Assembly (NCBI GenBank): GCA_947489705.1
Contig: CANLEQ010000006.1
Location: 124,001 to 188,000 of the forward strand
Reading direction: 5' to 3'
Source of the DNA: an uncultured Paracoccaceae bacterium
Lineage (GTDB): Bacteria; Pseudomonadota; Alphaproteobacteria; Rhodobacterales; Rhodobacteraceae
DNA: 64,000 nt
In this document: positions 1 to 64,000 of the stretch, in pieces
Position numbering within the stretch: position 1 is the first letter of the stretch
Layout of the letters: every line of letters begins with the position of its first letter
Program-made: the position numbers and the translations under genes
Notes under the pieces: generated by a model
What the model saw: only the letters and a program-made list of their open reading frames with translations
The model's database searches: none
Told to the model about the DNA's origin: nothing

Positions 1-55
1 CCACGCAAGGCGCGGGACCGGCCTGACGCAAGGGCAAACTCGCCGCAAGGCGCGA

Positions 56-93
56 CCCGTCCCGGAGGGTGAAGTCACCGCGTCCGGGACGGG
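56..93 (-). terminator. GC-rich hairpin after the SLC13 gene
   Basis: A perfect 11-bp inverted repeat (56-66 pairs with 83-93) with a 16-nt loop lies just past the stop of the leftward permease gene. No T-tract follows, so it may end or protect the transcript rather than act as a classical intrinsic terminator. The sequence cgcaaggcgcg also occurs twice nearby, at 4-14 and 44-54. Confidence 0.45.
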
Positions 94-106
94 GAGTGCC
101 CGAGCG

Positions 107-1909
107 TCAGTCCGTAGCGGTCGCCTCGGGATCAGAACGGCCAGAGCAGCGGGATGAAAGGCACGCGGTGATGCCGGTCACGAGGTTGAGCGGCAAGCCG
201 ATGCGGGTGAAGTCGGTGAACCTGTAGCCGCCGGGCGCATAGACCATCGTGTTGGTCTGGTAGCCGATCGGCGTGGCGAAGGCGAGCGTGGCGGCGAACA
301 TCACCGCGACCACGAGCGGCCGTGGATCGAGCCCGAGGCTCTCAGCGAGGGTGATCGCGACCGGGGTCACGATCACGGCCACCGCGTTGTTCGACAAAAG
401 CTCGGTCAGGATCTGCGTCAGGAAGTAGAGCACGAAGAGCACCGCGAGCGGCGGCAGATCCACCAGCCAGGGCGAGAGCGCGTCCACCGTCAGCTGCGCC
501 GCACCCGAGCGGTCCATCGCCTCGCCCACCACTAGCATCGACAGGATGAGGATGAGCAGCGGCGCGCTCACCGTGGCATAGGCTTCCTGCGGCTCGATCG
601 TCCGGGTCGCGAGCAGCACCGCGACGCCGAGCATCGCCAGGATCTGGATCGGCGCGAGGTCGAAGGCCGAGAGGACGACGATGCCGATGACCACGGCCAG
701 GACCAGCGGGGCGCGTTCGCGCCGGAACGGCCTGTCGGTCGGCGCGCTGAAATCGGCAAGTTCCATATCCGCGGCCAGGCGGCGGATATCGTCGGGATCG
801 CCTTCGAGAAGGAGGGTGTCGCCCACGCGGACGACGACGTCGTCGAGCTGGCGCGCGATGTTGCGGCTGCGCCGGTGGACGGCCAGCGGATAGACGCCGT
901 AGCGCCGCCTGAGCCGCAATTGCCCGAGCGACCGGCCGATCATCCGGCACCCGGGCAGGATCAGCGTCTCGACCGTGGTCGTGCGGGTGGAGCCGAGCCG
1001 GTCGACCAGCGTCACCCGGTTGGAATCCTTGAGCCCCAGAAGCTCCTGCATCTCGGTCCGCAGGACCACGCGGTCGCCCTCGGCGAGGGTCACGTCGGGG
1101 AACTGGCGTCGCAGGCTGCGATCGCCGCGGATCACGTCGATCAGGCGCATGCCTTCGCGGCGGAAGAGTGCGACCTCGGTCGCGCTGGCCCCGATCAGGG
1201 GCGAGCCTTCGGGCACCACGACCTCGGTGAAGTATTTCGGCCGCTTGCGCGGTCCCAGCAGGTCGGAGACCGACTCGCGGTTGGGCAGCAGCGCGGGCAC
1301 CAGCAGCCACAACGTGGCGAAGCCGACGATGCTGACCGCGATGCCGAGCGGCGCGATCTCGAAGAGGCCGAACGGCGTCATCCCCTGCGCCCGCGCGACG
1401 CCGTCGACGAGGATGTTGGTCGAGGTTCCGATCATGCTGATCATGCCGCCGAGGACCGTCTGATAGGAGAGCGGTATCAGCAGCTTGGACGGCGAAATGC
1501 CCATCGCCCGCGCGAGCTGTACCGTCACGGGGATCATCACCGCGACCAGCGGCGTGTTGTTGGTGAAGGCCGACGCGCCCGCCACCACGATCGCCACGCC
1601 GCAGATGACCAGGACCTTGTGATCGGCGGCCTGCCGCGAGACGAGCCACGCGAAACTACCGATGAGCCCCGTCCGGACCAGTCCGGCCGAGACGATGAAC
1701 ATGGCGGCAATCGTCCAGGGTGCGGGGTTTGCGAAGACCGAAAGGACGCCGTCCGCCGGCACGATGCCGAGGACGACCACGGCGGCCGCGCCGAGCAGCG
1801 CCGTGACCTCGACCGGATAGAGCTCGAGCACGAAGAGCACGAACATCACCGCGAGAACGGCGAGGGTGAGCCAGGCCGCGAGGGCCGGATCAGGGGCGAG
1901 GCCGGTCAT
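107..1909 (-). CDS. SLC13/DASS-family permease with two RCK_C (TrkA-C) domains
   Basis: Predicted inner-membrane sodium-coupled anion permease of the divalent anion/sulfate/dicarboxylate family, 600 aa, about ten membrane segments. The DASS hallmarks TSTNILVDG in the N-terminal half and SNNAVAVIVTPVA in the C-terminal half are present. Two soluble RCK_C/TrkA-C modules (about residues 225-300 and 305-385) interrupt the membrane domain, as in the YbiR/SAC1-like subgroup. Substrate cannot be read from sequence; sulfate or a dicarboxylate is usual. The C-terminus is odd: after VTGITA the frame reads CLSSRCSG, whereas the next frame reads PFIPLLWPF and stops at 132-134, the usual family ending. 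A single base lost near 163/164 would explain this. Start ATG at 1909 has only a weak ribosome site. Confidence 0.85.
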   Translation of the reverse strand: MTGLAPDPALAAWLTLAVLAVMFVLFVLELYPVEVTALLGAAAVVVLGIVPADGVLSVFANPAPWTIAAMFIVSAGLVRTGLIGSFAWLVSRQAADHKVLVICGVAIVVAGASAFTNNTPLVAVMIPVTVQLARAMGISPSKLLIPLSYQTVLGGMISMIGTSTNILVDGVARAQGMTPFGLFEIAPLGIAVSIVGFATLWLLVPALLPNRESVSDLLGPRKRPKYFTEVVVPEGSPLIGASATEVALFRREGMRLIDVIRGDRSLRRQFPDVTLAEGDRVVLRTEMQELLGLKDSNRVTLVDRLGSTRTTTVETLILPGCRMIGRSLGQLRLRRRYGVYPLAVHRRSRNIARQLDDVVVRVGDTLLLEGDPDDIRRLAADMELADFSAPTDRPFRRERAPLVLAVVIGIVVLSAFDLAPIQILAMLGVAVLLATRTIEPQEAYATVSAPLLILILSMLVVGEAMDRSGAAQLTVDALSPWLVDLPPLAVLFVLYFLTQILTELLSNNAVAVIVTPVAITLAESLGLDPRPLVVAVMFAATLAFATPIGYQTNTMVYAPGGYRFTDFTRIGLPLNLVTGITACLSSRCSGRSDPEATATD

Positions 1910-2148
1910 GCGATATGTCCGGAATGGATCGTTGCGGTGCCCCGCAGGCGATGGTGCCGACCCTGAAACGCGCCGTCATTCTTTTTCTTGTCCGCCCTTT
2001 GCCCGAAGCCCGGCCAACTCACCCGTGCCGGGGGCATTCGCCCGCGACGGACCCTTATATCGCATGCCGCCGGACGGACAAATCATTCCTTCGCCGGCGA
2101 TGGCAATAAATGGCCGCTCCGCCGGACACCGGCGGGCGATTGCACGGA

Positions 2149-2469
2149 TCAGCTCTTGCCGGACCGTTTCCCGCGCCGCCGCTTCAGCCAGGGGTTGAGG
2201 CGCCGCCTCGCCCGGATGGCGAGGGCGGAGACCGGACTTTGCAGCGGCTTCACGTCCACCGCGAGCAGCAGCAGGCCGAGCGGCAGCATCCAGAGGCCAA
2301 GGACCGGAAGGAACGAAAAGAGGCCGCCCAGGATCATGGCGAGACCGAGCGGAATCCGCCAGACCGCGCGCCGGTCGCTCAGCAGCGCACGGATCGGTCG
2401 CTTCAACCGGGGGATCCGGGTCTCCAATGCCTTGAACTGGCGATAGAGGCGACGCTTCTGCTTGTTCAT
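2149..2469 (-). CDS. Small two-helix membrane protein, function unknown
   Basis: A 106-aa protein with a basic N-terminus (MNKQKRRLYRQF), two hydrophobic stretches in the middle (about residues 37-72) and a strongly basic C-terminal tail. Proteins of this shape are common in Rhodobacterales and have no established role; I do not assign a function. A longer frame is open to 2571, but the ATG at 2469 has GAAGGA 6-7 nt upstream and removes an implausible arginine-rich leader, so I chose it. It stands alone, separated by 163 bp from the M20 peptidase gene and by 239 bp from the permease gene on its other side; nothing recognisable is in those gaps. Confidence 0.65.
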   Translation of the reverse strand: MNKQKRRLYRQFKALETRIPRLKRPIRALLSDRRAVWRIPLGLAMILGGLFSFLPVLGLWMLPLGLLLLAVDVKPLQSPVSALAIRARRRLNPWLKRRRGKRSGKS

Positions 2470-2632
2470 CTGTCCTTCGCGGGAAAGGCTGTGAGCGGGC
2501 CGGCACGCGTCTCGTCCTGCGCGTCGCCCGCACCTTATCCTGCATATCGACAGTCGGACGCGGTTCGTCAATGAGGCCGGCCAAACGGTCTTGGGATATG
2601 TCCGCGCGTCGGATGTCAGCGCGGTGCCGGTC

Positions 2633-3841
2633 TCATCGGGGCGGCGCGAGGCGGGCGGTGCCGAGGATCGCGGCCAGGCTTGCCGAGAGGCCCCGAAGGC
2701 TCGCCTCGGGCTCGACGTCGATCCATTCCTCGAGCGAATGGGCGCGGCCCCCGGTGCCTCCGGTGCCGAGCTTCACGGCCGGTATGCCGAGGCTCATCGG
2801 GATGTTGGCGTCGGTCGAGGAGACAGCGCGCCCGGGGCTGAACCCGAAGGCGCGCAGGGCGGCCTCGGAGGTGGTCACGATCTCGCTGTCAGTCTCCGTC
2901 CGTCCGGCCGGGCGGTCGCCGACGATCGTGAGCTCGGCGGTGATCTCGCCTGCATCGGTGGTGCCGCGCGCATTTTCGGCGTCCACCGCGGCCGCGACGA
3001 GCTTCTGGAGGGTGACGTCGAGACGGGAAAGCTCGCCTGCTTCCTCGGAGCGCAGGTCGATTTCGACCCAGACCTCCGCCGGAATGGCGTTGATCGACGA
3101 GCCGCCGCCCATGACGCTGGCGCAGAAGGTCGTGCGCGGCTCGGCCGGGACCTCGATGCGCGCGAGGCCCTGCACCGTCTCGGCCAGCGCGTAGGCCGGG
3201 TTCACGGTGCCTAACGCCATGAAACTGTGCCCGCCCGGCCCGCGAAAGGTCACGCGGTAACGCCGCGATCCCACGCCGCGCGTGACGATTTCGTCCATGT
3301 CGGGACTGTCGAGCGTGAAGAAGCACCCGATGCGGTCGCGATACGTGCCCTCGGTGAAAAGGTGGCGGATGCCGCGGAGATCGCCTTTTCCTTCCTCGCC
3401 CACATCGGCGACGAAGAGGATGTCGTGCTGGGTCTCGATGCCGGCCGCGTCCAGCGCGCGGGCATAGGCCAGCAGCACGGCGAGGCCGCGTGTATCGTCG
3501 CCCACGCCGGGTGCGAAAAGGCGCGTGCCCTCGCGCCTGACGGTCACGTCCGTGCCTTCGGGGAACACGGTGTCGAGATGGGCCGCGATGGCGACGATGC
3601 CGCCATTACCCGTGCCGCGACGCAATGCTGTGACGTTGCCGACCGCGTCGCGCCGGACGTCCTCGAGGCCCGCTTCGGCGATCAACCGTTCGAAGGCGGC
3701 GGCGCGGGCCTCTTCCTTGAAGGGCGGGGCGGGAATCTCGGTCAACGCGACGATCTCGTCCACGAGGCGGTCGTGGTGGGCGCGCAGGTGATCGGTCGCG
3801 GCGCGGAAGCGGGGGTCGGAGAGAACGGCGTCGATGGTCAT
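2633..3841 (-). CDS. M20-family metallopeptidase (PepT/ArgE-like)
   Basis: A 402-aa zinc-dependent exopeptidase/amidohydrolase. Metal ligands and catalytic residues are all visible: H88-x-D90 (AHLDT), D115/116 (GVGDDT), the E149-E150 pair (GEEG), D178 (TLDSPD) and H368 near the C-terminus. The dimerisation lid domain starts at about residue 195 (GPGGHSFM). It is the last gene of the peptide importer operon and overlaps the upstream ATPase by ATGA (3838-3841), so it is probably translated together with it. A cytosolic dipeptidase or N-acyl-amino-acid hydrolase acting on the imported compound is the natural reading, but the exact substrate is inferred. The open frame runs upstream to 3946; the coupled ATG is the better start. 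Confidence 0.85.
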   Translation of the reverse strand: MTIDAVLSDPRFRAATDHLRAHHDRLVDEIVALTEIPAPPFKEEARAAAFERLIAEAGLEDVRRDAVGNVTALRRGTGNGGIVAIAAHLDTVFPEGTDVTVRREGTRLFAPGVGDDTRGLAVLLAYARALDAAGIETQHDILFVADVGEEGKGDLRGIRHLFTEGTYRDRIGCFFTLDSPDMDEIVTRGVGSRRYRVTFRGPGGHSFMALGTVNPAYALAETVQGLARIEVPAEPRTTFCASVMGGGSSINAIPAEVWVEIDLRSEEAGELSRLDVTLQKLVAAAVDAENARGTTDAGEITAELTIVGDRPAGRTETDSEIVTTSEAALRAFGFSPGRAVSSTDANIPMSLGIPAVKLGTGGTGGRAHSLEEWIDVEPEASLRGLSASLAAILGTARLAPPR

Positions 3842-4869
3842 GCGTGGGCTTTCTCGGGGCGTCTGGCGGCGGCTTCGTCGTTGAGATGGCAGGCCGAAAG
3901 GCGCCCGGGCGCGACCTCCCGGAGGGCGGGCACCTCGATGCGGCACCGCTCGTGCGCATGGGGACAGCGCGGGTGGAAATGGCAGCCGGGCGGCGGGCGC
4001 AGGGGCGACGGGATCTCGCCCTTGATGCCGGCATAGATCTTCTTCTGGGTCTCGAAGGTCGGGATCTCGGAGACGAGGGCCTGGGTGTAGGGATGGTTCG
4101 GGCGTTTCAGCAGATCCTCGGCCTCGCCGAGCTCGACCAGGCGGCCGAGATACATGACCGCAATCCGGTCCGAGATATGCTCCACCACGCCGAGATCGTG
4201 GCTGATGAAGAGATAGGTAAGGTCGAATTCCTCGCGCAGCCGGACGAAGAGGTTCAGGATCTGCGCCTGGATCGACACGTCGAGTGCTGCGACGGATTCG
4301 TCGCAGACGATGAAGTCCGGCTTGACCGCGAGGGCGCGGGCGATCCCGACGCGGGCGCGCTGCCCGCCCGAGAACTGGTGCGGATAGCGCTTGCCGGTGG
4401 TCGGATCGAGGCCGACCTGTTCCAGGATGTCCTCGACATAGCCCGCGACCTCGCGCCGGGGCGCGATGCGGTGCACGCGGGGCGCCTCGCCCACGATGTC
4501 GCGCACCCGCAGGCGCGGGTTGAGCGACGACATCGGATCCTGGAACACCATCTGGATCTTGAGGGCGGCGTCGCGCGCGGCATCGCCGTCGAGCTCGGCC
4601 ACGTCGCGCCCGCGAAAGAGGATGCGCCCGTCCGTGGGCTTCAGCAGGCCCGCGACCATGCGGCCGAGGGTCGACTTGCCGCAGCCCGATTCCCCCACGA
4701 GGCCCATGACCTCGCCCCGGCGCACGCCGAAGCTGACGCCGTCAACGGCGTGCACGGTCTGCGGCTCGACGCTCGAGCCGAGCATGCGGGCCGTGCGTTC
4801 GGCGATGTCGAGCTCCTTGGTGAAGCGTTTCGAGACGTGGTCGAGTTCGATGATGTTGGGCGTCGTCAC
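3838..4869 (-). CDS. Oligopeptide/dipeptide ABC transporter ATPase (DppF/OppF type)
   Basis: A 343-aa cytoplasmic ATPase energising the peptide-type importer. Walker A is GESGCGKST, the signature is SGGQRARV, Walker B ends in CDESVAALD and the switch histidine is in ISHDLG. The C-terminal oligo_HPY extension with clustered cysteines (CHFHPRCP) is typical of DppF/OppF. The start is taken as GTG at 4869 because it overlaps the stop of the preceding ATPase as GTGA; the frame is open further upstream but without family similarity. It pairs with the DppD-type subunit encoded immediately upstream in the operon. Confidence 0.9.
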
Positions 4870-5855
4870 GAGAGTACCGCGTCCTCCTGGTCTTCGAGAT
4901 GCGGGTGGACGCAGCGCACGCGGCGCCCGCCCGCCACGGGCCCGAGCGGCGGCTCCGTCAGGCACTGGTCGTCCGCGCGCGGGCAGCGGGGGCGGAACTT
5001 GCATCCCTTCGGCAGGTCGAGCAGCGGCGGGGTCATGCCGCGGATCTGCGTCAGGGTCGTGCCGTGCCGCTTGCCCTGCGGCACGCTGCCGATGAGGCCC
5101 TTGGTATAGGGATGCAGGGGCCGGCCGATGACCTCGGCCGTCGTGCCCTCCTCGATGATCCGGCCCGCATACATGACGGCCAGCCGGTCGGCGAGGCCGG
5201 ACACCACGGCCAGGTCATGTGTGATCCAGATCAGGGCGGTGCCGGAATCCGCGCAGAGCTTCTGGACCTCGGCCAGGATCTGCGCCTGGATGGTGACGTC
5301 GAGTGCGGTGGTCGGCTCGTCCGCGATAATGAGGTCGGGCTTGTGCAGGAGCGCGATCGCGATCGCGACGCGCTGACGCATCCCGCCCGAGAATTGGTGC
5401 GGATAGCTTTCGAGCCGCTCGTCCGGCGACGAGATGCCGACCGCGACCAGAGCCTCGCGCGCGCGCGCCAGCGCCTCCTTGCGCGACACCTTTTCATGGG
5501 CCTGCACTGCCTCGATCATCTGCGTGTCGATCCTCAGGACCGGGTTCAGCGTCATCATCGGATCCTGGAAGATCATCGCGATCCGCTTGCCGCGAAGGTG
5601 CCGCAGGGTGCCTTCGCCCGCGGTGACCACATCCTCGCCGTCGAAGAGGACCTGGCCCGACACGACCCGCCCCGGCGCGTCGACAAGCCCCAGGATCGAA
5701 AACCCGGTCACCGACTTGCCGGAGCCGGATTCGCCGACGAGGCCGAGGATCTCGCCGCGCTGGAGCGAGAAGCTGATGCCGTCGACGGCCTTGGCCACGC
5801 CGTCGCGGGTGAAGAAATGCGTGTGCAGATCCCGCACGTCGAGCAGGGCGGTCAT
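4866..5855 (-). CDS. Oligopeptide/dipeptide ABC transporter ATPase (DppD/OppD type)
   Basis: A 329-aa ATPase, first of the two nucleotide-binding subunits. Walker A is GESGSGKSV, the signature SGGMRQRV, Walker [10 protein letters not shown], the switch histidine ITHDLA, and the oligo_HPY tail has CKFRPRCP. The ATG at 5855 overlaps the stop of the upstream permease as ATGA, and its own end overlaps the next ATPase as GTGA, so the permease-ATPase-ATPase-peptidase series is tightly coupled. A much longer open frame reaches upstream to 6521 but the extension is out-of-frame permease DNA and should be ignored. Confidence 0.9.
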
Positions 5856-6784
5856 GTCGACAACCTCGGGTTCAGGACGTCGCGCAGCCGGTCGCCCACG
5901 ACGTTGATGGCGACGATGGTGAGCACGAGCGCGATGCCGGGAAAGAGGCTGACCCAGTAGCGGCCCGACAGCAGGTAATCGTAGCCGTTGGCGATCAGCA
6001 GGCCGAGCGAGGGCTCGGTGATGGGCACGCCGACGCCGAGGAACGACAGTGTCGCCTCGAGCGCGATGGCCTGCGCGATCTGCACCGTGGCGACCACGAT
6101 CAGCGGCGGCACGCAATTGGGCAGCAGGTGGCGAAACATGATGCGCCGATGCGAGAGCGCGAGGCAGCGCGCGGCGTCGATGTAATCCTTGCGCCGCTCG
6201 ACGATGGCCGAGCTGCGCACCGTGCGGGCGTAATAGGCCCATTGCACGATGACGAGGGCGAGGATCACCTTGTCGACCCCGCGTCCCAGCAGCGCCAGCA
6301 GGATCAGCGCGATGAGGATCGCCGGGAACGACAGCTGGAGATCGACGATCCGCATGATGAAGCTGTCGAGCTTGCCGCCGAAATAGGCCGCGGCGACCCC
6401 CACCACGACGCCTATCGTGATGGCGAGGCCGAGCGAGACGGCCGCGACCAGCAGGCTGATCCTGAGGCCGTACATGATCCCCGAGAGCATGTCGCGACCC
6501 TGCTGGTCGGTGCCGAGCCAATAGGTCTGGCCGGTCATGCTTTCGGCGCCCGGGGGCAGGCCGCCATCGAGAATGCTGAGCTGCGCGAGGTCGTAGGGGT
6601 CCTGCGGCGCGATCCAGGGGGCGGCGATGGCGACGAAGGCGATCGCGACGATGAGGATCAGACCGGCGATCGCGATGCGATCCTCGACGAATTCCTTGGC
6701 GACGCGCGTGATCGGGCTGTCGATGCGAACGGTGGCGGGATTGCCGACGAGCTCCAGTTCGCTGGCGACGGATTGATCGGTCAT
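5852..6784 (-). CDS. Dipeptide/oligopeptide ABC permease (DppC type)
   Basis: A 310-aa inner-membrane permease with a cytoplasmic N-terminus of about 30 residues, one separate first helix followed by the PWIAPQDPYD segment typical of DppC/OppC, and a BPD_transp_1 core of five helices. The EAA loop (AARCLALSHRRIMFRHLLPN) contacts the ATPases. It forms the channel with the DppB subunit, whose stop it overlaps by ATGA (6781-6784). The open frame continues upstream to 7840 with no similarity; the coupled ATG is the start. Confidence 0.9.
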   Translation of the reverse strand: MTDQSVASELELVGNPATVRIDSPITRVAKEFVEDRIAIAGLILIVAIAFVAIAAPWIAPQDPYDLAQLSILDGGLPPGAESMTGQTYWLGTDQQGRDMLSGIMYGLRISLLVAAVSLGLAITIGVVVGVAAAYFGGKLDSFIMRIVDLQLSFPAILIALILLALLGRGVDKVILALVIVQWAYYARTVRSSAIVERRKDYIDAARCLALSHRRIMFRHLLPNCVPPLIVVATVQIAQAIALEATLSFLGVGVPITEPSLGLLIANGYDYLLSGRYWVSLFPGIALVLTIVAINVVGDRLRDVLNPRLST

Positions 6785-7758
6785 CCCTTCATCTCCGACA
6801 GGCGGATCCGCGGATCGAGCATCGAATAGAGGACATCGACGAGCAGGTTGATCATGACGATGATGAGCACGGTCAGCATCAGGTAGGCGACGATCAGCGG
6901 CCGGTCGAGCAGGTTGATCGAGTCGATCAGCAGCTTGCCCATGCCGGGCCAGGCGAAGACGGTCTCGGTCACGATCGCGAACGCGACCATCGATCCGAGC
7001 TCGAGCCCGATGATCGTCACGACCGGGATCATGATGTTCTTGAGGATATGCACCAGGACCACCCGGCGGGTCGAGAGACCCTTGGCACGCGCGAACTTGA
7101 CGTAGTCCTGCAACGCGACCTCGCGGGTATTGGCGCGGGCCAGACGGATGATCAGCGACATCTTGAAGAGCGCCAGGTTGATCGCCGGAAGGATCAGGTG
7201 CGACAGGCCGTCGAGGGTGAGAAAGCTGACCTCGAGCCCCAGAAACTCGGTCGTCTCGCCGCGACCGCCTGCCGGCAGCCAGCCCAGCAGGACGGCAAAG
7301 ACGAGGATCAGAAGCATGCCCTGCCAGAAGTTCGGCAGGGAAAATCCGAGGATCGACCCGCCCATGATGGTGCGGCCCGCAAGGCTCGTGGGGCGCAGGC
7401 CCGCCCAGACGCCCAGGGGCACGCCGAAGCCCACCGAGATGACCAGCGCCACCAAGGCCAGCTCCATCGTCGCCGGAAGCCGTTCGAGAATGATGTCGAG
7501 CGCGGGGCGGCCATAGACGAAGCTGTTGCCGAGATCGCCGTGCAGTGCGTTCCAAATGAAGATGCCGAATTGTTCGTAGAGCGGCTTGTCGAGCCCCAGC
7601 CGCTCGGTCGTGGCGATGATGTCGGCCTGCGTCGCCTCGGGGCTGATGAGGATGTCGACCGGATTGCCGATGGCGTAGACGCCCAGAAACACCAGGACCG
7701 CCATGGCGGCGATCGCGAGCAGGCTCTGGCCGAAGCGGCGTACAAGATAGACGATCAT
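6781..7758 (-). CDS. Dipeptide/oligopeptide ABC permease (DppB type)
   Basis: A 325-aa permease starting MIVYLVRRFGQSLL, a typical DppB amino terminus, with six predicted helices and the EAA motif near YVKFARAKGLS. The ribosome site GGAG lies 7 nt before the ATG. A large hairpin separates this gene from the upstream binding-protein gene. Together with the downstream DppC-type subunit it makes the membrane pore of a peptide/opine/nickel-class importer. Confidence 0.9.
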   Translation of the reverse strand: MIVYLVRRFGQSLLAIAAMAVLVFLGVYAIGNPVDILISPEATQADIIATTERLGLDKPLYEQFGIFIWNALHGDLGNSFVYGRPALDIILERLPATMELALVALVISVGFGVPLGVWAGLRPTSLAGRTIMGGSILGFSLPNFWQGMLLILVFAVLLGWLPAGGRGETTEFLGLEVSFLTLDGLSHLILPAINLALFKMSLIIRLARANTREVALQDYVKFARAKGLSTRRVVLVHILKNIMIPVVTIIGLELGSMVAFAIVTETVFAWPGMGKLLIDSINLLDRPLIVAYLMLTVLIIVMINLLVDVLYSMLDPRIRLSEMKG

Positions 7759-7813
7759 CCCGCTCTCCGGGTGCTGGGGGTCGCGCGGCAGGCGCGCCGG
7801 TCGGCCAGGTCAG

Positions 7814-7846
7814 GATCCGGCGCCCGCGATCGGCGGGCACCGGATC
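7814..7846 (-). other. Intercistronic hairpin between binding-protein and permease genes
   Basis: gatccgg (7814-7820) pairs with ccggatc (7840-7846) and gcccgc (7822-7827) with gcgggc (7833-7838), leaving one mismatch and a 5-nt loop. It lies in the 94-bp gap after the substrate-binding-protein stop. No T-run follows, so it probably stabilises the upstream message or attenuates the downstream genes, a known arrangement in ABC operons where binding protein is made in excess. Confidence 0.65.
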
Positions 7847-7852
7847 GTCGAA

Positions 7853-9463
7853 TCAGTTCTCGCCTTCGGACGGCACGACCTCGCGGGCGATCGTGTACTG
7901 GTCGACGCGCGGCTCGTAGTCGAGCTCGGGGGTCATCGCCCAGACCGTCTGCTCGTAATGCAGCGGGATGATCCCGAACTCGTCGAGGACGATGCTCTCG
8001 GCCTGCTGCAGCAGCGTATCGCGCTCTTCGTCGTCGATGGTCGACATCGCCTGCGTGAGGATCTCGTCCATCTCGGGGTTGGAGTAGCGCCCCGCATTGG
8101 TCACGCCCATGCCCGCCTCGGCGTCGTAGGTGGCGACCAGCGATTTCAGCGGCGACGACATCTCGCCCGACGAGGCGCCCCAGCCCGCCATGTAGAGCGG
8201 GAATTCCTGCGCGTTCCTGCGCGAGAAGAACTGGCTCGCCGTGCTGGCATCCACGTTCACCGTGATGCCGACCTGCGCCAGCATCTGCGCCACGGCCTGG
8301 GCCACCTGCGCGTCGTTGATATAGCGGTCGTTGGGCGTGCCGAGCGTGATCTCGAACCCGTCGGGATAGCCCGCCTCGGCGAGCAGTTCCTGTGCGCGTT
8401 CGGGGTCGTAGGGATCCACCGGCCGGTCGTTGGAGCCGAACATCGGCGGCGGCAGAAGCTCGCCCGCGGGCTGCGCGTAGCCGCCCATGATCCGTTCCGC
8501 GATCGCGTCGCGATTGATCGCGAGCGAGATCGCCTCGCGCACGCGGGCATCGAGAAGCGGGTTCTCGCCGTCCGTTCCGCTGATGCTGGGGGCTTCGCCC
8601 TCCTGGTCCATCGCGAGATAGATGATCCGGTTGGACAGGGCGTCGACCACCTTGAAGCCCTCGCCTGTGATCCGGTCGATATCCTGGATCGGCGGGGATT
8701 CGATCATGTCGACATCACCCGACAGCAAAGCCGCGACGCGGGGGCCGTCGCTGGTGATGGGGCGCATCGTGACCTCGGCCCAGTTCGGCGTCCCGCCCCA
8801 GTATTCCTCGTTGCGGGTGAGCACGAGCTCGGTGCCGCGCGTATAGGAGTCGAGCTTGTAGGGTCCGGTGCCGACCGCCACGTCGGGCGAGCTGAAGGCC
8901 GGCGATTGCGGCACGTCGCCCATGCCTTCGCAGGTGCCATCGGGCCCGAAGGTGATGGTGTCCTCGGCACCCAGCGTCTCGGCCGATACGATCGGAAGCT
9001 GCGCGATCTCGGTCGGAAGAAGCGGGTGCGCGGCCTTGGTGGTGATGATCAGCGTGTGATCGTCCTCGGCCTGCATGTCTGCGATCACGCCGGTATAGAT
9101 CGTGAAGGAAGACGGCGAATTCTCGACCAGCGGCACGCGGCAATAGGTGTAGATCACGTCATGGGCGGTGAACGGGGTTCCGTCGTGGAACGTGACCCCG
9201 TCGCGCAGGGTGAACCGCCAGGTGGTGTCGTCGACCGCCTCCCATTCCGTGGCGAGCGAAGGCTCGACCATCTGCAGCGCGTCCTGCTTGGTCAGGGCCT
9301 CGAACACGTTCAGCAGGACCTGCGTGTTGGTCGAAAGCTGATGGAAGCTCGGATCCATCGACGTCGCCTCGGATTTGAGGCCGATCGACAGGTCCTGGGC
9401 CAGTGCGGGCATGGCGACGGTCGCCATCAAACCTGCCAGAATGGGGAGTGTTCTTTCTCTCAC
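7853..9463 (-). CDS. Peptide-type ABC transporter substrate-binding protein (SBP_bac_5)
   Basis: A 536-aa periplasmic binding protein. The first 22 residues (basic MRER, hydrophobic core, PALAQ cleavage region) are a Sec signal peptide. The mature part has the family 5 features TSMDPSFHQ, TWRFTLRDGVTFHDGTPFT and the late AINRDAI segment. It starts with GTG at 9463, supported by AAGGA 7 nt upstream. It is the first gene of the operon reading left through DppBCDF and the M20 peptidase. The ligand is not predictable from sequence; a peptide or N-acylated amino acid is suggested by the three M20 enzymes nearby. Confidence 0.9.
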   Translation of the reverse strand: MRERTLPILAGLMATVAMPALAQDLSIGLKSEATSMDPSFHQLSTNTQVLLNVFEALTKQDALQMVEPSLATEWEAVDDTTWRFTLRDGVTFHDGTPFTAHDVIYTYCRVPLVENSPSSFTIYTGVIADMQAEDDHTLIITTKAAHPLLPTEIAQLPIVSAETLGAEDTITFGPDGTCEGMGDVPQSPAFSSPDVAVGTGPYKLDSYTRGTELVLTRNEEYWGGTPNWAEVTMRPITSDGPRVAALLSGDVDMIESPPIQDIDRITGEGFKVVDALSNRIIYLAMDQEGEAPSISGTDGENPLLDARVREAISLAINRDAIAERIMGGYAQPAGELLPPPMFGSNDRPVDPYDPERAQELLAEAGYPDGFEITLGTPNDRYINDAQVAQAVAQMLAQVGITVNVDASTASQFFSRRNAQEFPLYMAGWGASSGEMSSPLKSLVATYDAEAGMGVTNAGRYSNPEMDEILTQAMSTIDDEERDTLLQQAESIVLDEFGIIPLHYEQTVWAMTPELDYEPRVDQYTIAREVVPSEGEN

Positions 9464-9609
9464 CGGGATGTCCTTCCTGTTGTCGGGTTCGGAATTCGGC
9501 GTCCCCCCGGGCCTTGTCCAGCTCTTCTCGCGAGATGCCGTTGGCAGACACGCTATTATGCGCTAATTAAATGTCAATGACGAATTAATATGCGGTTTGA
9601 TCATAGACG
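9464..9609. promoter_or_regulatory. Divergent promoter region, peptide operon and LysR regulator
   Basis: A 146-bp gap whose right half is an AT-rich island in otherwise GC-rich DNA. attaa at 9566-9570 and ttaat at 9585-9589 form an inverted repeat with a 14-bp spacer, a candidate binding site for the adjacent LysR protein. I could not pick a convincing -35/-10 pair. Confidence 0.4.
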
Positions 9610-10551
9610 ATGCATCGGCAGGACATCCCCGAAGAGGCAGGCGACCGCTATGCGGGCATTACCCTGCGGGAGCTGGAGGTGCTGCAGGCGCTGGTGCTGG
9701 CCGGGACCGCGATGAATGCGGGCCGGACGCTCGGGATCTCGCAATCCGCGGTCAGCCGCCGGCTGGCGCAGCTCGAGGAGCGGTTGGGCCGCAAGCTCTT
9801 CGAGCGGGCGGGCGGGCGGCTGATGCCGACGGTCGAGGCGCTTTCGATCCACGAGCAACTCGACCCGATCTTCGACGCGCTGGCGCGGATCGCGCGGCAG
9901 GTGGGCGATCCGCCTCAGGGCGAGCTCAGGATCGTGGCGCCGCCCACGATCGGCCATCGTTTCCTGCCGGCCCGCGTCGCGGCCTTCGGCAAGCGCAACC
10001 CCGAGCTCAGGATCACGTTCGAGGTGCTGGCGAGCGACAGCCTCGTCACCGGGGTCGCCGAATGCCGCTACGATGTCGGGCTGACCGACACCTCCACCGC
10101 CCATGACGGGATCCAGAGCGAGGTTCTGCTGGCGACCGAGGCGATCTGCATCCTGCCGTGCGGCCACCCGCTGGCGACCAGGGAGGTCATCCGCCCCGAA
10201 GATCTCGAAGGCGAGCCCTTCGTCGCGATGACACGCCGTCATTCGAGTCGCACCGCCATCGACCGGGTGTTCGAGCGGGCCGGCGTCACGCGGCGGATCG
10301 TGATCGAGACGGCGACGGTCGTCTCGGCGGTGGAATTCGTGCGCGAGGGATTGGGCATCTCGCTGGTTAACCCGTTTCCGATCGTGCACCAGTTCGGCCG
10401 CGGGATCGAGCTGCGCCCGTTCCTGCCCGCGATCCGCTACAATGCGAGCTTTCTCCTGCCGTCGAGCCGGCCGCCATCCGCGACGACGCGCGCCTTCATC
10501 GAGCAGGTCCGCGCGAGCCTCGATCGCGCGGCTTACCCGACATTCCCTTGA
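9610..10551 (+). CDS. LysR-family transcriptional regulator
   Basis: A 313-aa regulator with an N-terminal winged helix-turn-helix (about residues 16-75, LGISQSAVSRRLAQLEERLG) and a LysR substrate-binding domain from about residue 100 to 300 (RIVAPPTIGHRFLP onwards). It is transcribed divergently from the peptide ABC operon and just ahead of an ArgE-like gene, so control of one or both by the imported compound or a metabolite is likely, by the usual LysR logic. Its end (10551) lies 20 bp before the ArgE-like start, suggesting joint transcription. Confidence 0.88.
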   Translation: MHRQDIPEEAGDRYAGITLRELEVLQALVLAGTAMNAGRTLGISQSAVSRRLAQLEERLGRKLFERAGGRLMPTVEALSIHEQLDPIFDALARIARQVGDPPQGELRIVAPPTIGHRFLPARVAAFGKRNPELRITFEVLASDSLVTGVAECRYDVGLTDTSTAHDGIQSEVLLATEAICILPCGHPLATREVIRPEDLEGEPFVAMTRRHSSRTAIDRVFERAGVTRRIVIETATVVSAVEFVREGLGISLVNPFPIVHQFGRGIELRPFLPAIRYNASFLLPSSRPPSATTRAFIEQVRASLDRAAYPTFP

Positions 10552-10571
10552 ATACACGAAAGGATACCCGC

Positions 10572-11738
10572 ATGCCGGTCCCCCAAAGCCGCGACATACT
10601 CGCAGATCTCGTGGCGTTCGACACGACCAGCCGCAATTCCAACCTGCAGCTCATCGCGCATGTCGAGGCCTATCTTGCCGAATATGGCGTCGAGAGCCGG
10701 CGCGTCTATGACGAGACCGGAGAGAAGGCCAACCTCTGGGCGACGATCGGACCCGCGGACCGGCCGGGGGTGATCCTGTCGGGGCATACGGATACAGTTC
10801 CGGTCGAGGGGCAGAACTGGGCCAGCGATCCCTTCGTGCTCGCGCCGCGCGACGGACGGCTCTACGGCCGCGGATCGTGTGACATGAAGGGCTTCATCGC
10901 CTGCGCGCTGGCCACGGTGCCGGATCTGGTCAAGCGCGACCTGGCGCGGCCGGTGCACCTTGCATTCTCGTATGACGAGGAGGTCGGATGCGTCGGTGTC
11001 GTCCGCCTGCTCGAGGAGCTGCAATCCGAGCCGGTGCGCCCGGCCTTCTGCATCGTGGGCGAGCCCACCTCGATGCAGGTGATGACCGGCCACAAGGCCA
11101 AGCGGTCGATGCGCGTCACGATCCGTGGCCGGGGCTGCCATTCCTCGCTCGCGCCGCAGGGGGTGAACGCGGTCGATTACGCCGCGCTTCTGATCGTGCG
11201 GATGCGCGAGATCGCGGCGCGCCTCGCCGCCGAAGGGGGCCGCGACGCGGATTACGACGTGCCCCATTCGACCGCGCATACCGGCGTCGTCAACGGCGGC
11301 ACGGCGCTCAACATCGTGCCGGATCTCTGCACGCTCGACTGCGAGTTCCGGGTGCTGCCCTCCGAGGATGCCGACGCGCTGGTCGAGGAGCTGCGCGCCT
11401 ATGCGCGCGACACGCTCGAGCCCGAGATGCGACGGACCGCCCCCGAGGCCGGCATCGAGATCGAGGTCAACGGCCAGTTCCCCGGCCTCGACACCGCGCC
11501 CGAGGCCGAGATCACGGTGCTTGCCAAGCGGTTCGCGGGGAGCAACGGGCACGGAAAGGTCGCCTACGGCACCGAGGGCGGGCGCTTCCACGAGATGCTG
11601 GGCGTGCCGACGGCGATCTGCGGGCCCGGATCGATCGCGCAGGCGCACAAGCCGGACGAATATGTCGAGATTGCCCAGCTTGATGCCTGCGATGCCTTTC
11701 TCGCGCGGCTCGCCGACTGGGCCGAGACGCGCGACTAG
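10572..11738 (+). CDS. argE: Acetylornithine deacetylase/ArgE-like M20 amidohydrolase
   Basis: A 388-aa cytosolic zinc hydrolase that in its family removes the acetyl group from N-acetylornithine. Key residues: H72-x-D74 (SGHTDT), D104 (RGSCDMKG), the E136-E137 pair (DEEVG), and H359 in the C-terminal AQAHKPDEY motif characteristic of ArgE. An in-frame ATG exists at 10548, but AAGGA lies 8 nt before the ATG at 10572, which I take as the start. Because it sits beside a peptide importer and LysR gene rather than arginine genes, it may act on another N-acyl amino acid. It converges with the AbgB-like gene with only 2 bp between the stops. Confidence 0.85.
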   Translation: MPVPQSRDILADLVAFDTTSRNSNLQLIAHVEAYLAEYGVESRRVYDETGEKANLWATIGPADRPGVILSGHTDTVPVEGQNWASDPFVLAPRDGRLYGRGSCDMKGFIACALATVPDLVKRDLARPVHLAFSYDEEVGCVGVVRLLEELQSEPVRPAFCIVGEPTSMQVMTGHKAKRSMRVTIRGRGCHSSLAPQGVNAVDYAALLIVRMREIAARLAAEGGRDADYDVPHSTAHTGVVNGGTALNIVPDLCTLDCEFRVLPSEDADALVEELRAYARDTLEPEMRRTAPEAGIEIEVNGQFPGLDTAPEAEITVLAKRFAGSNGHGKVAYGTEGGRFHEMLGVPTAICGPGSIAQAHKPDEYVEIAQLDACDAFLARLADWAETRD

Positions 11739-11740
11739 CG

Positions 11741-13156
11741 TCACTCGGCCGCGATGGGCGGGCGCACGTCGTCCGGGATCGGGCACGCATAGGGCGTCTC
11801 GGCGAGATGGGCGGCGTGGTCGCGTTTCGCCGCCTGCCGCAGACGCTCGTCCTGCACCAATGCGCGGGCAAGGCCCGCCATCGCCTTGGCGGCATGCACC
11901 ATGCCCTTGTGCGCGGCGGCGGCCTTGCCCTGCGCCGTCATCTGCCAGGTATGCAGCGGCGTGCCGATTGCGCAGGTCGCGACGCGCGCCTGCACCGTCG
12001 GCACCGCCCAGCTGACGTCGCCCACATCGGTCGAGCCGAGGCCGCCGCGGCTCGGCCGGTCGAGCGGCACGACGAAATTGCAGAGCGGCAGGTCGTAATC
12101 GGGCTTGCGTCCCATCTGCTGGAACGACGCGGCGATGTCGCCCTTGCCGAGCGTCGCGCGGATCCGTTCGGCGAAATCGCGATCCGCCGCGTCGAAGGGC
12201 ACCGGCCCCAGCGCGTCGAGCTGGCGCTGCATCGCCTCTTCGAGGGGGCGGTTGCCGACGAGGTTCGACACCGCCGAATGCACCCGGCTCTCGACCCGGG
12301 TGCCGGTCATCAGCGCCGCCCCGTCCGCGATCGCCCGGACGCGGGCGACCAGATCGGCGAGATCGGCGAGGTTGCTCGCGCGGATGAGCTGCCGGACCGT
12401 CGCGCGGGCCTGCACCACGTTGGGCGCGATGCCGCCGGCGTCGAGATAGGCGTAATGCACCCGCGCATCGTCCGGCATGTGTTCGCGCAGGTAGTTGACG
12501 CCGATATTCATGAGCTCCACGGCATCGAGGCCGCTTCGGCCCAGCTCGGGCGCGCCGGCCGCATGGGCCGCCTTGCCGTGGAAGGTGAAGTCGATCCGCG
12601 TATTGGCGAGCGAGCGGGCATCGTCGACGGCCGTATAGCTCTGCGGATGCCACGTGATCGCCGCGTCCACGTCGTCGAAGAGCCCGTCGCGCACCATGTA
12701 GGTCTTGGCCGCACCGCCCTCTTCGGCGGGGCAGCCGTAATAGCGGATCCGTCCCGGCACGCCTTCGGCCTCGAGCCAGTCGCGCATCGCGGTCGCCGCC
12801 AGGATCGCCGCCCCGCCGAGCAGGTTGTGGCCGCAGCCATGGCCCGCGCCGCCGGCTTCGACCGGATCGTGGACGGCCGCACCGGCGGTCTGGCTCAGCG
12901 CGGGCAGCGCGTCGTATTCGCCGAGTATGGCGATCACCGGGCCGCCCTCGCCCCATTCGCCGATCACCGCGGTGGGAATGCCCGCCGCACCTTCGGTCAC
13001 GCGGAATCCCTGCCGATGGAGCATTTCCGCATGCTCGGCCGCGGCGCGGCGTTCGGTATATGCGATTTCGGGCGCATCGAAGATTCGGTTGGCCAGAGCG
13101 GTGAACTCCTCGCTCTTGGCGTCGGTGAGATCCCAAACCGGATCGGCGTTTCTCAT
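11741..13156 (-). CDS. M20D amidohydrolase, AbgB-like (aminobenzoyl-glutamate hydrolase family)
   Basis: A 471-aa peptidase/amidohydrolase close in length to E. coli AbgB (481 aa). Visible motifs are GEYDALP, GHGCGHNLLG with the Cys and His metal ligands of M20D, the PAEEGGA glutamate pair, TWHPQSY and the late GTPLHTWQ histidine. AbgB family members cleave p-aminobenzoyl-glutamate or other N-acyl amino acids. The start at 13156 (MRNADPVW) has AAAGGA about 8 nt upstream; another ATG at 13171 is less well placed. It is the third M20 enzyme within 10.5 kb, which supports a peptide/acyl-amino-acid scavenging locus. Confidence 0.83.
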   Translation of the reverse strand: MRNADPVWDLTDAKSEEFTALANRIFDAPEIAYTERRAAAEHAEMLHRQGFRVTEGAAGIPTAVIGEWGEGGPVIAILGEYDALPALSQTAGAAVHDPVEAGGAGHGCGHNLLGGAAILAATAMRDWLEAEGVPGRIRYYGCPAEEGGAAKTYMVRDGLFDDVDAAITWHPQSYTAVDDARSLANTRIDFTFHGKAAHAAGAPELGRSGLDAVELMNIGVNYLREHMPDDARVHYAYLDAGGIAPNVVQARATVRQLIRASNLADLADLVARVRAIADGAALMTGTRVESRVHSAVSNLVGNRPLEEAMQRQLDALGPVPFDAADRDFAERIRATLGKGDIAASFQQMGRKPDYDLPLCNFVVPLDRPSRGGLGSTDVGDVSWAVPTVQARVATCAIGTPLHTWQMTAQGKAAAAHKGMVHAAKAMAGLARALVQDERLRQAAKRDHAAHLAETPYACPIPDDVRPPIAAE

Positions 13157-13323
13157 GTCCTGTCCTTTCATCGAGCCCGCAGCGTCGGCTGTCCTCCGAC
13201 CTTCGAGAAACCGCGATGACGGTGCAAAGTCCAGAGCCTTGTCCCGGCCGTGCGACGCGGCCGCTTCGCCCGATCGCATGGAGGGAGGAATGACGGCGGC
13301 ACGACGCGGACGAGGCCGATCGC

Positions 13324-13908
13324 TCAGTTTTCCAGCAGCCGGCAAATCTCGTGTAGCTGGCGCCGCATCAGCGGGAGCAGATCGCCCGTCGTCATCGTCT
13401 CGTCGGCGGCCCAGCTTCGCACGGCATAGGACAGCACGTGGATGGACAATCCCGCGATGAGCGCGGCCTCGGTCTCGCGGCCGGGGCCGAGCCGCTGCGC
13501 GAGCAGGTCGCCGATCGCAAGCGCGATGTTGTCCAGCGAGTTGCGGAACACCACGACCAGCTCGGGCGTGGTCTCCCATACCTTCTCCATCATCCTGACG
13601 ACCTTGCGGTCGAGGTGCTTGTTGTCGAGAATCGCGCCGAGCAGGCGGGCGAGATCCTCGACCAGGGGGTTGCGGGAATGGATGATCCAGCACGCATCCT
13701 CGGGGCGAAGCGCCGGCACCTCGCCGAGAATGGCGGATTGCTTGTTGGCATAATAGTTGAAGAAGGTGCGCGGGCTAATCCCCGCTTCGGAGGCGATCGA
13801 TTCCGTCGTGACGGACGCGTATCCCATGTTCAGGCTGAGGCGCAGCGCGGCGAGCTGGATGTCGCGCGCGGTCTGACGCCGGCGGCGATCGCGCAGGGTG
13901 TCGTTCAT
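13324..13908 (-). CDS. TetR-family repressor of the adjacent RND pump
   Basis: A 194-aa regulator with an N-terminal TetR helix-turn-helix (about residues 12-55; TTESIASEAGISPRTFFNYY) and a divergent C-terminal ligand domain. It is transcribed away from the efflux genes with a 108-bp shared control region, the standard layout for a local repressor of an RND pump. The ligand and pump substrates are unknown. Confidence 0.88.
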   Translation of the reverse strand: MNDTLRDRRRRQTARDIQLAALRLSLNMGYASVTTESIASEAGISPRTFFNYYANKQSAILGEVPALRPEDACWIIHSRNPLVEDLARLLGAILDNKHLDRKVVRMMEKVWETTPELVVVFRNSLDNIALAIGDLLAQRLGPGRETEAALIAGLSIHVLSYAVRSWAADETMTTGDLLPLMRRQLHEICRLLEN

Positions 13909-13945
13909 TTTTTAGGCATCCCCCCTCATGCACTCCAAGCAACCA

Positions 13946-13974
13946 TTGCATACTCCGCAACTTCGTGCAATACG
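13946..13974. promoter_or_regulatory. Candidate TetR operator over the efflux promoter
   Basis: ttgca (13946-13950) and tgcaa (13966-13970) form an inverted repeat with a 15-bp spacer midway between the divergent TetR and efflux genes. TTGCAT at 13946 can act as a rightward -35 with AATACG 17 bp later, and the mirror image gives a leftward -35, so a bound repressor would cover both promoters. The -10 match is weak. Confidence 0.4.
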
Positions 13975-14016
13975 CGCCGGGATTGGTGACGTTCGGGTGC
14001 GGGCTCTGGAGATTTG

Positions 14017-15243
14017 ATGATGTGGAATTTCGGGTTTGCAGCCGGCGTCGCGGCGGTCGCGATCGGGGTCATCGCGGGCGGCGCGCAAGCGCAGGGACAG
14101 GGCGGGATGCCGCCCAAGCAGGTCGGCGTCGTCGAGATGACGCGGCAGGAGGTGCCGCGCATCGTGACGCTTCCGGGCCGGGCGGTCGCGGCCTCCGCGA
14201 CGGCGATCCGGCCGCGGGTCGGGGGCATCGTGACGGAAATCCTCTATCAGCCCGGCAAGCAGATCGAGGCGGGCACACCGATGTTCCGCATCGAGGACAC
14301 GACCTACCAGGCGAACCTGGCGGGCGCAGAAGCGCAGGTCGCCTCGGCCGAGGCGCAGGTCACGCAGGCCCAATCGGCCTATGACCGCACCGAGCAGCTT
14401 CTGGGCTCCGGCGCGACCCAGGCGCAGGCCGAAACCGCCCGTGCGACGCTCGACCAGGCCCGGGCCGCCGTGCAATCGGCGCAGGCGGCGTTGACGCTGG
14501 CGCGCGCCGAGCTCGGCTGGACCACGGTGACGAGCCCGATTTCGGGCATCGCCAGCGTCTCCGAGACCTCGGTGGGCGATCTGGTCACGGCGGGGCAGGC
14601 GGAAGCGATGGCGACCGTGACCCAGCTCGATCCGATCGAGGTCGACATGTACGAGCCGTCGTCGCGGTTCCTCAGCGTGCTCGACGACATCAACGACGGG
14701 AACCTGCGGCTCAACGACGAACTCAACGCGACGCTGACGCTCGAGAACGGCCGCGTCTATCAGGCGGTGGGCGAGTTGGTGGCACCAGGGGTGACGGTCT
14801 CGACCTCGACGGGGTCGATCGACACGCGGTTCCGCTTCGCCAATCCCGACAATCTGCTGCTGCCCGGCATGTTCCTGCGAGGGCAGGTCGAGCTGGGCGT
14901 GACGCAGGCCTTTCTCGTGTCCCAGTCGGCGGCCAGTCGCGACAAGATCGGCAATCTTTCGGCCTGGGTGGTCGAGGACGGTCGGGTCACACAGCGGCAG
15001 CTGACCGAAGACGGCAGCTACGAGCAGCAATGGGTCGTGACTGACGGGCTCGAGAACGGCGATATGCTGGTCGTCGACGGGCTCGCGGGGCTTTCCGAAG
15101 GGGCCGAGGTGGTGAGCGTGCCCGTCACCTTCGACGAGAACGGAGTCGTCCGGGATGTTCCGGCCGATGACGCCCCCGCAGCCGACGACGCGACCGATCC
15201 CGAAACCCAGGCCGCGCAGGACGACGCGCCCGCGACCGAGTAG
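14017..15243 (+). CDS. RND efflux periplasmic adaptor (AcrA/MexA-like)
   Basis: A 408-aa membrane-fusion protein linking an RND pump to an outer-membrane channel. It has a signal peptide (first 27 residues, ending GGAQAQG, without a clear lipobox cysteine), the lipoyl half-motif RPRVGGIVTEILYQPG near residue 70, an alanine/glutamine-rich coiled-coil hairpin at about residues 100-155, and the beta-barrel region. The C-terminal 30 residues are acidic and alanine-rich. ATG codons at 14017 and 14020 both fit the GGAG at 14008; I use the first. The pump gene follows after 6 bp. Confidence 0.9.
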   Translation: MMWNFGFAAGVAAVAIGVIAGGAQAQGQGGMPPKQVGVVEMTRQEVPRIVTLPGRAVAASATAIRPRVGGIVTEILYQPGKQIEAGTPMFRIEDTTYQANLAGAEAQVASAEAQVTQAQSAYDRTEQLLGSGATQAQAETARATLDQARAAVQSAQAALTLARAELGWTTVTSPISGIASVSETSVGDLVTAGQAEAMATVTQLDPIEVDMYEPSSRFLSVLDDINDGNLRLNDELNATLTLENGRVYQAVGELVAPGVTVSTSTGSIDTRFRFANPDNLLLPGMFLRGQVELGVTQAFLVSQSAASRDKIGNLSAWVVEDGRVTQRQLTEDGSYEQQWVVTDGLENGDMLVVDGLAGLSEGAEVVSVPVTFDENGVVRDVPADDAPAADDATDPETQAAQDDAPATE

Positions 15244-15249
15244 ACCATC

Positions 15250-18200
15250 ATGGCCCGCTTCTTCATCCATCGCCCGGTCTTTGCCTGGGTGCTTGCCATC
15301 GTCACGATGCTGGTGGGCGCCCTCGGCCTCAACACCCTCGCGATCGAGCAATATCCGCAGATCGCGCCCACCACCGTGCGGGTCAGCGCGAGCTATAACG
15401 GCGCCTCGGCCGAGATCGTGGAATCGTCGGTCACCACCGTGATCGAGGATGCCATGACCGGCATCGACGGCCTGATCTACATGACGTCCAACTCGACGCC
15501 CGGATCGGCCTCGGTCACGCTCACCTTCGACGACACGGTCGATGCCGATATCGCGCAGGTCCAGGTGCAGAACAAGCTGCAGCTGGTCACCTCGCAGCTG
15601 CCCGACGTGGTGCAGCGGCAGGGCGTGCAGGTGGCGCGCTCGACCTCGTCGATCCTGCTGGTCGGGGCGTTGACCGCGCCCGGGGGGGGCTATTCGACGG
15701 TCGAGCTGGGCGATCTCATCGCGCAGCTGATCGAGGATCCGGTCAAGCGCACGCCCGGCGTGGGGTCGATCAACACGTTCGGGTCGGGCTATGCCATGCG
15801 GATCTGGATGGATCCGATGAAGATGGTCCAGTATCAGGTCACGCCGGCCGACGTCACGGCGGCCGTCTCGGCGCAGAACACCAATGTCACCGTGGGCGAT
15901 CTCGGCGCGCAGCCGAGCGCCGAGGGCCAGCGGCTCACCGTGTCGGTCTCGGCGCAATCGCAGCTTTCCACCGTGGACGAGTTCGAGAGCATCCTGCTGC
16001 GCGTGGACCCCGACGGCTCGACCGTGTTCCTGGGCGACGTGGCCCGCATCGCGATCGGACAGGAAAGCTACGGCGGCGCGTCGCGCCACAACGGCAACCC
16101 GGCGGCGGGCTTCGCGGTGAACCTCGCGACGGGGGCCAACGCGGTCGACACGGCCCATGCGGTGCGCGAGACGATCGACGATCTCGCCGGCGCGCTGCCC
16201 GCGGGGGTCGAGATCGTCTATCCCTACGACACGTCGCCCTTCGTCGAGGAATCGATCGAGCAGGTCTATCACACCCTCGCCGAGGCCGTGGCGCTCGTCT
16301 TTCTCGTGATCCTCGTTTTCCTGCAGAGCTGGCGCGCGACGATCATTCCCGTCGTGGCGATTCCCGTCGTGCTTCTGGGGACCTTCGCGGTGCTGGCGCT
16401 CGCGGGGTTCTCGATCAACACGCTGACCATGTTCGCGCTGGTTCTGGCCATCGGGCTGCTCGTCGACGACGCCATCGTGGTGGTCGAGAACGTCGAGCGG
16501 GTGATGGAGGAAGAGGGTCTCGGCCCCGTCGAGGCCACCGAGAAGAGCATGGAGGAGATCACCTCCGCGCTGGTCGGCATCGTGCTGGTCCTGTCGGCGG
16601 TGTTCCTGCCGATGGCCTTCATGAGCGGGGCCACGGGCGTGATCTATCGCCAGTTCTCGATCACGATCATCACCGCGATGGTGCTCTCGCTCGGGGTGGC
16701 GCTGATCCTCACGCCCGCCATGTGCGCGAGCCTACTGCGTCCGCGCAACCACGCAGGCGGCATCGCGCCGGCGCGGTGGTTCAACCGCGGCCTCGACCGG
16801 ACGACCACGGGCTATGTCGGCGCGGTGACGCGGCTCGTCCGGCGGCCCCTGAGGATGCTTCTGGTGCTGGTGGCCATCGGCTTCGGGGTCTATGCCCTCT
16901 TCGACCGGCTGCCGGGCTCGTTCCTGCCCGACGAGGATCAGGGCGTGGCGCTCGTCATCATCCAGGGCCCGGACGGATCGACCACGCAACAGACGCGCGC
17001 GCTGGTCGAGAAGGTGGAGGATTATCTTCTGAACGCCGAAGCCGAGACGGTCGAATCCGTCTTCTCCGTGCTCGGGTTCAGCTTCGGCGGCTCGGGCCAG
17101 AACAACGCCATGGTCTTCATGAAGCTGCGCGATTACGAGGAGCGCGAGGGGCTCGACATCGCCGCGCTGGTCAACCGCGCCAACGGCTATTTCTTCACGA
17201 CGAACCGGCAGGGCAACATCTTCGTGCTGCAACCCCCGGCGATCCAGGGGCTCGGAACCTCGTCGGGGTTCACGATGTACATGATCGACCAGACCGGCGC
17301 GGGTCAGGACGCCCTGATCGCGGCGGCCAATCAGCTCGTCGCCAACGCGCAGGCCGATGGCCGCGTGACCGGGCTGCGCGGCAACGAGGCGACCACCCAG
17401 ACCGCCTTGCGCCTCGATATCGATCAGCAGAAGGCGGCGGCGTTCGGGCTGTCCATTCCCGAGGTCAACGCGATGCTGTCGGTGATCTTCGCGGGTCGCG
17501 ACGTCAACGATTTCGCCCTCGGCAACGACCTGCGCCCGGTGATCGTTCAGGGCGAGGCCGAGACGCGGTCGCAGCCCGAGGACATCAACCGCTGGTATGC
17601 GCGGAACGGGCAGGGCGAGATGGTCTCGTTCGGCGCCTTCTCCGAACAGCGGTGGGAGCAGGAGCCCCAGGCGCTCGCCCGCTATGGCGGAACCCGCGCG
17701 CTGGAGCTGAGCGGATCGGCCGCGGCGGGCCTGTCGTCGGGTGCGGGCATGAATGCGATGCAGGAGCTGGTGGCCGAGCTCGACGGCAATTACGGCACCG
17801 CGTGGACGGGCCTGTCGTATCAGGAGCGGCTGTCGGGCAACCAGGCGCCGTTGCTCTTCGCCCTGTCGGCGCTGGTCGTGTTCCTGTCGCTGGCTGCCCT
17901 CTACGAGAGTTGGGTCGTGCCGCTCGCGGTCATGCTGACCGTGCCGGTGGGCATTCTCGGCGCGCTGGCGGCGGCCTTGTGGTTCGGGCAATCCAACGAC
18001 GTCTATTTCAAGGTGGGACTGCTCACGACCATCGGCCTCGCGTCGCGCAACGCGATCCTGATCGTGGAATTCGCCCAGGCGCAGGTGGAGGAAGGCAAAT
18101 CCGTCGTCGAGGCGGCGCTGGTCGCCGCTCGGCAGCGCCTGCGCCCGATCCTGATGACGACCTTCGCCTTCATGCTGGGGGTGCTGCCGCTGGCCATCGC

Positions 18201-18357
18201 CTCGGGCGCGGGCGCGGGCGCGCAGAACTCGATCGGGATCGGCGTGCTGGGCGGGATGGCCTCGTCGGCGGTAATCGGGATCTTCCTGGTGCCTGTCTTC
18301 TATGTCGCCGTCCTCAAGGTCCGCGGCCTGTTCTCGCGCAAGCCGAAGGCGGCCTAG
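15250..18357 (+). CDS. RND multidrug efflux transporter (AcrB/HAE1 family)
   Basis: A 1035-aa inner-membrane proton/drug antiporter with the usual two repeats of six helices and large periplasmic loops. It begins MARFFIHRPVFAWVLAI like AcrB. The proton-relay aspartates are present as D406-D407 in LLVDDAIVVVENVER. The position equal to AcrB Lys940 is arginine (R933 in LASRNAILIVEF), a conservative but notable change in a residue essential in AcrB. No outer-membrane TolC-like gene follows. The TAG stop overlaps the stop of the opposing glycosyltransferase gene (CTAG at 18354-18357). Confidence 0.93.
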   Translation: MARFFIHRPVFAWVLAIVTMLVGALGLNTLAIEQYPQIAPTTVRVSASYNGASAEIVESSVTTVIEDAMTGIDGLIYMTSNSTPGSASVTLTFDDTVDADIAQVQVQNKLQLVTSQLPDVVQRQGVQVARSTSSILLVGALTAPGGGYSTVELGDLIAQLIEDPVKRTPGVGSINTFGSGYAMRIWMDPMKMVQYQVTPADVTAAVSAQNTNVTVGDLGAQPSAEGQRLTVSVSAQSQLSTVDEFESILLRVDPDGSTVFLGDVARIAIGQESYGGASRHNGNPAAGFAVNLATGANAVDTAHAVRETIDDLAGALPAGVEIVYPYDTSPFVEESIEQVYHTLAEAVALVFLVILVFLQSWRATIIPVVAIPVVLLGTFAVLALAGFSINTLTMFALVLAIGLLVDDAIVVVENVERVMEEEGLGPVEATEKSMEEITSALVGIVLVLSAVFLPMAFMSGATGVIYRQFSITIITAMVLSLGVALILTPAMCASLLRPRNHAGGIAPARWFNRGLDRTTTGYVGAVTRLVRRPLRMLLVLVAIGFGVYALFDRLPGSFLPDEDQGVALVIIQGPDGSTTQQTRALVEKVEDYLLNAEAETVESVFSVLGFSFGGSGQNNAMVFMKLRDYEEREGLDIAALVNRANGYFFTTNRQGNIFVLQPPAIQGLGTSSGFTMYMIDQTGAGQDALIAAANQLVANAQADGRVTGLRGNEATTQTALRLDIDQQKAAAFGLSIPEVNAMLSVIFAGRDVNDFALGNDLRPVIVQGEAETRSQPEDINRWYARNGQGEMVSFGAFSEQRWEQEPQALARYGGTRALELSGSAAAGLSSGAGMNAMQELVAELDGNYGTAWTGLSYQERLSGNQAPLLFALSALVVFLSLAALYESWVVPLAVMLTVPVGILGALAAALWFGQSNDVYFKVGLLTTIGLASRNAILIVEFAQAQVEEGKSVVEAALVAARQRLRPILMTTFAFMLGVLPLAIASGAGAGAQNSIGIGVLGGMASSAVIGIFLVPVFYVAVLKVRGLFSRKPKAA

Positions 18358-19400
18358 GCAAACCGGTCGAGCACGTCGCCGGCGATGGACGCGGTCTGCG
18401 CCCATCCGCCCAGTTCGGCGCCGTGGCGGGCGGCCGCCGCCCGCAGCGTCGCGTAGCGATGCGCGTCGCTCAGCATGTCGCGCATCGCCGCCGCGAACGC
18501 GCCCGCATCGTCGGGGGGGACGAGGATGCGCGCCTCGGGCGGTACGGTATCAGGCACCGCCCCGGTCCGGCAGCTGACGATCGGCAGCCCCGCGGCGAGG
18601 GCTTCGTCGAACACGAGCCCGTAGCCTTCGTAGCGGGTCGCGAGCGCGAAGAACGCCGCGGTGCGATAGAGCTCTCGCAGCGCGTCCGGCGCCACCCGGC
18701 CCGCGAGGGACAGACGCGGGCCGAAATCCGCATCCTCCACCTGCCTTGCGAGGGCCGCGGCGTGGTCCGCGTCCCATTCCGCGCCGACGATGACGGCCTG
18801 CCAGTCGAGATCCCGGATCCTGCCCAGGGCGGCCAGCAGCACGTCATGGCCCTTGCGGGGATGCAGGATCCCGACCGACAGGATCAGCGGCGGATCGACC
18901 GGAGCGGGGTCGCCGCGGGGGCGATCCACGCCGGGCCGCGCGACGGTGATGCGTTCGGCGGGCACGTCGTACCGGGTGACGAGGATCGACTTCGTATGGG
19001 GGCTCGGCACCAGGACATGCGCGGCCAACGTGAGGTTGGCGCGCTCGTTGTCGTGCAGCCAGGCCGCGCGGTCGTGCGAAAGCCCTTCCTCGAGCGCCAG
19101 CGGATGATGCACCATCGCCACGAGCGGCGCGCGGAGCCGGGCCAATGCCTCGTTCGGAAGCGCGCCGGAGATGAACCCGTCGAGGATCACCGGCCGGTCG
19201 GGAGGAAGCGCCAGAAGCGCCGCGACGGTCTTCTCGACATCGGCGGGTGTCGGATCGGGAAAGCTTGCCGGGAGGCGGACATGCTGGATCGTGCGGCCCT
19301 GAGCGCGCAACCCCTCCAGCAGCCGACGCTCGTAGATGAAGCCGCCGGTCAGCGTCTCGATATCGCCGGGGATCGCGAAGGCGGCGGGCGTCATCGTCAT
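18354..19400 (-). CDS. Family 4 glycosyltransferase (GT-B fold)
   Basis: A 348-aa retaining GT4 enzyme. The C-terminal nucleotide-sugar domain has SVGILHPRKGHDVLL and the EX7E motif (EGYGLVFDEALAAG); the N-terminal acceptor domain contains VMVHHPLALEEG-type sequence. Acceptor and sugar are unknown. The ATG at 19400 overlaps the permease stop by ATGA, so it is the last gene of an NMT1-like ABC operon, an unusual partnership. Downstream it ends tail to tail with the RND gene. It may instead serve with the nearby phospholipid-type genes in making a glycolipid (inference). Confidence 0.85.
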   Translation of the reverse strand: MTMTPAAFAIPGDIETLTGGFIYERRLLEGLRAQGRTIQHVRLPASFPDPTPADVEKTVAALLALPPDRPVILDGFISGALPNEALARLRAPLVAMVHHPLALEEGLSHDRAAWLHDNERANLTLAAHVLVPSPHTKSILVTRYDVPAERITVARPGVDRPRGDPAPVDPPLILSVGILHPRKGHDVLLAALGRIRDLDWQAVIVGAEWDADHAAALARQVEDADFGPRLSLAGRVAPDALRELYRTAAFFALATRYEGYGLVFDEALAAGLPIVSCRTGAVPDTVPPEARILVPPDDAGAFAAAMRDMLSDAHRYATLRAAAARHGAELGGWAQTASIAGDVLDRFA

Positions 19401-20956
19401 GCGCCGAGCTGCTCGGCGGCATAGACGGACAGGATGCGCCGCTCCACCGCGCTGATCGCGGCGTAACCGAGGATCGACAGACCCGAGACGACCACCACGG
19501 CGCCCCAGAGCATGTCGTAATCCGACAGTGACGCCGAAAGCGCCATCAGGGCGCCCACGCCGCGGCCCGTCGCCAGCCATTCGACGACCGTCACCGCAAG
19601 GATCGAGGCCGGAACGGCCATGCGCGCCGCGGCGAAGAACGCCGGCAGCATTGCGGGAACGTGAACATGGACCAGCCGGGCCAGCCGGCCGGCCGCATAG
19701 GTGTCGAAGACGTCGAGGATCTGGCCGGGCGCCTGTCGCAACCCGTGCAGGCACGCAACGAAGGTGGGAAAGAACACCATCACCGCGACGAGCGTGATCG
19801 TCCCCGTGGCCCCCCGCCCGAGCGCCAGCACGAGCAGGGGGGCGGTCGTCACGATCGGCACCGAGCGAAGCGCCACGGCGACCGGCATGCCGACCGCCGC
19901 GGCGGCGGGCACCAGGAGGAACAGGATCGCCAGCGCGGCGCCGAGCGCCAGGCCGGCCAGGTAGCCGGGCACCACGAAGAGCGCGGTCCCCGCCAGGGCG
20001 GAGGCCATCGTCGCGCGGGTCGCCGATGCGTCGGGTGCGGTCACGAATGCCCGCCAGACGTCGTCGGGACGCTTGGCGAAGAACGACGGAAGGTCGGCAA
20101 GCTCCAATGCCGCCCACCAGAGGCCGATTGTCAGGCCCAGAAGGAGGGCGAGACGTGCGGCCGCGTGCCACGGACCGCGCCTCCTGCCGGTGGAGACCGG
20201 CGCCGAGAGGATGACGGCGGGCTTTTCCAGCAGCACCCGCCGCGCGATGGCGCCGAGACCGGAATAGGCGAGGATCGAGACGAGGGCGGCGATCGTGGCG
20301 ATCGTCCAGGTCGCGTCGACATCCAGCGCCCGGATCGCCCGGATCGTGAGCACGCCCATCCCGCGCTCGGCGCCGGTGAACTCGCCGACCATCGCGCCGA
20401 GAAAGGCCGCCGGGGCGGCGATCTGGAGCCCGGCGAAGAGATAGGGCAGGGTGGCCCAGGCCCGGACGTGCACGAGCTCGGTGAGCGGCCCGCGACCGTA
20501 GGACCGCACGAGGTCGAACCAGCTCGCCGGGGCCGCCCTGAGCCCCACGAGGAGGGGGACGAGCGTGGTGTAATAGACGGCGAGCGCCGCCAGCGTGATC
20601 TGCGGACCGGGCCCCGGCCCGTAGAGGATGCGCAGGATCGGACCCGTCGCCACCAGCGGCAGGCAGAAGACGATCAGCGCCAGCCCCGAGACGCTGCTGC
20701 GCGAAGGCGGCCAGAGCTGTGCCAGGACGGCCAGGGCGATCGCCGCGAGATTGCCCGCCACGAAACCCAGCGCCGCGTTGCCCAGCGTTTCGCCGAGGGC
20801 GCGCACCATCAGCCCGAGATTCGCGCCGAGATAGACGAGGATGTCGCTGGGGCCCGCGATGAGAAACGCGCCCTCGAAGGCGCGCCCAACACCTTCCCAA
20901 AGTACCATCATCGCCGCGATGCCCAAGAGGCCCGCGCCGCGGCGCTGCCCGGTCAC
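19397..20956 (-). CDS. Internally duplicated ABC permease (SsuC/TauC/ThiX-like, two fused halves)
   Basis: A 519-aa inner-membrane protein made of two homologous BPD_transp_1 permease halves (about residues 1-258 and 265-519). Each half carries its own EAA loop: GRGPLTELVHVRAWATLPYL in the first and GRLARLVHVHVPAMLP in the second, each followed by the typical GxFTGAERGMGV or EWLATGRGVGAL ending. Single-half SsuC/TauC proteins are about 250-280 aa and dimerise; here both halves are in one chain, so one polypeptide could form the whole pore. It overlaps the ATPase gene upstream and the glycosyltransferase downstream by ATGA. Confidence 0.88.
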   Translation of the reverse strand: MTGQRRGAGLLGIAAMMVLWEGVGRAFEGAFLIAGPSDILVYLGANLGLMVRALGETLGNAALGFVAGNLAAIALAVLAQLWPPSRSSVSGLALIVFCLPLVATGPILRILYGPGPGPQITLAALAVYYTTLVPLLVGLRAAPASWFDLVRSYGRGPLTELVHVRAWATLPYLFAGLQIAAPAAFLGAMVGEFTGAERGMGVLTIRAIRALDVDATWTIATIAALVSILAYSGLGAIARRVLLEKPAVILSAPVSTGRRRGPWHAAARLALLLGLTIGLWWAALELADLPSFFAKRPDDVWRAFVTAPDASATRATMASALAGTALFVVPGYLAGLALGAALAILFLLVPAAAAVGMPVAVALRSVPIVTTAPLLVLALGRGATGTITLVAVMVFFPTFVACLHGLRQAPGQILDVFDTYAAGRLARLVHVHVPAMLPAFFAAARMAVPASILAVTVVEWLATGRGVGALMALSASLSDYDMLWGAVVVVSGLSILGYAAISAVERRILSVYAAEQLGA

Positions 20957-21759
20957 TGCGCCGCCAGCCGGTCCTGCGGACCGGCCATGCCGCGTGCCAG
21001 CGCCTCCGAGACTTGCGTCGCCAGTGCGACGAAATCAGGGTCGGAGACCCGGCTCGCGGGCCGGGGCCGGTCGAGATCGATGGCGACGTCGCCGACGATG
21101 CGGGCGGGACGCGACGAGAAGACGATGACCCGATCCGACAGCATCACCGCCTCCTGCACCGAATGCGTCACGAGGATCGTCGTCGTCGCGCGGGCCTCCC
21201 ACAATCGCGGCAGGTCTTCGGCAAGCTGGCGGCGCGTCAGCTCGTCCACGGCGCCAAAGGGCTCGTCGAGCAGCAAAAGCCCCGGCCGCGTCACCATGGC
21301 GCGCGCGATCGCCGCGCGTTGGCGCATACCCCCCGAAAGCGCGGCGGGACGGACCTCGTCGAATCCGCCGAGCCCGACTAGGGCGATCAGGTCGTCGATG
21401 GCGGTCCTGTCGGCCGGCTTGCGCGCGAGTTTCAGCGCCAGTTCGATATTGCCGCGCACCGTCCGCCACGGCAGGAGGGAGGGATCCTGGAACGCCATCG
21501 CGAGGCCCGCGCGCTTGAGCGTCTCCGACGGTGGCGCGCCACCGATCTCGACACGACCGCCCGAGGGGGTCTCGAGCCCCGCGATCAGACGCAGCAAGGT
21601 GGACTTGCCACATCCCGACGGGCCGACGAATGCCGTCGTCCGCCCCGCGGCAAGCGTCAGATCCACGCCGCGGAGTACGTCCGTCCCCTCGGCGAAACGC
21701 TTCGAGAGGTCGTCGCAAACCACCGATGGCGGATCCGTGCGGTCGGGATCAGCCGCCAT
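20953..21759 (-). CDS. ABC transporter ATPase (SsuB/TauB/ThiZ type)
   Basis: A 268-aa ATPase of the nitrate/sulfonate/pyrimidine-precursor class. Walker A GPSGCGKST, Q-loop FQDPSLLPW, signature LSGGMRQRA, Walker B LLDEPFGAVD and switch VTHSVQEA are intact. It starts inside the end of the binding-protein gene (11-bp overlap) and its stop overlaps the permease start, so the three import genes are translationally coupled. Confidence 0.9.
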   Translation of the reverse strand: MAADPDRTDPPSVVCDDLSKRFAEGTDVLRGVDLTLAAGRTTAFVGPSGCGKSTLLRLIAGLETPSGGRVEIGGAPPSETLKRAGLAMAFQDPSLLPWRTVRGNIELALKLARKPADRTAIDDLIALVGLGGFDEVRPAALSGGMRQRAAIARAMVTRPGLLLLDEPFGAVDELTRRQLAEDLPRLWEARATTTILVTHSVQEAVMLSDRVIVFSSRPARIVGDVAIDLDRPRPASRVSDPDFVALATQVSEALARGMAGPQDRLAAQ

Positions 21760-22750
21760 GGACCTCTTCGAGGATCGAACGGTCCCAGAGATCGGGGGAG
21801 ACGTCGCGCCCCAGCAAGGCGAGCGTTTCGATGTTTTCCTCCACGGCGGCGTCCGTCCACCACCCGAAGCCGAATTCGTCGGTCAACTCGGAGAACATGA
21901 GCGGCACCTGACGCGCGGCCTGAAGGCGCTGCGTCTCGAGATCGAGGCCCGCATCGGGAAACCGCTCCACCGTCAGGCGGGCGGCGGCGTCGGTATCGCC
22001 GCGATAGGCGTCCCATCCCCGGACTTCGCCGCCCAGAAGGGCCACGAGTTCGTCCCGCCGGTTGGCAAGGCTGTCCTCGGTCGCGATATAGGTCTGCGAA
22101 TGTACCGCGTAGCCGTGATCGGCCAGCAGCATCGTGACGCTGTCGATCCCGCGCACCGCCATCGCCACGGGCAGGTCGGTCTCCCAGCAGAGCAGGCAAT
22201 CGACCTCGCCGTTGACGAGCGGGGCCGCGGAATACTGCGTCGGAACGATGGTGATCGCGTCGATATCGACGTCGTTCAACGTGCAGAGTGCCTGGAGAAC
22301 GGGCGTATTGGCCAGCGCCATGCCGATCCGCTTGCCCACGAGGTCGCCGGGCGCGTTCACCGGGTTGTCGGGCAGCGATGCGATGACGAAGGGGTTCTTC
22401 TGCATCGCGACCGCAAGGATCTTGAAGGGGGCCCCTTCCTCGACGGCGGAGGCCGTGTAATCGGCTGCCGAGATGCCGACGAGCGCGGTTCCGGACACGA
22501 CGGGCGGCTCCACCGGCGCATTTGGTCCGCCCTGCTGCAGCGACACGCTCAGCCCCGCCTCGTCCCACCAGCCGCGATCCTGCGCGATGTAGCTGCCCGC
22601 GAATTGCACGGAATGGAGCCATGACAGCTGCATGTTCACGTTGGTCTGCCCATAGGCGGGCCGCATTATTCCGACCGCGGAGATGCCGCAGAGCCCTGCG
22701 GCCCCGCCTTTCAGCACGCTTCGCCGGTCGAGGATCCCTCGTCTGGTCAC
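21749..22750 (-). CDS. Tat-exported NMT1/THI5-like ABC substrate-binding protein
   Basis: A 333-aa periplasmic protein. A twin-arginine signal is seen at residues 9-15 (RRSVLKG) followed by a hydrophobic stretch. The mature part has the NMT1/THI5 pattern: WLHSVQFAGSYIAQDRGWWDEAG early, GTALVGISAADY and GEVDCLLCWETD. Family members bind pyrimidine precursors of thiamine, taurine-like or riboflavin-type compounds; I see no TPP riboswitch upstream, so the ligand is open. The start is GTG at 22750, with AGGAGG 8 nt upstream. The longer frame to 22903 adds only arginine-rich noise. Confidence 0.85.
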   Translation of the reverse strand: MTRRGILDRRSVLKGGAAGLCGISAVGIMRPAYGQTNVNMQLSWLHSVQFAGSYIAQDRGWWDEAGLSVSLQQGGPNAPVEPPVVSGTALVGISAADYTASAVEEGAPFKILAVAMQKNPFVIASLPDNPVNAPGDLVGKRIGMALANTPVLQALCTLNDVDIDAITIVPTQYSAAPLVNGEVDCLLCWETDLPVAMAVRGIDSVTMLLADHGYAVHSQTYIATEDSLANRRDELVALLGGEVRGWDAYRGDTDAAARLTVERFPDAGLDLETQRLQAARQVPLMFSELTDEFGFGWWTDAAVEENIETLALLGRDVSPDLWDRSILEEVHGG

Positions 22751-23053
22751 GCCGTAGCCCTCCTTGTGGTCGGGCGCGCATGCCCGGACGTCGCGCCTCG
22801 GTTTGCCACGCACGTTCGGGCGCCCAGGAGCGCTCCGCATGCGGCGGCACGGAAGAAGTCTTTCAGAAGCCTCCCCGGATTGCGGTGCGACGGATCGTCG
22901 CACAATCCTGTAGCCCTGCGAAAGCGCGCTGCGGTGCGCGCGGGGCAGACCATCCGACCCCGCGCGGAAATGCAGCAGCCGGTTCGCGATTGTCTCGCGG
23001 GGTTCCGGGTCTAAGCTGTCATGGAACCGTCACACGGGAGTGTCTCAACCGCG
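22751..23053. promoter_or_regulatory. 303-bp divergent intergenic region with one hairpin
   Basis: The region lies between the leftward ABC operon and the rightward CDP-alcohol transferase gene. It holds an inverted repeat at 22885-22903 (gtgcgac, 5-nt loop, gtcgcac) that extends past a 3-nt bulge to ggatt/aatcc (22877-22908). It could be an operator or a leader hairpin. No TPP riboswitch, other riboswitch core or gene was recognised. Confidence 0.4.
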
Positions 23054-23785
23054 ATGAGCGACATCCAGGATTCTCCATCCTCGTCCGGCAGATTGCAGGG
23101 CGGTCTCCTGTGCTGCGGCGTATTGCTGGTGGCCGTCGTCGCATCGGGCGTCGCACTGGAAGAGCGGGTCGCGGGCGATACCGCGATCGTCGGGTTCGTG
23201 CTGATCGGCTGGACCGCGGCCAGCTGCCTGATCCTTTCGACGCTGCGCGCCCATCCGCATCCGCGCTTCGGCCTCGCGAATGCGGTGACCGCATTCCGGG
23301 CGGCGGGCGTCCTGCTGCTCGCGGCGTTGATCGTCGAGCCGCAACAGATCCTCGGCGAGCGGTGGATTGCGGCGAGCGGGCTGGGATTGCTGATGCTCGA
23401 CGGGGTCGACGGCGCGTTGGCGCGACGCAGCGGGCTTGCCTCCGATTACGGGGCACGTTTCGACATGGAGGTCGATGCGGCACTTACCCTCGTGCTGTCT
23501 TGCCTGGCCTGGCAAAGCGGTGCGGCGGGGGCGGAGATCCTGCTCATGCTCGTCCCCTATTATCTCTTCTCGACGCTGCGCCCCGTCGTGCGGTGGCTCG
23601 GCCGGCCGCTTGCTCCGTCGCTGCGGCGCAAGGCGGTCTGCGTGGGGCAGGTCGCGGCGCCGATCGTGGTGCTTGCCCTTCCGCTTTCGGACGCGTCGGC
23701 GCGTGGCCTGGTGCTCGTCACCCTGGCCGCCATCGTCTGGTCCTTCCTGCGCGACATTCGCGTCCTTGCGGCTCATCCCCGGTGA
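23054..23785 (+). CDS. CDP-alcohol phosphatidyltransferase family protein
   Basis: A 243-aa integral membrane enzyme that transfers a phosphatidyl-type group from a CDP-linked donor to an alcohol. The full catalytic signature D-x2-DG-x2-AR-x8-G-x3-D-x3-D is present (DGVDGALARR ... GARFDMEVD, about residues 116-141) among six to seven helices. Acceptor is unknown; related enzymes use glycerol-phosphate, inositol or serine. An in-frame ATG at 23021 is also possible. Its last 13 bp overlap the end of the opposing LPG-synthase-type gene, and with that gene and the LtaS-like one it forms a probable lipid-modification group. Confidence 0.85.
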   Translation: MSDIQDSPSSSGRLQGGLLCCGVLLVAVVASGVALEERVAGDTAIVGFVLIGWTAASCLILSTLRAHPHPRFGLANAVTAFRAAGVLLLAALIVEPQQILGERWIAASGLGLLMLDGVDGALARRSGLASDYGARFDMEVDAALTLVLSCLAWQSGAAGAEILLMLVPYYLFSTLRPVVRWLGRPLAPSLRRKAVCVGQVAAPIVVLALPLSDASARGLVLVTLAAIVWSFLRDIRVLAAHPR

Positions 23786-24642
23786 CGGATCAGCAGCACC
23801 GCACCGGGAAGAGCCGCGACCAGCGACACCAGCCCGAAAAGAAGCGCCGCAGCGACGCCCGCCTCGGCGGCGAACCCCGCGAGCGGCCAGAGCGCGGCGG
23901 CCGCCCCTTCCCGCAGTCCGAGGCCGCCGATCCCCGCGGGCACGAGCATCGCCGCAAGACAGACCGGAAGCAGCGTGAGCGCCTGTGCGACCGTCAGGTC
24001 GGTGCCGACGGCGCGGGCGCAAAGCGCGAAGCCCCCGATCAGGGCGCCGGTCACCACCAGGTTGAGCGCCCCCTGCACCAGCACGGCATCGAAGCCGCAC
24101 CACGCGCGGCGAAGGTCGGGCCCAAGCGATTTCAGCAGCGCGGCACCCACCACGATGGCAGCGAGGCCGCCGATGAAGCTTGCGACGAGGGGGCCCGTTC
24201 CAGGGACGCCCCCGAGCAAGAGCCCGAATACCAGCGTCACGGCCAGCGCCACCTGCCCCGCGAGCCGTTCGATCACCACGCCGCGGGCCACGGGCAGCAC
24301 GCCCGCGGCCCTGCGGGCCCGCCACGCCCGGGACGCATCGCCCGCGACGCCGCCCGGCAGGACCTGGTTCAGCATCGAGGAGACGTAGTATTCCGCCACG
24401 GCGCGACCCGGCGGGATCGGATGGCCGAGGCGGCGCGCCGTATCGGCCCACCGCAACGCGGATGCCGCGATGACGAGATGACCGAGCGCGAGGGCCCAGA
24501 CGATCGGGCCGATCCGGGCCGAGCCCAGCCGTGCCCGGATGGCGGTCAGGTCGAGGCTCCAGGCCACCGCCGCGACGAGGGCGATCGGCACCAGAAGCCA
24601 GAGCCATGACGCGCGGCGCCTCAGCAATCGTCCGGTCCGCAA
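23773..24642 (-). CDS. Lysylphosphatidylglycerol-synthase-type membrane domain protein (UPF0104)
   Basis: A 289-aa protein with about eight helices and the LPG_synthase_TM/AglD hallmark residues: EYYVSSMLNQVLPGGVAGD, ERLAGQ and VPAGIGGLGLREG. In MprF this domain flips or positions lipids; stand-alone members are thought to flip lipid-linked molecules. No aminoacyl-transfer domain is fused. There is no ATG before about residue 89, so the start is a TTG (24642 used, 24627 possible) or GTG (24591). If the TTG is right, the gene overlaps the divergent LtaS-like gene by 37 bp. It converges with the CDP-alcohol transferase. Confidence 0.75.
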   Translation of the reverse strand: MRTGRLLRRRASWLWLLVPIALVAAVAWSLDLTAIRARLGSARIGPIVWALALGHLVIAASALRWADTARRLGHPIPPGRAVAEYYVSSMLNQVLPGGVAGDASRAWRARRAAGVLPVARGVVIERLAGQVALAVTLVFGLLLGGVPGTGPLVASFIGGLAAIVVGAALLKSLGPDLRRAWCGFDAVLVQGALNLVVTGALIGGFALCARAVGTDLTVAQALTLLPVCLAAMLVPAGIGGLGLREGAAAALWPLAGFAAEAGVAAALLFGLVSLVAALPGAVLLIRHRG

Positions 24643-26159
24643 TTGCGGTGCTGATCCTGCTGGTGCTGGTTCCGCTGCCGACGCGGCCGCAGGCCTATGC
24701 AGGGGGCGATTTCATATCCCTCACCGTCGACCTCGCAATTGTCATCCTGATCCTCTTTCTGATCCCGCGCCTGACCGGCCTGCTGCGCGCCGGTATCGTC
24801 GCGGTTCTGATGGCATTGACGCTGCTGCGTCTCGCCGATCTGGGGATGATCATGGCATTCCAGCGGCGCTTCAACCCCGTGCTCGATCTGCATCTTCTGG
24901 CGTCCGCCTGGGATCTCGGGGCAGGGACATTCGGCGCCGCGCTCATGGCGCTGGCGGTCGCGGGGGCGGTTCTGGGTCTCGTGGCTCTCTCCACCGTCTT
25001 CTTCTGGGCGCTCGGGGGCCTGCCGCGGCTGGCGCGCGGGCCCCGTCTGGCCATCGCGGCCTGCATGGTGCCGGTCCTCGTCTTCGGATCGGGGCCGATC
25101 CTTCCGGGCGAAATTTCCGCCCGCATCGAGCGGCTCGGCACGTCCTTCGCCGAGGAGACCCGCTTTGCCGCCGATCTCGGCGAGGACAGCCTCGCGACGC
25201 CCGATTTCGCCGCCCTGAAGGGGCGCGACGTGATCTTTATCTTCGTGGAAAGCTACGGCCGCGCATGGCTCGATCTGCCGGACCATGCCGATGTCGCGCG
25301 CGCAAGGCTCGCCTCCGCCCAGGCGCATTTGGCGCGGGCCGGGTTTTCCGCCCGGTCGGGCTGGGTCCGGTCGCCGACGCGCGGGGGGCAGAGCTGGCTC
25401 GCGCACGGGGCGGTGATGTCGGGGCTCTGGACCTCGTCGCAGAGCCGCTACGACGCGCTGATCGCCTCCGAGCGGCTGTCTCTGAACCGTCTCCTGGGGC
25501 AGGCCGGCTGGCACAGCGTGGCCATCATGCCGGCCATCACCCGGGCCTGGCCCGAAGCGCGATGGTTCGGCTATGATGCCGTCTTCGCGAAGGATGATCT
25601 CGGGTATCGCGGCGAGCCGTTCGAGTGGGTGACGATGCCCGACCAGTACACGCTGAGCGCGATGGACCGCCTCGGGCGCACCGCGGGGGCGGACGTGATC
25701 GAGGTCGCGTTGATCTCGTCGCACGCCCCCTGGACGCCTCTTCCCGAAATCGTCCCCTGGGACCGCGTCGGCGATGGCGCGATCTTCGACGGGACCCGGC
25801 GCCGCGGCGGAACGCCCAAGGAGGTGTGGGCCTCGCCCGACACGATCCGGGCGGCTTGGTCGCGCTCCCTCGACTACGCGCTGGAGGTCGTGGCGCAATG
25901 GGTCGCGCGATCGGCCGATGACGCGCTGATCGTCGTTCTGGGCGATCATCAGCCCGCCCCCCTCGTTGCGGGCGAGGACGCGAGCGCCGCGGTTCCGATC
26001 CATGTCATCTCGCGCGACGACGACCTTCTGAAGCGCCTTCCCGGACGCTGGGCGCGGGGGATGCTTCCCGAAAGCGATCTGCCCGAGCGGGAGATGAGCG
26101 CGCTGCGCGCCCTGTTCGCCACGTGCTATTCGACGCCCGGGTGCGACGCGCCCGAGTGA
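24606..26159 (+). CDS. LtaS-like membrane phospho/sulfotransferase (alkaline-phosphatase superfamily)
   Basis: A 517-aa protein with five N-terminal helices (to about residue 160) followed by an extracytoplasmic sulfatase-fold domain. Metal ligands are visible as E near residue 214 (FVESYGR), H in SSHAPWTP and D-H in VLGDHQPA; the nucleophile is probably Thr or Ser in SPTRGGQSW. The architecture matches LtaS, OpgB or EptA-type enzymes that move phosphoglycerol or phosphoethanolamine groups onto lipids or glycans outside the membrane. Placed with a CDP-alcohol transferase and an LPG-type membrane protein, it suggests polar-lipid or glycan head-group modification (inference). Confidence 0.8.
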   Translation: MTRGASAIVRSAIAVLILLVLVPLPTRPQAYAGGDFISLTVDLAIVILILFLIPRLTGLLRAGIVAVLMALTLLRLADLGMIMAFQRRFNPVLDLHLLASAWDLGAGTFGAALMALAVAGAVLGLVALSTVFFWALGGLPRLARGPRLAIAACMVPVLVFGSGPILPGEISARIERLGTSFAEETRFAADLGEDSLATPDFAALKGRDVIFIFVESYGRAWLDLPDHADVARARLASAQAHLARAGFSARSGWVRSPTRGGQSWLAHGAVMSGLWTSSQSRYDALIASERLSLNRLLGQAGWHSVAIMPAITRAWPEARWFGYDAVFAKDDLGYRGEPFEWVTMPDQYTLSAMDRLGRTAGADVIEVALISSHAPWTPLPEIVPWDRVGDGAIFDGTRRRGGTPKEVWASPDTIRAAWSRSLDYALEVVAQWVARSADDALIVVLGDHQPAPLVAGEDASAAVPIHVISRDDDLLKRLPGRWARGMLPESDLPEREMSALRALFATCYSTPGCDAPE

Positions 26160-26219
26160 TCGAGTGAGCGCACGCCGCGATGTCTTGATGCGGAACCCGG
26201 GCGGCGATAGCCTCGAGGG

Positions 26220-26759
26220 ATGAGACATAATGTCGAGGGCTACGGCAGGCCGGCCCGCCTCTTGCACTGGATCACCGCGCTTCTCGTCCTGTGCATGATT
26301 CCCGCTGGCCTCGTCATGATCCGGGAGAGCATTCCCCGGCCGCTTCAGGACGCGCTGTTCCTATTTCACAAGAATATCGGGGTGGTGGTTTTCGCGGTGA
26401 TGATCCTGCGGCTCGTCTGGCGCGGATCGCACGCGCCCGCATCGCGTCCGGCCCTGCCGCTCTGGCAGGAACGGGCCGCCACCCTGAACCACGTTCTGCT
26501 CTATGTCCTCCTGCTGATCATGCCGATCTCGGGATATATCCGCGTTCGGGCCGGGGGGTTTCCGATCGAAGCCTTGGACGCCCTCGGCGTACCCACGCTG
26601 GTCGCGCGATCCGAGCCCTTGGCGCAGATCGCCGAAACCACCCATTTCTATGCGGCATGGACCCTGATCGCGCTTGCAGCGATGCATATTGGCGCGGCGA
26701 TCCATCATGCCGTCATCCGGAAGGACGGTATCCTCGCGCGGATGTGGCCCCCGGTGTAA
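26220..26759 (+). CDS. Cytochrome b561 family protein
   Basis: A 179-aa di-haem membrane cytochrome with four helices. Histidines expected as haem ligands occur in RLLHWITAL (helix 1), LFHKNIGV (helix 2), and HFYAAWTL plus AAMHIGAAIHH (helix 4). Family members pass electrons from ubiquinol, for example to oxygen or superoxide (CybB). The ATG at 26220 has GAGGG almost touching it, so translation may be weak. It stands alone between the LtaS-like gene and the histidine kinase. Confidence 0.87.
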   Translation: MRHNVEGYGRPARLLHWITALLVLCMIPAGLVMIRESIPRPLQDALFLFHKNIGVVVFAVMILRLVWRGSHAPASRPALPLWQERAATLNHVLLYVLLLIMPISGYIRVRAGGFPIEALDALGVPTLVARSEPLAQIAETTHFYAAWTLIALAAMHIGAAIHHAVIRKDGILARMWPPV

Positions 26760-26821
26760 CGCGGCGGCGCGTCCTGCGATGCCCGCCAGGGATCACGCGT
26801 GCCGCGGAACATGCCGCGCGG

Positions 26822-27970
26822 TCATGGCCGCTCGACCGGAAAGTCGAGTTCGTAGGAAAATCCGGCGCTCTCGTAGACGAGTTTCGCTTCCCCATTCAGC
26901 TCGTGGGCGATGACGTCTTGCAGAAGTCGCGTGCCGAACCCTTTCCGATCGGGCGGGGTGACCGCCGGACCACCGCGCTCTTGCCAGATCAGCGATATGC
27001 GACCCTCGCCCGCGGGTGTCTCGTCGACATGCCATGCCAGACGGACAGTCCCGTCGGATCCGCACAGCGCACCGTATTTCGCGGCATTGGTCGCGAGTTC
27101 GTGCAGCGCGAGCCCGAACATGCGTGCGCGGCGCGCCGACAGCCGGGCCGTGCCGCCCTCGATCCTGATCCTCCCGGGGTCGTCCTGCCGGTAGGGCGCC
27201 AGAACATCCTCGGCGAGTTTCCCGAGATCGGCCTGTTCGCCGCTTCCCCCGAAGACGAGGTCCTCGGCCGCCGACAATGCCTGCAGGCGTTCGACGAAAA
27301 GGGTGCGGAAATCCTGCGCGCTTCGTCCCTCCGTCGGTGTGAGCGAGGCCAGCGCCTTGATCAGGCCCAGCAGGTTCTTCACGCGGTGGCCGAGTTCGCG
27401 CGCCAAAACGCCCTGCTCGCGTGCCGCACGTCTCAGCTCGTGATGGCTCCGGATCCGTTCGATCGCCCCGGCCAGCAGGTTCGCGTAGGTGCGCAGGAAG
27501 GCAATCTCGTCCTCGCCGAAATCCCTCTGCTCCCGCGCGTCGACCTCCAGAACGCCGAACGCCCCGGCCTCGCCGGCGATGATGACGTTGACCATGCTGC
27601 GGACACCGTGGCGCCGCAGCATGTCGGGCGTCTCGAACCGGTCCTCGTGATCGAGATCGGTGGAGACGACGGGATGCTCCGCCCTGAGCGCGTAGCCGCC
27701 GGGAGAGCCCCGGTGATCGGCGAAGGTCTCGTGGCCGACGACGCCACGCTCCCAGTTGACCCCCGCCCGGACGAGCATCTTTCCTTCCCGCGGAAGATGC
27801 TCGAGCACCTTGACGAGGGGCACATCCAAAGCCTCGGAGACGAGTTCGACCGCGCGGGTGAGCACGGCGTCGATATCGTTGCACTGAAAGGCGAAGAGGC
27901 CGAAATCGGCGAGCGCCGCACGTTGAAGCCGCAATTGCTCCAGTGCGATCTGAGCCTGTGTGTCCGCCAT
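26822..27970 (-). CDS. HWE-family sensor histidine kinase with GAF domain
   Basis: A 382-aa soluble sensor: N-terminal GAF domain (about residues 20-175) then an HWE/His_kinase_2 transmitter. The phospho-acceptor histidine is in LARELGHRVKNLLGLIKAL; the N-box is HELATNAAKYGAL; the late G-box region is GFGTRLLQDVI. No membrane segments. HWE kinases in Alphaproteobacteria often signal to PhyR or to single-domain regulators in the general stress or light response. There is no response-regulator gene beside it, so its partner lies elsewhere. The ATG at 27970 follows a GGGGG-rich ribosome site. Confidence 0.88.
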   Translation of the reverse strand: MADTQAQIALEQLRLQRAALADFGLFAFQCNDIDAVLTRAVELVSEALDVPLVKVLEHLPREGKMLVRAGVNWERGVVGHETFADHRGSPGGYALRAEHPVVSTDLDHEDRFETPDMLRRHGVRSMVNVIIAGEAGAFGVLEVDAREQRDFGEDEIAFLRTYANLLAGAIERIRSHHELRRAAREQGVLARELGHRVKNLLGLIKALASLTPTEGRSAQDFRTLFVERLQALSAAEDLVFGGSGEQADLGKLAEDVLAPYRQDDPGRIRIEGGTARLSARRARMFGLALHELATNAAKYGALCGSDGTVRLAWHVDETPAGEGRISLIWQERGGPAVTPPDRKGFGTRLLQDVIAHELNGEAKLVYESAGFSYELDFPVERP

Positions 27971-28111
27971 CTCCTCGCCCCCTTCATCAAAGCCGGGGCC
28001 CTGGATGCAAAGCTCCAATCGCCCTCACGCGCCGCCATGCCGAACATCCGCTCTATCGGGCAAACCTTCAAGATCCGGCGACAAGCGTTGTCACGCCGCA
28101 CGAAACGAGCC

Positions 28112-29023
28112 CTATCCGTCGCCTTTCGCCGCTCGGGAAAGGAACCGTTCGAAGAAATCCAGAAGCTGGCGCGCGGCGAGGCTCAGGGGGCGGCCGGTTC
28201 CATGGCTCAGTTCCAGCAAGGTTCCGATCCGGTCCGCGGTCCGGAACGGCCGCGTGACGAGGTCGCCCGCCGCGACGTCGCGCGCGACCGTCATCGCCGG
28301 CAGGATCAGGATCGCGGCACCGCGCCGCGCCAGTTCCTTTTGCAGTTCGAGCGACGCGGTGGTGAAGGTCGGTGCGACGGGCGGCAATCCTGCGCCCCGG
28401 ATCCGGGCGTCGAAGGCACGGCGCAGTCCGAAATCGGTCCCCGGCAGGGCCAGCGGATGGTCCGCGAGATCGCCCAGCGTCAGTTCGTGCCGCAGGGCAA
28501 GCGGGTGGTTCGGCGCCATGACCGCCTCATGCTGGAGGGGAACGCGCAGCCGCGTGACGATGCGGGCATCCTGCCGGGCGAACATCGTGACGGCGAAATC
28601 CGTGATCCCGGTTGCGGCCGCCTCCTGCGCGGCCTCGACCGACGTGACCGACACCTCCACCTCGATGCCGGGATACCTGGCGGAGAACTCCGCGAGCGCG
28701 GGGGCGGAGATCGCGCTGGAGGCGGCGCCGTTAATATGAAGCGACACCTGACCGCGCCGGATCCCCTTCAGATCGCCGATCATCCGGTCCGCGACGGCGA
28801 TTTCGGCGGCGATGCGCTCGCCACGCGCCATCAGCACCTCGCCCGCGGCGGTAAGGCGCACGCCCCGGCGGGTGCGTTCGACCAGCGGCGTTCCGAACCG
28901 ATGCTCGATCCGGTCGAGATGGCGCGCCACGGCGGTCGGCGATATCCCGAGCGCCTCGGCCGCGCTGCGCATGGAGCCAGAACGCGCAAGCTCGCGAAAG
29001 ACGCGCAGGCTTTCGAGATCCAT
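28112..29023 (-). CDS. LysR-family transcriptional regulator
   Basis: A 303-aa regulator with an N-terminal helix-turn-helix (MDLESLRVFRELARSGSM; ALGISPTAVARHLDRIE) and a substrate-binding domain from about residue 90. The ATG at 29023 has GGAGGG 5 nt upstream; an earlier in-frame start at 29077 adds an arginine-rich leader and is unlikely. There is no obvious target operon beside it: the neighbours are a kinase and a phospholipase D. Confidence 0.87.
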   Translation of the reverse strand: MDLESLRVFRELARSGSMRSAAEALGISPTAVARHLDRIEHRFGTPLVERTRRGVRLTAAGEVLMARGERIAAEIAVADRMIGDLKGIRRGQVSLHINGAASSAISAPALAEFSARYPGIEVEVSVTSVEAAQEAAATGITDFAVTMFARQDARIVTRLRVPLQHEAVMAPNHPLALRHELTLGDLADHPLALPGTDFGLRRAFDARIRGAGLPPVAPTFTTASLELQKELARRGAAILILPAMTVARDVAAGDLVTRPFRTADRIGTLLELSHGTGRPLSLAARQLLDFFERFLSRAAKGDG

Positions 29024-29386
29024 CGCATCCCTCCGTCCGCACCGGCGATCCGCGCCGTGCCGTTCTCGCACCGTCAATCGGTTCGACGGAACCTATCGAA
29101 TGCACGCCGCGGACGGTAGGGCAACTCCGGGGGAAAATCTGCGACAGGCCCGCAACCGGAGAAGCAATGTTATGTAATTTGCTACCCGATCGCTACTGCG
29201 ACAGTCGTCAGTCGGCGCGTTGTGCCCGTCAAGTGGGCCCTCTATGCGATGCGTTTCGCCTGGATAATTCACCATGCCGGGCATGCCGACTTCAATACAC
29301 CGGCGCATCGGCGTAACGTCGCGCTGTTAGTGTTCCGAGACTCCCTCCGACGGGCTTACGATGTCATGACCAATGAAGGCAGGAAG
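29024..29386. other. 363-bp intergenic region, one weak palindrome
   Basis: Divergent gap between the LysR gene and the phospholipase D gene, more AT-rich at 29163-29200. agcaa (29163-29167) and ttgct (29179-29183) make a short inverted repeat with an 11-bp spacer, compatible with a LysR-type site but unproven. No gene or RNA was recognised. Confidence 0.35.
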
Positions 29387-30874
29387 ATGCAGACCGAAGA
29401 AGATCGAAAGCCCATCCTCCGGCCGGGCGATACCTGCTGGCGCATCGAGCGTGCGGACCGGCTTGCCGTGATCGTCGATGCCGCAGACTATTTCGCGACG
29501 GTGAAGTCGGCGGTGCAATTGGCCCGCCACAGCGTCCTGATGATCGGCTGGGACTTCGACACGCGTCTCGACCTCGACCGCGACCGCGAGGGCGGAGATC
29601 CAGACGTGCCGAACAAGCTCGGACGCTTTCTTCAATGGGTGGTCAAGACGCGCCCCGAGCTCGACATGCATGTCCTGCGATGGGATCTCGGCGCATTGAA
29701 CGCGCTCGGGCGCGGAACCACGCCCGTCAGGATCCTCGACTGGATGAGCGACGACCGGATGCATTTCAGGCTCGACGGGGCGCATCCCTCGGGTTCCGCC
29801 CACCATCAGAAGATCGTCGTGATCGACGATGCGTTGGCCTTCTGCGGCGGTATCGACATGACCGGGGATCGGTGGGATACCCGCGAGCATCTCGATGATC
29901 ACCCGCACCGTCGCCGGCCGACGACGAAGCGCCGTTATGGGCCGTGGCATGACGTGTCCACCGTGGTCAGTGGCGACGTCGCGGGTGCCCTGGGCGACCT
30001 TGCGCGAGAAAGGTGGAAGCGCGCGACCGGCGAGATCCTCGATCCGCCGCCGGCCACGGAGCCGCTCTGGCCCGAGGGGCTCGACGCGTCGATCGAGAAT
30101 GTCGATATCGCGATTTCACGCACGACACCGGAACTCGGCGAGTACGAAGGCGTCCACGAGATCGAGGCGCTCTATCTCACGGCGATCCGCGAGACGCGGA
30201 AAATTCTCTATATCGAGAGCCAGTATTTCGCCTCGCGCAAGATCATGGAGGCCATGGCAGAGCGGCTGCGCGAAGACGACGCCCCCGAGATCGTCGTGAT
30301 CAACCCCGAGACGGCCGATGGATGGCTCGAAGAAGAGGTGATGGGCTCTTCCCGGAGCCGGCTCATGCAGGAACTCGCGAAATCGGACCGGCACAGGCGG
30401 TTCCGGATGTATACGCCGGTGACCACGGGCGGAAAGCCGATCTACGTGCACGCCAAGGTGCTCGTCGTGGACGACCGGCTGCTGAAGGTGGGCTCGTCGA
30501 ACCTCAACAACCGCTCCCTCGGTTTCGATACGGAATGTGACCTGTCCGTCGAGGCGCCCGAAACAGGGACCGACGCCGCGCGGCTTTCGCGGATGATTAC
30601 TGGGATCCGCGACGACCTTCTGGCCGAGCATCTGGGGCTCAAGAACGAGGTGTTCGAGGCGGAGTTTGCCCGCACGGGCTCCCTGATCGAGACGATCGAA
30701 ACATTGCGGACCGACGGGCGATCGCTGGTGCCTTTCGAAGCGCCGGAACTCAACGAGGTGGAGGACTCCATTCTGGGGGAGAACCAGCTTCTGGACCCCG
30801 AGCGTCCGTCGAGCCGCTGGCGCAAGATGCGGCGTCGGATCGGCCGCTTGCCGTCACGGTTCCTCGGGTCGTAG
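29387..30874 (+). CDS. Phospholipase D-like protein with two HKD motifs
   Basis: A 495-aa phosphodiesterase/transphosphatidylase of the PLD superfamily. Both catalytic motifs are intact: HHQKIVVID near residue 138, and HAKVLVVDD near residue 354 followed by GSSNLNNRS. The first 25 residues include no signal peptide, so it may act in the cytosol or by an unusual route. Related bacterial proteins hydrolyse or remodel phospholipids. Of several in-frame ATGs (29222, 29366, 29387), the one at 29387 follows GAAGGCAGGAAG and fits best. A CsbD stress gene lies 100 bp downstream. Confidence 0.85.
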   Translation: MQTEEDRKPILRPGDTCWRIERADRLAVIVDAADYFATVKSAVQLARHSVLMIGWDFDTRLDLDRDREGGDPDVPNKLGRFLQWVVKTRPELDMHVLRWDLGALNALGRGTTPVRILDWMSDDRMHFRLDGAHPSGSAHHQKIVVIDDALAFCGGIDMTGDRWDTREHLDDHPHRRRPTTKRRYGPWHDVSTVVSGDVAGALGDLARERWKRATGEILDPPPATEPLWPEGLDASIENVDIAISRTTPELGEYEGVHEIEALYLTAIRETRKILYIESQYFASRKIMEAMAERLREDDAPEIVVINPETADGWLEEEVMGSSRSRLMQELAKSDRHRRFRMYTPVTTGGKPIYVHAKVLVVDDRLLKVGSSNLNNRSLGFDTECDLSVEAPETGTDAARLSRMITGIRDDLLAEHLGLKNEVFEAEFARTGSLIETIETLRTDGRSLVPFEAPELNEVEDSILGENQLLDPERPSSRWRKMRRRIGRLPSRFLGS

Positions 30875-30974
30875 GGGTCGGCTGCGGTTTCTCTCCGGCA
30901 ACCGCAGGAGCAGGCGAGGAACATCCCTCCGTGTAGCGGCGTTAACGACCATAACTTCCATGAGGAGAAGCCAA

Positions 30975-31151
30975 ATGGACGAAGATCGCACCAAGGGAAA
31001 GACCAAGGACGTTGCAGGCTCGGCCAAGGAAACGGTCGGCAAGGCCACGGGCGACAAGGATGTCGAGCGGAGCGGCCAGGCGGATCAGGCCGAAGGGAAG
31101 CTCCAGCAGGGAATCGGCAAGCTGAAGGAAGCTTTTCGGAACAAAAAATAA
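30975..31151 (+). CDS. CsbD-family stress protein
   Basis: A 58-aa, highly charged, Lys/Gly/Glu-rich protein matching the CsbD pattern: MDEDRTKGKTKDVAGSAKET, VGKATGDK and QADQAEGKLQQ. Family members are abundant general-stress proteins of unknown mechanism, predicted to be largely disordered or helical. The ATG at 30975 has AGGAG 8 nt upstream; an in-frame ATG at 30960 overlaps that site and is rejected. Probably expressed under stress, fitting the membrane-remodelling neighbour. Confidence 0.88.
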   Translation: MDEDRTKGKTKDVAGSAKETVGKATGDKDVERSGQADQAEGKLQQGIGKLKEAFRNKK

Positions 31152-31284
31152 GAACGGTGAATTCTCGGAACACGTTACAAGCGTCGGCGTGAACTGCGCT
31201 CACAGTGGTCACGTCGGCGTTTGACCATGCGGCAGGACGCATCTATTTGGCTGCAATGCTGAGTTCTGAAACCGTGGCTCATGT

Positions 31285-31308
31285 TAAACTGGGATGCGAT
31301 AAACTGGG
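31285..31308. repeat. 9-bp direct repeat upstream of the AI-2E-family gene
   Basis: taaactggg occurs at 31285-31293 and again at 31300-31308, 15 bp apart. Tandem copies at this distance upstream of a gene may be a regulator site. The rest of the 268-bp gap (31152-31419) shows nothing recognisable. Confidence 0.35.
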
Positions 31309-31419
31309 TTCGCTAGTAATGTCCGGGACACCTCTGACCTCGCGACGGAATTCCACCCGGCCAATGTCTATCATCCACTTGGCGTACAACATCCATTTCC
31401 TATCGGACCCGACAACCGT

Positions 31420-32484
31420 TTGACGCGCAAGCCCACCCCCGAGACTGTGACACGGGTCGTTCCGCCCGGCCCCGGCCGGATGTCTGTCTTCGTTTTGGCG
31501 ACGGCAATTACGCTGCTCGTTATCTTCGCACCGGATGTTCTTCTGGTAGTCTTCGCGGGACTTCTCTTCGGCGTGTTCTTCGGCGGCGGGGGACAGTGGC
31601 TCGCCCGGCATCTCGGCATAAGGCGCGGCTTCGGGATCGGCCTTTTCGTATTGCTGGTGGTTCTGTCGCTCGCGGGCGCCTTGCTTGCTTTCGCGCCGGC
31701 CGCTGCGGAGCAGTTCGAGCGGTTGGCTGAAGAACTTCCCTCGGCAATCGAGAGCATTCGCACCCACCTGGACAACTACGCCTGGGGTGAGAAGCTGATC
31801 GAACGCGCGCGTCCGAGCGCGCTCATGGCGAATGGCGGAGAGGGTGCCGCCGCGAGTGCCGTGGCGACCACCTTCGGAGCGCTCGGCAACTTCGTTATCA
31901 TGCTCTTCATCGGGCTCTACGTGGCACTCGATCCCTATACCTATCGCAAGGGTCTTGTGTGCCTTCTCGCGCCGTCCGCGCGGCGCGACGGGCAGGACGT
32001 TCTGCACAAGGCGGCCGAGACGTTGCGGAACTGGCTCGTGGCTCAGTTGATCGCGATGACGGTCGTGGGAACACTGACAGGCCTCGGTCTGTGGCTGATC
32101 GGCGTGCCGCTGGCGCCGATCCTTGGCCTTATCGCCGCTCTGCTCGCCTTCATTCCCAATATCGGACCGATCATCGCCGCGGTACCGGCCATCCTGCTGG
32201 GATTGTCGGATGGCCCGACAACGGCCCTGCTGGTCGTCGCTGTCTATACGGGCGTCCAAGCCCTCGAGAGCTACGCGATCACGCCCCTTATCCAGCAGGA
32301 ACGCGTATCGCTTCCGCCTGCCCTGATCATATCGATGCAACTGCTTCTCGGCGTGCTCTTCGGTCTCATCGGCCTCGCGCTCGCCACGCCGCTGGCGGCC
32401 TTGGGGCTGACGCTGGTCCGGGAAACATATGTCCGGCGCTACCTTGACGAGGAAAGCCCCGGCGGCGAAGCACGCTCGGACTGA
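31420..32484 (+). CDS. AI-2E-family (PerM/YhhT-like) membrane transporter
   Basis: A 354-aa membrane protein with about eight helices in the family pattern: two pairs of helices, a polar helical region (FERLAEELPSAIESIRTHL) in the middle, then GLYVALDPYTYRKGL and the hallmark LIAALLAFIPNIGPIIAAVPA, and QALESYAITPLIQ. Family members include AI-2 exporters and Na+/H+ antiporters, so the substrate is open. The start is uncertain: TTG at 31420, GTG at 31447 or ATG at 31480, none with a clear ribosome site. All precede the first helix. Confidence 0.83.
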   Translation: MTRKPTPETVTRVVPPGPGRMSVFVLATAITLLVIFAPDVLLVVFAGLLFGVFFGGGGQWLARHLGIRRGFGIGLFVLLVVLSLAGALLAFAPAAAEQFERLAEELPSAIESIRTHLDNYAWGEKLIERARPSALMANGGEGAAASAVATTFGALGNFVIMLFIGLYVALDPYTYRKGLVCLLAPSARRDGQDVLHKAAETLRNWLVAQLIAMTVVGTLTGLGLWLIGVPLAPILGLIAALLAFIPNIGPIIAAVPAILLGLSDGPTTALLVVAVYTGVQALESYAITPLIQQERVSLPPALIISMQLLLGVLFGLIGLALATPLAALGLTLVRETYVRRYLDEESPGGEARSD

Positions 32485-32551
32485 ATTTCTGCCGGACGAA
32501 GGCGCGCATCTGATCGTTCCTTCAGGCCGATGACCCGATACCAGTTGCAAT

Positions 32552-32585
32552 AAATTGCGGAAATCATCGCAATTTGCATAAATAT
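32552..32585 (+). promoter_or_regulatory. Palindromic operator overlapping the promoter of the sugar operon
   Basis: aaattgcg (32552-32559) and cgcaattt (32568-32575) are a perfect 8-bp inverted repeat with an 8-bp spacer. Within it TTGCGG (32555-32560) can be a -35, with ATAAAT at 32578-32583 as -10 after 17 bp, extended by TGC. A repressor bound here would block RNA polymerase. The SorC-family protein of the same operon is the obvious candidate; TTGC/GCAA half-sites also occur at 37110-37165 before the binding-protein gene. Confidence 0.6.
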
Positions 32586-32638
32586 TCCATCGATGCTCAG
32601 GTGTAGTCCTTACCTTTGGCGAAAGAGGGCGGCGCGTC

Positions 32639-34630
32639 ATGTCGGATCATCGAAACGATAAGGTCACCACGAAGCAGATGGCCGACGCCATCCGGATCCT
32701 GTCGGTCGATGCGGTCGAAGCGGCACAGTCGGGGCATCCCGGCATGCCACTCGGCATGGCGGATATCGCGACGGTGCTGTTCTCCGAGGTTCTGAAATAT
32801 GATGCCGGCGACCCCGCCTGGCCCGATCGCGACCGGTTCGTGCTGTCGAACGGGCATGGATCGATGCTGCAATACAGCCTCCTGCATCTGACCGGTTATG
32901 CGGGAATGCCGCTCGACGACATCAAGAGGTTCCGTCAACTCGAATCCCGCGCGACCGGGCATCCGGAACGGGGCGAGCCGCCCGGCGTGGAGACGACGAC
33001 CGGGCCGCTGGGACAGGGGCTTGCGACGGCGGTGGGGATGGCCCTGGCCGAGCGACTGCTTGCGGCACGTTGGGGGTCCGATCTGGTGGATCACCGGACC
33101 TACGTCTTCTGCGGCGATGGCTGCCTGATGGAGGGGGTCGCGCAGGAGGCGATCTCGCTCGCCGGGCATCTGGGCCTTTCGAACCTGACGCTTGTCTTCG
33201 ACGACAATTCAACCACCATCGATGGCGCGACCGCCCTTTCGACCAGCGAGCGGCATCTCGACCGCTTCCGGGCCGCGAATTGGGGCACGGTCGCGATAGA
33301 CGGTCACGACGTCGATGAAATTCGGTCCGCCTTTGCGACGGCCCGCAGCAGCGACAGGCCCGTGGTCATCGCGGCGAAGACACGGATCGGCCATGGCGCG
33401 CCGACCAAGGCCGGAAAGAGCGTGGTGCACGGTGCGCCGCTCGGCCCGGAGGAGGCCGCGGGGCTGCGCGAGGCGCTTGGCTGGGGCGCGGAACCGTTCC
33501 ATGTCCCAGCGCAGATCGTGGATGCGTGGCGAGCCTGCGGCACAAGGGGCCGCACTGCGCGCCAGGACTGGGAAGGCCGGCTCGCCGGACATCCGAGAAA
33601 GGCCGCGTTCGAGGACGCCCAGTCGGGTATCCTGCCCGAAGAACTTGACGGCGCCATGCAGGCGAAGATCGCGGAACTGGTGGCCGATCCCAGGACCGAG
33701 CCCACGAGGGCATCGGGCCGGCGCGCGGCGGGGATCATCTTCGGCGTCATGCCCGAACGGCTGTTCGGGGGGTCGGGCGATCTCACCGGCAGCGTCCTTT
33801 CCCTTGCCGAGGGAATGACCACGACGGGCGAGGCCGGCTTTGCGGGTCAACACATGACCTATGGCATTCGCGAACATGCGATGGCCGCCGCGATGAACGG
33901 GATCGCGGCGCATGGCGGGCTCGTCCCCTATGGCGCGACCTACCTGACCTTCAGCGATTATTGCCGGCCCGCGATCCGGCTGGCGGCGATGATGAAGCTG
34001 AAGGTGATCTTCGTCTTCACCCACGATTCCATCGGCGTCGGAGAGGACGGGCCGACCCACCAGCCGATCGAGCAGGTCGCGGCATTGCGCGCGATTCCGG
34101 GGCTTGCCGTCTATCGTCCCGCTGACGCCGTCGAAACGGCCGAATGCTGGCTCGACGCGGTGCGACGGAACGGGCCCTCGGCGCTGATCCTGTCGCGCCA
34201 GAAGACGCCGCAATCGCGGCGGGACCCTGCGCCGGACATGCCGGCGCGGCGCGGCGGATATGTCCTCGCCGAACCGGCGGGCGGCCGCGACGCGACGTTG
34301 CTTGCGACCGGGACCGAGGTGGCGCTGGCCATGGAGGTACGCGCGCTTCTGGAGGAGCGGGGCATCGCGCTTGCCGTCGTATCGATGCCGAGCTGGGAGC
34401 TTTTCGACGCGCTCGGGTCCGTGGCCCGCGATGCGGTGCTCGGTTCCGCGCCGCGGTTCTCGGTGGAGGCGGGATCGCGCATGGGCTGGTCCGACTACGT
34501 GGGCCGGAAGGAGCGCGCCTTCGGGCTCGACGATTTCGGTCTCTCGGCGCCGGGGCCGCAGGTCTACGAGGCGACGGGCTTGACTGCTGAGCGTTTGGCA
34601 AGAGAAATATCGGCGCGTCTGGGCAGGTAA
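32639..34630 (+). CDS. tkt: Transketolase
   Basis: A 663-aa thiamine-diphosphate enzyme of the pentose phosphate pathway. Seen in order: AAQSGHPGMPLGMAD, SNGHGSML, TTGPLGQGLATAVGMA, the GDG-x(n)-N thiamine-binding motif (GDGCLMEG to FDDNSTTIDG), KSVVHGAPLG, the catalytic glutamate in GIREHAMAAAMNG, and GVGEDGPTHQPIEQ. Two spots differ from the usual enzyme: FDDNSTTIDG for YDDNxISIDG, and GSGDLTGS for GSADLTxSN. It opens a sugar-catabolism operon, where a dedicated transketolase would pull xylulose 5-phosphate into central metabolism. Ribosome site GAGGG lies before the ATG. Confidence 0.92.
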   Translation: MSDHRNDKVTTKQMADAIRILSVDAVEAAQSGHPGMPLGMADIATVLFSEVLKYDAGDPAWPDRDRFVLSNGHGSMLQYSLLHLTGYAGMPLDDIKRFRQLESRATGHPERGEPPGVETTTGPLGQGLATAVGMALAERLLAARWGSDLVDHRTYVFCGDGCLMEGVAQEAISLAGHLGLSNLTLVFDDNSTTIDGATALSTSERHLDRFRAANWGTVAIDGHDVDEIRSAFATARSSDRPVVIAAKTRIGHGAPTKAGKSVVHGAPLGPEEAAGLREALGWGAEPFHVPAQIVDAWRACGTRGRTARQDWEGRLAGHPRKAAFEDAQSGILPEELDGAMQAKIAELVADPRTEPTRASGRRAAGIIFGVMPERLFGGSGDLTGSVLSLAEGMTTTGEAGFAGQHMTYGIREHAMAAAMNGIAAHGGLVPYGATYLTFSDYCRPAIRLAAMMKLKVIFVFTHDSIGVGEDGPTHQPIEQVAALRAIPGLAVYRPADAVETAECWLDAVRRNGPSALILSRQKTPQSRRDPAPDMPARRGGYVLAEPAGGRDATLLATGTEVALAMEVRALLEERGIALAVVSMPSWELFDALGSVARDAVLGSAPRFSVEAGSRMGWSDYVGRKERAFGLDDFGLSAPGPQVYEATGLTAERLAREISARLGR

Positions 34631-34690
34631 CGCCCCCGGGGCCCGCGGTCGCCAGCCGCCGGGTGCAGAGAGATCACGGGAGTTTCGGGC

Positions 34691-36148
34691 ATGTATCTCG
34701 GCGTCGATCTCGGCACATCGTCGATCAAGCTCGCGCTTTCCGACGGCATGGCCATGACCCATGCCACCGCGCGCGCGCCGATGGAAACCCTCTATCCCGC
34801 CCGCGGTCACGTGGAGCAACGCCCCGACGACTGGCTCGTGGCGTTCGAGGCGGCACTCGCCGAGTTGCAGGCCGCGCATCCCGATGCCATGGGGACGGTC
34901 CGGGGGATCGGTCTTTCGGGGCACATGCACGCGCTGCTGCTGCTCGACGCATCGGGAAAGGCCGTGCGGCCCGCCTCGTTGTGGAACGATTTCCGGGCTT
35001 CGGCGGAGACCCGGGAACTGGCGCATAGCGGCCTCTCGGAGCGGATGGGCGTAATGCCGATGCCTGGCCTCACCGCGCCAAAACTGCTGTGGACGCGGCG
35101 AAACGATCCCGCCGCGCTCGAGCATGCGAGGTGGCTCGCCTTTCCCAAGGATTACCTGCGCAAGCATCTGACCGGGCGGCTCGCGACCGATCCGACCGAC
35201 GCCGCGGGAAGCTGGCTCTTCGATCAGGACGCATGGGATTGGGCGGATGATGCTTTCGCGGCATGCGGTGTGCCGGATCTCGGTCGCCCGGAAATCATCC
35301 CTTCCGGCAGCCCGGCCGGGTATCTCGACGCCGATCTGGCCCGCCGCTTCGGATTGCCGCCCGGGATCCCGGTCGCCGCCGGGGCAGGCGATGTGGCGGC
35401 GGGCGCGGCCGGGATCGGGGTCGTCACGGACGGAGACGCGATGATCTCGCTCGGGACCTCGGCCCAGGTCTTCGTTTGCCGCGCATCCTACGCCCCCCGC
35501 ACGGAGCGGATGGTGCACAACCACGCTCACGTCGCGCCCGGCACATGGTACGACATGGCCGCGTTGCTGAACGGGACCAGCGCGCTGGAACGTGCGGCTG
35601 GATGGCTCGGCTACGGCGGGGTGTCAGAGATGATCGACGAGGTCGAGGCGCGGTATGCAGGGCCCGGGACCATTTTGGCCCTCCCGTACCTCTCGGGCGA
35701 GCGCACGCCGCATGACGATCCGTCGGCGCGCGGCGCCTTCGTCGGAATGTCGGCCAGCACCGCGCGATGGGAGCTTGCATTGTCGATGTTGGAGGCGGTC
35801 GCCTTTTCGCTCGCCGATGGCGTGGCAGCTTTGGACGGATTGCCCCGAACGGTCTCTATGGTGGGCGGTGGCACCCGGTCGCCATTCTTCTGTCAGATCA
35901 TCGCGGACGTGCTCGGAACGGCCCTCGTTCGGCCGCGAAACGCGGACGTGGGTCCTGCCCTCGGCGCCGCACGATTGGCGCGTGCCGCGGCCACGGGCGC
36001 GCGGGTCGCCGATTGCTGTCCCGCGCTACCGTCGGACAGGCGGTTCGATCCCGATCCCGCGCGCCACGAAGCTTATGCGCCCCGGCTGCAAGCGTTCCGA
36101 CGACTCTATGCCGGATTGTCGCCTACCTTCGCAGAACTGGATCGCTGA
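34691..36148 (+). CDS. xylB: Xylulokinase (FGGY carbohydrate kinase)
   Basis: A 485-aa FGGY kinase phosphorylating D-xylulose to xylulose 5-phosphate. It starts MYLGVDLGTSSIKLAL (phosphate-1 motif); the catalytic base is D234 in AGAGDVAAGAAG; the second domain has GDAMISLGTSAQVF and SMVGGGTRSPFF. Length is normal for XylB. It sits 60 bp after the transketolase gene, which consumes its product, and 4 bp before a SorC regulator. Ribosome site GGGAG is 9 nt before the ATG. No xylose isomerase or polyol dehydrogenase gene is in the operon. Confidence 0.9.
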   Translation: MYLGVDLGTSSIKLALSDGMAMTHATARAPMETLYPARGHVEQRPDDWLVAFEAALAELQAAHPDAMGTVRGIGLSGHMHALLLLDASGKAVRPASLWNDFRASAETRELAHSGLSERMGVMPMPGLTAPKLLWTRRNDPAALEHARWLAFPKDYLRKHLTGRLATDPTDAAGSWLFDQDAWDWADDAFAACGVPDLGRPEIIPSGSPAGYLDADLARRFGLPPGIPVAAGAGDVAAGAAGIGVVTDGDAMISLGTSAQVFVCRASYAPRTERMVHNHAHVAPGTWYDMAALLNGTSALERAAGWLGYGGVSEMIDEVEARYAGPGTILALPYLSGERTPHDDPSARGAFVGMSASTARWELALSMLEAVAFSLADGVAALDGLPRTVSMVGGGTRSPFFCQIIADVLGTALVRPRNADVGPALGAARLARAAATGARVADCCPALPSDRRFDPDPARHEAYAPRLQAFRRLYAGLSPTFAELDR

Positions 36149-36152
36149 GCTC

Positions 36153-37109
36153 ATGCCCCGCCCCAACCGTGCCCTTGCCACGATCATCAAGGCCGCGCGC
36201 ATGCGCTACGAGGGGAACCTGTCGCAGGGCCAGATCGCGAAATCGCTCGGTGTTTCCGCCGCCACGGTAAGCCGCTATCTCGCCCAGGCGGTCGAACGCG
36301 GATTGATCGAGGTCCGGGTCGTCGAAAGCGCCTATCGCGATCTAAGGATCGAGCGGGAGCTTCAATCCGCGTTCGGGCTCGAGGAAGCGGTCGTGGTGCA
36401 GACCCAGGAGTCCTCGGATGCGACGCTGCGGGTGCTGGGAAGCGCCGCCGGACGGGCGATCGTCGCCCGTATCGCCGAGGGCGCGATGGTCGGGGTGTCG
36501 AACGGCGACAGCATGGCCGCCCTGACCGCCGAGATGCCGAGGATGGAAACGCTCGGCACCGACGTGGTGACGCTGATCGGCGGCGTCGGACAGGCCGAGG
36601 AGGCAAGCCACACCGCCGAGATTTGCCGGCAGTTCGCCCAGGCGACCGGAGGGCGCGCCCGGGTCATGCCCCTGCCCGCCCTGCTCGATTCCGAGGCAAT
36701 GCTCGATGCGCTGCGCGGCTCCGAAGCGTTCCGCGTCCTCAACGACCTCTATGCGCGGCTCGATATCGCGGTGGTCGGGATCGGCTCGCTCTCGCCGGAA
36801 TCCTCGACGGTGCGAGACGGGCTCTTCAGTGCCGCCCAGCTCGCGCAGATCGCGCGCGAGGGCGGGGTCGGAACGATCTGCGCCAGGTTCGTGAATGCGC
36901 AGGGCGAGGCCATTCCCGTTTTCGAGGATCGCACGATCTCGATCACGTTCGAGCAGCTTCGCAACGTGCCCGTGCGCGTCGGGATCGCCCTCGGGACCGA
37001 GAAGATCCCTGCCCTGCGGGCCGCGCTGACGGGGCGTCTCGTCACGGCGCTTGCCACGGATACCGAAACGGCCCGGCTTCTGCTCTCGGAGGTCGCCGCC
37101 GACGCGTAG
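36153..37109 (+). CDS. SorC-family sugar-responsive regulator
   Basis: A 318-aa regulator: N-terminal helix-turn-helix (YEGNLSQGQIAKSLGVSAATVSRYL is the region, about residues 19-43) and a C-terminal sugar-phosphate-binding domain of the SorC/DeoR type from about residue 60 (GVSNGDSMAAL, TLIGGVGQ, VGIGSLSPES). These proteins release DNA when a phosphosugar binds. It is encoded inside the operon it probably controls. The ATG at 36153 lies 4 nt after the xylB stop; a longer upstream frame to 35655 runs antisense-free but out of phase through xylB and is discarded. Confidence 0.88.
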   Translation: MPRPNRALATIIKAARMRYEGNLSQGQIAKSLGVSAATVSRYLAQAVERGLIEVRVVESAYRDLRIERELQSAFGLEEAVVVQTQESSDATLRVLGSAAGRAIVARIAEGAMVGVSNGDSMAALTAEMPRMETLGTDVVTLIGGVGQAEEASHTAEICRQFAQATGGRARVMPLPALLDSEAMLDALRGSEAFRVLNDLYARLDIAVVGIGSLSPESSTVRDGLFSAAQLAQIAREGGVGTICARFVNAQGEAIPVFEDRTISITFEQLRNVPVRVGIALGTEKIPALRAALTGRLVTALATDTETARLLLSEVAADA

Positions 37110-37283
37110 CTGCAAATTCCTGCGCAAACGGGAAAATCTTGCAATCATTCCCGGCAAACATAGGCTGATCGCACCGGCAGGAGGCGCGCCAAAGTCATCG
37201 AGGCACCCGCCCGCCCGATGCCGGCAGGAGGGGATGCAGGGTCTCGGGATCCTGTTGTGCCTGCATCGAAGGGAGGAAAATTC

Positions 37284-38309
37284 ATGAGAACCACCGTATT
37301 GATCGGAAGTGCCGCTCTGCTGCTGGGTCTGGCGCCGCTGGCTGGCGCGGCGCAGCAGCAGGACGTTTCTGCCTGCCTCATCACCAAGACCGATACCAAC
37401 CCGTTCTACGTCGCGATGAAAGAAGGCGCGATCCAGAAGGCCGAGGAACTGGGCGTCACGCTCAACACCTATGCCGGGCGGATCGACGGAGACAGCGAAA
37501 GCCAGATCGCCGCGATCGAGACATGCATCGCCAACGGCGTCGACGGCATCCTTCTGGTTCCGTCCGATACGCGCGGGATCGTCTCTACGGTCAGGCAGGC
37601 GCAAGATGCCGGGATCATCGTGATCGCGCTCGACACGCCGCTCGACCCCATCGACGCCGCCGACGGGACATTCGCGACCGACAATTTCGCCGCGGGACAG
37701 GCCATAGGCGAATGGACCAAAGCGCAGCTTGGCGACGATCTGGACGATGCACGGATCGGGCTCCTGAACGGGCTCGTCAGCCAGTCGAGCGTCGGCGTCC
37801 TGCGCAACCAGGGCTTTCTCGACGGTCTCGGGATCGACCTGGCCGATCCGGACGTCTGGGGCGACGAGGACGACCCGCGCATCTCGGGCAACGACGTGTC
37901 GCAAGGCAGCGAGGAAGGCGGGCGCACCGGGATGGAGAACCTGCTCCAGAAGGACCCGTCGATCAACGTGGTCTATGCCATCAACGAACCGGCCGCGGCG
38001 GGCGCCTACGAAGCGCTGCGCTCGCTCGGACGGTCGGAGGACGTGATGGTCGTTGCCGTCGACGGCGGATGCCCCGGAATCGAGAACGTGAAGGACGGCG
38101 TGATCGACGCCACGGCACAGCAATATCCGCTACGCATGGCGTCGCAGGGGATCGAGGCGATCGCCGCGGCGGTAAGGGAGGATGCGCCCATCGAGTCGAC
38201 GGAGGGCAAGGATTTCTTTGATACCGGCGTGAACCTCGTCACCGGCTCGCCGGTCGACGGCGTCGAATCGATCACGCCCGAAGAAGCGAGCGAGATCTGC
38301 TGGGGCTGA
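37284..38309 (+). CDS. Sugar ABC transporter substrate-binding protein (RbsB/FrcB-like)
   Basis: A 341-aa periplasmic protein, the same length as Sinorhizobium FrcB. The first 23 residues are a Sec signal peptide ([15 protein letters not shown] to AGAAQ). The mature part has the periplasmic-binding-protein-4 pattern: [48 protein letters not shown] and [23 protein letters not shown] site precedes the ATG. The 174-bp gap upstream carries TTGC/GCAA half-sites like those over the transketolase promoter, so it may have its own regulated promoter. Confidence 0.9.
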
Positions 38310-38329
38310 CTGTCCGGGCGCGCGACTCC

Positions 38330-38357
38330 GGGCCGGGCGACGACTTCGCCCGGCCCG
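38330..38357 (+). other. Perfect 11-bp intercistronic hairpin after the binding-protein gene
   Basis: cgggccgggcg (38330-38340) pairs exactly with cgcccggcccg (38347-38357) around a 6-nt loop, in the 68-bp gap between the binding-protein and permease genes. There is no T-tract. A role in raising binding-protein mRNA relative to the membrane genes is likely. Confidence 0.75.
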
Positions 38358-38377
38358 AACGAAGTGAGGGGGAAGTG

Positions 38378-39439
38378 ATGGCGGACGAGGCACCGCAAAC
38401 CAAAACGTCGTCAACCGGCGCAGAGGGCTTTGCGCAATTCGCCCGGCGGCGGCGCGGCGCGTCGGAGCGGGCGATCTACTTCATCCACACGCACCCGGCG
38501 ATCATTCCGCTTGCCGTGCTCACCGCATCGATCGTCGTGTTCGGGCTGGTGCTGGGCGCGCGGTTCTTTTCGCCGTTCACGCTGACGCTCGTCATGCAGC
38601 AGGTGATGATCGTGGGCATCGTGGCGATTGCCCAGACCCTCGTGATCCTGACGGCGGGCATCGATCTGTCGGTGGGCGCGATCATGGTGTGCTCGTCGGT
38701 GGTCATGGGGCAATGCACCTTCCGGTACGGATTGCCGCCGGAAATCTCGATCGTCATCGGCCTTGCCTTCGGGACCGCTTGCGGGCTCGTCTCGGGCATC
38801 CTCGTGGCGATCGTGAGATTGCCGCCCTTCATCGTCACCCTCGGCATGTGGCAGATCGTTCTCGCGGCGAATTTTCTCTATTCCCGCAACGAGACGATCC
38901 GCTCGCAGGATATCGCCGAACAAGCGCCGATACTCCAGTACTTCGGTCGCGACATCCAGATCGGCGGGGCGGTCTTCACCTACGGCGTCATCGCCATGCT
39001 GATCCTCGCGGCCATTGTGCATTATCTGCTTACCCGCACCGCATGGGGCCGGCACGTCTATGCGGTGGGGGACGATCCGCGCGCGGCCGAACTCGCGGGC
39101 GTGCGGGCGCGGCATATCCTTTTGACGGTCTATGCCGGATCGGGGCTGATCTGCGGCTTCGCGGGCTGGGCGCTGATCGGGCGGCTCGGGTCGGTGTCAC
39201 CCACGGCGGGCCAGTTGACGAATATCGAGACGATCACTGCCGTCGTGATCGGCGGAACGTCCCTGTTCGGCGGGCGCGGCAGCGTGATCGGCAGCCTTTT
39301 CGGCGCGCTGATCGTCGGCGTGTTCTCGATGGGCCTGCGCATGGCCGGCGCGGACCCGCAATGGACCTATCTGCTGATCGGAGTGCTCATCATCGTCGCC
39401 GTGGGCTTCGACCATCTGGTGCGGAGGGCCGCGGCATGA
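38378..39439 (+). CDS. Sugar ABC transporter permease (RbsC/FrcC-like)
   Basis: A 353-aa inner-membrane permease with a soluble N-terminal arm of about 35 residues and eight to ten helices, in the BPD_transp_2 family. ILTAGIDLSVGAIMVCSSV and VIGGTSLFGGRGSVIGSLFGALI are the typical RbsC signatures. GTG at 38375 and ATG at 38378 are adjacent; a GGGGGA site precedes them. Its stop overlaps the ATPase start as ATGA at 39436. Confidence 0.9.
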   Translation: MADEAPQTKTSSTGAEGFAQFARRRRGASERAIYFIHTHPAIIPLAVLTASIVVFGLVLGARFFSPFTLTLVMQQVMIVGIVAIAQTLVILTAGIDLSVGAIMVCSSVVMGQCTFRYGLPPEISIVIGLAFGTACGLVSGILVAIVRLPPFIVTLGMWQIVLAANFLYSRNETIRSQDIAEQAPILQYFGRDIQIGGAVFTYGVIAMLILAAIVHYLLTRTAWGRHVYAVGDDPRAAELAGVRARHILLTVYAGSGLICGFAGWALIGRLGSVSPTAGQLTNIETITAVVIGGTSLFGGRGSVIGSLFGALIVGVFSMGLRMAGADPQWTYLLIGVLIIVAVGFDHLVRRAAA

Positions 39440-40206
39440 GTTCCGATCCGGTGATGACGGCCGAGGGCCTGCGCAAGAATTACGGCCGCGTCGTCGCCAT
39501 GGACGGCGTCGATTTCGATCTGCGGGCGGGCGAGGTGCTCGCCGTGATCGGCGACAACGGCGCGGGCAAGTCGACGCTGATCAAGGCGCTGTCGGGTGCC
39601 GTCATGCCCGACAGCGGCACCATAACCATGGACGGGCGCGAGGTGCGCATCGCGAATACCAAGGCCGCACGCGCCTTGGGGATCGAGACGGTGTATCAGG
39701 ATCTCGCCCTGTCGCCGTCCCTGTCGATCACGGAGAATATCTTCATGGGGCGGGAGCTGCGCAAGGGAGGCGTGATGGGCTCGGTCTTGCGCATGCTCGA
39801 CCAGGAGAGAATGAACCGCGCGGCCTGGGACGAGCTGCGGGAACTGGGACTCATGACGATCCAGGACATCCGCCAGCCGGTCGAGACGCTCTCGGGAGGT
39901 CAGCGACAGGGGGTGGCGGTCGCCCGCGCGGCGGCGTTTGGCTCGAAGGTGATCATCCTCGACGAGCCCACCGCCGCACTCGGCGTCAAGGAATCGCGGC
40001 AGGTGCTGCAGATCATCCGCGACATTCGCGATCGCGGCATCTCGATCATCCTGATCAGCCATTCCATGCCGCACGTGTTCGACGTTGCAGACCGGATCCA
40101 CGTGCACAGGTTGGGCCGGCGTCTTTGCGTTCTCGATCCGGCCCAGTGCTCGCCGGCGGATGCCGTGGGCTACATGACCGGCGCCATCGAGTTCCAACCG
40201 GGCTGA
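39436..40206 (+). CDS. Single-domain sugar ABC ATPase (FrcA-like)
   Basis: A 256-aa ATPase with one nucleotide-binding domain, unlike the two-domain RbsA or XylG, matching FrcA of rhizobial fructose importers. Walker A is GDNGAGKST, signature LSGGQRQGV, Walker B ILDEPTAALGV and switch LISHSMPHVF, followed by the FrcA-like ADRIHVHRLGRRL. Two copies would assemble with the permease. Because neighbouring enzymes act on xylulose, the substrate may be a pentose, pentulose or polyol rather than fructose (inference). Confidence 0.9.
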   Translation: MSSDPVMTAEGLRKNYGRVVAMDGVDFDLRAGEVLAVIGDNGAGKSTLIKALSGAVMPDSGTITMDGREVRIANTKAARALGIETVYQDLALSPSLSITENIFMGRELRKGGVMGSVLRMLDQERMNRAAWDELRELGLMTIQDIRQPVETLSGGQRQGVAVARAAAFGSKVIILDEPTAALGVKESRQVLQIIRDIRDRGISIILISHSMPHVFDVADRIHVHRLGRRLCVLDPAQCSPADAVGYMTGAIEFQPG

Positions 40207-40514
40207 ATTGCATTCGCGTCGAGGCGGGGGAGAGTGTGCTCGTGCACGAGATCGCCGTCCGAAGCCACAGCGCCGCCGATTCGGCCGGACTGCACATCGC
40301 CATACGAGAATGCGACCGCTCCCGGCGCCGCGTCGCGGAGCGAATGATTGCCCACGCTCATTGCCGTCTTTCCGGGCATTGGAAAGTGCCGAACCACCGA
40401 TGCATCGGCCCATTGCGGGACCGGTAGGGGAAAGAAATTGACAGGTTTGCCGCAGCAGCCGCAAATCGGGACATCAGATTGACGTAGGGTCAATCAAATC
40501 GGGGGAGAAAGGAA
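40207..40514 (+). promoter_or_regulatory. 308-bp intergenic region: hairpin, promoter-like box and palindrome
   Basis: cgctcc (40317-40322) and ggagcg (40337-40342) can form a hairpin that may end the sugar operon. TTGACA at 40438-40443 is a good -35, but the -10 17 bp later (gcaaat) is weak. gattgac (40477-40483) and gtcaatc (40489-40495) form a perfect 7-bp inverted repeat with a 5-bp spacer, 20 bp before the next ATG, a likely operator. Confidence 0.45.
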
Positions 40515-41747
40515 ATGTCTGAGGAACGGCTATTCGGCCGAATGTCGTCGGCTGCGGGACGGCAATGGACCATCGGGGGGACGCTGATCATCCTGGCGGC
40601 GCTGACCCTTCCGAGCGTTGCGGCGGCGGCGACCCTGCGGTTCGAGGAAACGGTGATGAGCGGGCTGGTCAATCCGCGCGGGCTCGCCTTCGGGCCGGAT
40701 GCGTCCCTATACGTCGCCGAGGCGGGACGTGGCGGTGATGGCCCCACGATCGTCGCCGGAAGCGGAGAGCAGCAATCCTACGGCAGCAGCGGCGCCATCA
40801 CGCGCCTCCGGAACGGCTCGCAGCAACGCATCGTCACCGGTTTGCCCTCGCTCGCAGGGTCATCCGGAGCCGCGGCGACCGGGCCGCAGGATCTGGCATT
40901 CGGCGGGAATGGCGCCTTGCATGCGTTGATCGGTCTCGGTGCCGATTCAGATGCACGCGACGTGACCCTCGCCGGCGAGGAAGGGGCGAACCTTCTGGGT
41001 ACACTCGTCAAGATCGAGAACGGCACGGCCACGAGCATCGCGGATGTCGCGCGCCACGAGGCCGACAATAACCCCGACGGCACGGGAACCGACAGCAACC
41101 CCTTCGGTCTCGCCGCGCTGGGTGACGGATTTCTCGTCACCGATGCGGGCGGCAACGATGTGCTGGCCATCGACGGCACCGGCGCCACACGCACCGCCGC
41201 CGTGCTGCCGCCCACCGTCAATCCACTCTTTCCGGGCCTCGGGGGCCCCACATACCAGGCCGTGCCGACGGGGGCCGCCCTGGGCCCGGATGGCGCGCTG
41301 GCATTCGGACAGCTGACGGGCTTCCCTTTCCCGGCGAACGTGGCGCAGATCTTTGGGCTCGACGGAAATACGCTTTCGGTCCTGGCTGACGGGCTGACGA
41401 ATATCATCGACGTCGCGTTCGGCCTCGACGGCAGCTTGTATGCGCTGGAACTCGACAGTGACAGTCTGCTGGCACCCGGCACGACAGGGGCCCTCTATGC
41501 CATAGGTGCGAATGGCGCTCCGAAGCTCCTCTTCGGCAGTCTCGAAACGCCCACATCGCTCGCCGTCGGCGCAGACGGGGATTTCTATGTCTCAATCAAC
41601 GGCAATTCCCCGACCGACGGAAGCGTTATTCGCCTCGCGCCCGTACCGCTACCCGCGGCACTTCCACTCCTCATGGGATGCCTTGCCCTTGTGGCCGCGC
41701 TCCGCCGCAGGCGGCCGGCCCGCACCTCAGGTGCGCTGCTCGCCTGA
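40515..41747 (+). CDS. ScyD/ScyE-family beta-propeller protein with VPLPA-CTERM sorting tail
   Basis: A 410-aa exported protein. A signal peptide spans about residues 18-39 (GGTLIILAALTLPSVAAAA). The body resembles ScyD/ScyE proteins, which have NHL-like propeller repeats: LVNPRGLAFGPDASLYVAEAG early, GPQDLAFGGNGALHALIG, SNPFGLAALGDGFLVTDAG and IIDVAFGLDGSLYALELD. The C-terminus (from residue 377) is VPLPAALPLL, a hydrophobic helix and RRRR, the VPLPA-CTERM signal processed by exosortase/rhombosortase-type systems. No sortase gene is in the window. Role unknown; possibly a surface or matrix protein. Confidence 0.85.
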   Translation: MSEERLFGRMSSAAGRQWTIGGTLIILAALTLPSVAAAATLRFEETVMSGLVNPRGLAFGPDASLYVAEAGRGGDGPTIVAGSGEQQSYGSSGAITRLRNGSQQRIVTGLPSLAGSSGAAATGPQDLAFGGNGALHALIGLGADSDARDVTLAGEEGANLLGTLVKIENGTATSIADVARHEADNNPDGTGTDSNPFGLAALGDGFLVTDAGGNDVLAIDGTGATRTAAVLPPTVNPLFPGLGGPTYQAVPTGAALGPDGALAFGQLTGFPFPANVAQIFGLDGNTLSVLADGLTNIIDVAFGLDGSLYALELDSDSLLAPGTTGALYAIGANGAPKLLFGSLETPTSLAVGADGDFYVSINGNSPTDGSVIRLAPVPLPAALPLLMGCLALVAALRRRRPARTSGALLA

Positions 41748-41755
41748 ATGAAGCG

Positions 41756-41788
41756 CCCTGCCCGTCGGCAATGCGACGGCGGACAGGG
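41756..41788. terminator. Bidirectional hairpin between convergent genes
   Basis: ccctg/caggg (41756-41760, 41784-41788) and ccgtcg/cgacgg (41762-41767, 41774-41779) stack into one stem with a small internal loop and a 6-nt loop. It lies in the 74-bp gap between two converging genes, where a shared terminator is expected. No clear T-tract. Confidence 0.5.
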
Positions 41789-41821
41789 GCAATGCAACCG
41801 TGGGAGCGGTCGCGTCTGCTC

Positions 41822-42655
41822 TCATCCCAGTTCGAGACTGGCCGAGCCGTATTCCAGACCGACGTGTCGACGGGGCGGGGAGCCACGCCACATTCTGGCG
41901 GTCTCGAACACCGGCTTGAGACCCAGATGGCGCGCAAGCATCGCCGCTCCGGGCGTGACTTCGGGCGTGTCGATCATGATGGGCCGCCCTTCGGCAAGAC
42001 ACGCGAGATCGGACAACAGGCGGGTGGCGGCGTCTTGGGATGTCGCGTGGAGCGGGCCGATCTTCCATCCCTCGTGGCATTGGCGCATGGCACCTGCGGC
42101 GCTCAAACCATCGACGCCATCGACCACGCGAACGAGCCTGTCCGGCGCCGCACTCATCCAGGGCCGCAGGAAGGCATCGCGCGAAAAGCCTGTCGCCGCG
42201 CGGTCGAGGGCGAGCATCGCCGCCATATCGGACGTCATGGCGGGCCGGCTGCCGGCATCGGCGGGAGCGATCGGTACGCGTCCCGCATGGCGAACGGTCC
42301 GATGGGTGGCCCGGAACCCTCGCGCCGCATAGCGCGCCTGTTCGGCGACGACGCCGTCCAATCCGATCGAGACCTCGCATCCGCGCGCCATGGCGGCCTG
42401 CCAGAGCGGTCCGGCAAAGCCACGCTTGCGCAGATCCTCGCGGCAGATGAAGAGCCCCAGGAACATGTGCGCCGGGCCGACTTCAACGATGGAGATCGAC
42501 GCGGCGGGCCCCTCCGCCGGATCGTCGACAACCAGAAATCCCTGCGGGTCGGCGCGATGGAAGAGCGTGGCGTCGCGCAGCCCCGGGTTCCAGCCCTCGG
42601 CCTGCGCCCAGCCGAGCGCGATCGCGAGGTCCGCCTCGGTCATGACGCGGATCAT
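41822..42655 (-). CDS. GNAT acetyltransferase with YitH/HdmE-type C-terminal domain
   Basis: A 277-aa protein with an N-terminal GNAT fold (acetyl-CoA loop region CREDLRKRGFAGPLW, about residues 70-84) and a second domain of the Acetyltransf_18 (YitH/HdmE) type ending GLKPVFETARMWRG. Substrate unknown. It is the last gene of the polyamine-type ABC/racemase operon, 4 bp after the racemase stop, preceded by a GGGGGG-rich site. An amine- or amino-acid-acetylating role in the same pathway is possible. Confidence 0.8.
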   Translation of the reverse strand: MIRVMTEADLAIALGWAQAEGWNPGLRDATLFHRADPQGFLVVDDPAEGPAASISIVEVGPAHMFLGLFICREDLRKRGFAGPLWQAAMARGCEVSIGLDGVVAEQARYAARGFRATHRTVRHAGRVPIAPADAGSRPAMTSDMAAMLALDRAATGFSRDAFLRPWMSAAPDRLVRVVDGVDGLSAAGAMRQCHEGWKIGPLHATSQDAATRLLSDLACLAEGRPIMIDTPEVTPGAAMLARHLGLKPVFETARMWRGSPPRRHVGLEYGSASLELG

Positions 42656-42659
42656 GCGA

Positions 42660-43307
42660 TCACCCCCCGGAGCGCACCAGCCCGGTGGCAAGGCCGATCG
42701 CGGCGGCGACCCCGTCGATCACCGGACGGCCGAGCTCTGCGGACAGGGCCCGCGCAAGGTCCGCCATCCCCGCGCATCCCAGGACCAGCGCCGCGCCGGG
42801 ATGGTCCGCCGCCGCCTGGCGGATGGCGCGCGCGACGGGATCGTCATTCGCGTCGTGCTGCCCGATCGCCAGCACCGCGACGCCGGCTGCGCGCACCTCC
42901 GCGCAACGCCCCATCAAGCCGGTCCGCACGAAGTTGTCCTCGATCACGGGAACGGAGATCGGCGCGGAGGTCACCACGACGAACCGGTGCGCCAGCTGTG
43001 TCGCGTGGATGCAGGCGGCCTCGCCGATGCCCACCACGGGGCGTCGGGTGAGGACCCGCGCAGCCTCGAGCCCCGTGTCGTCGAAGCAGGCGATTACATG
43101 GGCGTCGGCTTCGGTCGTCGCGATAAGGTCCAGAAGGCCCGGCACCGCCCGTGCGCCATCCACCGGACCCTCGATCGAGGCGGGACCGGCCCGGTTCGTG
43201 CTGACCGCGATCTCGACATCGGGGCCGGCGACGGCGCGCGCGGCGACGGCTATGGTCTCGGTCATGCGCTCGGTCGCGTTGGGATTGACGACGTGAAGAC
43301 GCATCAT
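42660..43307 (-). CDS. Aspartate/glutamate/hydantoin racemase family protein
   Basis: A 215-aa cofactor-independent racemase. Both catalytic cysteines are present: C74 in IACFDDTGLEAA and C178 in LVLGCAGM. The N-terminus MMRLHVVNPNATERMTE is typical of hydantoin racemases (HyuA/HyuE type). It overlaps the permease gene by ATGA (43304-43307). Coupling to an importer suggests racemisation of an imported hydantoin, ureide or D-amino-acid-like compound; allantoin racemases also fall in this family. Exact substrate not determinable. Confidence 0.87.
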   Translation of the reverse strand: MMRLHVVNPNATERMTETIAVAARAVAGPDVEIAVSTNRAGPASIEGPVDGARAVPGLLDLIATTEADAHVIACFDDTGLEAARVLTRRPVVGIGEAACIHATQLAHRFVVVTSAPISVPVIEDNFVRTGLMGRCAEVRAAGVAVLAIGQHDANDDPVARAIRQAAADHPGAALVLGCAGMADLARALSAELGRPVIDGVAAAIGLATGLVRSGG

Positions 43308-44170
43308 CCCCTCCCCTGCCGGCGCCGCAGCACCCATGCGATGCCGAGCAGGATCGCGACGAGCGCCAGGGACGCCCCCGTCGTGACCGTCGCCAGCGCA
43401 TAGATCTCGGGGGTGGTCACGGTTGTCGTGAGCGCGGCGAGCTGCATTGGCAGGGTGTTGGACGATCCCATCACCTGGCTCGACCGGGCGAGTTCGTCCC
43501 ACGACAGGGTGAAACCGAAGACCGCGACCCCGATCAGGAAGGGCGCGATGATCGGAAGGGTCACGAAACGGAAGGTCTGCCATCTCGAGGCGCCGAGGTC
43601 GCGCGCCGCTTCCTCGTAGGCGGGATTGAAGCGGTTGAAGACGGCGAACATGATCAGCAGGCCGAATGGCAGCGTCCATGTGAGATGCGCACCCAGGCCG
43701 CTGGTGAAGGTTCCCAAAAGCGTCACGAAGCTCCGCTGGACCCAATCGAAGGGCCATGTCTTGATCCAGCCGTCGATCAGGCGAAACTCCAGCCCGATGC
43801 CCAGCGACACGACGATCGACGGTACGATCAGGCTTGCGATGGCGACATAGAGAAGCAGCATCGCGCCCGGAAAGCGGTGGCGGAAGGCAAGGCCCGCCAT
43901 AACCGAAATCACCACGGTGAGGACCATCACGACCAGTGCCAGCCGGAACGAGCGGAAGAACGCGCCCGAGATGTCGACCGAGCCCTGACCCGACCACAGG
44001 ACCCTGAACCAGTGCAGCGACAATCCGTTCATCGGAAAGACCAGCCCGCCATCCGGTCCCTGGAACGACAGCGCGACGATGGCGAAGAGCGGTCCCCAGA
44101 GGAACAGCGCGAACAGGGTGAAGAATGCCGCGAGCACGTAGAACGACCGCGGCCGGGAACCGTCCGTCAT
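43304..44170 (-). CDS. Polyamine-type ABC permease (PotC-like)
   Basis: A 288-aa inner-membrane permease with six helices; the periplasmic loop after helix 1 contains FPMNGLSLHWFRVLWSG, typical of PotC/PotI partners. The EAA loop reads EEAARDLGASRWQTFRFVTLP. One nucleotide separates its ATG from the PotB-like stop, and its own stop overlaps the racemase start, so the operon is tightly packed. Confidence 0.9.
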   Translation of the reverse strand: MTDGSRPRSFYVLAAFFTLFALFLWGPLFAIVALSFQGPDGGLVFPMNGLSLHWFRVLWSGQGSVDISGAFFRSFRLALVVMVLTVVISVMAGLAFRHRFPGAMLLLYVAIASLIVPSIVVSLGIGLEFRLIDGWIKTWPFDWVQRSFVTLLGTFTSGLGAHLTWTLPFGLLIMFAVFNRFNPAYEEAARDLGASRWQTFRFVTLPIIAPFLIGVAVFGFTLSWDELARSSQVMGSSNTLPMQLAALTTTVTTPEIYALATVTTGASLALVAILLGIAWVLRRRQGRG

Positions 44171-44171
44171 G

Positions 44172-45110
44172 TCAGAGCTCCTTCCGGATATCGACCATGC
44201 GCAGCAGCGCCGAGATCGCCAGCATCACCGCCACCAGCAGCATGACGGCGTTCGCCGCGGCGATGGGGAACTGCAGGTACTGGATCTCGGTCTGGATCCG
44301 CTTGCCGACGCTGGCGATCTGCTGGCCGCCCATGATTCCGATGGTCAGGAAGTCTCCCATCACGATCGTCACCACGAAGATCGACCCGATGATGATGCCG
44401 GGCTTGGCAAGGGGCACGATCACGTTGGTCAGGGTCTGCAACCCGCTCGCGCCCGAATCCACCGCCGCCTCGATCAGGGCAGGGTCGATGCGCATCATCG
44501 AGTTGTAGATCGGGACCACCATGAAGAGCGCATAGAGATGCGTCAGCGCAAGGATCACCGAGAAATCCGAATAGAGCAGCCATTCGAGAGGCGCGTCGGT
44601 GACCCCCATCCCGATCAGAGCCTGATTGACCAGCCCGTTGCGTCCCAGAAGCGGAATCCAGGCGATCATGCGGATCACGATTGAGGTCCAGAACGGGATC
44701 GTGCAGATCAGGAAGAGCGTCACCTGCATCGGCAGGGTACGCACGTGGAAGGCGAGGAAATAGGCGATCGTGAAGCCCAGGATCAGCGTCGTGAGCCAGA
44801 CGAGGAAACAGAACTTCAACGTCGACAGATAGGTTTTCAGCGTCGTGCAGAGATAGGGCAGATCCTCGAGGCAACCGTCGAAGAGATCCGCGTAATTGCG
44901 CAGGATGAAGGCGGGCTCGATGGAATACTGGGTGAACTCCCAGAAGCTGACGATCACGGTGACGGCGAGCGGCAGCAGGAAGAACAGCGCAAAGACCAGC
45001 CACATCGGCAGGGCGAGGGCCAGCGCGCCGCCGGTCCCCGCAAAGGGGTTGCGGCGCGTACGGGCGGGGCGCGCGGCGCGCCCTGCCCCGGTATTGACGG
45101 CGTTCGTCAC
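44172..45110 (-). CDS. Polyamine-type ABC permease (PotB-like)
   Basis: A 312-aa permease with a basic N-terminal arm (about 25 residues) and six helices. Its large first periplasmic loop (about residues 65-95) has a pair of cysteines. The EAA-like loop is EAAVDSGASGLQTLTNVIVP. GTG at 45110 is chosen as the start because it overlaps the stop of the binding-protein gene as GTGA; the ribosome site is poor, so coupling is likely. Upstream continuation of the frame to 45815 is antisense-free but meaningless. Confidence 0.87.
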   Translation of the reverse strand: MTNAVNTGAGRAARPARTRRNPFAGTGGALALALPMWLVFALFFLLPLAVTVIVSFWEFTQYSIEPAFILRNYADLFDGCLEDLPYLCTTLKTYLSTLKFCFLVWLTTLILGFTIAYFLAFHVRTLPMQVTLFLICTIPFWTSIVIRMIAWIPLLGRNGLVNQALIGMGVTDAPLEWLLYSDFSVILALTHLYALFMVVPIYNSMMRIDPALIEAAVDSGASGLQTLTNVIVPLAKPGIIIGSIFVVTIVMGDFLTIGIMGGQQIASVGKRIQTEIQYLQFPIAAANAVMLLVAVMLAISALLRMVDIRKEL

Positions 45111-46351
45111 GCCGCGATGAACTCGTTCCATTTGCGGACCATGTACTGGTTTTCGTCCATGACGGCGTTCCAGCACGCGACCGAGCCCATGCGCTCCTCG
45201 TAAGAGCCGCCGTCGCGCACCGCGCCGGCCTGTTCGAGAAGATCGCCCGAGGGAGACATGATGTCCTGCTCGGCCTCGGCCCCCTCGTACCAATAGGCCC
45301 ATTCGTAGGGCTCCATATACTCTTTCGCCGTGCCGAGCACGGCGGGGTAGTAGCCCTGCTTCGACAGATGCGCGCCGGCCCAGCCCGACAGGAACCAGTT
45401 GATGAACTCGTAGGCCGCGTCCTCCTTGCGCCCGTCGAGCGTGCGCGGAAGGCCGAAGCCCGACGCCCAGGCGCGATAGCCCTCCTTGAGGGGCTGGTAC
45501 TTGCAGGCGATGCCCTGCGTGCGGACGGCCGTGACGGCGGGCGACCACATCGACTGGATCACCACCTCGCCGCTCGCCATCAGGTTCACGCTTTCGTTGA
45601 AGTTCGACCAGAAAGCGCGGAACTGGCCCGCCCGCTTGGCCTCGATCAGCTTGTCGATCGTGAAGTCGATCTCCTCGCGGGTCATGTTGCCCTTGTCGCC
45701 GTAGGTGATCTCGCCTGTCGCCTCGATCGCCATCGCCGCGTCCATGATGCCAATGGACGGGATGTTGAGGATCGCCGTCTTGCCCGCGAATTTCGGATCG
45801 AGAAGCGCGGCCCACGAATTCACTTCGCCGTCGATCAGATCCGGTCGGATGCCGAGGGTATCCGCATTGTAGGTCGTCGGGATCAGCGTGATCCAGCGGG
45901 AGGGATCGCTGGCGAAGGATTGCCCGGTCTCTTCTTCGAGATAAAGCACCTCGAACGGCGCGGTCCCGTCGGTGCCGACCATCTGGCCGTCCACCGTTCC
46001 TTCGCGGATGACGCTCGCGATCTGGTCGGCGCGATCGATGCGGTTCGCGTCCATGCCCTTGAGGTTGCCCGACGGGACGAGGTTCGGCAGCGCGAAATAC
46101 TCGGTATCCACCAGATCGAATAAGTTCGGCTGCGTAATGACCCGACGGGCCACGTCGTCGGTCGTGACCGCGATGTATTCGATGTTGATGCCCAGATCCT
46201 CGCTCGCCTTCTGGGCGATGGCGGGGGACTGGTTCACGGCCGTGGACAGGTAGCGCAGCGTCACCGCCTCCTGGGCGTGGACGTAGGGCGCGGCAAGGCT
46301 CGTCGCTCCGAGCGCGGTCGCGCCTTTCAGGAACGTTCGACGGGTCGTCAT
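45107..46351 (-). CDS. Tat-exported PotD-like ABC substrate-binding protein
   Basis: A 414-aa periplasmic protein with a twin-arginine signal at the very N-terminus (MTTRRTFLKGATALG, cleaved near AHAQ-like YVHAQ). The body is of the extracellular solute-binding family 1/PotD class, with the late ASGFGLPRTLDGRKEDAAYEFINWF typical of PotD relatives. Ligand unknown; the linked racemase and deacetylase suggest a hydantoin or ureide rather than a polyamine (inference). It lies second in the operon after the ATPase. Confidence 0.88.
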   Translation of the reverse strand: MTTRRTFLKGATALGATSLAAPYVHAQEAVTLRYLSTAVNQSPAIAQKASEDLGINIEYIAVTTDDVARRVITQPNLFDLVDTEYFALPNLVPSGNLKGMDANRIDRADQIASVIREGTVDGQMVGTDGTAPFEVLYLEEETGQSFASDPSRWITLIPTTYNADTLGIRPDLIDGEVNSWAALLDPKFAGKTAILNIPSIGIMDAAMAIEATGEITYGDKGNMTREEIDFTIDKLIEAKRAGQFRAFWSNFNESVNLMASGEVVIQSMWSPAVTAVRTQGIACKYQPLKEGYRAWASGFGLPRTLDGRKEDAAYEFINWFLSGWAGAHLSKQGYYPAVLGTAKEYMEPYEWAYWYEGAEAEQDIMSPSGDLLEQAGAVRDGGSYEERMGSVACWNAVMDENQYMVRKWNEFIAA

Positions 46352-46389
46352 GGGGAATGTCCTCTCTGCTGGTTCTTCGTGCGGCCCGG

Positions 46390-47376
46390 TCAGGGCCTGA
46401 CCTGATGGACGTCCTCTTGCGTCCAGATGACGCCGACCGCGTCGCCGGGGGCGAAGGGGTCGGCGAAGTAGGTGCGTTCGGGCAGGATGGCGGCCATCTC
46501 CTCGCCGCGCTCGGTGGCGAGGTTCAGGTGAACCTGCGGCCCCTGATACTCGACCTCGCGTATCGTCGCGCGGCGCTGGCCCGAGCCCGCATCGCGGCTC
46601 AGCCGGATCGCGTCGGAGCGCAGCGTGACGGTTCGCCCGTCGAGCTCGAGCACGTTGTGCCCGCCCATGAACCGCGCCACGAAGGCGGTCGCGGGGCGGT
46701 TGAAGATTTCCCGCGGATGGCCCTCCTGCACGATATGGCCGTCCTTCATCACCACCGCGACATCGGCCAGCGCCATCGCCTCTTCCTGGCTGTGGGTGAC
46801 ATGGATGAAGATGATGCCGAGCTCGCGCTGGATGCGCCTCAGCTCCGCACGCATCCGACCGCGCAGGAACGGGTCGAGCGCCGAGAGCGGCTCGTCGAGC
46901 AGGAGGACCGAGGGCCGCGTCATCAATGCGCGCGCCAGCGCGACGCGCTGCTGCTGTCCGCCCGAAAGCTGGTCGGGTTTGCGGTCGGCGTAGTCGGTCA
47001 TCGAGACGAGCTCGAGCATCTCCATCGCACGGCTTCGCCGCTCGTCCTTGCGCGCGCCCTGCATCTTCAGCGAAAAGGCCACGTTCTCGACCGTATCAAG
47101 ATGCGGAAACAACGCGTAGCTCTGGAACATCATCGCCGTGCCGCGCTTGGCGGGCGGATCTTCGTTGATGCGACGGTTGCCGATCAGGATGTCACCGTCG
47201 GAAATGGATTCATGCCCCGCGATCATCCGCAGGGTCGAGGACTTGCCGCAACCCGACGGGCCCAGCAGGCAGCAATATTGCCCGCCGCGGATCCTCACGT
47301 CGATCGCGTCGACCGCCAACGCGGATCCGTACCGTTTGGTGACGGAAACCAGTTCGACATCGTTTTCCCCGGACAT
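46390..47376 (-). CDS. Polyamine-type ABC ATPase (PotA-like) with TOBE domain
   Basis: A 328-aa ATPase. Walker A GPSGCGKSS, signature LSGGQQQRV, Walker B LLLDEPLSALDPFLR and switch VTHSQEEAMALAD are present, followed by a C-terminal TOBE regulatory domain from about residue 245. Here Walker A has Ser where Thr is more common after the second Ser, still functional in family members. The ATG at 47376 has GGAG about 6 nt upstream. It is the first gene of the leftward operon and faces a 305-bp divergent control region. Confidence 0.9.
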   Translation of the reverse strand: MSGENDVELVSVTKRYGSALAVDAIDVRIRGGQYCCLLGPSGCGKSSTLRMIAGHESISDGDILIGNRRINEDPPAKRGTAMMFQSYALFPHLDTVENVAFSLKMQGARKDERRSRAMEMLELVSMTDYADRKPDQLSGGQQQRVALARALMTRPSVLLLDEPLSALDPFLRGRMRAELRRIQRELGIIFIHVTHSQEEAMALADVAVVMKDGHIVQEGHPREIFNRPATAFVARFMGGHNVLELDGRTVTLRSDAIRLSRDAGSGQRRATIREVEYQGPQVHLNLATERGEEMAAILPERTYFADPFAPGDAVGVIWTQEDVHQVRP

Positions 47377-47681
47377 GTACGCTCCGCCCTCGTTCAGGCC
47401 CGACGCTATGCCGGCGGGGTCCGCGTTTGCCGCAGCAAACGGCTTTTTGAGAGAGCCGAAATGCCATTTGCGCGATCGAATGGCACATTCAGTAGGCTTA
47501 TGATCGCTATTTAGGCGCTCCCGCGCCCTTTGCTGCGAAACACACCTCACTCCTCCGACCGAACCGGCATGATTTGTCGACCGGTGCTTGACCGCACCGC
47601 GCAACCACCGTTCGACTTCCGCCAACGTTCGACACTGTTGGCGCTGACCCCGCCGGCACCAGAGGAACCGGAGATGACAGG
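47377..47681. promoter_or_regulatory. 305-bp divergent control region with a 24-bp palindrome
   Basis: tgccatt (47462-47468) and aatggca (47479-47485) form a perfect 7-bp inverted repeat with a 10-bp spacer, in an AT-richer patch between the leftward PotA-like operon and the rightward NTF2-like/deacetylase pair. It could control both. No regulator gene lies beside it. The rest of the gap shows nothing recognisable. Confidence 0.45.
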
Positions 47682-48101
47682 ATGACTGACGACGGCGTGA
47701 CGGAGGCGAGACGCATCGTCGAGGGCTATCTCGAATGCTCGATGGCCGGGGATGCCGAGGGCGCGCGCCGCTTCATGGCCCCCGGTTGCGTGATCGTCTT
47801 TACCGGCGGACGCGAGATGAAGGGCCCCGAGGATCCGCCGGCGTTCAACGCCCGGCGCTACGCCTGGGTGAAGAAGCGCTTTCACCGCACGGACGCGATC
47901 CCCGACCCGGCCTCGGGCGCCGTTCATGTCTGGAACACCGGCCATCTTTTCGGCGCGTGGCCGGATGGAACGTCGTTCGACGGCAACCGCTACGTCGATT
48001 TCTTTGCGGTCAAGGACGGTCTCATCGTCCGTACCGAGGTCTGGAACGACAGTGCCGAGATCCTGCTCGACCGGGCGGGCCTCGCCGAGCCGCCGCTGTG
48101 A
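47682..48101 (+). CDS. SnoaL/NTF2-like small protein
   Basis: A 139-aa protein of the NTF2-like superfamily, with the usual N-terminal helices (EARRIVEGYLECSMAGDAEGARRFMAPGCVIVFTGG) and a curved sheet ending NRYVDFFAVKDGLIVRTEVWND. Members are small enzymes, for example isomerases or lyases on ring compounds, or binding modules. Its stop overlaps the start of the deacetylase (GTGA at 48098-48101), so the two probably work on the same compound. Function otherwise unknown. Confidence 0.78.
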   Translation: MTDDGVTEARRIVEGYLECSMAGDAEGARRFMAPGCVIVFTGGREMKGPEDPPAFNARRYAWVKKRFHRTDAIPDPASGAVHVWNTGHLFGAWPDGTSFDGNRYVDFFAVKDGLIVRTEVWNDSAEILLDRAGLAEPPL

Positions 48102-48988
48102 GCGATCTGCCGGGCCATGGTCGGTACGAGTACGTTCCTGTAAATCGGCGACCGGATTTTACCTGGCCCGGCGGAAAACGCCTGGCCGTGTACTTCGGCA
48201 TCAACCTCGAACATTTCGCGTTCGGCGAAGGCCTCGGGGCCGAGCTGGCGCCCGGTGGACCGCAGCCGGACGTCCTGAACTACGCCTGGCGGGATTACGG
48301 CAACCGGGTCGGCGCATGGCGTCTGCTGGAGCTTTTCGACGCGCTGGATCTTCCCGCGACGGTGCTGGCCAATTCCGCGATGTACGCCTATGCGCCGGAC
48401 CTCATGGCCGCGCATCGCGCGCGGGGCGACGAGATCGCGGGGCACGGCCGCACCAACAGCGAACGCCAGAGCACGATGACCGAACCCGATGAGCGCGCGC
48501 TGATCGACGAGGCCACGCGGGTCCTGACCGAAGCGGAGGGCCACGCGCCGGCCGGATGGCTCAGCCCGTGGATCGCGGAATCATTGACGACCCCCGACCT
48601 GCTGGTGGAGGCGGGATACCGGTACACGCTCAACTGGTGCATGGACGACCAGCCGGTCTGGATGCGGACCCGTGCAGGGCCGCTTCTGGCGATCCCCTAT
48701 CCGCAGGAGGTCAACGACATCCCGTCGATCGTCGCGCGCAAGGATCCCGCCGGGGTGTTCGCCGAGATGATCCTCGACGATTTCGACGAACGGCTGGAGC
48801 AATCGGTGCGCCAGCCGCTGGTCATGGGGGTGGCGCTGCATCCCTATATCGTCGGCCAGCCCTACCGGCTGCGGCGATTGCGGACGGCATTGCAGCGGAT
48901 CGCAGCGATGCGGACCGACGTCTGGATCACCACGGCGGGCGACATCCACGCGGCGTTTGTGGAGCGATTTCCGCCGCCGGAGCGATGA
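48098..48988 (+). CDS. Polysaccharide-deacetylase-family protein, PuuE/allantoinase-like
   Basis: A 296-aa enzyme of the NodB-homology (CE4) fold, more like PuuE-type amide hydrolases than chitin deacetylases: it starts with RRPDFTWPGGKRLAVYFGINLEHF, then LNYAWRDYGNRVGAWRLLELFD, DEIAGHGRTNSERQ and GWLSPWIAESLTTPDLL. In PuuE this fold opens allantoin. Start is GTG at 48098, coupled to the upstream gene. With the hydantoin-type racemase divergently encoded, a ring-amide (ureide/hydantoin) pathway is suggested (inference). Confidence 0.82.
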   Translation: MSDLPGHGRYEYVPVNRRPDFTWPGGKRLAVYFGINLEHFAFGEGLGAELAPGGPQPDVLNYAWRDYGNRVGAWRLLELFDALDLPATVLANSAMYAYAPDLMAAHRARGDEIAGHGRTNSERQSTMTEPDERALIDEATRVLTEAEGHAPAGWLSPWIAESLTTPDLLVEAGYRYTLNWCMDDQPVWMRTRAGPLLAIPYPQEVNDIPSIVARKDPAGVFAEMILDDFDERLEQSVRQPLVMGVALHPYIVGQPYRLRRLRTALQRIAAMRTDVWITTAGDIHAAFVERFPPPER

Positions 48989-49052
48989 CACCGCGCAGGG
49001 GCTGCAGCCCTCGTGCGCCCCGCACGCCCGAGCCCGCATGTCGCGGTCGCGA

Positions 49053-50306
49053 TTACGCCGCCGCCTTTTCCACGATCTCGGACAGGGCCGCCGTCAGACG
49101 GTCAACCTGTTCGACAGTGTTGTAATGGACCATGGAGACACGCAGCACGCCGTTGTCGCCCTGCTCGCCCAGATCTTCGACGAGGCGGCGCGAATGGAAA
49201 TCGCCGAAGCGGATTGCGATGCCGTAGGCGTCCATCGCGCGCGCGATGGCGCCGGAATCCATGCCGTCGAACTTGAAGGCAATGGTCGGCACGCGGGTGC
49301 TGTTGTCGTTTTGCGCTTCGCCGATCACCCGGCAATCGTTGCGCGCGCGCAGCCAGGACAGCAGCCGCTCGGTCAAGCGGTCCTCGTGGCGGGTGATTGC
49401 GGCATAGGCTGCTTCGAGCCTGGCCCGGCGGTCGCCACTGCCGCCATGCCGCGCACCGAGCGCCGCGAGGTAGTCGACGATCCCGTCGGTGCTGTAGGCG
49501 AGCTCGTAGCTCGGGTTGCCGGGCTCGAGCTTGCCCGGCACTTTGTCCTTGCCGTAGAAATAGTGATAGAGCCCGTCGAGCTCGCGCAGCAGGTCGTACT
49601 TGCCGTACATCATCGCGGCATGGGGACCGTAGGCCTTGTAGAGGCTGAAGACGTAGTAATCGACATCCCAGGCCCGCACGTCGATCAGCCGGTGCGGCGC
49701 GTAAGCGACGGCATCGACGCAGATCCGCGCGCCGCGTTCGTGTACGAACGCGGCGATGTCGGCGACCGGGTTCACCTTCCCGAGGATGTTCGAAACATGC
49801 GTCACGCAGACGAGCTTCGTCCGCTCGGTCATCAGCGGTTCGAGATCCTCGAGGCGCAACCGGTAGGTCTCATGGTGGAGCGGCCAGACCTTCACCACGA
49901 TCCCGAATTCGCGCAGGCGGTCCCACGGTCCGATATTGCTTTCGTGGTCGGCCATGGTGACGATGATCTCGTCGCCCGGCTGCAACTGGCTGCGCATCGC
50001 GCTCGCGAGCGTCTGGAGCAGCACCGTGGTCGACGGGCCGAACACGATCTCTTCGGGACGCGCGGCATTGACGAGCGTGCGGCCCGCCTCGCGACCGGCC
50101 ATCAGCGCCTCGGCGGCGGCTTGCGAGACGGGATAGCTTCCGCCGATCTGCACATTGCGCTCGAAGAGGAATTCGGTGATGCGGTCGACCGCCCCCTTCA
50201 CCGTCTGCGCGCCGCCGGCATTGTCGAAGAACACCCAGTCGTCGCGCAGCCCCGGGAACTGGCTATGGACGAATTCCATGTCCAGCGGTTTGGTCGTGTC
50301 GGTCAT
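49053..50306 (-). CDS. Class-V PLP enzyme of the cysteine-desulfurase-like (TIGR01976) type
   Basis: A 417-aa pyridoxal-phosphate enzyme. The lysine that binds PLP is K224 in FSLYKAYGP; D198 (CVDAVAYAPH) and H121 (ADHESNIGPWD) also fit the cofactor site. It opens with VFFDNAGGAQTVKGAV. In true SufS/CsdA a cysteine loop RxGHHCAQP follows near residue 350-370; here that place reads IAIRFGDFHSRRLVEDLG without cysteine. So it is probably not a persulfide-forming desulfurase but a lyase, racemase or aminotransferase acting on the imported amino acid. Last gene of the polar amino-acid ABC operon. Confidence 0.83.
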   Translation of the reverse strand: MTDTTKPLDMEFVHSQFPGLRDDWVFFDNAGGAQTVKGAVDRITEFLFERNVQIGGSYPVSQAAAEALMAGREAGRTLVNAARPEEIVFGPSTTVLLQTLASAMRSQLQPGDEIIVTMADHESNIGPWDRLREFGIVVKVWPLHHETYRLRLEDLEPLMTERTKLVCVTHVSNILGKVNPVADIAAFVHERGARICVDAVAYAPHRLIDVRAWDVDYYVFSLYKAYGPHAAMMYGKYDLLRELDGLYHYFYGKDKVPGKLEPGNPSYELAYSTDGIVDYLAALGARHGGSGDRRARLEAAYAAITRHEDRLTERLLSWLRARNDCRVIGEAQNDNSTRVPTIAFKFDGMDSGAIARAMDAYGIAIRFGDFHSRRLVEDLGEQGDNGVLRVSMVHYNTVEQVDRLTAALSEIVEKAAA

Positions 50307-50320
50307 CTCGCTTGTCCTTG

Positions 50321-51058
50321 TCAGTGGTTCAGCACGGCGCTGAGGAAGTTCTTGGTGCGGGGCTCGCGCGGGGCGCTCAGGACCTGCCCGGGCGGACCGG
50401 TCTCGATCACCTCGCCGCCATCCATGAAGATCACGCGATCGGCGACCTGCGCGGCGAAGCCCATCTCGTGCGTGACGACGATCATGGTCACGCCGGTTCC
50501 CGCAAGGTCCCGCATCACATCGAGAACCTCGCCCACCATTTCGGGATCGAGCGCCGAAGTCGGCTCGTCGAAGAGCATGACCTGCGGCTCCATCGCCAGG
50601 GCGCGGGCGATTGCGACGCGCTGTTGTTGGCCGCCCGAGAGGTATTCCGGGTACTTGTCGGCCTGCTCGGAGATACCGACGCGCGCCAGCAGCCGGTCGG
50701 CCTGCGAGGCCGCATCGGCGCGAGAGGTGCCGCGCACGCGACGGGGGGCGAGCATGACGTTCTCGCGCACCGTGAGATGGGGAAAGAGGTTGAAGGACTG
50801 GAACACCATCCCGACCTCGGCGCGTACCTTGGCGAGCGTCCGGCCCGGCACGACGGCGATGTCGTCCACCCGGATCTCGCTCTCCTTCGAGAAGGATTCG
50901 AGCCTATTGATGCAGCGGATCAGCGTGGACTTGCCCGAGCCCGAGGGACCTACCACGCAGACCACCTCGCCCTTCTCGATCTCGAGGTCGATGCCGCGCA
51001 GTGCCTCGAACGTGCCGTAGGACTTGCGCAGGTTCCGGATGCTGACGAAGGCGGGCAT
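50321..51058 (-). CDS. Polar amino-acid ABC transporter ATPase (GlnQ/HisP type)
   Basis: A 245-aa ATPase with Walker [14 protein letters not shown], the family-specific [16 protein letters not shown], signature LSGGQQQRV, Walker [13 protein letters not shown] and switch VVTHEMGFA. It directly abuts the permease stop (ATG 51058, stop 51059-51061) and is followed after 14 bp by the PLP-enzyme gene. Confidence 0.93.
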
Positions 51059-51730
51059 TCAGCGGCTCCTTGCGCCGAACCGGCGCTCCATGCGGGACAC
51101 CAGCGCGACGAGCGGCCAGAGCACCGCGATATAGATCACGGCGGCGCCGATCAGCGGTGTGGGATTGGCCGCCAGAGCCTGGGCCTGGGTCGCCTGCTTG
51201 AGCAGATCGGGCATCGCTACGACCGAGGCGAGGGCCGTGTCCTTGACCACGTTGATCGAGTTGTTGGTGAGCGGCGGGATGACGATCTTGACCGCCTGCG
51301 GCAGGATCACGTCGACCATCGTCTGGCGGTGGCTGAGCCCCAGGGCGGCGGAGGCCTCGAACTGGCCGCCGGGGATCGCCTCGATCCCGGCGCGGAAGAT
51401 CTCGGCTGTGTAGGCGCCGGAGACCAGCGTCAGCGCGGTCATCGCCGAGGCGAAGGGCGAGAGGCGCAGGCCCACGAATGGCAGCGCGTAATAGACGATG
51501 ATGAGAAGGACGAGCAGCGGGATCGAGCGAAATATATCGATGTAGAGCCGTGCCAGAAGCCTCAGCGGAACCGGCCCGTAGAGCCTGATCATCGACACGA
51601 TCAGCCCCAGCACGAGGCCCGCCACGATGCTCGCCGCGCCGAGCTGCACCGTGACCCAGAGCCCCTGGATCAGCAAAGGCCAGGTCCGCAGAAAGACCTC
51701 TGCGTTCAGAAAGGTATCGAAGATATCCAT
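51059..51730 (-). CDS. Polar amino-acid ABC permease (GlnP/HisM type)
   Basis: A 223-aa inner-membrane permease with five helices, in the His/Glu/Gln/Arg family. GLWVTVQLGAASIVAGLVLG begins the domain; the EAA loop with EASAALGLSHRQTMVDVILPQA contacts the ATPase. Only one permease gene is present, so it presumably forms a homodimer. A hairpin precedes it after the binding-protein gene. Confidence 0.92.
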   Translation of the reverse strand: MDIFDTFLNAEVFLRTWPLLIQGLWVTVQLGAASIVAGLVLGLIVSMIRLYGPVPLRLLARLYIDIFRSIPLLVLLIIVYYALPFVGLRLSPFASAMTALTLVSGAYTAEIFRAGIEAIPGGQFEASAALGLSHRQTMVDVILPQAVKIVIPPLTNNSINVVKDTALASVVAMPDLLKQATQAQALAANPTPLIGAAVIYIAVLWPLVALVSRMERRFGARSR

Positions 51731-51760
51731 GGATGTCCTTCAGGCGGGCATACCGGACGA

Positions 51761-51786
51761 ACCGGGACCTCGGGCCCCGGCCCGGT
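51761..51786 (-). other. Intercistronic hairpin after the amino-acid-binding-protein gene
   Basis: accggg (51761-51766) pairs with cccggt (51781-51786), with an inner cggg/cccg stem (51771-51774, 51776-51779). It lies in the 65-bp gap between the binding-protein and permease genes, the same position as the hairpins at 7814 and 38330. No T-tract. Confidence 0.55.
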
Positions 51787-51795
51787 GGCACAGGC

Positions 51796-52590
51796 TCAGT
51801 CGAGCGTCGGCATCGGAAGGACCTTGACGGTCGAGGTCGTATCTTCGGGCGTCGCGCCGAACCATTCCTCGTGCAGCTCGGCCAGAACGCCTTCCTCCTT
51901 CAGCTCCGTGAGAATATCGTTCACCTCGCTCGCCAGCTCGGCATCCTTCGCGAACATCATCGAATATTTCTCGCCCGTCTCGATGCGCTGCACGACTTCG
52001 AGGTCCGGCTTGTCCTTCACATAGTAGAGGAGCGCCGGAATGTCGGAGATGTAGCCGTCGATGCGCCCCGCAGTCAGGTCGAGCATCGCGGGGGCCAGCC
52101 CTTCGTAGCGGCGGATGTCCGAGAAGCCGTATTCCTCGGCGTGGTCGGTCGCCCACATGTCTCCGGTGGATCCGGTATCCACGCCGACGACCATGTCCTC
52201 CATCTCGTCGAGGGACGCCGGCCCGCCCGACGCCACCGTCAGCGACTGGTCGCTGTCGTAATAGGGCTGCGCGAAGGAGACCGATTCCAGCCTTTCGTCG
52301 GTGATGGTGATCGACGACGTGGCGATGTCGATCCGGCCCGATTGCACGGCGGAGAAGAGGCCGTTGAACGGGATGTTGACGATTTCGACCTCGGCCCCGA
52401 GACGCTCGGCGACCGCGTTGACGAGATCGATCTCGAAACCGACGAAGTCGCCGGATTCGTCCTGAAATTCCCATGGCACGTTGCCGATATTGGCGCCGAC
52501 GGTAAGCTGGTCCTGCGCGGCCGCGGGAAAGGCGGTGCCACCGAGGATGGCCAGACTGAGAGAGGCCATTTTCAGATGCGTTGCGATCAT
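51796..52590 (-). CDS. Polar amino-acid ABC transporter substrate-binding protein
   Basis: A 264-aa periplasmic protein of solute-binding family 3. Residues 1-25 are a signal peptide (MIATHLKMASLSLAILGG to PAAAQ). The mature domain shows NVPWEFQDESGDFVGFEIDLVNAVAERLG, the PFNGLFSAVQSGRIDIATSSITIT segment, and DTGSTGDMW. Its ligand is an amino acid or derivative. It leads an operon of permease, ATPase and PLP enzyme; the divergent FadR-type regulator probably controls it. Confidence 0.92.
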   Translation of the reverse strand: MIATHLKMASLSLAILGGTAFPAAAQDQLTVGANIGNVPWEFQDESGDFVGFEIDLVNAVAERLGAEVEIVNIPFNGLFSAVQSGRIDIATSSITITDERLESVSFAQPYYDSDQSLTVASGGPASLDEMEDMVVGVDTGSTGDMWATDHAEEYGFSDIRRYEGLAPAMLDLTAGRIDGYISDIPALLYYVKDKPDLEVVQRIETGEKYSMMFAKDAELASEVNDILTELKEEGVLAELHEEWFGATPEDTTSTVKVLPMPTLD

Positions 52591-52616
52591 GTCGTACCCT
52601 GTTGGCTGATTGTTTT

Positions 52617-52645
52617 TGACAGACCGGCCAAACCGGTCTTACCAG
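52617..52645. promoter_or_regulatory. Candidate GntR operator in the divergent promoter
   Basis: agaccgg (52621-52627) and ccggtct (52633-52639) form a perfect 7-bp inverted repeat with a 5-bp spacer between the divergent binding-protein and GntR genes. On the minus strand TGGTAAGACC (52644-52635) matches ten of eleven positions of the FadR-type consensus TnGTnnnACnA. TTGACA at 52617-52622 is a good rightward -35 overlapping it; the -10 is weak. Confidence 0.5.
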
Positions 52646-52730
52646 TTAACATGCACGATCGCATGCGCATTGCAACAGGTCGCGAGGGCGGAATACACGC
52701 GTCTGCGCCGGAGCCGGCGACAGAAACGGG

Positions 52731-53468
52731 ATGATGGGACGGCGCGACATGCTGGAAAAGACCCCGGTGACGCAGACGATCGCGCGTCGGCTGCAGGACA
52801 TGATCCGCACGGGAGAGCTGAAAAAGGGCGAAAAGATCCCGTCTCAGCGCATCCTGTCGGAACGGATGAAAGTGTCGCGCCCATCGTTGCGCGAGGCGCT
52901 TCTCACGCTCGAGACACTCGGGCTGGTGCGGACTCTGCCCGCACGGGGAACTTTCGTCGTCGACCGCGATGCGGAGCCCGAGCCCCAGAGCGTCTGGCGC
53001 TACGACGACGCCTACAGCATCCGCGACGTGTTCCAGTCGCGAATGCTGATCGAGGCGGAGCTGTCGCGGCTCGCTGCCGGTCATCTCGACGCGGCCGCTC
53101 TGGGCCGGCTTGAACAGGCCGCCGGCGAATTCGAGGCCGCCTGGCACGACGGCGACCTCGTCGCCCATGTCGAAGCCGATCTGCGGTTCCACCGCGCCAT
53201 CGCCGATGCAAGCCCGAACAAGATGCTGCGCCGCCTCTACCATTCGGTCCGAGACCTGTTGACCGAAAGCCAGCGCCAGCCGATCCCGAACACGGCGCGC
53301 GATCGCATGATGCAATCGATTGCGGAGCATCAAGAGATCCTGACGGCGCTTCGAGCAGGCGACGGCCCGCGCGCGGAGGCCGCGATGCGCGTCCATGTCG
53401 GCAATACCGCGATCTGCGCCGGGGTGGACGGCGAAAGCCTTTGCCGTAGCAACCGGCACTCGGGCTAG
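52731..53468 (+). CDS. GntR-family (FadR/FCD subfamily) transcriptional regulator
   Basis: A 245-aa regulator: N-terminal winged helix (about residues 10-75, IPSQRILSERMKVSRPSLREALLTLETLGLV) and a helical FCD ligand domain (about 95-225) with the expected metal-binding residues D and H in EADLRFHRAI and SIAEHQEI. It is divergent from the amino-acid ABC operon and is its likely repressor. ATG codons at 52731, 52734 and 52749 are all possible starts. Confidence 0.87.
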   Translation: MMGRRDMLEKTPVTQTIARRLQDMIRTGELKKGEKIPSQRILSERMKVSRPSLREALLTLETLGLVRTLPARGTFVVDRDAEPEPQSVWRYDDAYSIRDVFQSRMLIEAELSRLAAGHLDAAALGRLEQAAGEFEAAWHDGDLVAHVEADLRFHRAIADASPNKMLRRLYHSVRDLLTESQRQPIPNTARDRMMQSIAEHQEILTALRAGDGPRAEAAMRVHVGNTAICAGVDGESLCRSNRHSG

Positions 53469-53550
53469 CGACGAAGGGGCCCTCCGCGCGCATCAAAGGC
53501 CGCGGGATCCAAGGGGGTGCATTGCACGCATGCCGGCGCCGGCACTGAAA

Positions 53551-53957
53551 GCGAAATATAATACCTATGGCCCTCCTTCCTGACTCGATTGTGAGGTGCG
53601 CGCGCTTTCGGGCCATGATTCCGTTCTTCCGTTGACGGGAGGGCCAACGATGACGGTTGCGATTCGTCGTCCTCGACGGCGCGGGTTGGCACGCCTCCAA
53701 CGCGCTCGTCGTGCCCGACAACCTTACCCTCGTCCCGCTGCCACCCTACGCCCCGGAGCTGAACCCCATCGAGAACGTCTGGGCCCTACCTGCGCGCCAA
53801 CCGCCTCGCCATCTCCGTCATGGACACCTGGGACGACATCGTCACCGCTGCTGTGACGCCTGGAACTTCTTCGCACAGGAGCAAGACCGCGTCCGATCCA
53901 TCACGAACCGGGACTACGCCAAAGCAGTCAATGGTTAGGGCCGTTGGTATAATTCGC
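53551..53957 (+). mobile_element. IS630-family remnant with degenerate inverted ends
   Basis: The left end 53551-53574 reads gcgaa...tataatacc..ggccct and the reverse complement of the right end (53937-53957) reads gcgaattataccaacggccct; they match with small gaps, as old terminal inverted repeats would. Between them, in about 400 bp, only the C-terminal third of an IS630-type transposase remains. A complete element is about 1.1 kb, so this is an internally deleted copy. Confidence 0.65.
53657..53938 (+). pseudogene. IS630-type transposase, C-terminal fragment with two frameshifts
   Basis: The DDE_3 domain end is recognisable: FVVLDGAGWHASN (second catalytic Asp) and PPYAPELNPIENVW (catalytic Glu region), ending SITNRDYAKAVNG. 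The first catalytic Asp and all N-terminal parts are missing. Near 53788 the frame shifts (YLRANRLAISVMDTWDDIV is read in the next frame) and shifts back near 53862 to AWNFFAQEQDRVRS. It cannot encode an active transposase. Confidence 0.8.
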
Positions 53958-54014
53958 GTTCGGTGGCGGCGCCGAACCACACGCGTTCGGCATTCCTGCG
54001 GACGCGCCTGCCTC

Positions 54015-54745
54015 TCAAGGATGAAGCCGGGATATTCCACCGGCAGTTCCGTGACCTCGTTGAGCCGAGCAATCTCTTCGTTCGACAGACGAACTTCCTT
54101 CGCCGCGATGTTGTCGCGCAGTCGATCGACCCGCTTGGCCCCGATGATCACGCCCGTCACAATCGGCTGATGGAGAAGCCACGCGATCGCGATCTGTGCC
54201 GGAGTGACACCTTTCTCCTCGGCCATCGGGCGCATCGCCTTCAGTGCCGCGGCCAGACGATCGCGGTTGACGGGCGGGAAGTCGAAACTGTCCCGGCGCC
54301 CTCGGCATCGTACTTCCCTGTGAGCATGCCGCCGGCGAGCGGACTCCCGACCATGAGGCCGAGACCTTCGAATTGAAGCAGCGGTACGAGCTCGCACTCC
54401 AGATCGCGATTGGCAAGGTGTAGAACGCCTGAAGCGAGATCGGCCGGTGGAGAACCCGCGCCCTGGCAATGCCGAGCGCCTTCATGATCTGCCACGCCGC
54501 CCAGTTCGATAGCCCGACATGATGGGCATGGCCGCGTGTGTCGAGCGCCTTGAGCGTCTCGTCGATCGGCGTGGCGGGATCGAAACCGTGGATCTGAAAG
54601 AGATCGACGTGATCGAGCTGCAACCGGTCGAGGCTTTCGCGGATCCGGTCGTGCAGATGCCGGCGCGACGTTCCGCGCGCGTTCGGGCCTTCGCCCCCAT
54701 CGCCTTTGTCGCGATCAGCACATCCTCGCGCTTCACCTGCTGCGC
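54015..54745 (-). pseudogene. Aldo/keto reductase pseudogene with several frameshifts
   Basis: Pieces of one aldo/keto reductase appear in different frames in the right order: KREDVLIATK near 54740, then RESLDRLQLDHVDLFQIHG and THRGHAHHVGLSNWAAWQ-like sequence, next VPLLQFEGLGLMVGSPLAGG, then PVNRDRLAAALKAM, VTPAQIAIAWLLHQPI and LNEVTELPVEYPGFILERQ at the C-terminus. At least three frameshifts separate them. The N-terminal catalytic Asp/Tyr region is absent, replaced by aldehyde-dehydrogenase sequence. The 3' end lies about 60 bp from the IS630 remnant. Confidence 0.8.
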
Positions 54746-55125
54746 CCAGGTGTCGCGAAGATCGGTTCGGGCCATCGGGCCGAGGGCCCTACCCCCATCG
54801 GACAGGTCGCCCGTTTCGATTTGCACATGTCTTCTCGGCATAGCGTTCGACGGGCGCCTCGTAATTCCGATCGGTGACGATGAACCGCTTCCCCATTCCC
54901 GCAGGTTTGGCCGTTATCGTAGATCCTCGCCGCAACGCGAGCATCGACGGCCACGTCGAGACCGGCATCGGCGAGCACCGGACGGGCGTCGTTCGATCCG
55001 AGTTCGAGGACGGATTTCTCCGTGCCCGGCCGCCTTCTGCGCGACGATCCTGCCCGCGCGATTGCTGCCCGTCAACGTCACACCGCGCACGCCTGGCTGA
55101 CATCGCGCAAGGGGGCCGGGCAACG
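54745..55125 (-). pseudogene. Aldehyde dehydrogenase (SSADH-like) internal fragment, frameshifted
   Basis: An internal piece of an aldehyde dehydrogenase, in order: VRGVTLTGSNRAGRIVAQKA, VLADAGLDVAVDA, RVAARIYDNGQTCG (catalytic Cys region), KRFIVTDRNYEAPVERYAE, and RALGPMARTDLRDTWAQQV. It changes frame at least three times, lacks both ends, and runs without a break into aldo/keto reductase sequence at about 54745. Both are clearly dead and were joined by deletion or recombination. Confidence 0.75.
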
Positions 55126-55180
55126 TCCGCGCCGCGCCTCGGAAGCGGGGGCGCGAGCGGCTGGCACGCGCGTGCGTCCG

Positions 55181-56980
55181 TCAGGCGGCCCCCATCCGCG
55201 ACGGCTTGTCCGGTGCCCCCGCGACACGGTGGCCTCCGGCCACCTCGCGAAGGGAGATGCGCGCGGGACCGCGGCCGACGGGAAAGATCGGGCTTGCCTC
55301 CTCGATACCGGTCGTGTCGGGCAGCGGCGGGCGTCGCCGCGCGGGGTCGGGCACCGGAACCGCGGTGAGCAGGCGTTTGGTGTAGAGATGCTGCGAATTG
55401 AGCATCACCGCGTCCCGCGGTCCTTCTTCCATCACCTGCCCCAGCCGCATGACCATCACCCGATCGGCAACCTGTTCGATCACCGCCATGTCGTGGCTGA
55501 TGAAGAGATAGGAGAGCCCGTCTTCCTCCTGCAGCTCCTGCAGGAGGTCGAGCACCTGTGCCTGAACGCTCACGTCCAGCGCCGAGACGCTCTCATCCGC
55601 GACGATGACCTTGGGCGACAGCGACAATGCACGCGCAATGCAGACCCGCTGGCGTTGTCCGCCCGAGAATTCGTGGGGGTAGCGCGACAGCATGTCGGGC
55701 GAGAGACCCACCCGCCGGAACAGCCATTCCGCCCGGTCGTCGAGTTCCGATCCCCGCGCCAGCCCGTGGACACGCATCGGCTCGACCACCTGCTCGCCGA
55801 CGGTCATGCGTGCATCCAGCGACGCGCCGGGATCCTGAAAGACCATCTGGATGTCGCGCAGGACCGGGCGCATCATCGTCCGCGAGCGGCCCTGCGTCTG
55901 GACCCCGTTGACCCGAACCGATCCCTGCCACGGGACGAGCCCCAGAAGCGCCTTGCCGATGGTCGATTTCCCGCATCCCGACTCGCCCACCAGCGCCAGG
56001 GTCTCGCGCTCGCGGATGTGAAACGAGACCCCCTCGACCGCGTGCACCCGCGCGATCGCCCGCCCGAGCAGGCCGCCGGTGATATCGAAGCGGACGCTGA
56101 GGTCGTCCACCTCGACGATCTTCCTGCGCTCGTCTCCGGCCGGGCGGGCCGGCGCGGTGCCGAGCCGGGGAACCGCGGCCAGCAGCGTGCGCGCATATTC
56201 CGTTTGCGGGGCGGCGAAGAGCTCGGTGACCGGCGCGGCCTCTTCCTGCCGTCCCTGGCGCAGCACGATGACGCGGTCCGCCATCTCGGCCACCACGCCC
56301 ATGTCGTGGGTGATCATCAGAACGGCGGTGCCGTTGCGGGATTGCAGGGCCCGGATCAGCTCGAGGATCTCGGCCTGCACGGTCACGTCCAGCGCCGTGG
56401 TCGGCTCGTCCGCGATCAGGATCTCCGGGTCGCAGGCGAGGGCGATCGCGATCATCACGCGCTGCCGCATCCCGCCAGAAAGCTCGTGGGGATATTGCTT
56501 CAGCCGTCGCTCGGGCTCGGTCAGGCGGACGTCCCGGAGCAGCCCGAGCGCGCGCTTCGGCGCATCGGCACGTCCGCAGACCCCGTGTTCAAGCAGCACT
56601 TCGACGAGCTGGCTCTGCACCGTCATCAGCGGATTGAGCGAGGTCATCGGCTCCTGAAAGATCATCGCGATCCGGGCGGAGCGTATCCGGCGATATCCAT
56701 GTTCGTCGAGGGCGGTCAGATCGACGTCGCCCAGCCGGATCGACCCGCCGGCGACCCGCGCCATGGGTTTCGGCAAAAGGCCCATGATCGCGAGCGCCGT
56801 CATCGATTTGCCCGAGCCACTTTCGCCGGCAAGGGCGAGCGTCTCGCCGGGCACGAGATCGAAGGACAATCCGTCGAGGACCGTCTTCGCGCCCGCTTCG
56901 GTCGCCACCTGGACCTTCAGGTCCCGCACCGTCAGGAGGGGCCGTCTCCCGGCCCCTCCCGTATCCTGCCCGAACGTCAT
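55181..56980 (-). CDS. Two-domain peptide-type ABC ATPase (DppD-DppF fusion, GsiA-like)
   Basis: A 599-aa protein with two complete nucleotide-binding domains. Domain 1 (about residues 14-265) has [17 protein letters not shown] and ADEPTTALD; domain 2 (about 290-540) has [17 protein letters not shown] and ADESVSALD. This matches GsiA/YejF-type fusions of DppD and DppF. It overlaps the formamidase start by ATGA and is the last gene of the AmiC-led operon, powering the DppBC-type permeases upstream. The last 60 residues are arginine/proline-rich and not conserved. Confidence 0.9.
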   Translation of the reverse strand: MTFGQDTGGAGRRPLLTVRDLKVQVATEAGAKTVLDGLSFDLVPGETLALAGESGSGKSMTALAIMGLLPKPMARVAGGSIRLGDVDLTALDEHGYRRIRSARIAMIFQEPMTSLNPLMTVQSQLVEVLLEHGVCGRADAPKRALGLLRDVRLTEPERRLKQYPHELSGGMRQRVMIAIALACDPEILIADEPTTALDVTVQAEILELIRALQSRNGTAVLMITHDMGVVAEMADRVIVLRQGRQEEAAPVTELFAAPQTEYARTLLAAVPRLGTAPARPAGDERRKIVEVDDLSVRFDITGGLLGRAIARVHAVEGVSFHIRERETLALVGESGCGKSTIGKALLGLVPWQGSVRVNGVQTQGRSRTMMRPVLRDIQMVFQDPGASLDARMTVGEQVVEPMRVHGLARGSELDDRAEWLFRRVGLSPDMLSRYPHEFSGGQRQRVCIARALSLSPKVIVADESVSALDVSVQAQVLDLLQELQEEDGLSYLFISHDMAVIEQVADRVMVMRLGQVMEEGPRDAVMLNSQHLYTKRLLTAVPVPDPARRRPPLPDTTGIEEASPIFPVGRGPARISLREVAGGHRVAGAPDKPSRMGAA

Positions 56981-57918
56981 TCCAGGACAAGCCGCGGGAA
57001 GTAGAACGACACGACCCAGTTCGGCATGTCCACGATCTCGGATATCCGGAGATCCCCCGCGACCGAGCAGAGCAGATAGGCGTCCTCGGCCGAGAACCCG
57101 TGATGCTTGCCCAGCAGATCGACCATGGCCGAGACGGCATCCCTGGCGCCGCTCATCATGTCGGGCCCGATCCCCGTCGTCACCTCGTAGCCCTTAGCAT
57201 CGAGATGGCGCGTCACCGGGCCCGGCGTGGTAAAGCGCGGAAAGGCGAGCTTCTCCTGCTTCACCAGGTCCAGCGTGATCTCGACGTCCATCGGACTTTC
57301 GATGGCCGTCCCGCAGACCTCGCCATCGCCCTGCGCCGCATGCGTGTCCCCGATCGAGAAGAGCGCCCCCGCGACCTCGACCGGCAGATAGAGCGTGGTC
57401 CCCGCGGCGAGATCGCGGATATCGAGGTTTCCGCCCATGCGCCGCGGCGGCACGACGGAATGAAGCCCGGGCTCCGCCGGAGCGAGGCCGATCGTTCCCG
57501 CGAAGGGCTTCAGGGGGACCTTCGCGAGATCGGAGAAAAGTGCGGGTTCAAGACTGTCCGGGTCGTAGTCCCAGACCTTCAGATGCGGTTCGGTGAACTG
57601 GTCGGCAAGCAGACCGAAGCCCGGAATGTTCGCCGTCCAGCCGAAGCCCGACGGGTGGAACGCCTCGATCTGCACCTTCAGCACGTCTCCCGGCTCGGCC
57701 CCGTCGACATAGACAGGACCTGTGACCGGGTTGATCTTGCCGAAATCCAGGCTCGGCACGTCGGCCGAGACGCTGTCCTTCGTGAACTGGCCGCCCGAAC
57801 TGTCGAGGCACTGGAAATGCAGGCGACTGCCGGGGGCGACCGTCCGGGCGGGCGGGATCGAATGATCCCACCCGTGATGGTGATGGCCGTGGATCGTGTA
57901 ATCGCAATTCTTGCACAT
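56977..57918 (-). CDS. fmdA: Acetamidase/formamidase family amidohydrolase
   Basis: A 313-aa enzyme of the FmdA_AmdA family, which hydrolyses formamide or short amides to ammonia and the acid. It has the family signature near the N-terminus, HGHHHHGWDHSIPPARTVAPG, and GDTHAAQGDGEVCGTAIE with the metal-binding Asp and His. The very start also carries CKNC. It lies in an operon with an AmiC-type amide sensor and AmiR, which supports an amide substrate. It ends overlapping the ATPase gene and starts 6 bp after the binding-protein gene. Confidence 0.9.
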   Translation of the reverse strand: MCKNCDYTIHGHHHHGWDHSIPPARTVAPGSRLHFQCLDSSGGQFTKDSVSADVPSLDFGKINPVTGPVYVDGAEPGDVLKVQIEAFHPSGFGWTANIPGFGLLADQFTEPHLKVWDYDPDSLEPALFSDLAKVPLKPFAGTIGLAPAEPGLHSVVPPRRMGGNLDIRDLAAGTTLYLPVEVAGALFSIGDTHAAQGDGEVCGTAIESPMDVEITLDLVKQEKLAFPRFTTPGPVTRHLDAKGYEVTTGIGPDMMSGARDAVSAMVDLLGKHHGFSAEDAYLLCSVAGDLRISEIVDMPNWVVSFYFPRLVLE

Positions 57919-57924
57919 GTCGGA

Positions 57925-59538
57925 TCACTGAGCCCCCGTCGCATGGATATAGTCGTAGTTCACGGGGATATGGACCGGATCGACAAAGAGGCTATCGTCG
58001 CCCGCGACGCGGTCGGAATGCAGGGTGAACCGCTGCTCGTTGAAGACCGGAACCCAAGGCGCGTCCTCCATGATGTCGAGATAGATCTGGCGCCAGGCCT
58101 CCTCGCGTCCCGCCTCGTCGCCGACCATCGCGTCTGCGTCGGAGGCCCGTTGGTCGATCTCCTCGTTGCAGTACCACGACCAGTTCCAGCCGCCCGGCGT
58201 CGCACCGGCACAGCCCAGGATCGGCCCGTAGAAGTTGGACGGGTCCGGGAAGTCGGCGATCCAGGCCATGCCGCCCGACCAGATCATCGGGGCCTGGTCC
58301 GCCTCGCCGCCCGCCGCGATCACGTTCGATTGCGCAAGGCTGCGGATCTCGGCATTGACGCCGATCTGGCTGAGGTCCTGCTGGATCGCCTGGGCGATGC
58401 GCGGGTTGGGATCGACGTTCATCACGTAAAGCTCGGTGTCGAACCCGTCGGCAAACCCAGCATCGGCCAGCATCTGCTGGGCCGCTTCGGGATCGTAGGC
58501 ATAGCCGTCGTAATCCTCGGCGTAACCCGGCATCGTGGGCGGCAGCGGCTGGTTCGCCGGCACGGCGCGCCCGTTGATCATCTGGACGATGCGGTCCTTG
58601 TTGATCGCCATGTTGATGGCCTTGCGCACCTCGACATTGTCGAACGGCGCCATCCGGGTGTTCATCGTGATGTAGCCGGTCTGAAGCTGTCCGCCTTCGA
58701 CGATCTGGTCCTCGTACTCGGCATCGTTCATGACTTGCAGGAACTGCGCGGGGGGGATGCCGTCGCCGGGCACGTCCGCACCGCCGTTCTGCAGGCGCAG
58801 CAGGGCCACCGTCGGGTCGAGACCGATATCGAAGGTCACCTGATCGAGCTTGGGTACGCCCTCCCGGTGATACTCCTCGAACCGCTCGAAGACGAGGCGT
58901 TGGCCGGGCGTCCATTCAGCAAGGCGGAACGCGCCCGAGCCGACGGGCTGGCGTCCGAAATCGTCGCCTGCCTCTTCCACGGCCTCCTGCGGCACGATCG
59001 ACGCGAAGTTCAGCGCCATGACGTGGCCGAAGGTCGCGTCGGGGCGCGAAAGGGTGATCGCGACGGTCTTGTCGTCCATGACCTCGATGCCCGAAAGCCC
59101 CTCTCCCTCACCGGCATTCCACGCATCGAAGCCCTCGATCATCGAGAAGAACCCCGCACCGGGGCTGCGCGTCTCGGGGTTCGTCACCCGCCCCAGCGAG
59201 TATTTCACGTCTTCGGCGGTGATCTCGCGCCCATTGTGGAACGTAATCCCGTCCTTGAGCACGAAGGTATGGGTCAGCCCGTCCTCGCTGATCTCGTGAC
59301 TTTCGGCGAGTTCGTTGCGCAACGTGGTCGTGCCGGGCTTGTAGCCCATCAGCCCGTCGAAGAGCGATTTGATCATGGACCAGTTCTGCCAGTCATAGCC
59401 GATCGCAGGGTCGAGCGTCGCCACGTCGTCCTGATAGGTCACGACCATCTCGCCGCCCTGCGCCGCGTCCTCGTTCACCTGTGCGAGCGCGCCGCCGGCC
59501 GTCAGGGCGAGCGCCGAGGAAAGAAGCAATCTTTTCAT
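57925..59538 (-). CDS. Peptide-type ABC transporter substrate-binding protein (SBP_bac_5)
   Basis: A 537-aa periplasmic protein with a Sec signal peptide (MKRLLLSSALALTAGGALAQ). The mature domain has ATLDPAIGYDWQNWS, THTFVLKDGITFHNGREIT and AINMAINKDRIVQ, typical of the family 5 binding proteins. It follows the DppB-type permease gene by 19 bp, so here the binding protein is not first in the operon. The ligand may be an amide-bearing peptide or N-formyl compound (inference from the amidase and sensor). Confidence 0.9.
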   Translation of the reverse strand: MKRLLLSSALALTAGGALAQVNEDAAQGGEMVVTYQDDVATLDPAIGYDWQNWSMIKSLFDGLMGYKPGTTTLRNELAESHEISEDGLTHTFVLKDGITFHNGREITAEDVKYSLGRVTNPETRSPGAGFFSMIEGFDAWNAGEGEGLSGIEVMDDKTVAITLSRPDATFGHVMALNFASIVPQEAVEEAGDDFGRQPVGSGAFRLAEWTPGQRLVFERFEEYHREGVPKLDQVTFDIGLDPTVALLRLQNGGADVPGDGIPPAQFLQVMNDAEYEDQIVEGGQLQTGYITMNTRMAPFDNVEVRKAINMAINKDRIVQMINGRAVPANQPLPPTMPGYAEDYDGYAYDPEAAQQMLADAGFADGFDTELYVMNVDPNPRIAQAIQQDLSQIGVNAEIRSLAQSNVIAAGGEADQAPMIWSGGMAWIADFPDPSNFYGPILGCAGATPGGWNWSWYCNEEIDQRASDADAMVGDEAGREEAWRQIYLDIMEDAPWVPVFNEQRFTLHSDRVAGDDSLFVDPVHIPVNYDYIHATGAQ

Positions 59539-59557
59539 GTTTTTTCTCCGCTGTTGG

Positions 59558-60478
59558 TCATTTCGTCTTGATTCTGGGGTCGATCAGGGGCGCCACGAGA
59601 TCGGCGAGCAGATTGCCCAGCACGATGGCGGTGGCCGAGACCATGGTGACGCCCATGATCACGGGGATGTCGACGCGCTGGATGGCCTGCCAGGCAAGCT
59701 GCCCGATTCCGGGCCAGCCGAAGACGCTCTCCACCACGACGATACCGGACATGAAAAGGCCGATATCGATCCCGATCATGGCGATGATCGGCAGGATCGC
59801 GTTGGGCATCACGTGGCGCGTGACGATGCGGAGCTTCGACAGCCCCTTGGCCCGCGCGGTTCGCACCAGATCCTGATTGAGCACGTCGATCATCGAAGAA
59901 CGCATCATGCGCGAGTACCACCCCGCCCCGAGAAGCCCGAGCGTGATCGACGGGAGCACGAAATGCGCAGGCGTGCCGTAGCCGCCGATCGGGAACCACC
60001 CCAGCTGCACGGCAAACACGTAGAGGAGCAGGATGCCGATGACGAATTGCGGCGCCGAAATCGCCACGAACGAGAAGATCATCAGCGAATGATCCGCCGG
60101 CCGGTTGCGCCGGAGCGCCGCCACCACGCCGATGGTCAGCCCGATGATCAGTTCCGTCACGATCGCCGTCACCATCAGCATCAGGCTCGCCGGCAGCCGC
60201 GCCCATATCAGCGACGAAACCTCGGCCCGCTGCAGGTAGGAGCGCCCCATATCCCCCTGGAAGAGCCCGGTGAGATATCGCCAGTACTGCACGAAAAGCG
60301 GATCGTTCAGCCCCAGCTGGTCGCGGATATTGGCTACCGTCTCGGCCGTGGCCGACCGCCCTGCGATCTGCCGGGCCGGATCGGCCGGCACGAGATAGAG
60401 CAGCACGAAGGTCACGAAGGTGATCCCCAGCAGGATCAGCGCGCTCTCGAACAGGCGGCGGGCCAGATAGGCGGTCAT
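59558..60478 (-). CDS. Peptide-type ABC permease (DppB-like)
   Basis: A 306-aa permease starting MTAYLARRLFESALILLGITF, with the DppB pattern VPADPARQIAG, GLFQGDMGRSY and the EAA loop VRTARAKGLSKLRIVTRHVMPN. The ATG (60478) shares one base with the stop of the DppC-like gene (TGATG), so translation is coupled. The upstream continuation to 60589 is not part of the gene. Confidence 0.92.
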   Translation of the reverse strand: MTAYLARRLFESALILLGITFVTFVLLYLVPADPARQIAGRSATAETVANIRDQLGLNDPLFVQYWRYLTGLFQGDMGRSYLQRAEVSSLIWARLPASLMLMVTAIVTELIIGLTIGVVAALRRNRPADHSLMIFSFVAISAPQFVIGILLLYVFAVQLGWFPIGGYGTPAHFVLPSITLGLLGAGWYSRMMRSSMIDVLNQDLVRTARAKGLSKLRIVTRHVMPNAILPIIAMIGIDIGLFMSGIVVVESVFGWPGIGQLAWQAIQRVDIPVIMGVTMVSATAIVLGNLLADLVAPLIDPRIKTK

Positions 60479-61374
60479 CAGTGCCGTCCCTTCAGCGTCG
60501 GGTCGAGGATGTCGCGCAGCGCGTCGCCCACGAGGTTGAACGCGAGCGCCAGCAGCACGATCAGCAGCCCGGGAAAGAACACCAGCCACGGCGCGGTCGA
60601 GAAATAGGTCTGGTTCTCGAAGATGATGTTGCCCCAGGAGGGCATCGGCGGCTGCACGCCCACGCCCAGATAGCTCAGCGTCGCCTCCAAAAGCACGGTC
60701 GTGGAAATTCCCAGCGTCCCGAAGACGATGATCGACGACAGCAGATGCGGCAGCAGGTGCCGCCCGAGGATCCTGAGCGGCCCCGATCCGATGGCGCGCT
60801 GGACCTGGATGAACTCGCGCTCGGCTAGGCTGCGCGTTTCGGTATAGATCACGCGGCTCATCTGCACCCAGTTCACCATCGCGATGACCAGCGCCACGAT
60901 CATCAGCGACGGCTGGAAGATCGCGGCCAGCACGATGGCGAGCAACAGCGCCGGGAAGGCCATCATCAGGTCGGTGAAGCGCATCAGGATCGCCGCAATC
61001 CAGCCGCCGAAATACCCCGCGGTGATGCCGACGCCCGCGCCCAGCAGAACCGCGATGCCATTGGCCACGACCCCGATGATCAGCGACGTCCGCGTCCCGA
61101 GGATCAGGCGAGAGGCGAGATCGCGCCCCAGGAGATCCGAGCCCAGCAGGTAATCTCCGCCCGGCGGCAGGGGGCCGCCCATGAGGCTGAGGCCCTCGAA
61201 GCTCTGCTCGAAGGGATCATGCGGCATGATCCAGGGCGCGAAGACCGCGGCGAAGACCATCAACGCGATGACGACGAGGCCGAATGCCGCGCGCGGTCGG
61301 CGTACGAGCTCGCCCAATACCGCGCGGGGGCGCGAGACGCGCGGAACCGCGGCCGGTCCGCTCGCCACGCTCAT
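60478..61374 (-). CDS. Peptide-type ABC permease (DppC-like)
   Basis: A 298-aa permease with a cytoplasmic N-terminal arm, first helix, then PWIMPHDPFEQSF and LLGSDLLGRDLASRLILG, both typical of DppC, and the EAA loop RAIGSGPLRILGRHLLPH. ATG at 61374 overlaps the AmiR-like stop by ATGA, so transport genes follow the regulators in a single transcript. Confidence 0.92.
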   Translation of the reverse strand: MSVASGPAAVPRVSRPRAVLGELVRRPRAAFGLVVIALMVFAAVFAPWIMPHDPFEQSFEGLSLMGGPLPPGGDYLLGSDLLGRDLASRLILGTRTSLIIGVVANGIAVLLGAGVGITAGYFGGWIAAILMRFTDLMMAFPALLLAIVLAAIFQPSLMIVALVIAMVNWVQMSRVIYTETRSLAEREFIQVQRAIGSGPLRILGRHLLPHLLSSIIVFGTLGISTTVLLEATLSYLGVGVQPPMPSWGNIIFENQTYFSTAPWLVFFPGLLIVLLALAFNLVGDALRDILDPTLKGRH

Positions 61375-61961
61375 CGCTTGCCCGCCCGCGCCGACAGCCG
61401 CTCGGCCAGCAGAAGGGTCGCGGCCTCCTCGAGCGGGACCTGCGCGACCATCGCCATGGCTCGCAACTTCTTGAGCGCCAGCGCCTCGCTGCCGCATTCG
61501 GGCATGAGCGCAAGGACCGCGCGGATCACGTCCAACCGGCCGGCCCTCTGCCGGGCGACTTCGCGCGTGGCGGCCGACCGGTCCGCCTTGGCGGCGAAGG
61601 TCTCGTGCGCGATCACCAGGGCCGAGAACAGGTTGCCGAGTGCGGAGACCGGCAGGTAGGCATCGAGCCCCTGCCCCAGCGCCCAGGCGAGCCGTCCCGG
61701 ACTTTCCGAGCCCACCAGCCCGATGAGGGGCACCGGTGCTGCGCCCGCTTCCCAAGGAAACTGCCCGTCATGGCCCGTATCGATGTCGAGAATGACCATG
61801 TCGGTCTCCGCGGCCATCGACGCGTCGAGATCGCCGCGATGCGGCAGCGCCCGGATCCCCAGACGCTCGCAGCGCTCGACCACCCGGCGCATCGGCTCGT
61901 CCGAGCGGTGCAGGACGATCGCGGTCAGCCCGGCGAAATTGTGGAGGGGAAAACGGCTCAC
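61371..61961 (-). CDS. amiR: AmiR-like ANTAR-domain antiterminator
   Basis: A 196-aa protein with an N-terminal pseudo-receiver region (about residues 1-115) and a C-terminal ANTAR RNA-binding helix set (about 137-190, VIRAVLALMPECGSEALALKKLRAMAM). In Pseudomonas AmiR lets transcription pass terminators in the amidase leader, and is held inactive by AmiC when no amide is bound. Here it overlaps the AmiC-like gene by ATGA and is followed by amide/peptide import genes and a formamidase, so it may control its own operon. Confidence 0.87.
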   Translation of the reverse strand: MSRFPLHNFAGLTAIVLHRSDEPMRRVVERCERLGIRALPHRGDLDASMAAETDMVILDIDTGHDGQFPWEAGAAPVPLIGLVGSESPGRLAWALGQGLDAYLPVSALGNLFSALVIAHETFAAKADRSAATREVARQRAGRLDVIRAVLALMPECGSEALALKKLRAMAMVAQVPLEEAATLLLAERLSARAGKR

Positions 61962-63064
61962 GTCACGACCCTCAACATGGGCCGGTGCGACGCGGCGCCC
62001 CCACCTTGCCGCGCGAGATAGGGATCGGCGGGAACGGCGTCGGGCGCGCGGTCGATGATGCGGAACCGTCCGTTCCCGGCCAGCGCCAGCCGGGGGGCGA
62101 GGGCCGCGTGGCGCATCACCTTATCGATGCGGATATCGCCCATCGCGGTGCGGATCGGTCGTTGCGAGGCCGCGGCAAAGACCGCGCGCGGCGCATCCGT
62201 TCCCGCGGCGATGGCCGCGGCGGCAAAGACCTCGACGGCGGCATAGGCGCTGGCCAGAAACGCCGACGCCCGGCCGCCCGGCGCATGGTCGCGAGCGGCC
62301 TTGAGCAGTTCGGGGCCGGCATCCTCCTCGAAGAACCCCCCCGCCGACAGAAGGCCGTCCGCCGCGGGCCCGAGCTCGGCCAGATCGGCCTCCGTCTGGT
62401 TGAAGCTGACCACATGGCCCGGCCGGCCCTGCCGTACGGGATCGCGCGCCAGAAGATCGCGCATGAAACCGGTGTTGGACGGACCTATGAGGCTGTTGCA
62501 CACGCACTCCGCCCCCGTGGCACGGATCTCCTCCACGACATGGGCATGCTCGGTCGAGCCGAGAGGCACGTAGCGTTCGCCCAGAACCTCGATGCCGGAG
62601 GCCTGCAACCTGTCCCGGGCGAGGCGCAGCGTTTCCCATCCCCAGACGTAGTTCGAGCCCATCAGATAGGCGCTCCGCATCCCCTGACGCGCGATCCAGT
62701 CGGTCGCCGGAACGACGTGATGGTTCGGCGCGGCACCCATGTAGACGACGTGGTCGCTGCATTCGAACCCTTCATAGGGGCACGGATACCACAGCAGCCC
62801 GTCCTTGCGCTCGAGCACGGGGATCATGTCCTTCCGGCTCCAGGAGGTGATCGCACCGACGATATGGCGCACGCCATCGTCGAGCAGTTCGGACGCGGCG
62901 GCCTCGTACCGGGCGACATCGCCGCCGGGGTCGCGGGTCACGGGCTCGATCTCCACCGAATGCTTCAGCGCGTCGATCGCCCCGAGGGCACCGGCCAGCG
63001 CGCTCTGCCCCAGTGCCGCGTAGCTGCCGCTCGTCGAAAAGATGAGACCTAGCCTGAGGGTCAT
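61958..63064 (-). CDS. amiC: AmiC-like cytosolic amide sensor (negative regulator)
   Basis: A 368-aa periplasmic-binding-protein-like (Peripla_BP_6) protein without a signal peptide: it starts MTLRLGLIFSTSGSYAALGQ, directly the first strand of the fold. Family features YPCPYEGFECSDHVVYMGAAPNHH, GSNYVWGWETLR and SLIGPSNTGFM are strong. AmiC binds short amides in the cytoplasm and releases AmiR; related UrtA/FmdD proteins are secreted transport components, which this one is not. It is first in the operon. GGGGA lies just before the ATG at 63064; a longer frame to 63199 runs through the leader and is rejected. Confidence 0.87.
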   Translation of the reverse strand: MTLRLGLIFSTSGSYAALGQSALAGALGAIDALKHSVEIEPVTRDPGGDVARYEAAASELLDDGVRHIVGAITSWSRKDMIPVLERKDGLLWYPCPYEGFECSDHVVYMGAAPNHHVVPATDWIARQGMRSAYLMGSNYVWGWETLRLARDRLQASGIEVLGERYVPLGSTEHAHVVEEIRATGAECVCNSLIGPSNTGFMRDLLARDPVRQGRPGHVVSFNQTEADLAELGPAADGLLSAGGFFEEDAGPELLKAARDHAPGGRASAFLASAYAAVEVFAAAAIAAGTDAPRAVFAAASQRPIRTAMGDIRIDKVMRHAALAPRLALAGNGRFRIIDRAPDAVPADPYLARQGGGAASHRPMLRVVT

Positions 63065-63327
63065 GGTGTCCCCAACGAAAAAAGGCCCCGCCTCCCCGAA
63101 CGCGTCAGGGATATGCGAGGCCCGATTGCCCTTGGTCGTCGCCGCGACCGTTTCAAGCAAGCTGCGCCAAGACGGACCCTGTGTCCAGAGCGCAGGCATC
63201 TCGCGAATGGCCGCCCGTATTTTGCTTACTATTTAGGCATATTCTCGCCGGCCCGCCGCCCGTTTCGGCGAAAGCGGAGGATGTGCCCCGTCATCCGGGA
63301 GCGTGCCGCCGGACCTGCATCTTGGCG
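63065..63327 (-). promoter_or_regulatory. Leader of the AmiC operon: two hairpins and a terminator-like element
   Basis: Read on the minus strand, 63195-63162 forms a hairpin (ctgcgc/gcgcag with inner ggac/gtcc), 63149-63134 a second hairpin (ggtcg/cgacc with a 6-nt loop), and 63093-63078 is aggc-ggg-gcct followed by six T, 15 nt before the ATG. Two hairpins then a terminator is the layout of ANTAR-controlled leaders. The loop does not carry the usual A1/G4 pair, and the terminator stem is only 4 bp, so this stays tentative. AT-rich DNA near 63217-63240 may hold the promoter. Confidence 0.4.
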
Positions 63328-64000
63328 TCAATGCGCCTCGGCCACGTCGCGACGCGTCCGCCAGAGCGAATAGGCGATGCCGGCCGCGAGGATCGTAAAC
63401 GTGACGGCGAGCGACCACATCGCCGGAAACTTCTCCCAGCCCATCAGGTCCGCCACGAAGATCTTCGAGCCGATGAAGACCAGAAGCACGGCCAGCGCCT
63501 GCTTGAGATAGTGAAACCGGTGGAGCACCGCGGCCAGCGCGAAATAGAGCGCCCGCAGCCCGAGAATGGCGAAGATATTCGATGTGTAGACGATATAGGG
63601 GTCCGTCGTGATCGCGAACACGGCCGGGACCGAGTCGACCGCAAAGACCACATCCGCGAATTCGACGATCACCAGCGCGAGAAACAGGGGTGTCATGTAC
63701 CGCACGAGCTTGCCCGTCCGGGGATCGGGCTTCTTCACGAAGAAGTCGTGGCTTTCGATCTCGTCCGTTACCCGGAACCGCCGCCGCATGAAGCGCAGGA
63801 TCGGGTTCTGCGAGAGATCCATCTCCTTTTCCGTCGTGAAAAGCATCTTGAGGCCGGTGAAGATCAGGAAGGCCGCGAAGATGTAGAGTACCCAGCCATA
63901 TTGCGAGACCAGCGTGGCGCCCAGTCCGATCATGATGCCGCGCAGTACGATGACGCCGAGGATACCCCAGAAGAGAACGCGGTGCTGATATTTCCGCGGA
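63328..64000 (-). CDS. TerC-family membrane protein, 5' end outside the window
   Basis: The C-terminal part of a TerC/Alx-type integral membrane protein. Reading continues without a stop to the window edge (PRKYQHRVLFWGILGVIVLRGIM before the internal Met at 63933), so the start is missing. Conserved TerC segments seen: GLKMLFTTEKEMDLSQNP, FLALVIVEFADVVFAVDSVPAVFAIT with the acidic residues, and IVYTSNIFAILGLRALYF. Homologues are linked to manganese or tellurite handling. It faces the AmiC operon in the same direction, 263 bp upstream, and is probably a separate unit. Confidence 0.9.
   Translation of the reverse strand, partial: PRKYQHRVLFWGILGVIVLRGIMIGLGATLVSQYGWVLYIFAAFLIFTGLKMLFTTEKEMDLSQNPILRFMRRRFRVTDEIESHDFFVKKPDPRTGKLVRYMTPLFLALVIVEFADVVFAVDSVPAVFAITTDPYIVYTSNIFAILGLRALYFALAAVLHRFHYLKQALAVLLVFIGSKIFVADLMGWEKFPAMWSLAVTFTILAAGIAYSLWRTRRDVAEAH

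Follow-up and report, generated by a model that had tools for sequence, protein, structure and literature searches.

The amiEBCRS operon of Pseudomonas aeruginosa encodes a cytosolic amide sensor and its ANTAR partner within the operon that they control, and its leader carries small hairpins that overlap a terminator (PMC3369931), both as in the operon described below. The same paper gives the rule for the hexaloops of such hairpins, in which A occupies position 1 and G occupies position 4. Operons of the fmd/urt formamide/urea type also combine an FmdA-family enzyme with an importer, but theirs is a branched-chain/urea-type importer whose binding protein belongs to Peripla_BP_6 (PMC13209695). 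That paper names an acetamidase operon on plasmid pKOS9-W1 (2026), in which the enzyme is called amiE. It describes this plasmid operon as the only amidase cluster of Klebsiella sp. KOS9, reports an acetamidase activity of 3355 U/mg in the KOS9 lysate, and states that growth of this strain on acetamide could not be assessed.

The seven-gene operon and its conservation

Seven minus-strand genes were found in the window (the whole 64,000-nucleotide stretch of DNA that was analysed), with the AmiC-like gene first and the fused ATPase gene last (Table 1). The genes overlap or stand 6-19 nt apart; from 5' to 3' along the operon, the junctions calculated from the gene coordinates are -4, -4, -1, +19, +6 and -4 nt. 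A first-pass annotation had placed the seven genes at these positions, joined by overlaps or short gaps, and both coordinates and Pfam confirm this arrangement. The leader lies between the AmiC-like gene and terC.

Table 1. Features of the leader and operon (window positions)
Feature	Positions	Strand	Basis
Promoter-like site, weak: -35 TGGACA (63187-63182), 17-nt spacer, -10 CAGCTT (63164-63159)	63159..63187	-	sequence
P1 hairpin GGUCG-CGGCGA-CGACC	63134..63149	-	fold
P2 mini-hairpin GGC-AAUCGG-GCC, to which the AmiR-like protein is proposed to bind; 3' arm shared with terminator	63119..63130	-	sequence, leader comparison
Intrinsic terminator hairpin overlapping P2	63083..63123	-	fold
U tract of terminator (TTTTTT)	63077..63082	-	sequence
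AmiC-like sensor (Peripla_BP_5/6 fold)	61958..63064	-	Pfam; PDB AmiC 1pea
AmiR-like antiterminator (pseudo-receiver, long helix, ANTAR domain)	61371..61961	-	structure model, PDB match to AmiR and EutV
DppC-type permease	60478..61374	-	Pfam BPD_transp_1 and OppC_N
DppB-type permease	59558..60478	-	Pfam BPD_transp_1 and BPD_transp_1_N
Periplasmic binding protein SBP_bac_5	57925..59538	-	Pfam; PDB 8upi homologue
Acetamidase/formamidase-family hydrolase, 313 aa	56977..57918	-	Pfam FmdA_AmdA
Fused double ATPase of importer (DppD-DppF type)	55181..56980	-	Pfam: two ABC_tran stretches, oligo_HPY

Gene order was counted around the best 80 relatives of the hydrolase. All seven genes occur in the same order, with every gap below 400 nt, at 71 of these 80 relatives, or at 72 when a locus with all seven genes and a single 417-nt gap (L011) is included. 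The neighbourhood search thus upholds the earlier view of one unit headed by an AmiC/AmiR pair, with an importer of the Dpp type and an enzyme of the formamidase family. One further locus has six genes and then reaches the end of its contig (L065), another is on a short contig (L042), two have the transporter and hydrolase with no match for AmiC/AmiR (L019 and L034), and four have the hydrolase without the operon (L024, L051, L064 and L082). The genes scanned beside the stray hydrolases (three in L051, two each in L064 and L082) gave no hint of a substrate. Downstream of the L051 hydrolase there is another importer of the Dpp type. The hydrolases of 74 operons are 80% identical on average, and distances of six genes correlate at 0.85-0.94, values that lack a null model and are in part a product of common descent. 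Furthermore, the AmiR-like gene adjoins the AmiC-like gene in all 30 loci selected by AmiC, the window included.

The leader RNA and its predicted partner

The leaders of 74 operons were compared. The mini-hairpin P2 (GGC-N6-GCC) is present in 73 of them, against 5.1 in shuffles or, after dinucleotide shuffling, 8.9. In the 74th leader (L018), the middle pair of P2 is changed on both sides, and the change is matched in the terminator. The covariation of P2 itself is almost nil, as two of its three pairs never vary. A terminator of at least -15 kcal/mol strength overlaps P2 in 69/74 leaders (11.8 in dinucleotide shuffles), and the terminator has 12 double-change cells of covariation against 1.4. 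A T-rich tail by a loose rule (74/74 leaders) and a P2/terminator overlap of any strength (72/74) are weak measures, because dinucleotide shuffles reach 64.2 and 46.6 of 74, respectively; the stricter overlap and the covariation therefore carry the weight for the terminator. The second hairpin thus overlaps an intrinsic terminator, as in leaders of the AmiC/AmiR type. Judged by sequence and modelled folds, the leader is of ANTAR-antiterminator architecture, in which P2 and the terminator are predicted to exclude each other.

The first hairpin, P1, is found in 62/74 leaders by a loose rule (24.0 in base-composition shuffles and 29.1 in dinucleotide shuffles), and it is less certain than P2 because shuffles meet this rule so often. 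Its stems take 29 different forms, one of which is common to 30 leaders, and its loops are mostly of 7 nt (38/62). All 62 leaders with P1 also have the P2/terminator overlap, and P1 is absent by the same rule from the other 12. The P2 loops have A1 in 71/73 cases and G4 in only 6/73, and so do not follow the ANTAR hexaloop rule; membership of the AmiC/AmiR type is claimed for the architecture and not for the loop.

Upstream of P2, a loosely defined promoter-like site occurs in 48/74 leaders (2.0 in base-composition shuffles). In the window, its -10 element matches TATAAT at only two of six positions, and a generic sigma-70 scan called no promoter at the leader. With a z of -2.33, the fold of the window leader stands out only mildly, and its minimum-energy form contains the terminator and no P2. 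A generic terminator scan missed this terminator, and Rfam had no match at gathering scores anywhere in the window and none up to E 5 in the leader. The combined P2 and terminator pattern was tried as the definition of a regulon and dropped: it matched 13 of 289 genomes of the class and 4 in the reversed control, and is therefore too loose for this purpose. In the organism's own genome, the leader itself is the sole match. No description of an RNA switch before this seven-gene operon was found in the openly licensed papers searched.

The AmiR-like protein of the window is weak in Pfam, with AmiR_N at E 5e-4 and 20.5 bits (cut-off 27) and no ANTAR match for this protein alone, but 54/55 aligned family members match ANTAR and 53/55 match AmiR_N (E up to 0.1). 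The closest structures to its predicted fold (mean pLDDT 94) are AmiR of P. aeruginosa (1qo0) and EutV bound to RNA (6ww6); the fold comprises a pseudo-receiver, a coiled coil and an ANTAR domain. The family hits and the fold agree with the first-pass assignment of an ANTAR AmiR. Residues R142, R167 and M171 are invariant in 55/55 AmiR-like proteins and, equated by spacing, would correspond to R142, R168 and M172 of EutV (PMC8934654). The place of the EutV tyrosine that stacks on G4 is a leucine in the window protein; at this position, 163, the 55 proteins have Y in 36, L in 13 and F in 6, and no link between this residue and loop G4 was seen by eye. Binding of the leader by the AmiR-like protein stays a prediction because G4 is rare, P1 loops are mostly of 7 nt, P1 is missing from some leaders and a leucine occupies the tyrosine place.

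Proposed function and alternative explanations

In the dipeptide-binding protein DppA, Asp408 presumably holds the amino group and Arg355 the carboxylate of the bound dipeptide. An alignment of 74 binding proteins was used to count these places: the equivalent of Asp408 (D429) is kept in 74/74, and the carboxylate-binding loop of Arg355 is absent in 74/74, so that the importer departs from the DppA dipeptide type. The window binding protein aligns with PDB 8upi at 820 bits and 67% identity over 509 columns. The title of that entry names a periplasmic peptide binding protein of Mesorhizobium sp. AP09 bound to "aminoserine", the ligand being taken from the title. The hydrolase belongs to Pfam FmdA_AmdA (PF03069, 204.6 bits, cut-off 27) and resembles the solved short members 2ii1, 2f4l and 3tkk (297-301 aa). 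The AmiC-like protein matches AmiC (1pea, E 6e-40). Its first residues already form the first strand of the fold and no signal peptide was seen by eye, in line with the cytosolic sensor proposed in the first-pass annotation; a cytosolic sensor of the binding-protein fold is encoded beside an AmiR-type protein. Its pocket residues S74, Y93 and Y139 are invariant in 74/74. By our own equation, this serine and the two tyrosines would be the residues that line the urea site of UrtA (PMC10392092); the place of UrtA Gln144 is proline in 70/74 AmiC-like proteins.

The operon probably serves to scavenge a small primary amide that also induces it. The most likely substrate is a small amide, possibly with an amino group as in an amino-acid amide; acetamide or formamide are the main alternatives. 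In the proposed mechanism, the AmiC-like sensor would keep the AmiR-like protein inactive when amide is lacking, and most transcripts would end at the leader terminator. Binding of amide to the sensor would free the AmiR-like protein, which would bind P2 (with P1 if present) and keep the 3' arm of P2 from the terminator. Read-through would then cover all seven genes, and as these include the two regulators, the switch would amplify itself. Uptake of the amide would fall to the binding protein together with DppB, DppC and the fused ATPase, and the FmdA-family enzyme would split it into ammonia and acid. The substrate might differ between sensor, binding protein and enzyme.

A more specific and tentative proposal, which we hold to be possible rather than probable, is an inducible amino-acid-amide system (e.g., serinamide-like) that extends across the alphaproteobacteria and to hundreds of Klebsiella plasmids, with AmiR-like proteins that read A1 and a purine at position 5 of the loop, not A1/G4. 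Searches of openly licensed papers returned nothing of relevance on the aminoserine structure report or, by guessed numbers, on locus tags of S. meliloti, and no assigned importer of amino-acid amides with its own regulator. The SBP_bac_5 importer and the aminoserine-bound homologue suggest a ligand larger than acetamide. They weigh against an acetamide/formamide utilisation operon, in which acetamide itself is the imported compound and the enzyme a plain acetamidase, as PMC13209695 reads the Klebsiella version. That reading, which we regard as rather doubtful, is favoured by the KOS9 lysate activity in a strain whose only described amidase cluster is the plasmid operon, by the acetamidase/formamidase family of the enzyme, and by the Ser, Tyr and Tyr of AmiC that the sensor keeps. 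However, where AmiC has Tyr83 and Tyr152, the AmiC-like proteins have I/V/T and W, and the hydrolase scores 135 bits against formamidase FmdA proper in NCBIfam (NF045496), under the cut-off of 500. The lysate activity also favours the small-amide reading above, insofar as the only such cluster of KOS9 appears to be this operon. The activity was probably that of a plasmid enzyme 66% identical to the one studied here; the available text of the paper has neither a knockout nor a plasmid-free strain, and its growth test on acetamide could not be made.

The first-pass annotation had instead suggested capture of an N-formyl or amide-bearing peptide, and scavenging of amide-capped or N-formyl peptides would suit a DppA/OppA-type importer. 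This is unlikely, given that the 8upi title names a single small, amino-acid-like molecule, the DppA Arg355 loop is missing (though another residue could replace its role), there is no peptidase gene among the seven, and small amides are the expected ligands of a cytosolic sensor of the AmiC kind. Thus, the peptide part of the suggestion is not sustained, and a small amide fits better. It is also very unlikely that the leader is only a constitutive terminator with regulation by another route. Its site between terC and the AmiC-like gene could serve to end upstream transcription, and the window promoter-like site is weak. However, P2 overlaps a strong terminator in most leaders, a promoter-like site stands just before it in many, and the same design recurs in a different sequence on the Klebsiella plasmid.

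If the scavenging of a small amide is correct, the labels in public records, where the importer is of peptide or glutathione type and the enzyme a formamidase, would mislead. An organic nitrogen source of marine and rhizobial bacteria would have been overlooked, and the leaders of the operon would offer studies of RNA recognition a large, easily tested ANTAR set with a different loop rule.

Relation to known operons

The gene set is not new: it is common among relatives of the marine window organism, and what appears to be the operon is already in print on Klebsiella plasmids as an acetamidase operon (PMC13209695). Klebsiella plasmid NZ_CP018886.1 (L135) has the identical seven genes in the identical order, and appears, from what that paper says, to carry the pKOS9-W1 operon. 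The pairing of AmiC/AmiR with a Dpp-type importer is real, and the first-pass contrast with known systems is incomplete. Identity between L135 and the window is 66% for the enzyme, 65% for the binding protein, 64-68% for the permeases, 54% for the ATPase, 37% for the AmiC-like and 18% for the AmiR-like protein. Unlike the window operon, that of L135 sits on an IncF-type plasmid, and 735 plasmid records contain most of its stretch. Its P2 differs in sequence yet again overlaps a terminator, and the loop, AATGAA, carries A1 as well as G4.

Another locus (L130, the same as L111) shares with the window the AmiC-AmiR pair, an FmdA-family enzyme and a leader with overlapping P2 and terminator, but its importer is of the branched-chain/urea type and has a Peripla_BP_6 protein for binding, which also limits the earlier contrast. 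Within the importer, the comparison with Mesorhizobium sp. AP09 extends to the binding protein, the only one solved.

Compared with amiEBCRS of P. aeruginosa, the regulators stand first in the window operon, and the enzyme is of the FmdA_AmdA family and not a nitrilase-type enzyme like AmiE. In addition, the operon has a Dpp-type ABC importer, and the P2 loops of its family rarely have G4.

Operon layout, conservation and spread

Seven minus-strand genes, assigned to families with Pfam and NCBIfam, lie between a TerC/Alx-type gene and gene debris (see table). They encode an AmiC-like protein, an AmiR-like protein, DppC, DppB, an SBP_bac_5 binding protein, an FmdA/AmdA hydrolase and a fused double ATPase, and the gene coordinates and reading of the starts give junctions of -4, -4, -1, +19, +6 and -4 nt along the operon. 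By eye, a signal peptide is present at the N-terminus of the binding protein and absent from the AmiC-like protein. The description of this unit that the first-pass annotation had given from the sequence is right and places both ends exactly, and its support is stronger than that reading could have known.

Coordinates of the operon, its surroundings and related loci
Feature	Location	Strand	Remarks
TerC/Alx-type gene	window, 63328 onward		beside the operon
Seven-gene operon	window, 63064-55181	minus	AmiC-like gene to double ATPase
AmiR-like gene	window, 61371-61961		receiver domain lacks the acidic pair after strand 1 (by eye)
Gene debris	window, 53657-55100		below the operon
Aldo/keto reductase-like pieces	window, ~54015-54623		within the debris (by eye)
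IS630-type transposase end look-alike	window, 53657-53938		within the debris (by eye)
Locus of the second FmdA-family gene of the source genome (L115)	contig C9, 430-10754		gene adjoins a Dpp-type importer (binding protein, two ATPases, two permeases)
Hydrolase locus of Mesorhizobium muleiense (L024)	9556-11361		hydrolase adjoins fragments of binding protein and ATPase
AmiR-like gene of Sinorhizobium meliloti Ak57 (L136)	6489-7080		unannotated, broken between two frames

A hydrolase scan of GTDB genomes confirmed at least 585 relatives, of which the best 80 were retained. The neighbourhood search that the first-pass annotation had proposed bears out a conserved gene order, as 71 of these 80 best loci carry all seven genes in the same order with every gap below 400 nt. 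One further locus (L011) has all seven with a single 417-nt gap, and another (L065) has six genes before the contig ends. The remaining seven comprise L019 and L034 (no AmiC/AmiR match), L042 (short contig), and L024, L051, L064 and L082 (no operon). Among the hosts are Rhodobacterales, Hyphomicrobiales, Kiloniellaceae and Thalassospira. At E 1e-90 the hydrolase was found in 17 of 289 genomes of the class, the source genome counted. With a threshold of E 1e-30, searching from the AmiC side matched 54 of the 248 genomes of the family. An AmiR-like gene adjoins in all 30 AmiC-selected loci that were kept, with DppC next in 24. The two selections overlap, since the window itself is among the 30 and L088 and L009 are probably one genome. 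Across 74 operons (the window, one Klebsiella plasmid and 72 loci), protein distances for six genes (AmiC, AmiR, DppC, SBP, hydrolase and ATPase) show raw correlations of 0.85-0.94, which would agree with joint inheritance.

Several loci are incomplete or rearranged. L024 is probably a decaying operon copy with the enzyme retained. In S. meliloti Ak57 the other six operon genes are annotated, and cobalamin genes flank both sides. The two Granulosicoccus loci (L019, L034) hold transporter and hydrolase with TRAP transporter genes upstream (one gene scanned per locus), and in L019 an isochorismatase-family gene follows the set. On a Skermanella mucosa plasmid (L137), permeases, binding protein and hydrolase in operon order are followed by two separate ATPase genes with no fusion; a nitronate monooxygenase gene precedes the transporter set and no AmiC/AmiR is annotated nearby.

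Proposed ligand sites of sensor and binding protein, and the hydrolase family

Window residues S74, Y93 and Y139, invariant in 74/74 sensors, align with AmiC S85, Y104 and Y150, which together with Tyr83 and Tyr152 we take to be pocket residues. The place of AmiC Tyr83 is held by I, V or T and that of Tyr152 by W. According to the part of the UrtA study available, Ser122, Tyr141 and Tyr190 are close to bound urea; Ser122, Tyr190 and Gln144 bond it and Tyr141 only lines the site (PMC10392092). Spacing equates the sensor's S74, Y93 and Y139 with these Ser122, Tyr141 and Tyr190, and the place of Gln144 corresponds to AmiC Pro107, with proline in 70/74 sensors. From the alignments, the AmiC-like protein is read as probably sensing an amide rather than urea, in a pocket that has been reshaped.

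The binding protein shares 67% identity with PDB 8upi, whose title describes a Mesorhizobium sp. AP09 periplasmic peptide binding protein with aminoserine as its ligand. Within DppA, Asp408 presumably holds the peptide amino group and Arg355 the carboxylate. A counterpart of Asp408 (D429) is kept in 74/74 binding proteins, and the four-residue stretch with Arg355 has a counterpart in 0/74. As judged from these two sites, the ligand would present an amine without a carboxylate, which fits an amino-acid amide, though another residue could take the role of Arg355. Capture of a peptide, as the first-pass annotation suggested, is unlikely given the aminoserine named in the title of the 8upi homologue and the missing Arg355 stretch. 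In two Klebsiella plasmid records (H89, H90) the importer is annotated as the glutathione system GsiA/B/C and the enzyme as formamidase; the glutathione labels contrast with the aminoserine bound to 8upi, the nearest solved relative of the window binding protein.

The hydrolase belongs to FmdA_AmdA, and its alignment with 2ii1, 2f4l and 3tkk, short family members of solved structure, spans most of the protein; at 135 bits it lies far below the NCBIfam cut-off of 500 for true formamidases. Neighbours of the second FmdA-family gene are of carnitine type (3-hydroxyacyl-CoA dehydrogenase with thioesterase, BKACE), and its enzyme may act on carnitine amide.

Leader RNA and the AmiR-like protein

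Sequence upstream of the AmiC-like start was compared in 74 leaders (71 full operons, L011, L065 and the window). The hairpin P2 (GGC-N6-GCC) occurs in 73, against 5.1 in base-composition and 8.9 in dinucleotide shuffles. In 72 leaders its GCC also belongs to the 5' arm of a hairpin resembling a terminator (46.6 in shuffles, a loose measure), and P2 and terminator are mutually exclusive. A T-rich tail is present in all 74, yet shuffles reach 64.2, whereas a P2-overlapping hairpin at -15 kcal/mol or stronger is found in 69 against 11.8. A strict P2 with overlapping terminator was also seen in 23 of the 30 AmiC-selected loci. Terminator pairs covary (12 doubly altered cells, compared with 1.4 in shuffles), and the pairing is lost on sliding the partner arm; kinship alone can beat such shuffles without structure, and the covariation thus supports the hairpin without proving it. 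P2 is nearly invariant, although L018 swaps its middle pair together with the matching terminator base.

A further hairpin, P1, lies within the 32 nt upstream of P2 in 62/74 leaders (24.0 or 29.1 in shuffles), with 29 different stems, one common to 30 leaders, and its 3' end 2 nt from P2 in 44/62. Upstream of P1, a loosely defined promoter-like site was detected in 48/74 (2.0 in base-composition shuffles); that of the window has a poor -10 box. The window leader has a modest fold z-score (-2.33), and its minimum-energy fold contains P1 and the terminator without P2.

The AmiR assignment rests on fold, because phmmer gave no match among PDB sequences up to E 1. The predicted model (mean pLDDT 94.1) best matches AmiR 1qo0 (E 3e-8) and RNA-bound EutV 6ww6 (E 2e-7). 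Arg142, Arg167 and Met171, invariant in 55/55 family members, are equated by spacing with the RNA contacts Arg142, Arg168 and Met172 named in the available part of the EutV study (PMC8934654). At the place of EutV Tyr164, 36 proteins have Tyr, 6 have Phe and 13, the window's among them, have Leu. Within the receiver domain, D59 at the end of strand 3 is invariant (55/55).

The ANTAR loop rule, as stated in the accessible text of PMC3369931, is A at position 1 and G at position 4. Among 73 P2 loops, A1 occurs in 71 and a purine at position 5 in all, with G4 in six, a real departure from the rule. The proteins of this branch may read another base, or G4 may be less important; a further possibility is that the AmiR-like protein has its site elsewhere than at P2.

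Plasmid-borne relatives and known amide systems

On Klebsiella pneumoniae plasmid NZ_CP018886.1 all seven genes recur in unchanged order, as read from this one plasmid. BLAST identity to the window is 66% for the hydrolase, 65% for the binding protein, 64-68% for the permeases, 54% for the ATPase and 37% for the AmiC-like protein, with no significant match for the AmiR-like protein. Its leader has the same design in other letters, with P2 as CAGGT-AATGAA-GCCTG, both A1 and G4, and the terminator overlap. A single place covering at least 80% of the 8-kb stretch occurs in 735 of the 72,556 plasmid records searched; for E. coli the count is 6 among 5,426 genomes. Any match occurs in 1,139 plasmid records, 757 of them Klebsiella.

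The available portion of a 2026 study describes, on pKOS9-W1, an 8-kb operon in which amiC and amiR accompany one amidase gene named amiE and four ABC genes of cluster 5; similarity to plasmids from Klebsiella, Raoultella, Phytobacter and other hosts exceeds 99%. Lysate showed 3355 U/mg of acetamidase activity, with a reaction lacking acetamide as the control, and neither 'knockout' nor 'uninduced' appears in the paper's text (PMC13209695). This is apparently the plasmid operon, so the seven-gene set would already be in print; if it is the operon of NZ_CP018886.1, the pKOS9-W1 enzyme is of the FmdA family. Our literature search found no description of the leader, the alphaproteobacterial spread or the pocket arguments.

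Six AmiC-AmiR loci without DppC were found, and five were extended (ten of their genes scanned). In L130 an FmdA-family gene is accompanied by a Peripla_BP_6 protein and a branched-chain-type permease. One scanned gene was Peripla_BP_6 in L131 and FmdA-family in L132, L134 has openings of a similar kind, and L133 joins an FmdA-family gene to a different SBP_bac_5 protein and two oligopeptide-type ATPases. From these sets and the L115 FmdA gene beside a Dpp-type importer, regulators, importer and hydrolase therefore seem to be exchanged as modules around amides. The points of interest are the real substrate and the altered loop in a large family of antiterminator-like leaders. We class the operon as a variant of AmiC/AmiR amide control whose gene set has apparently been reported on plasmids before.
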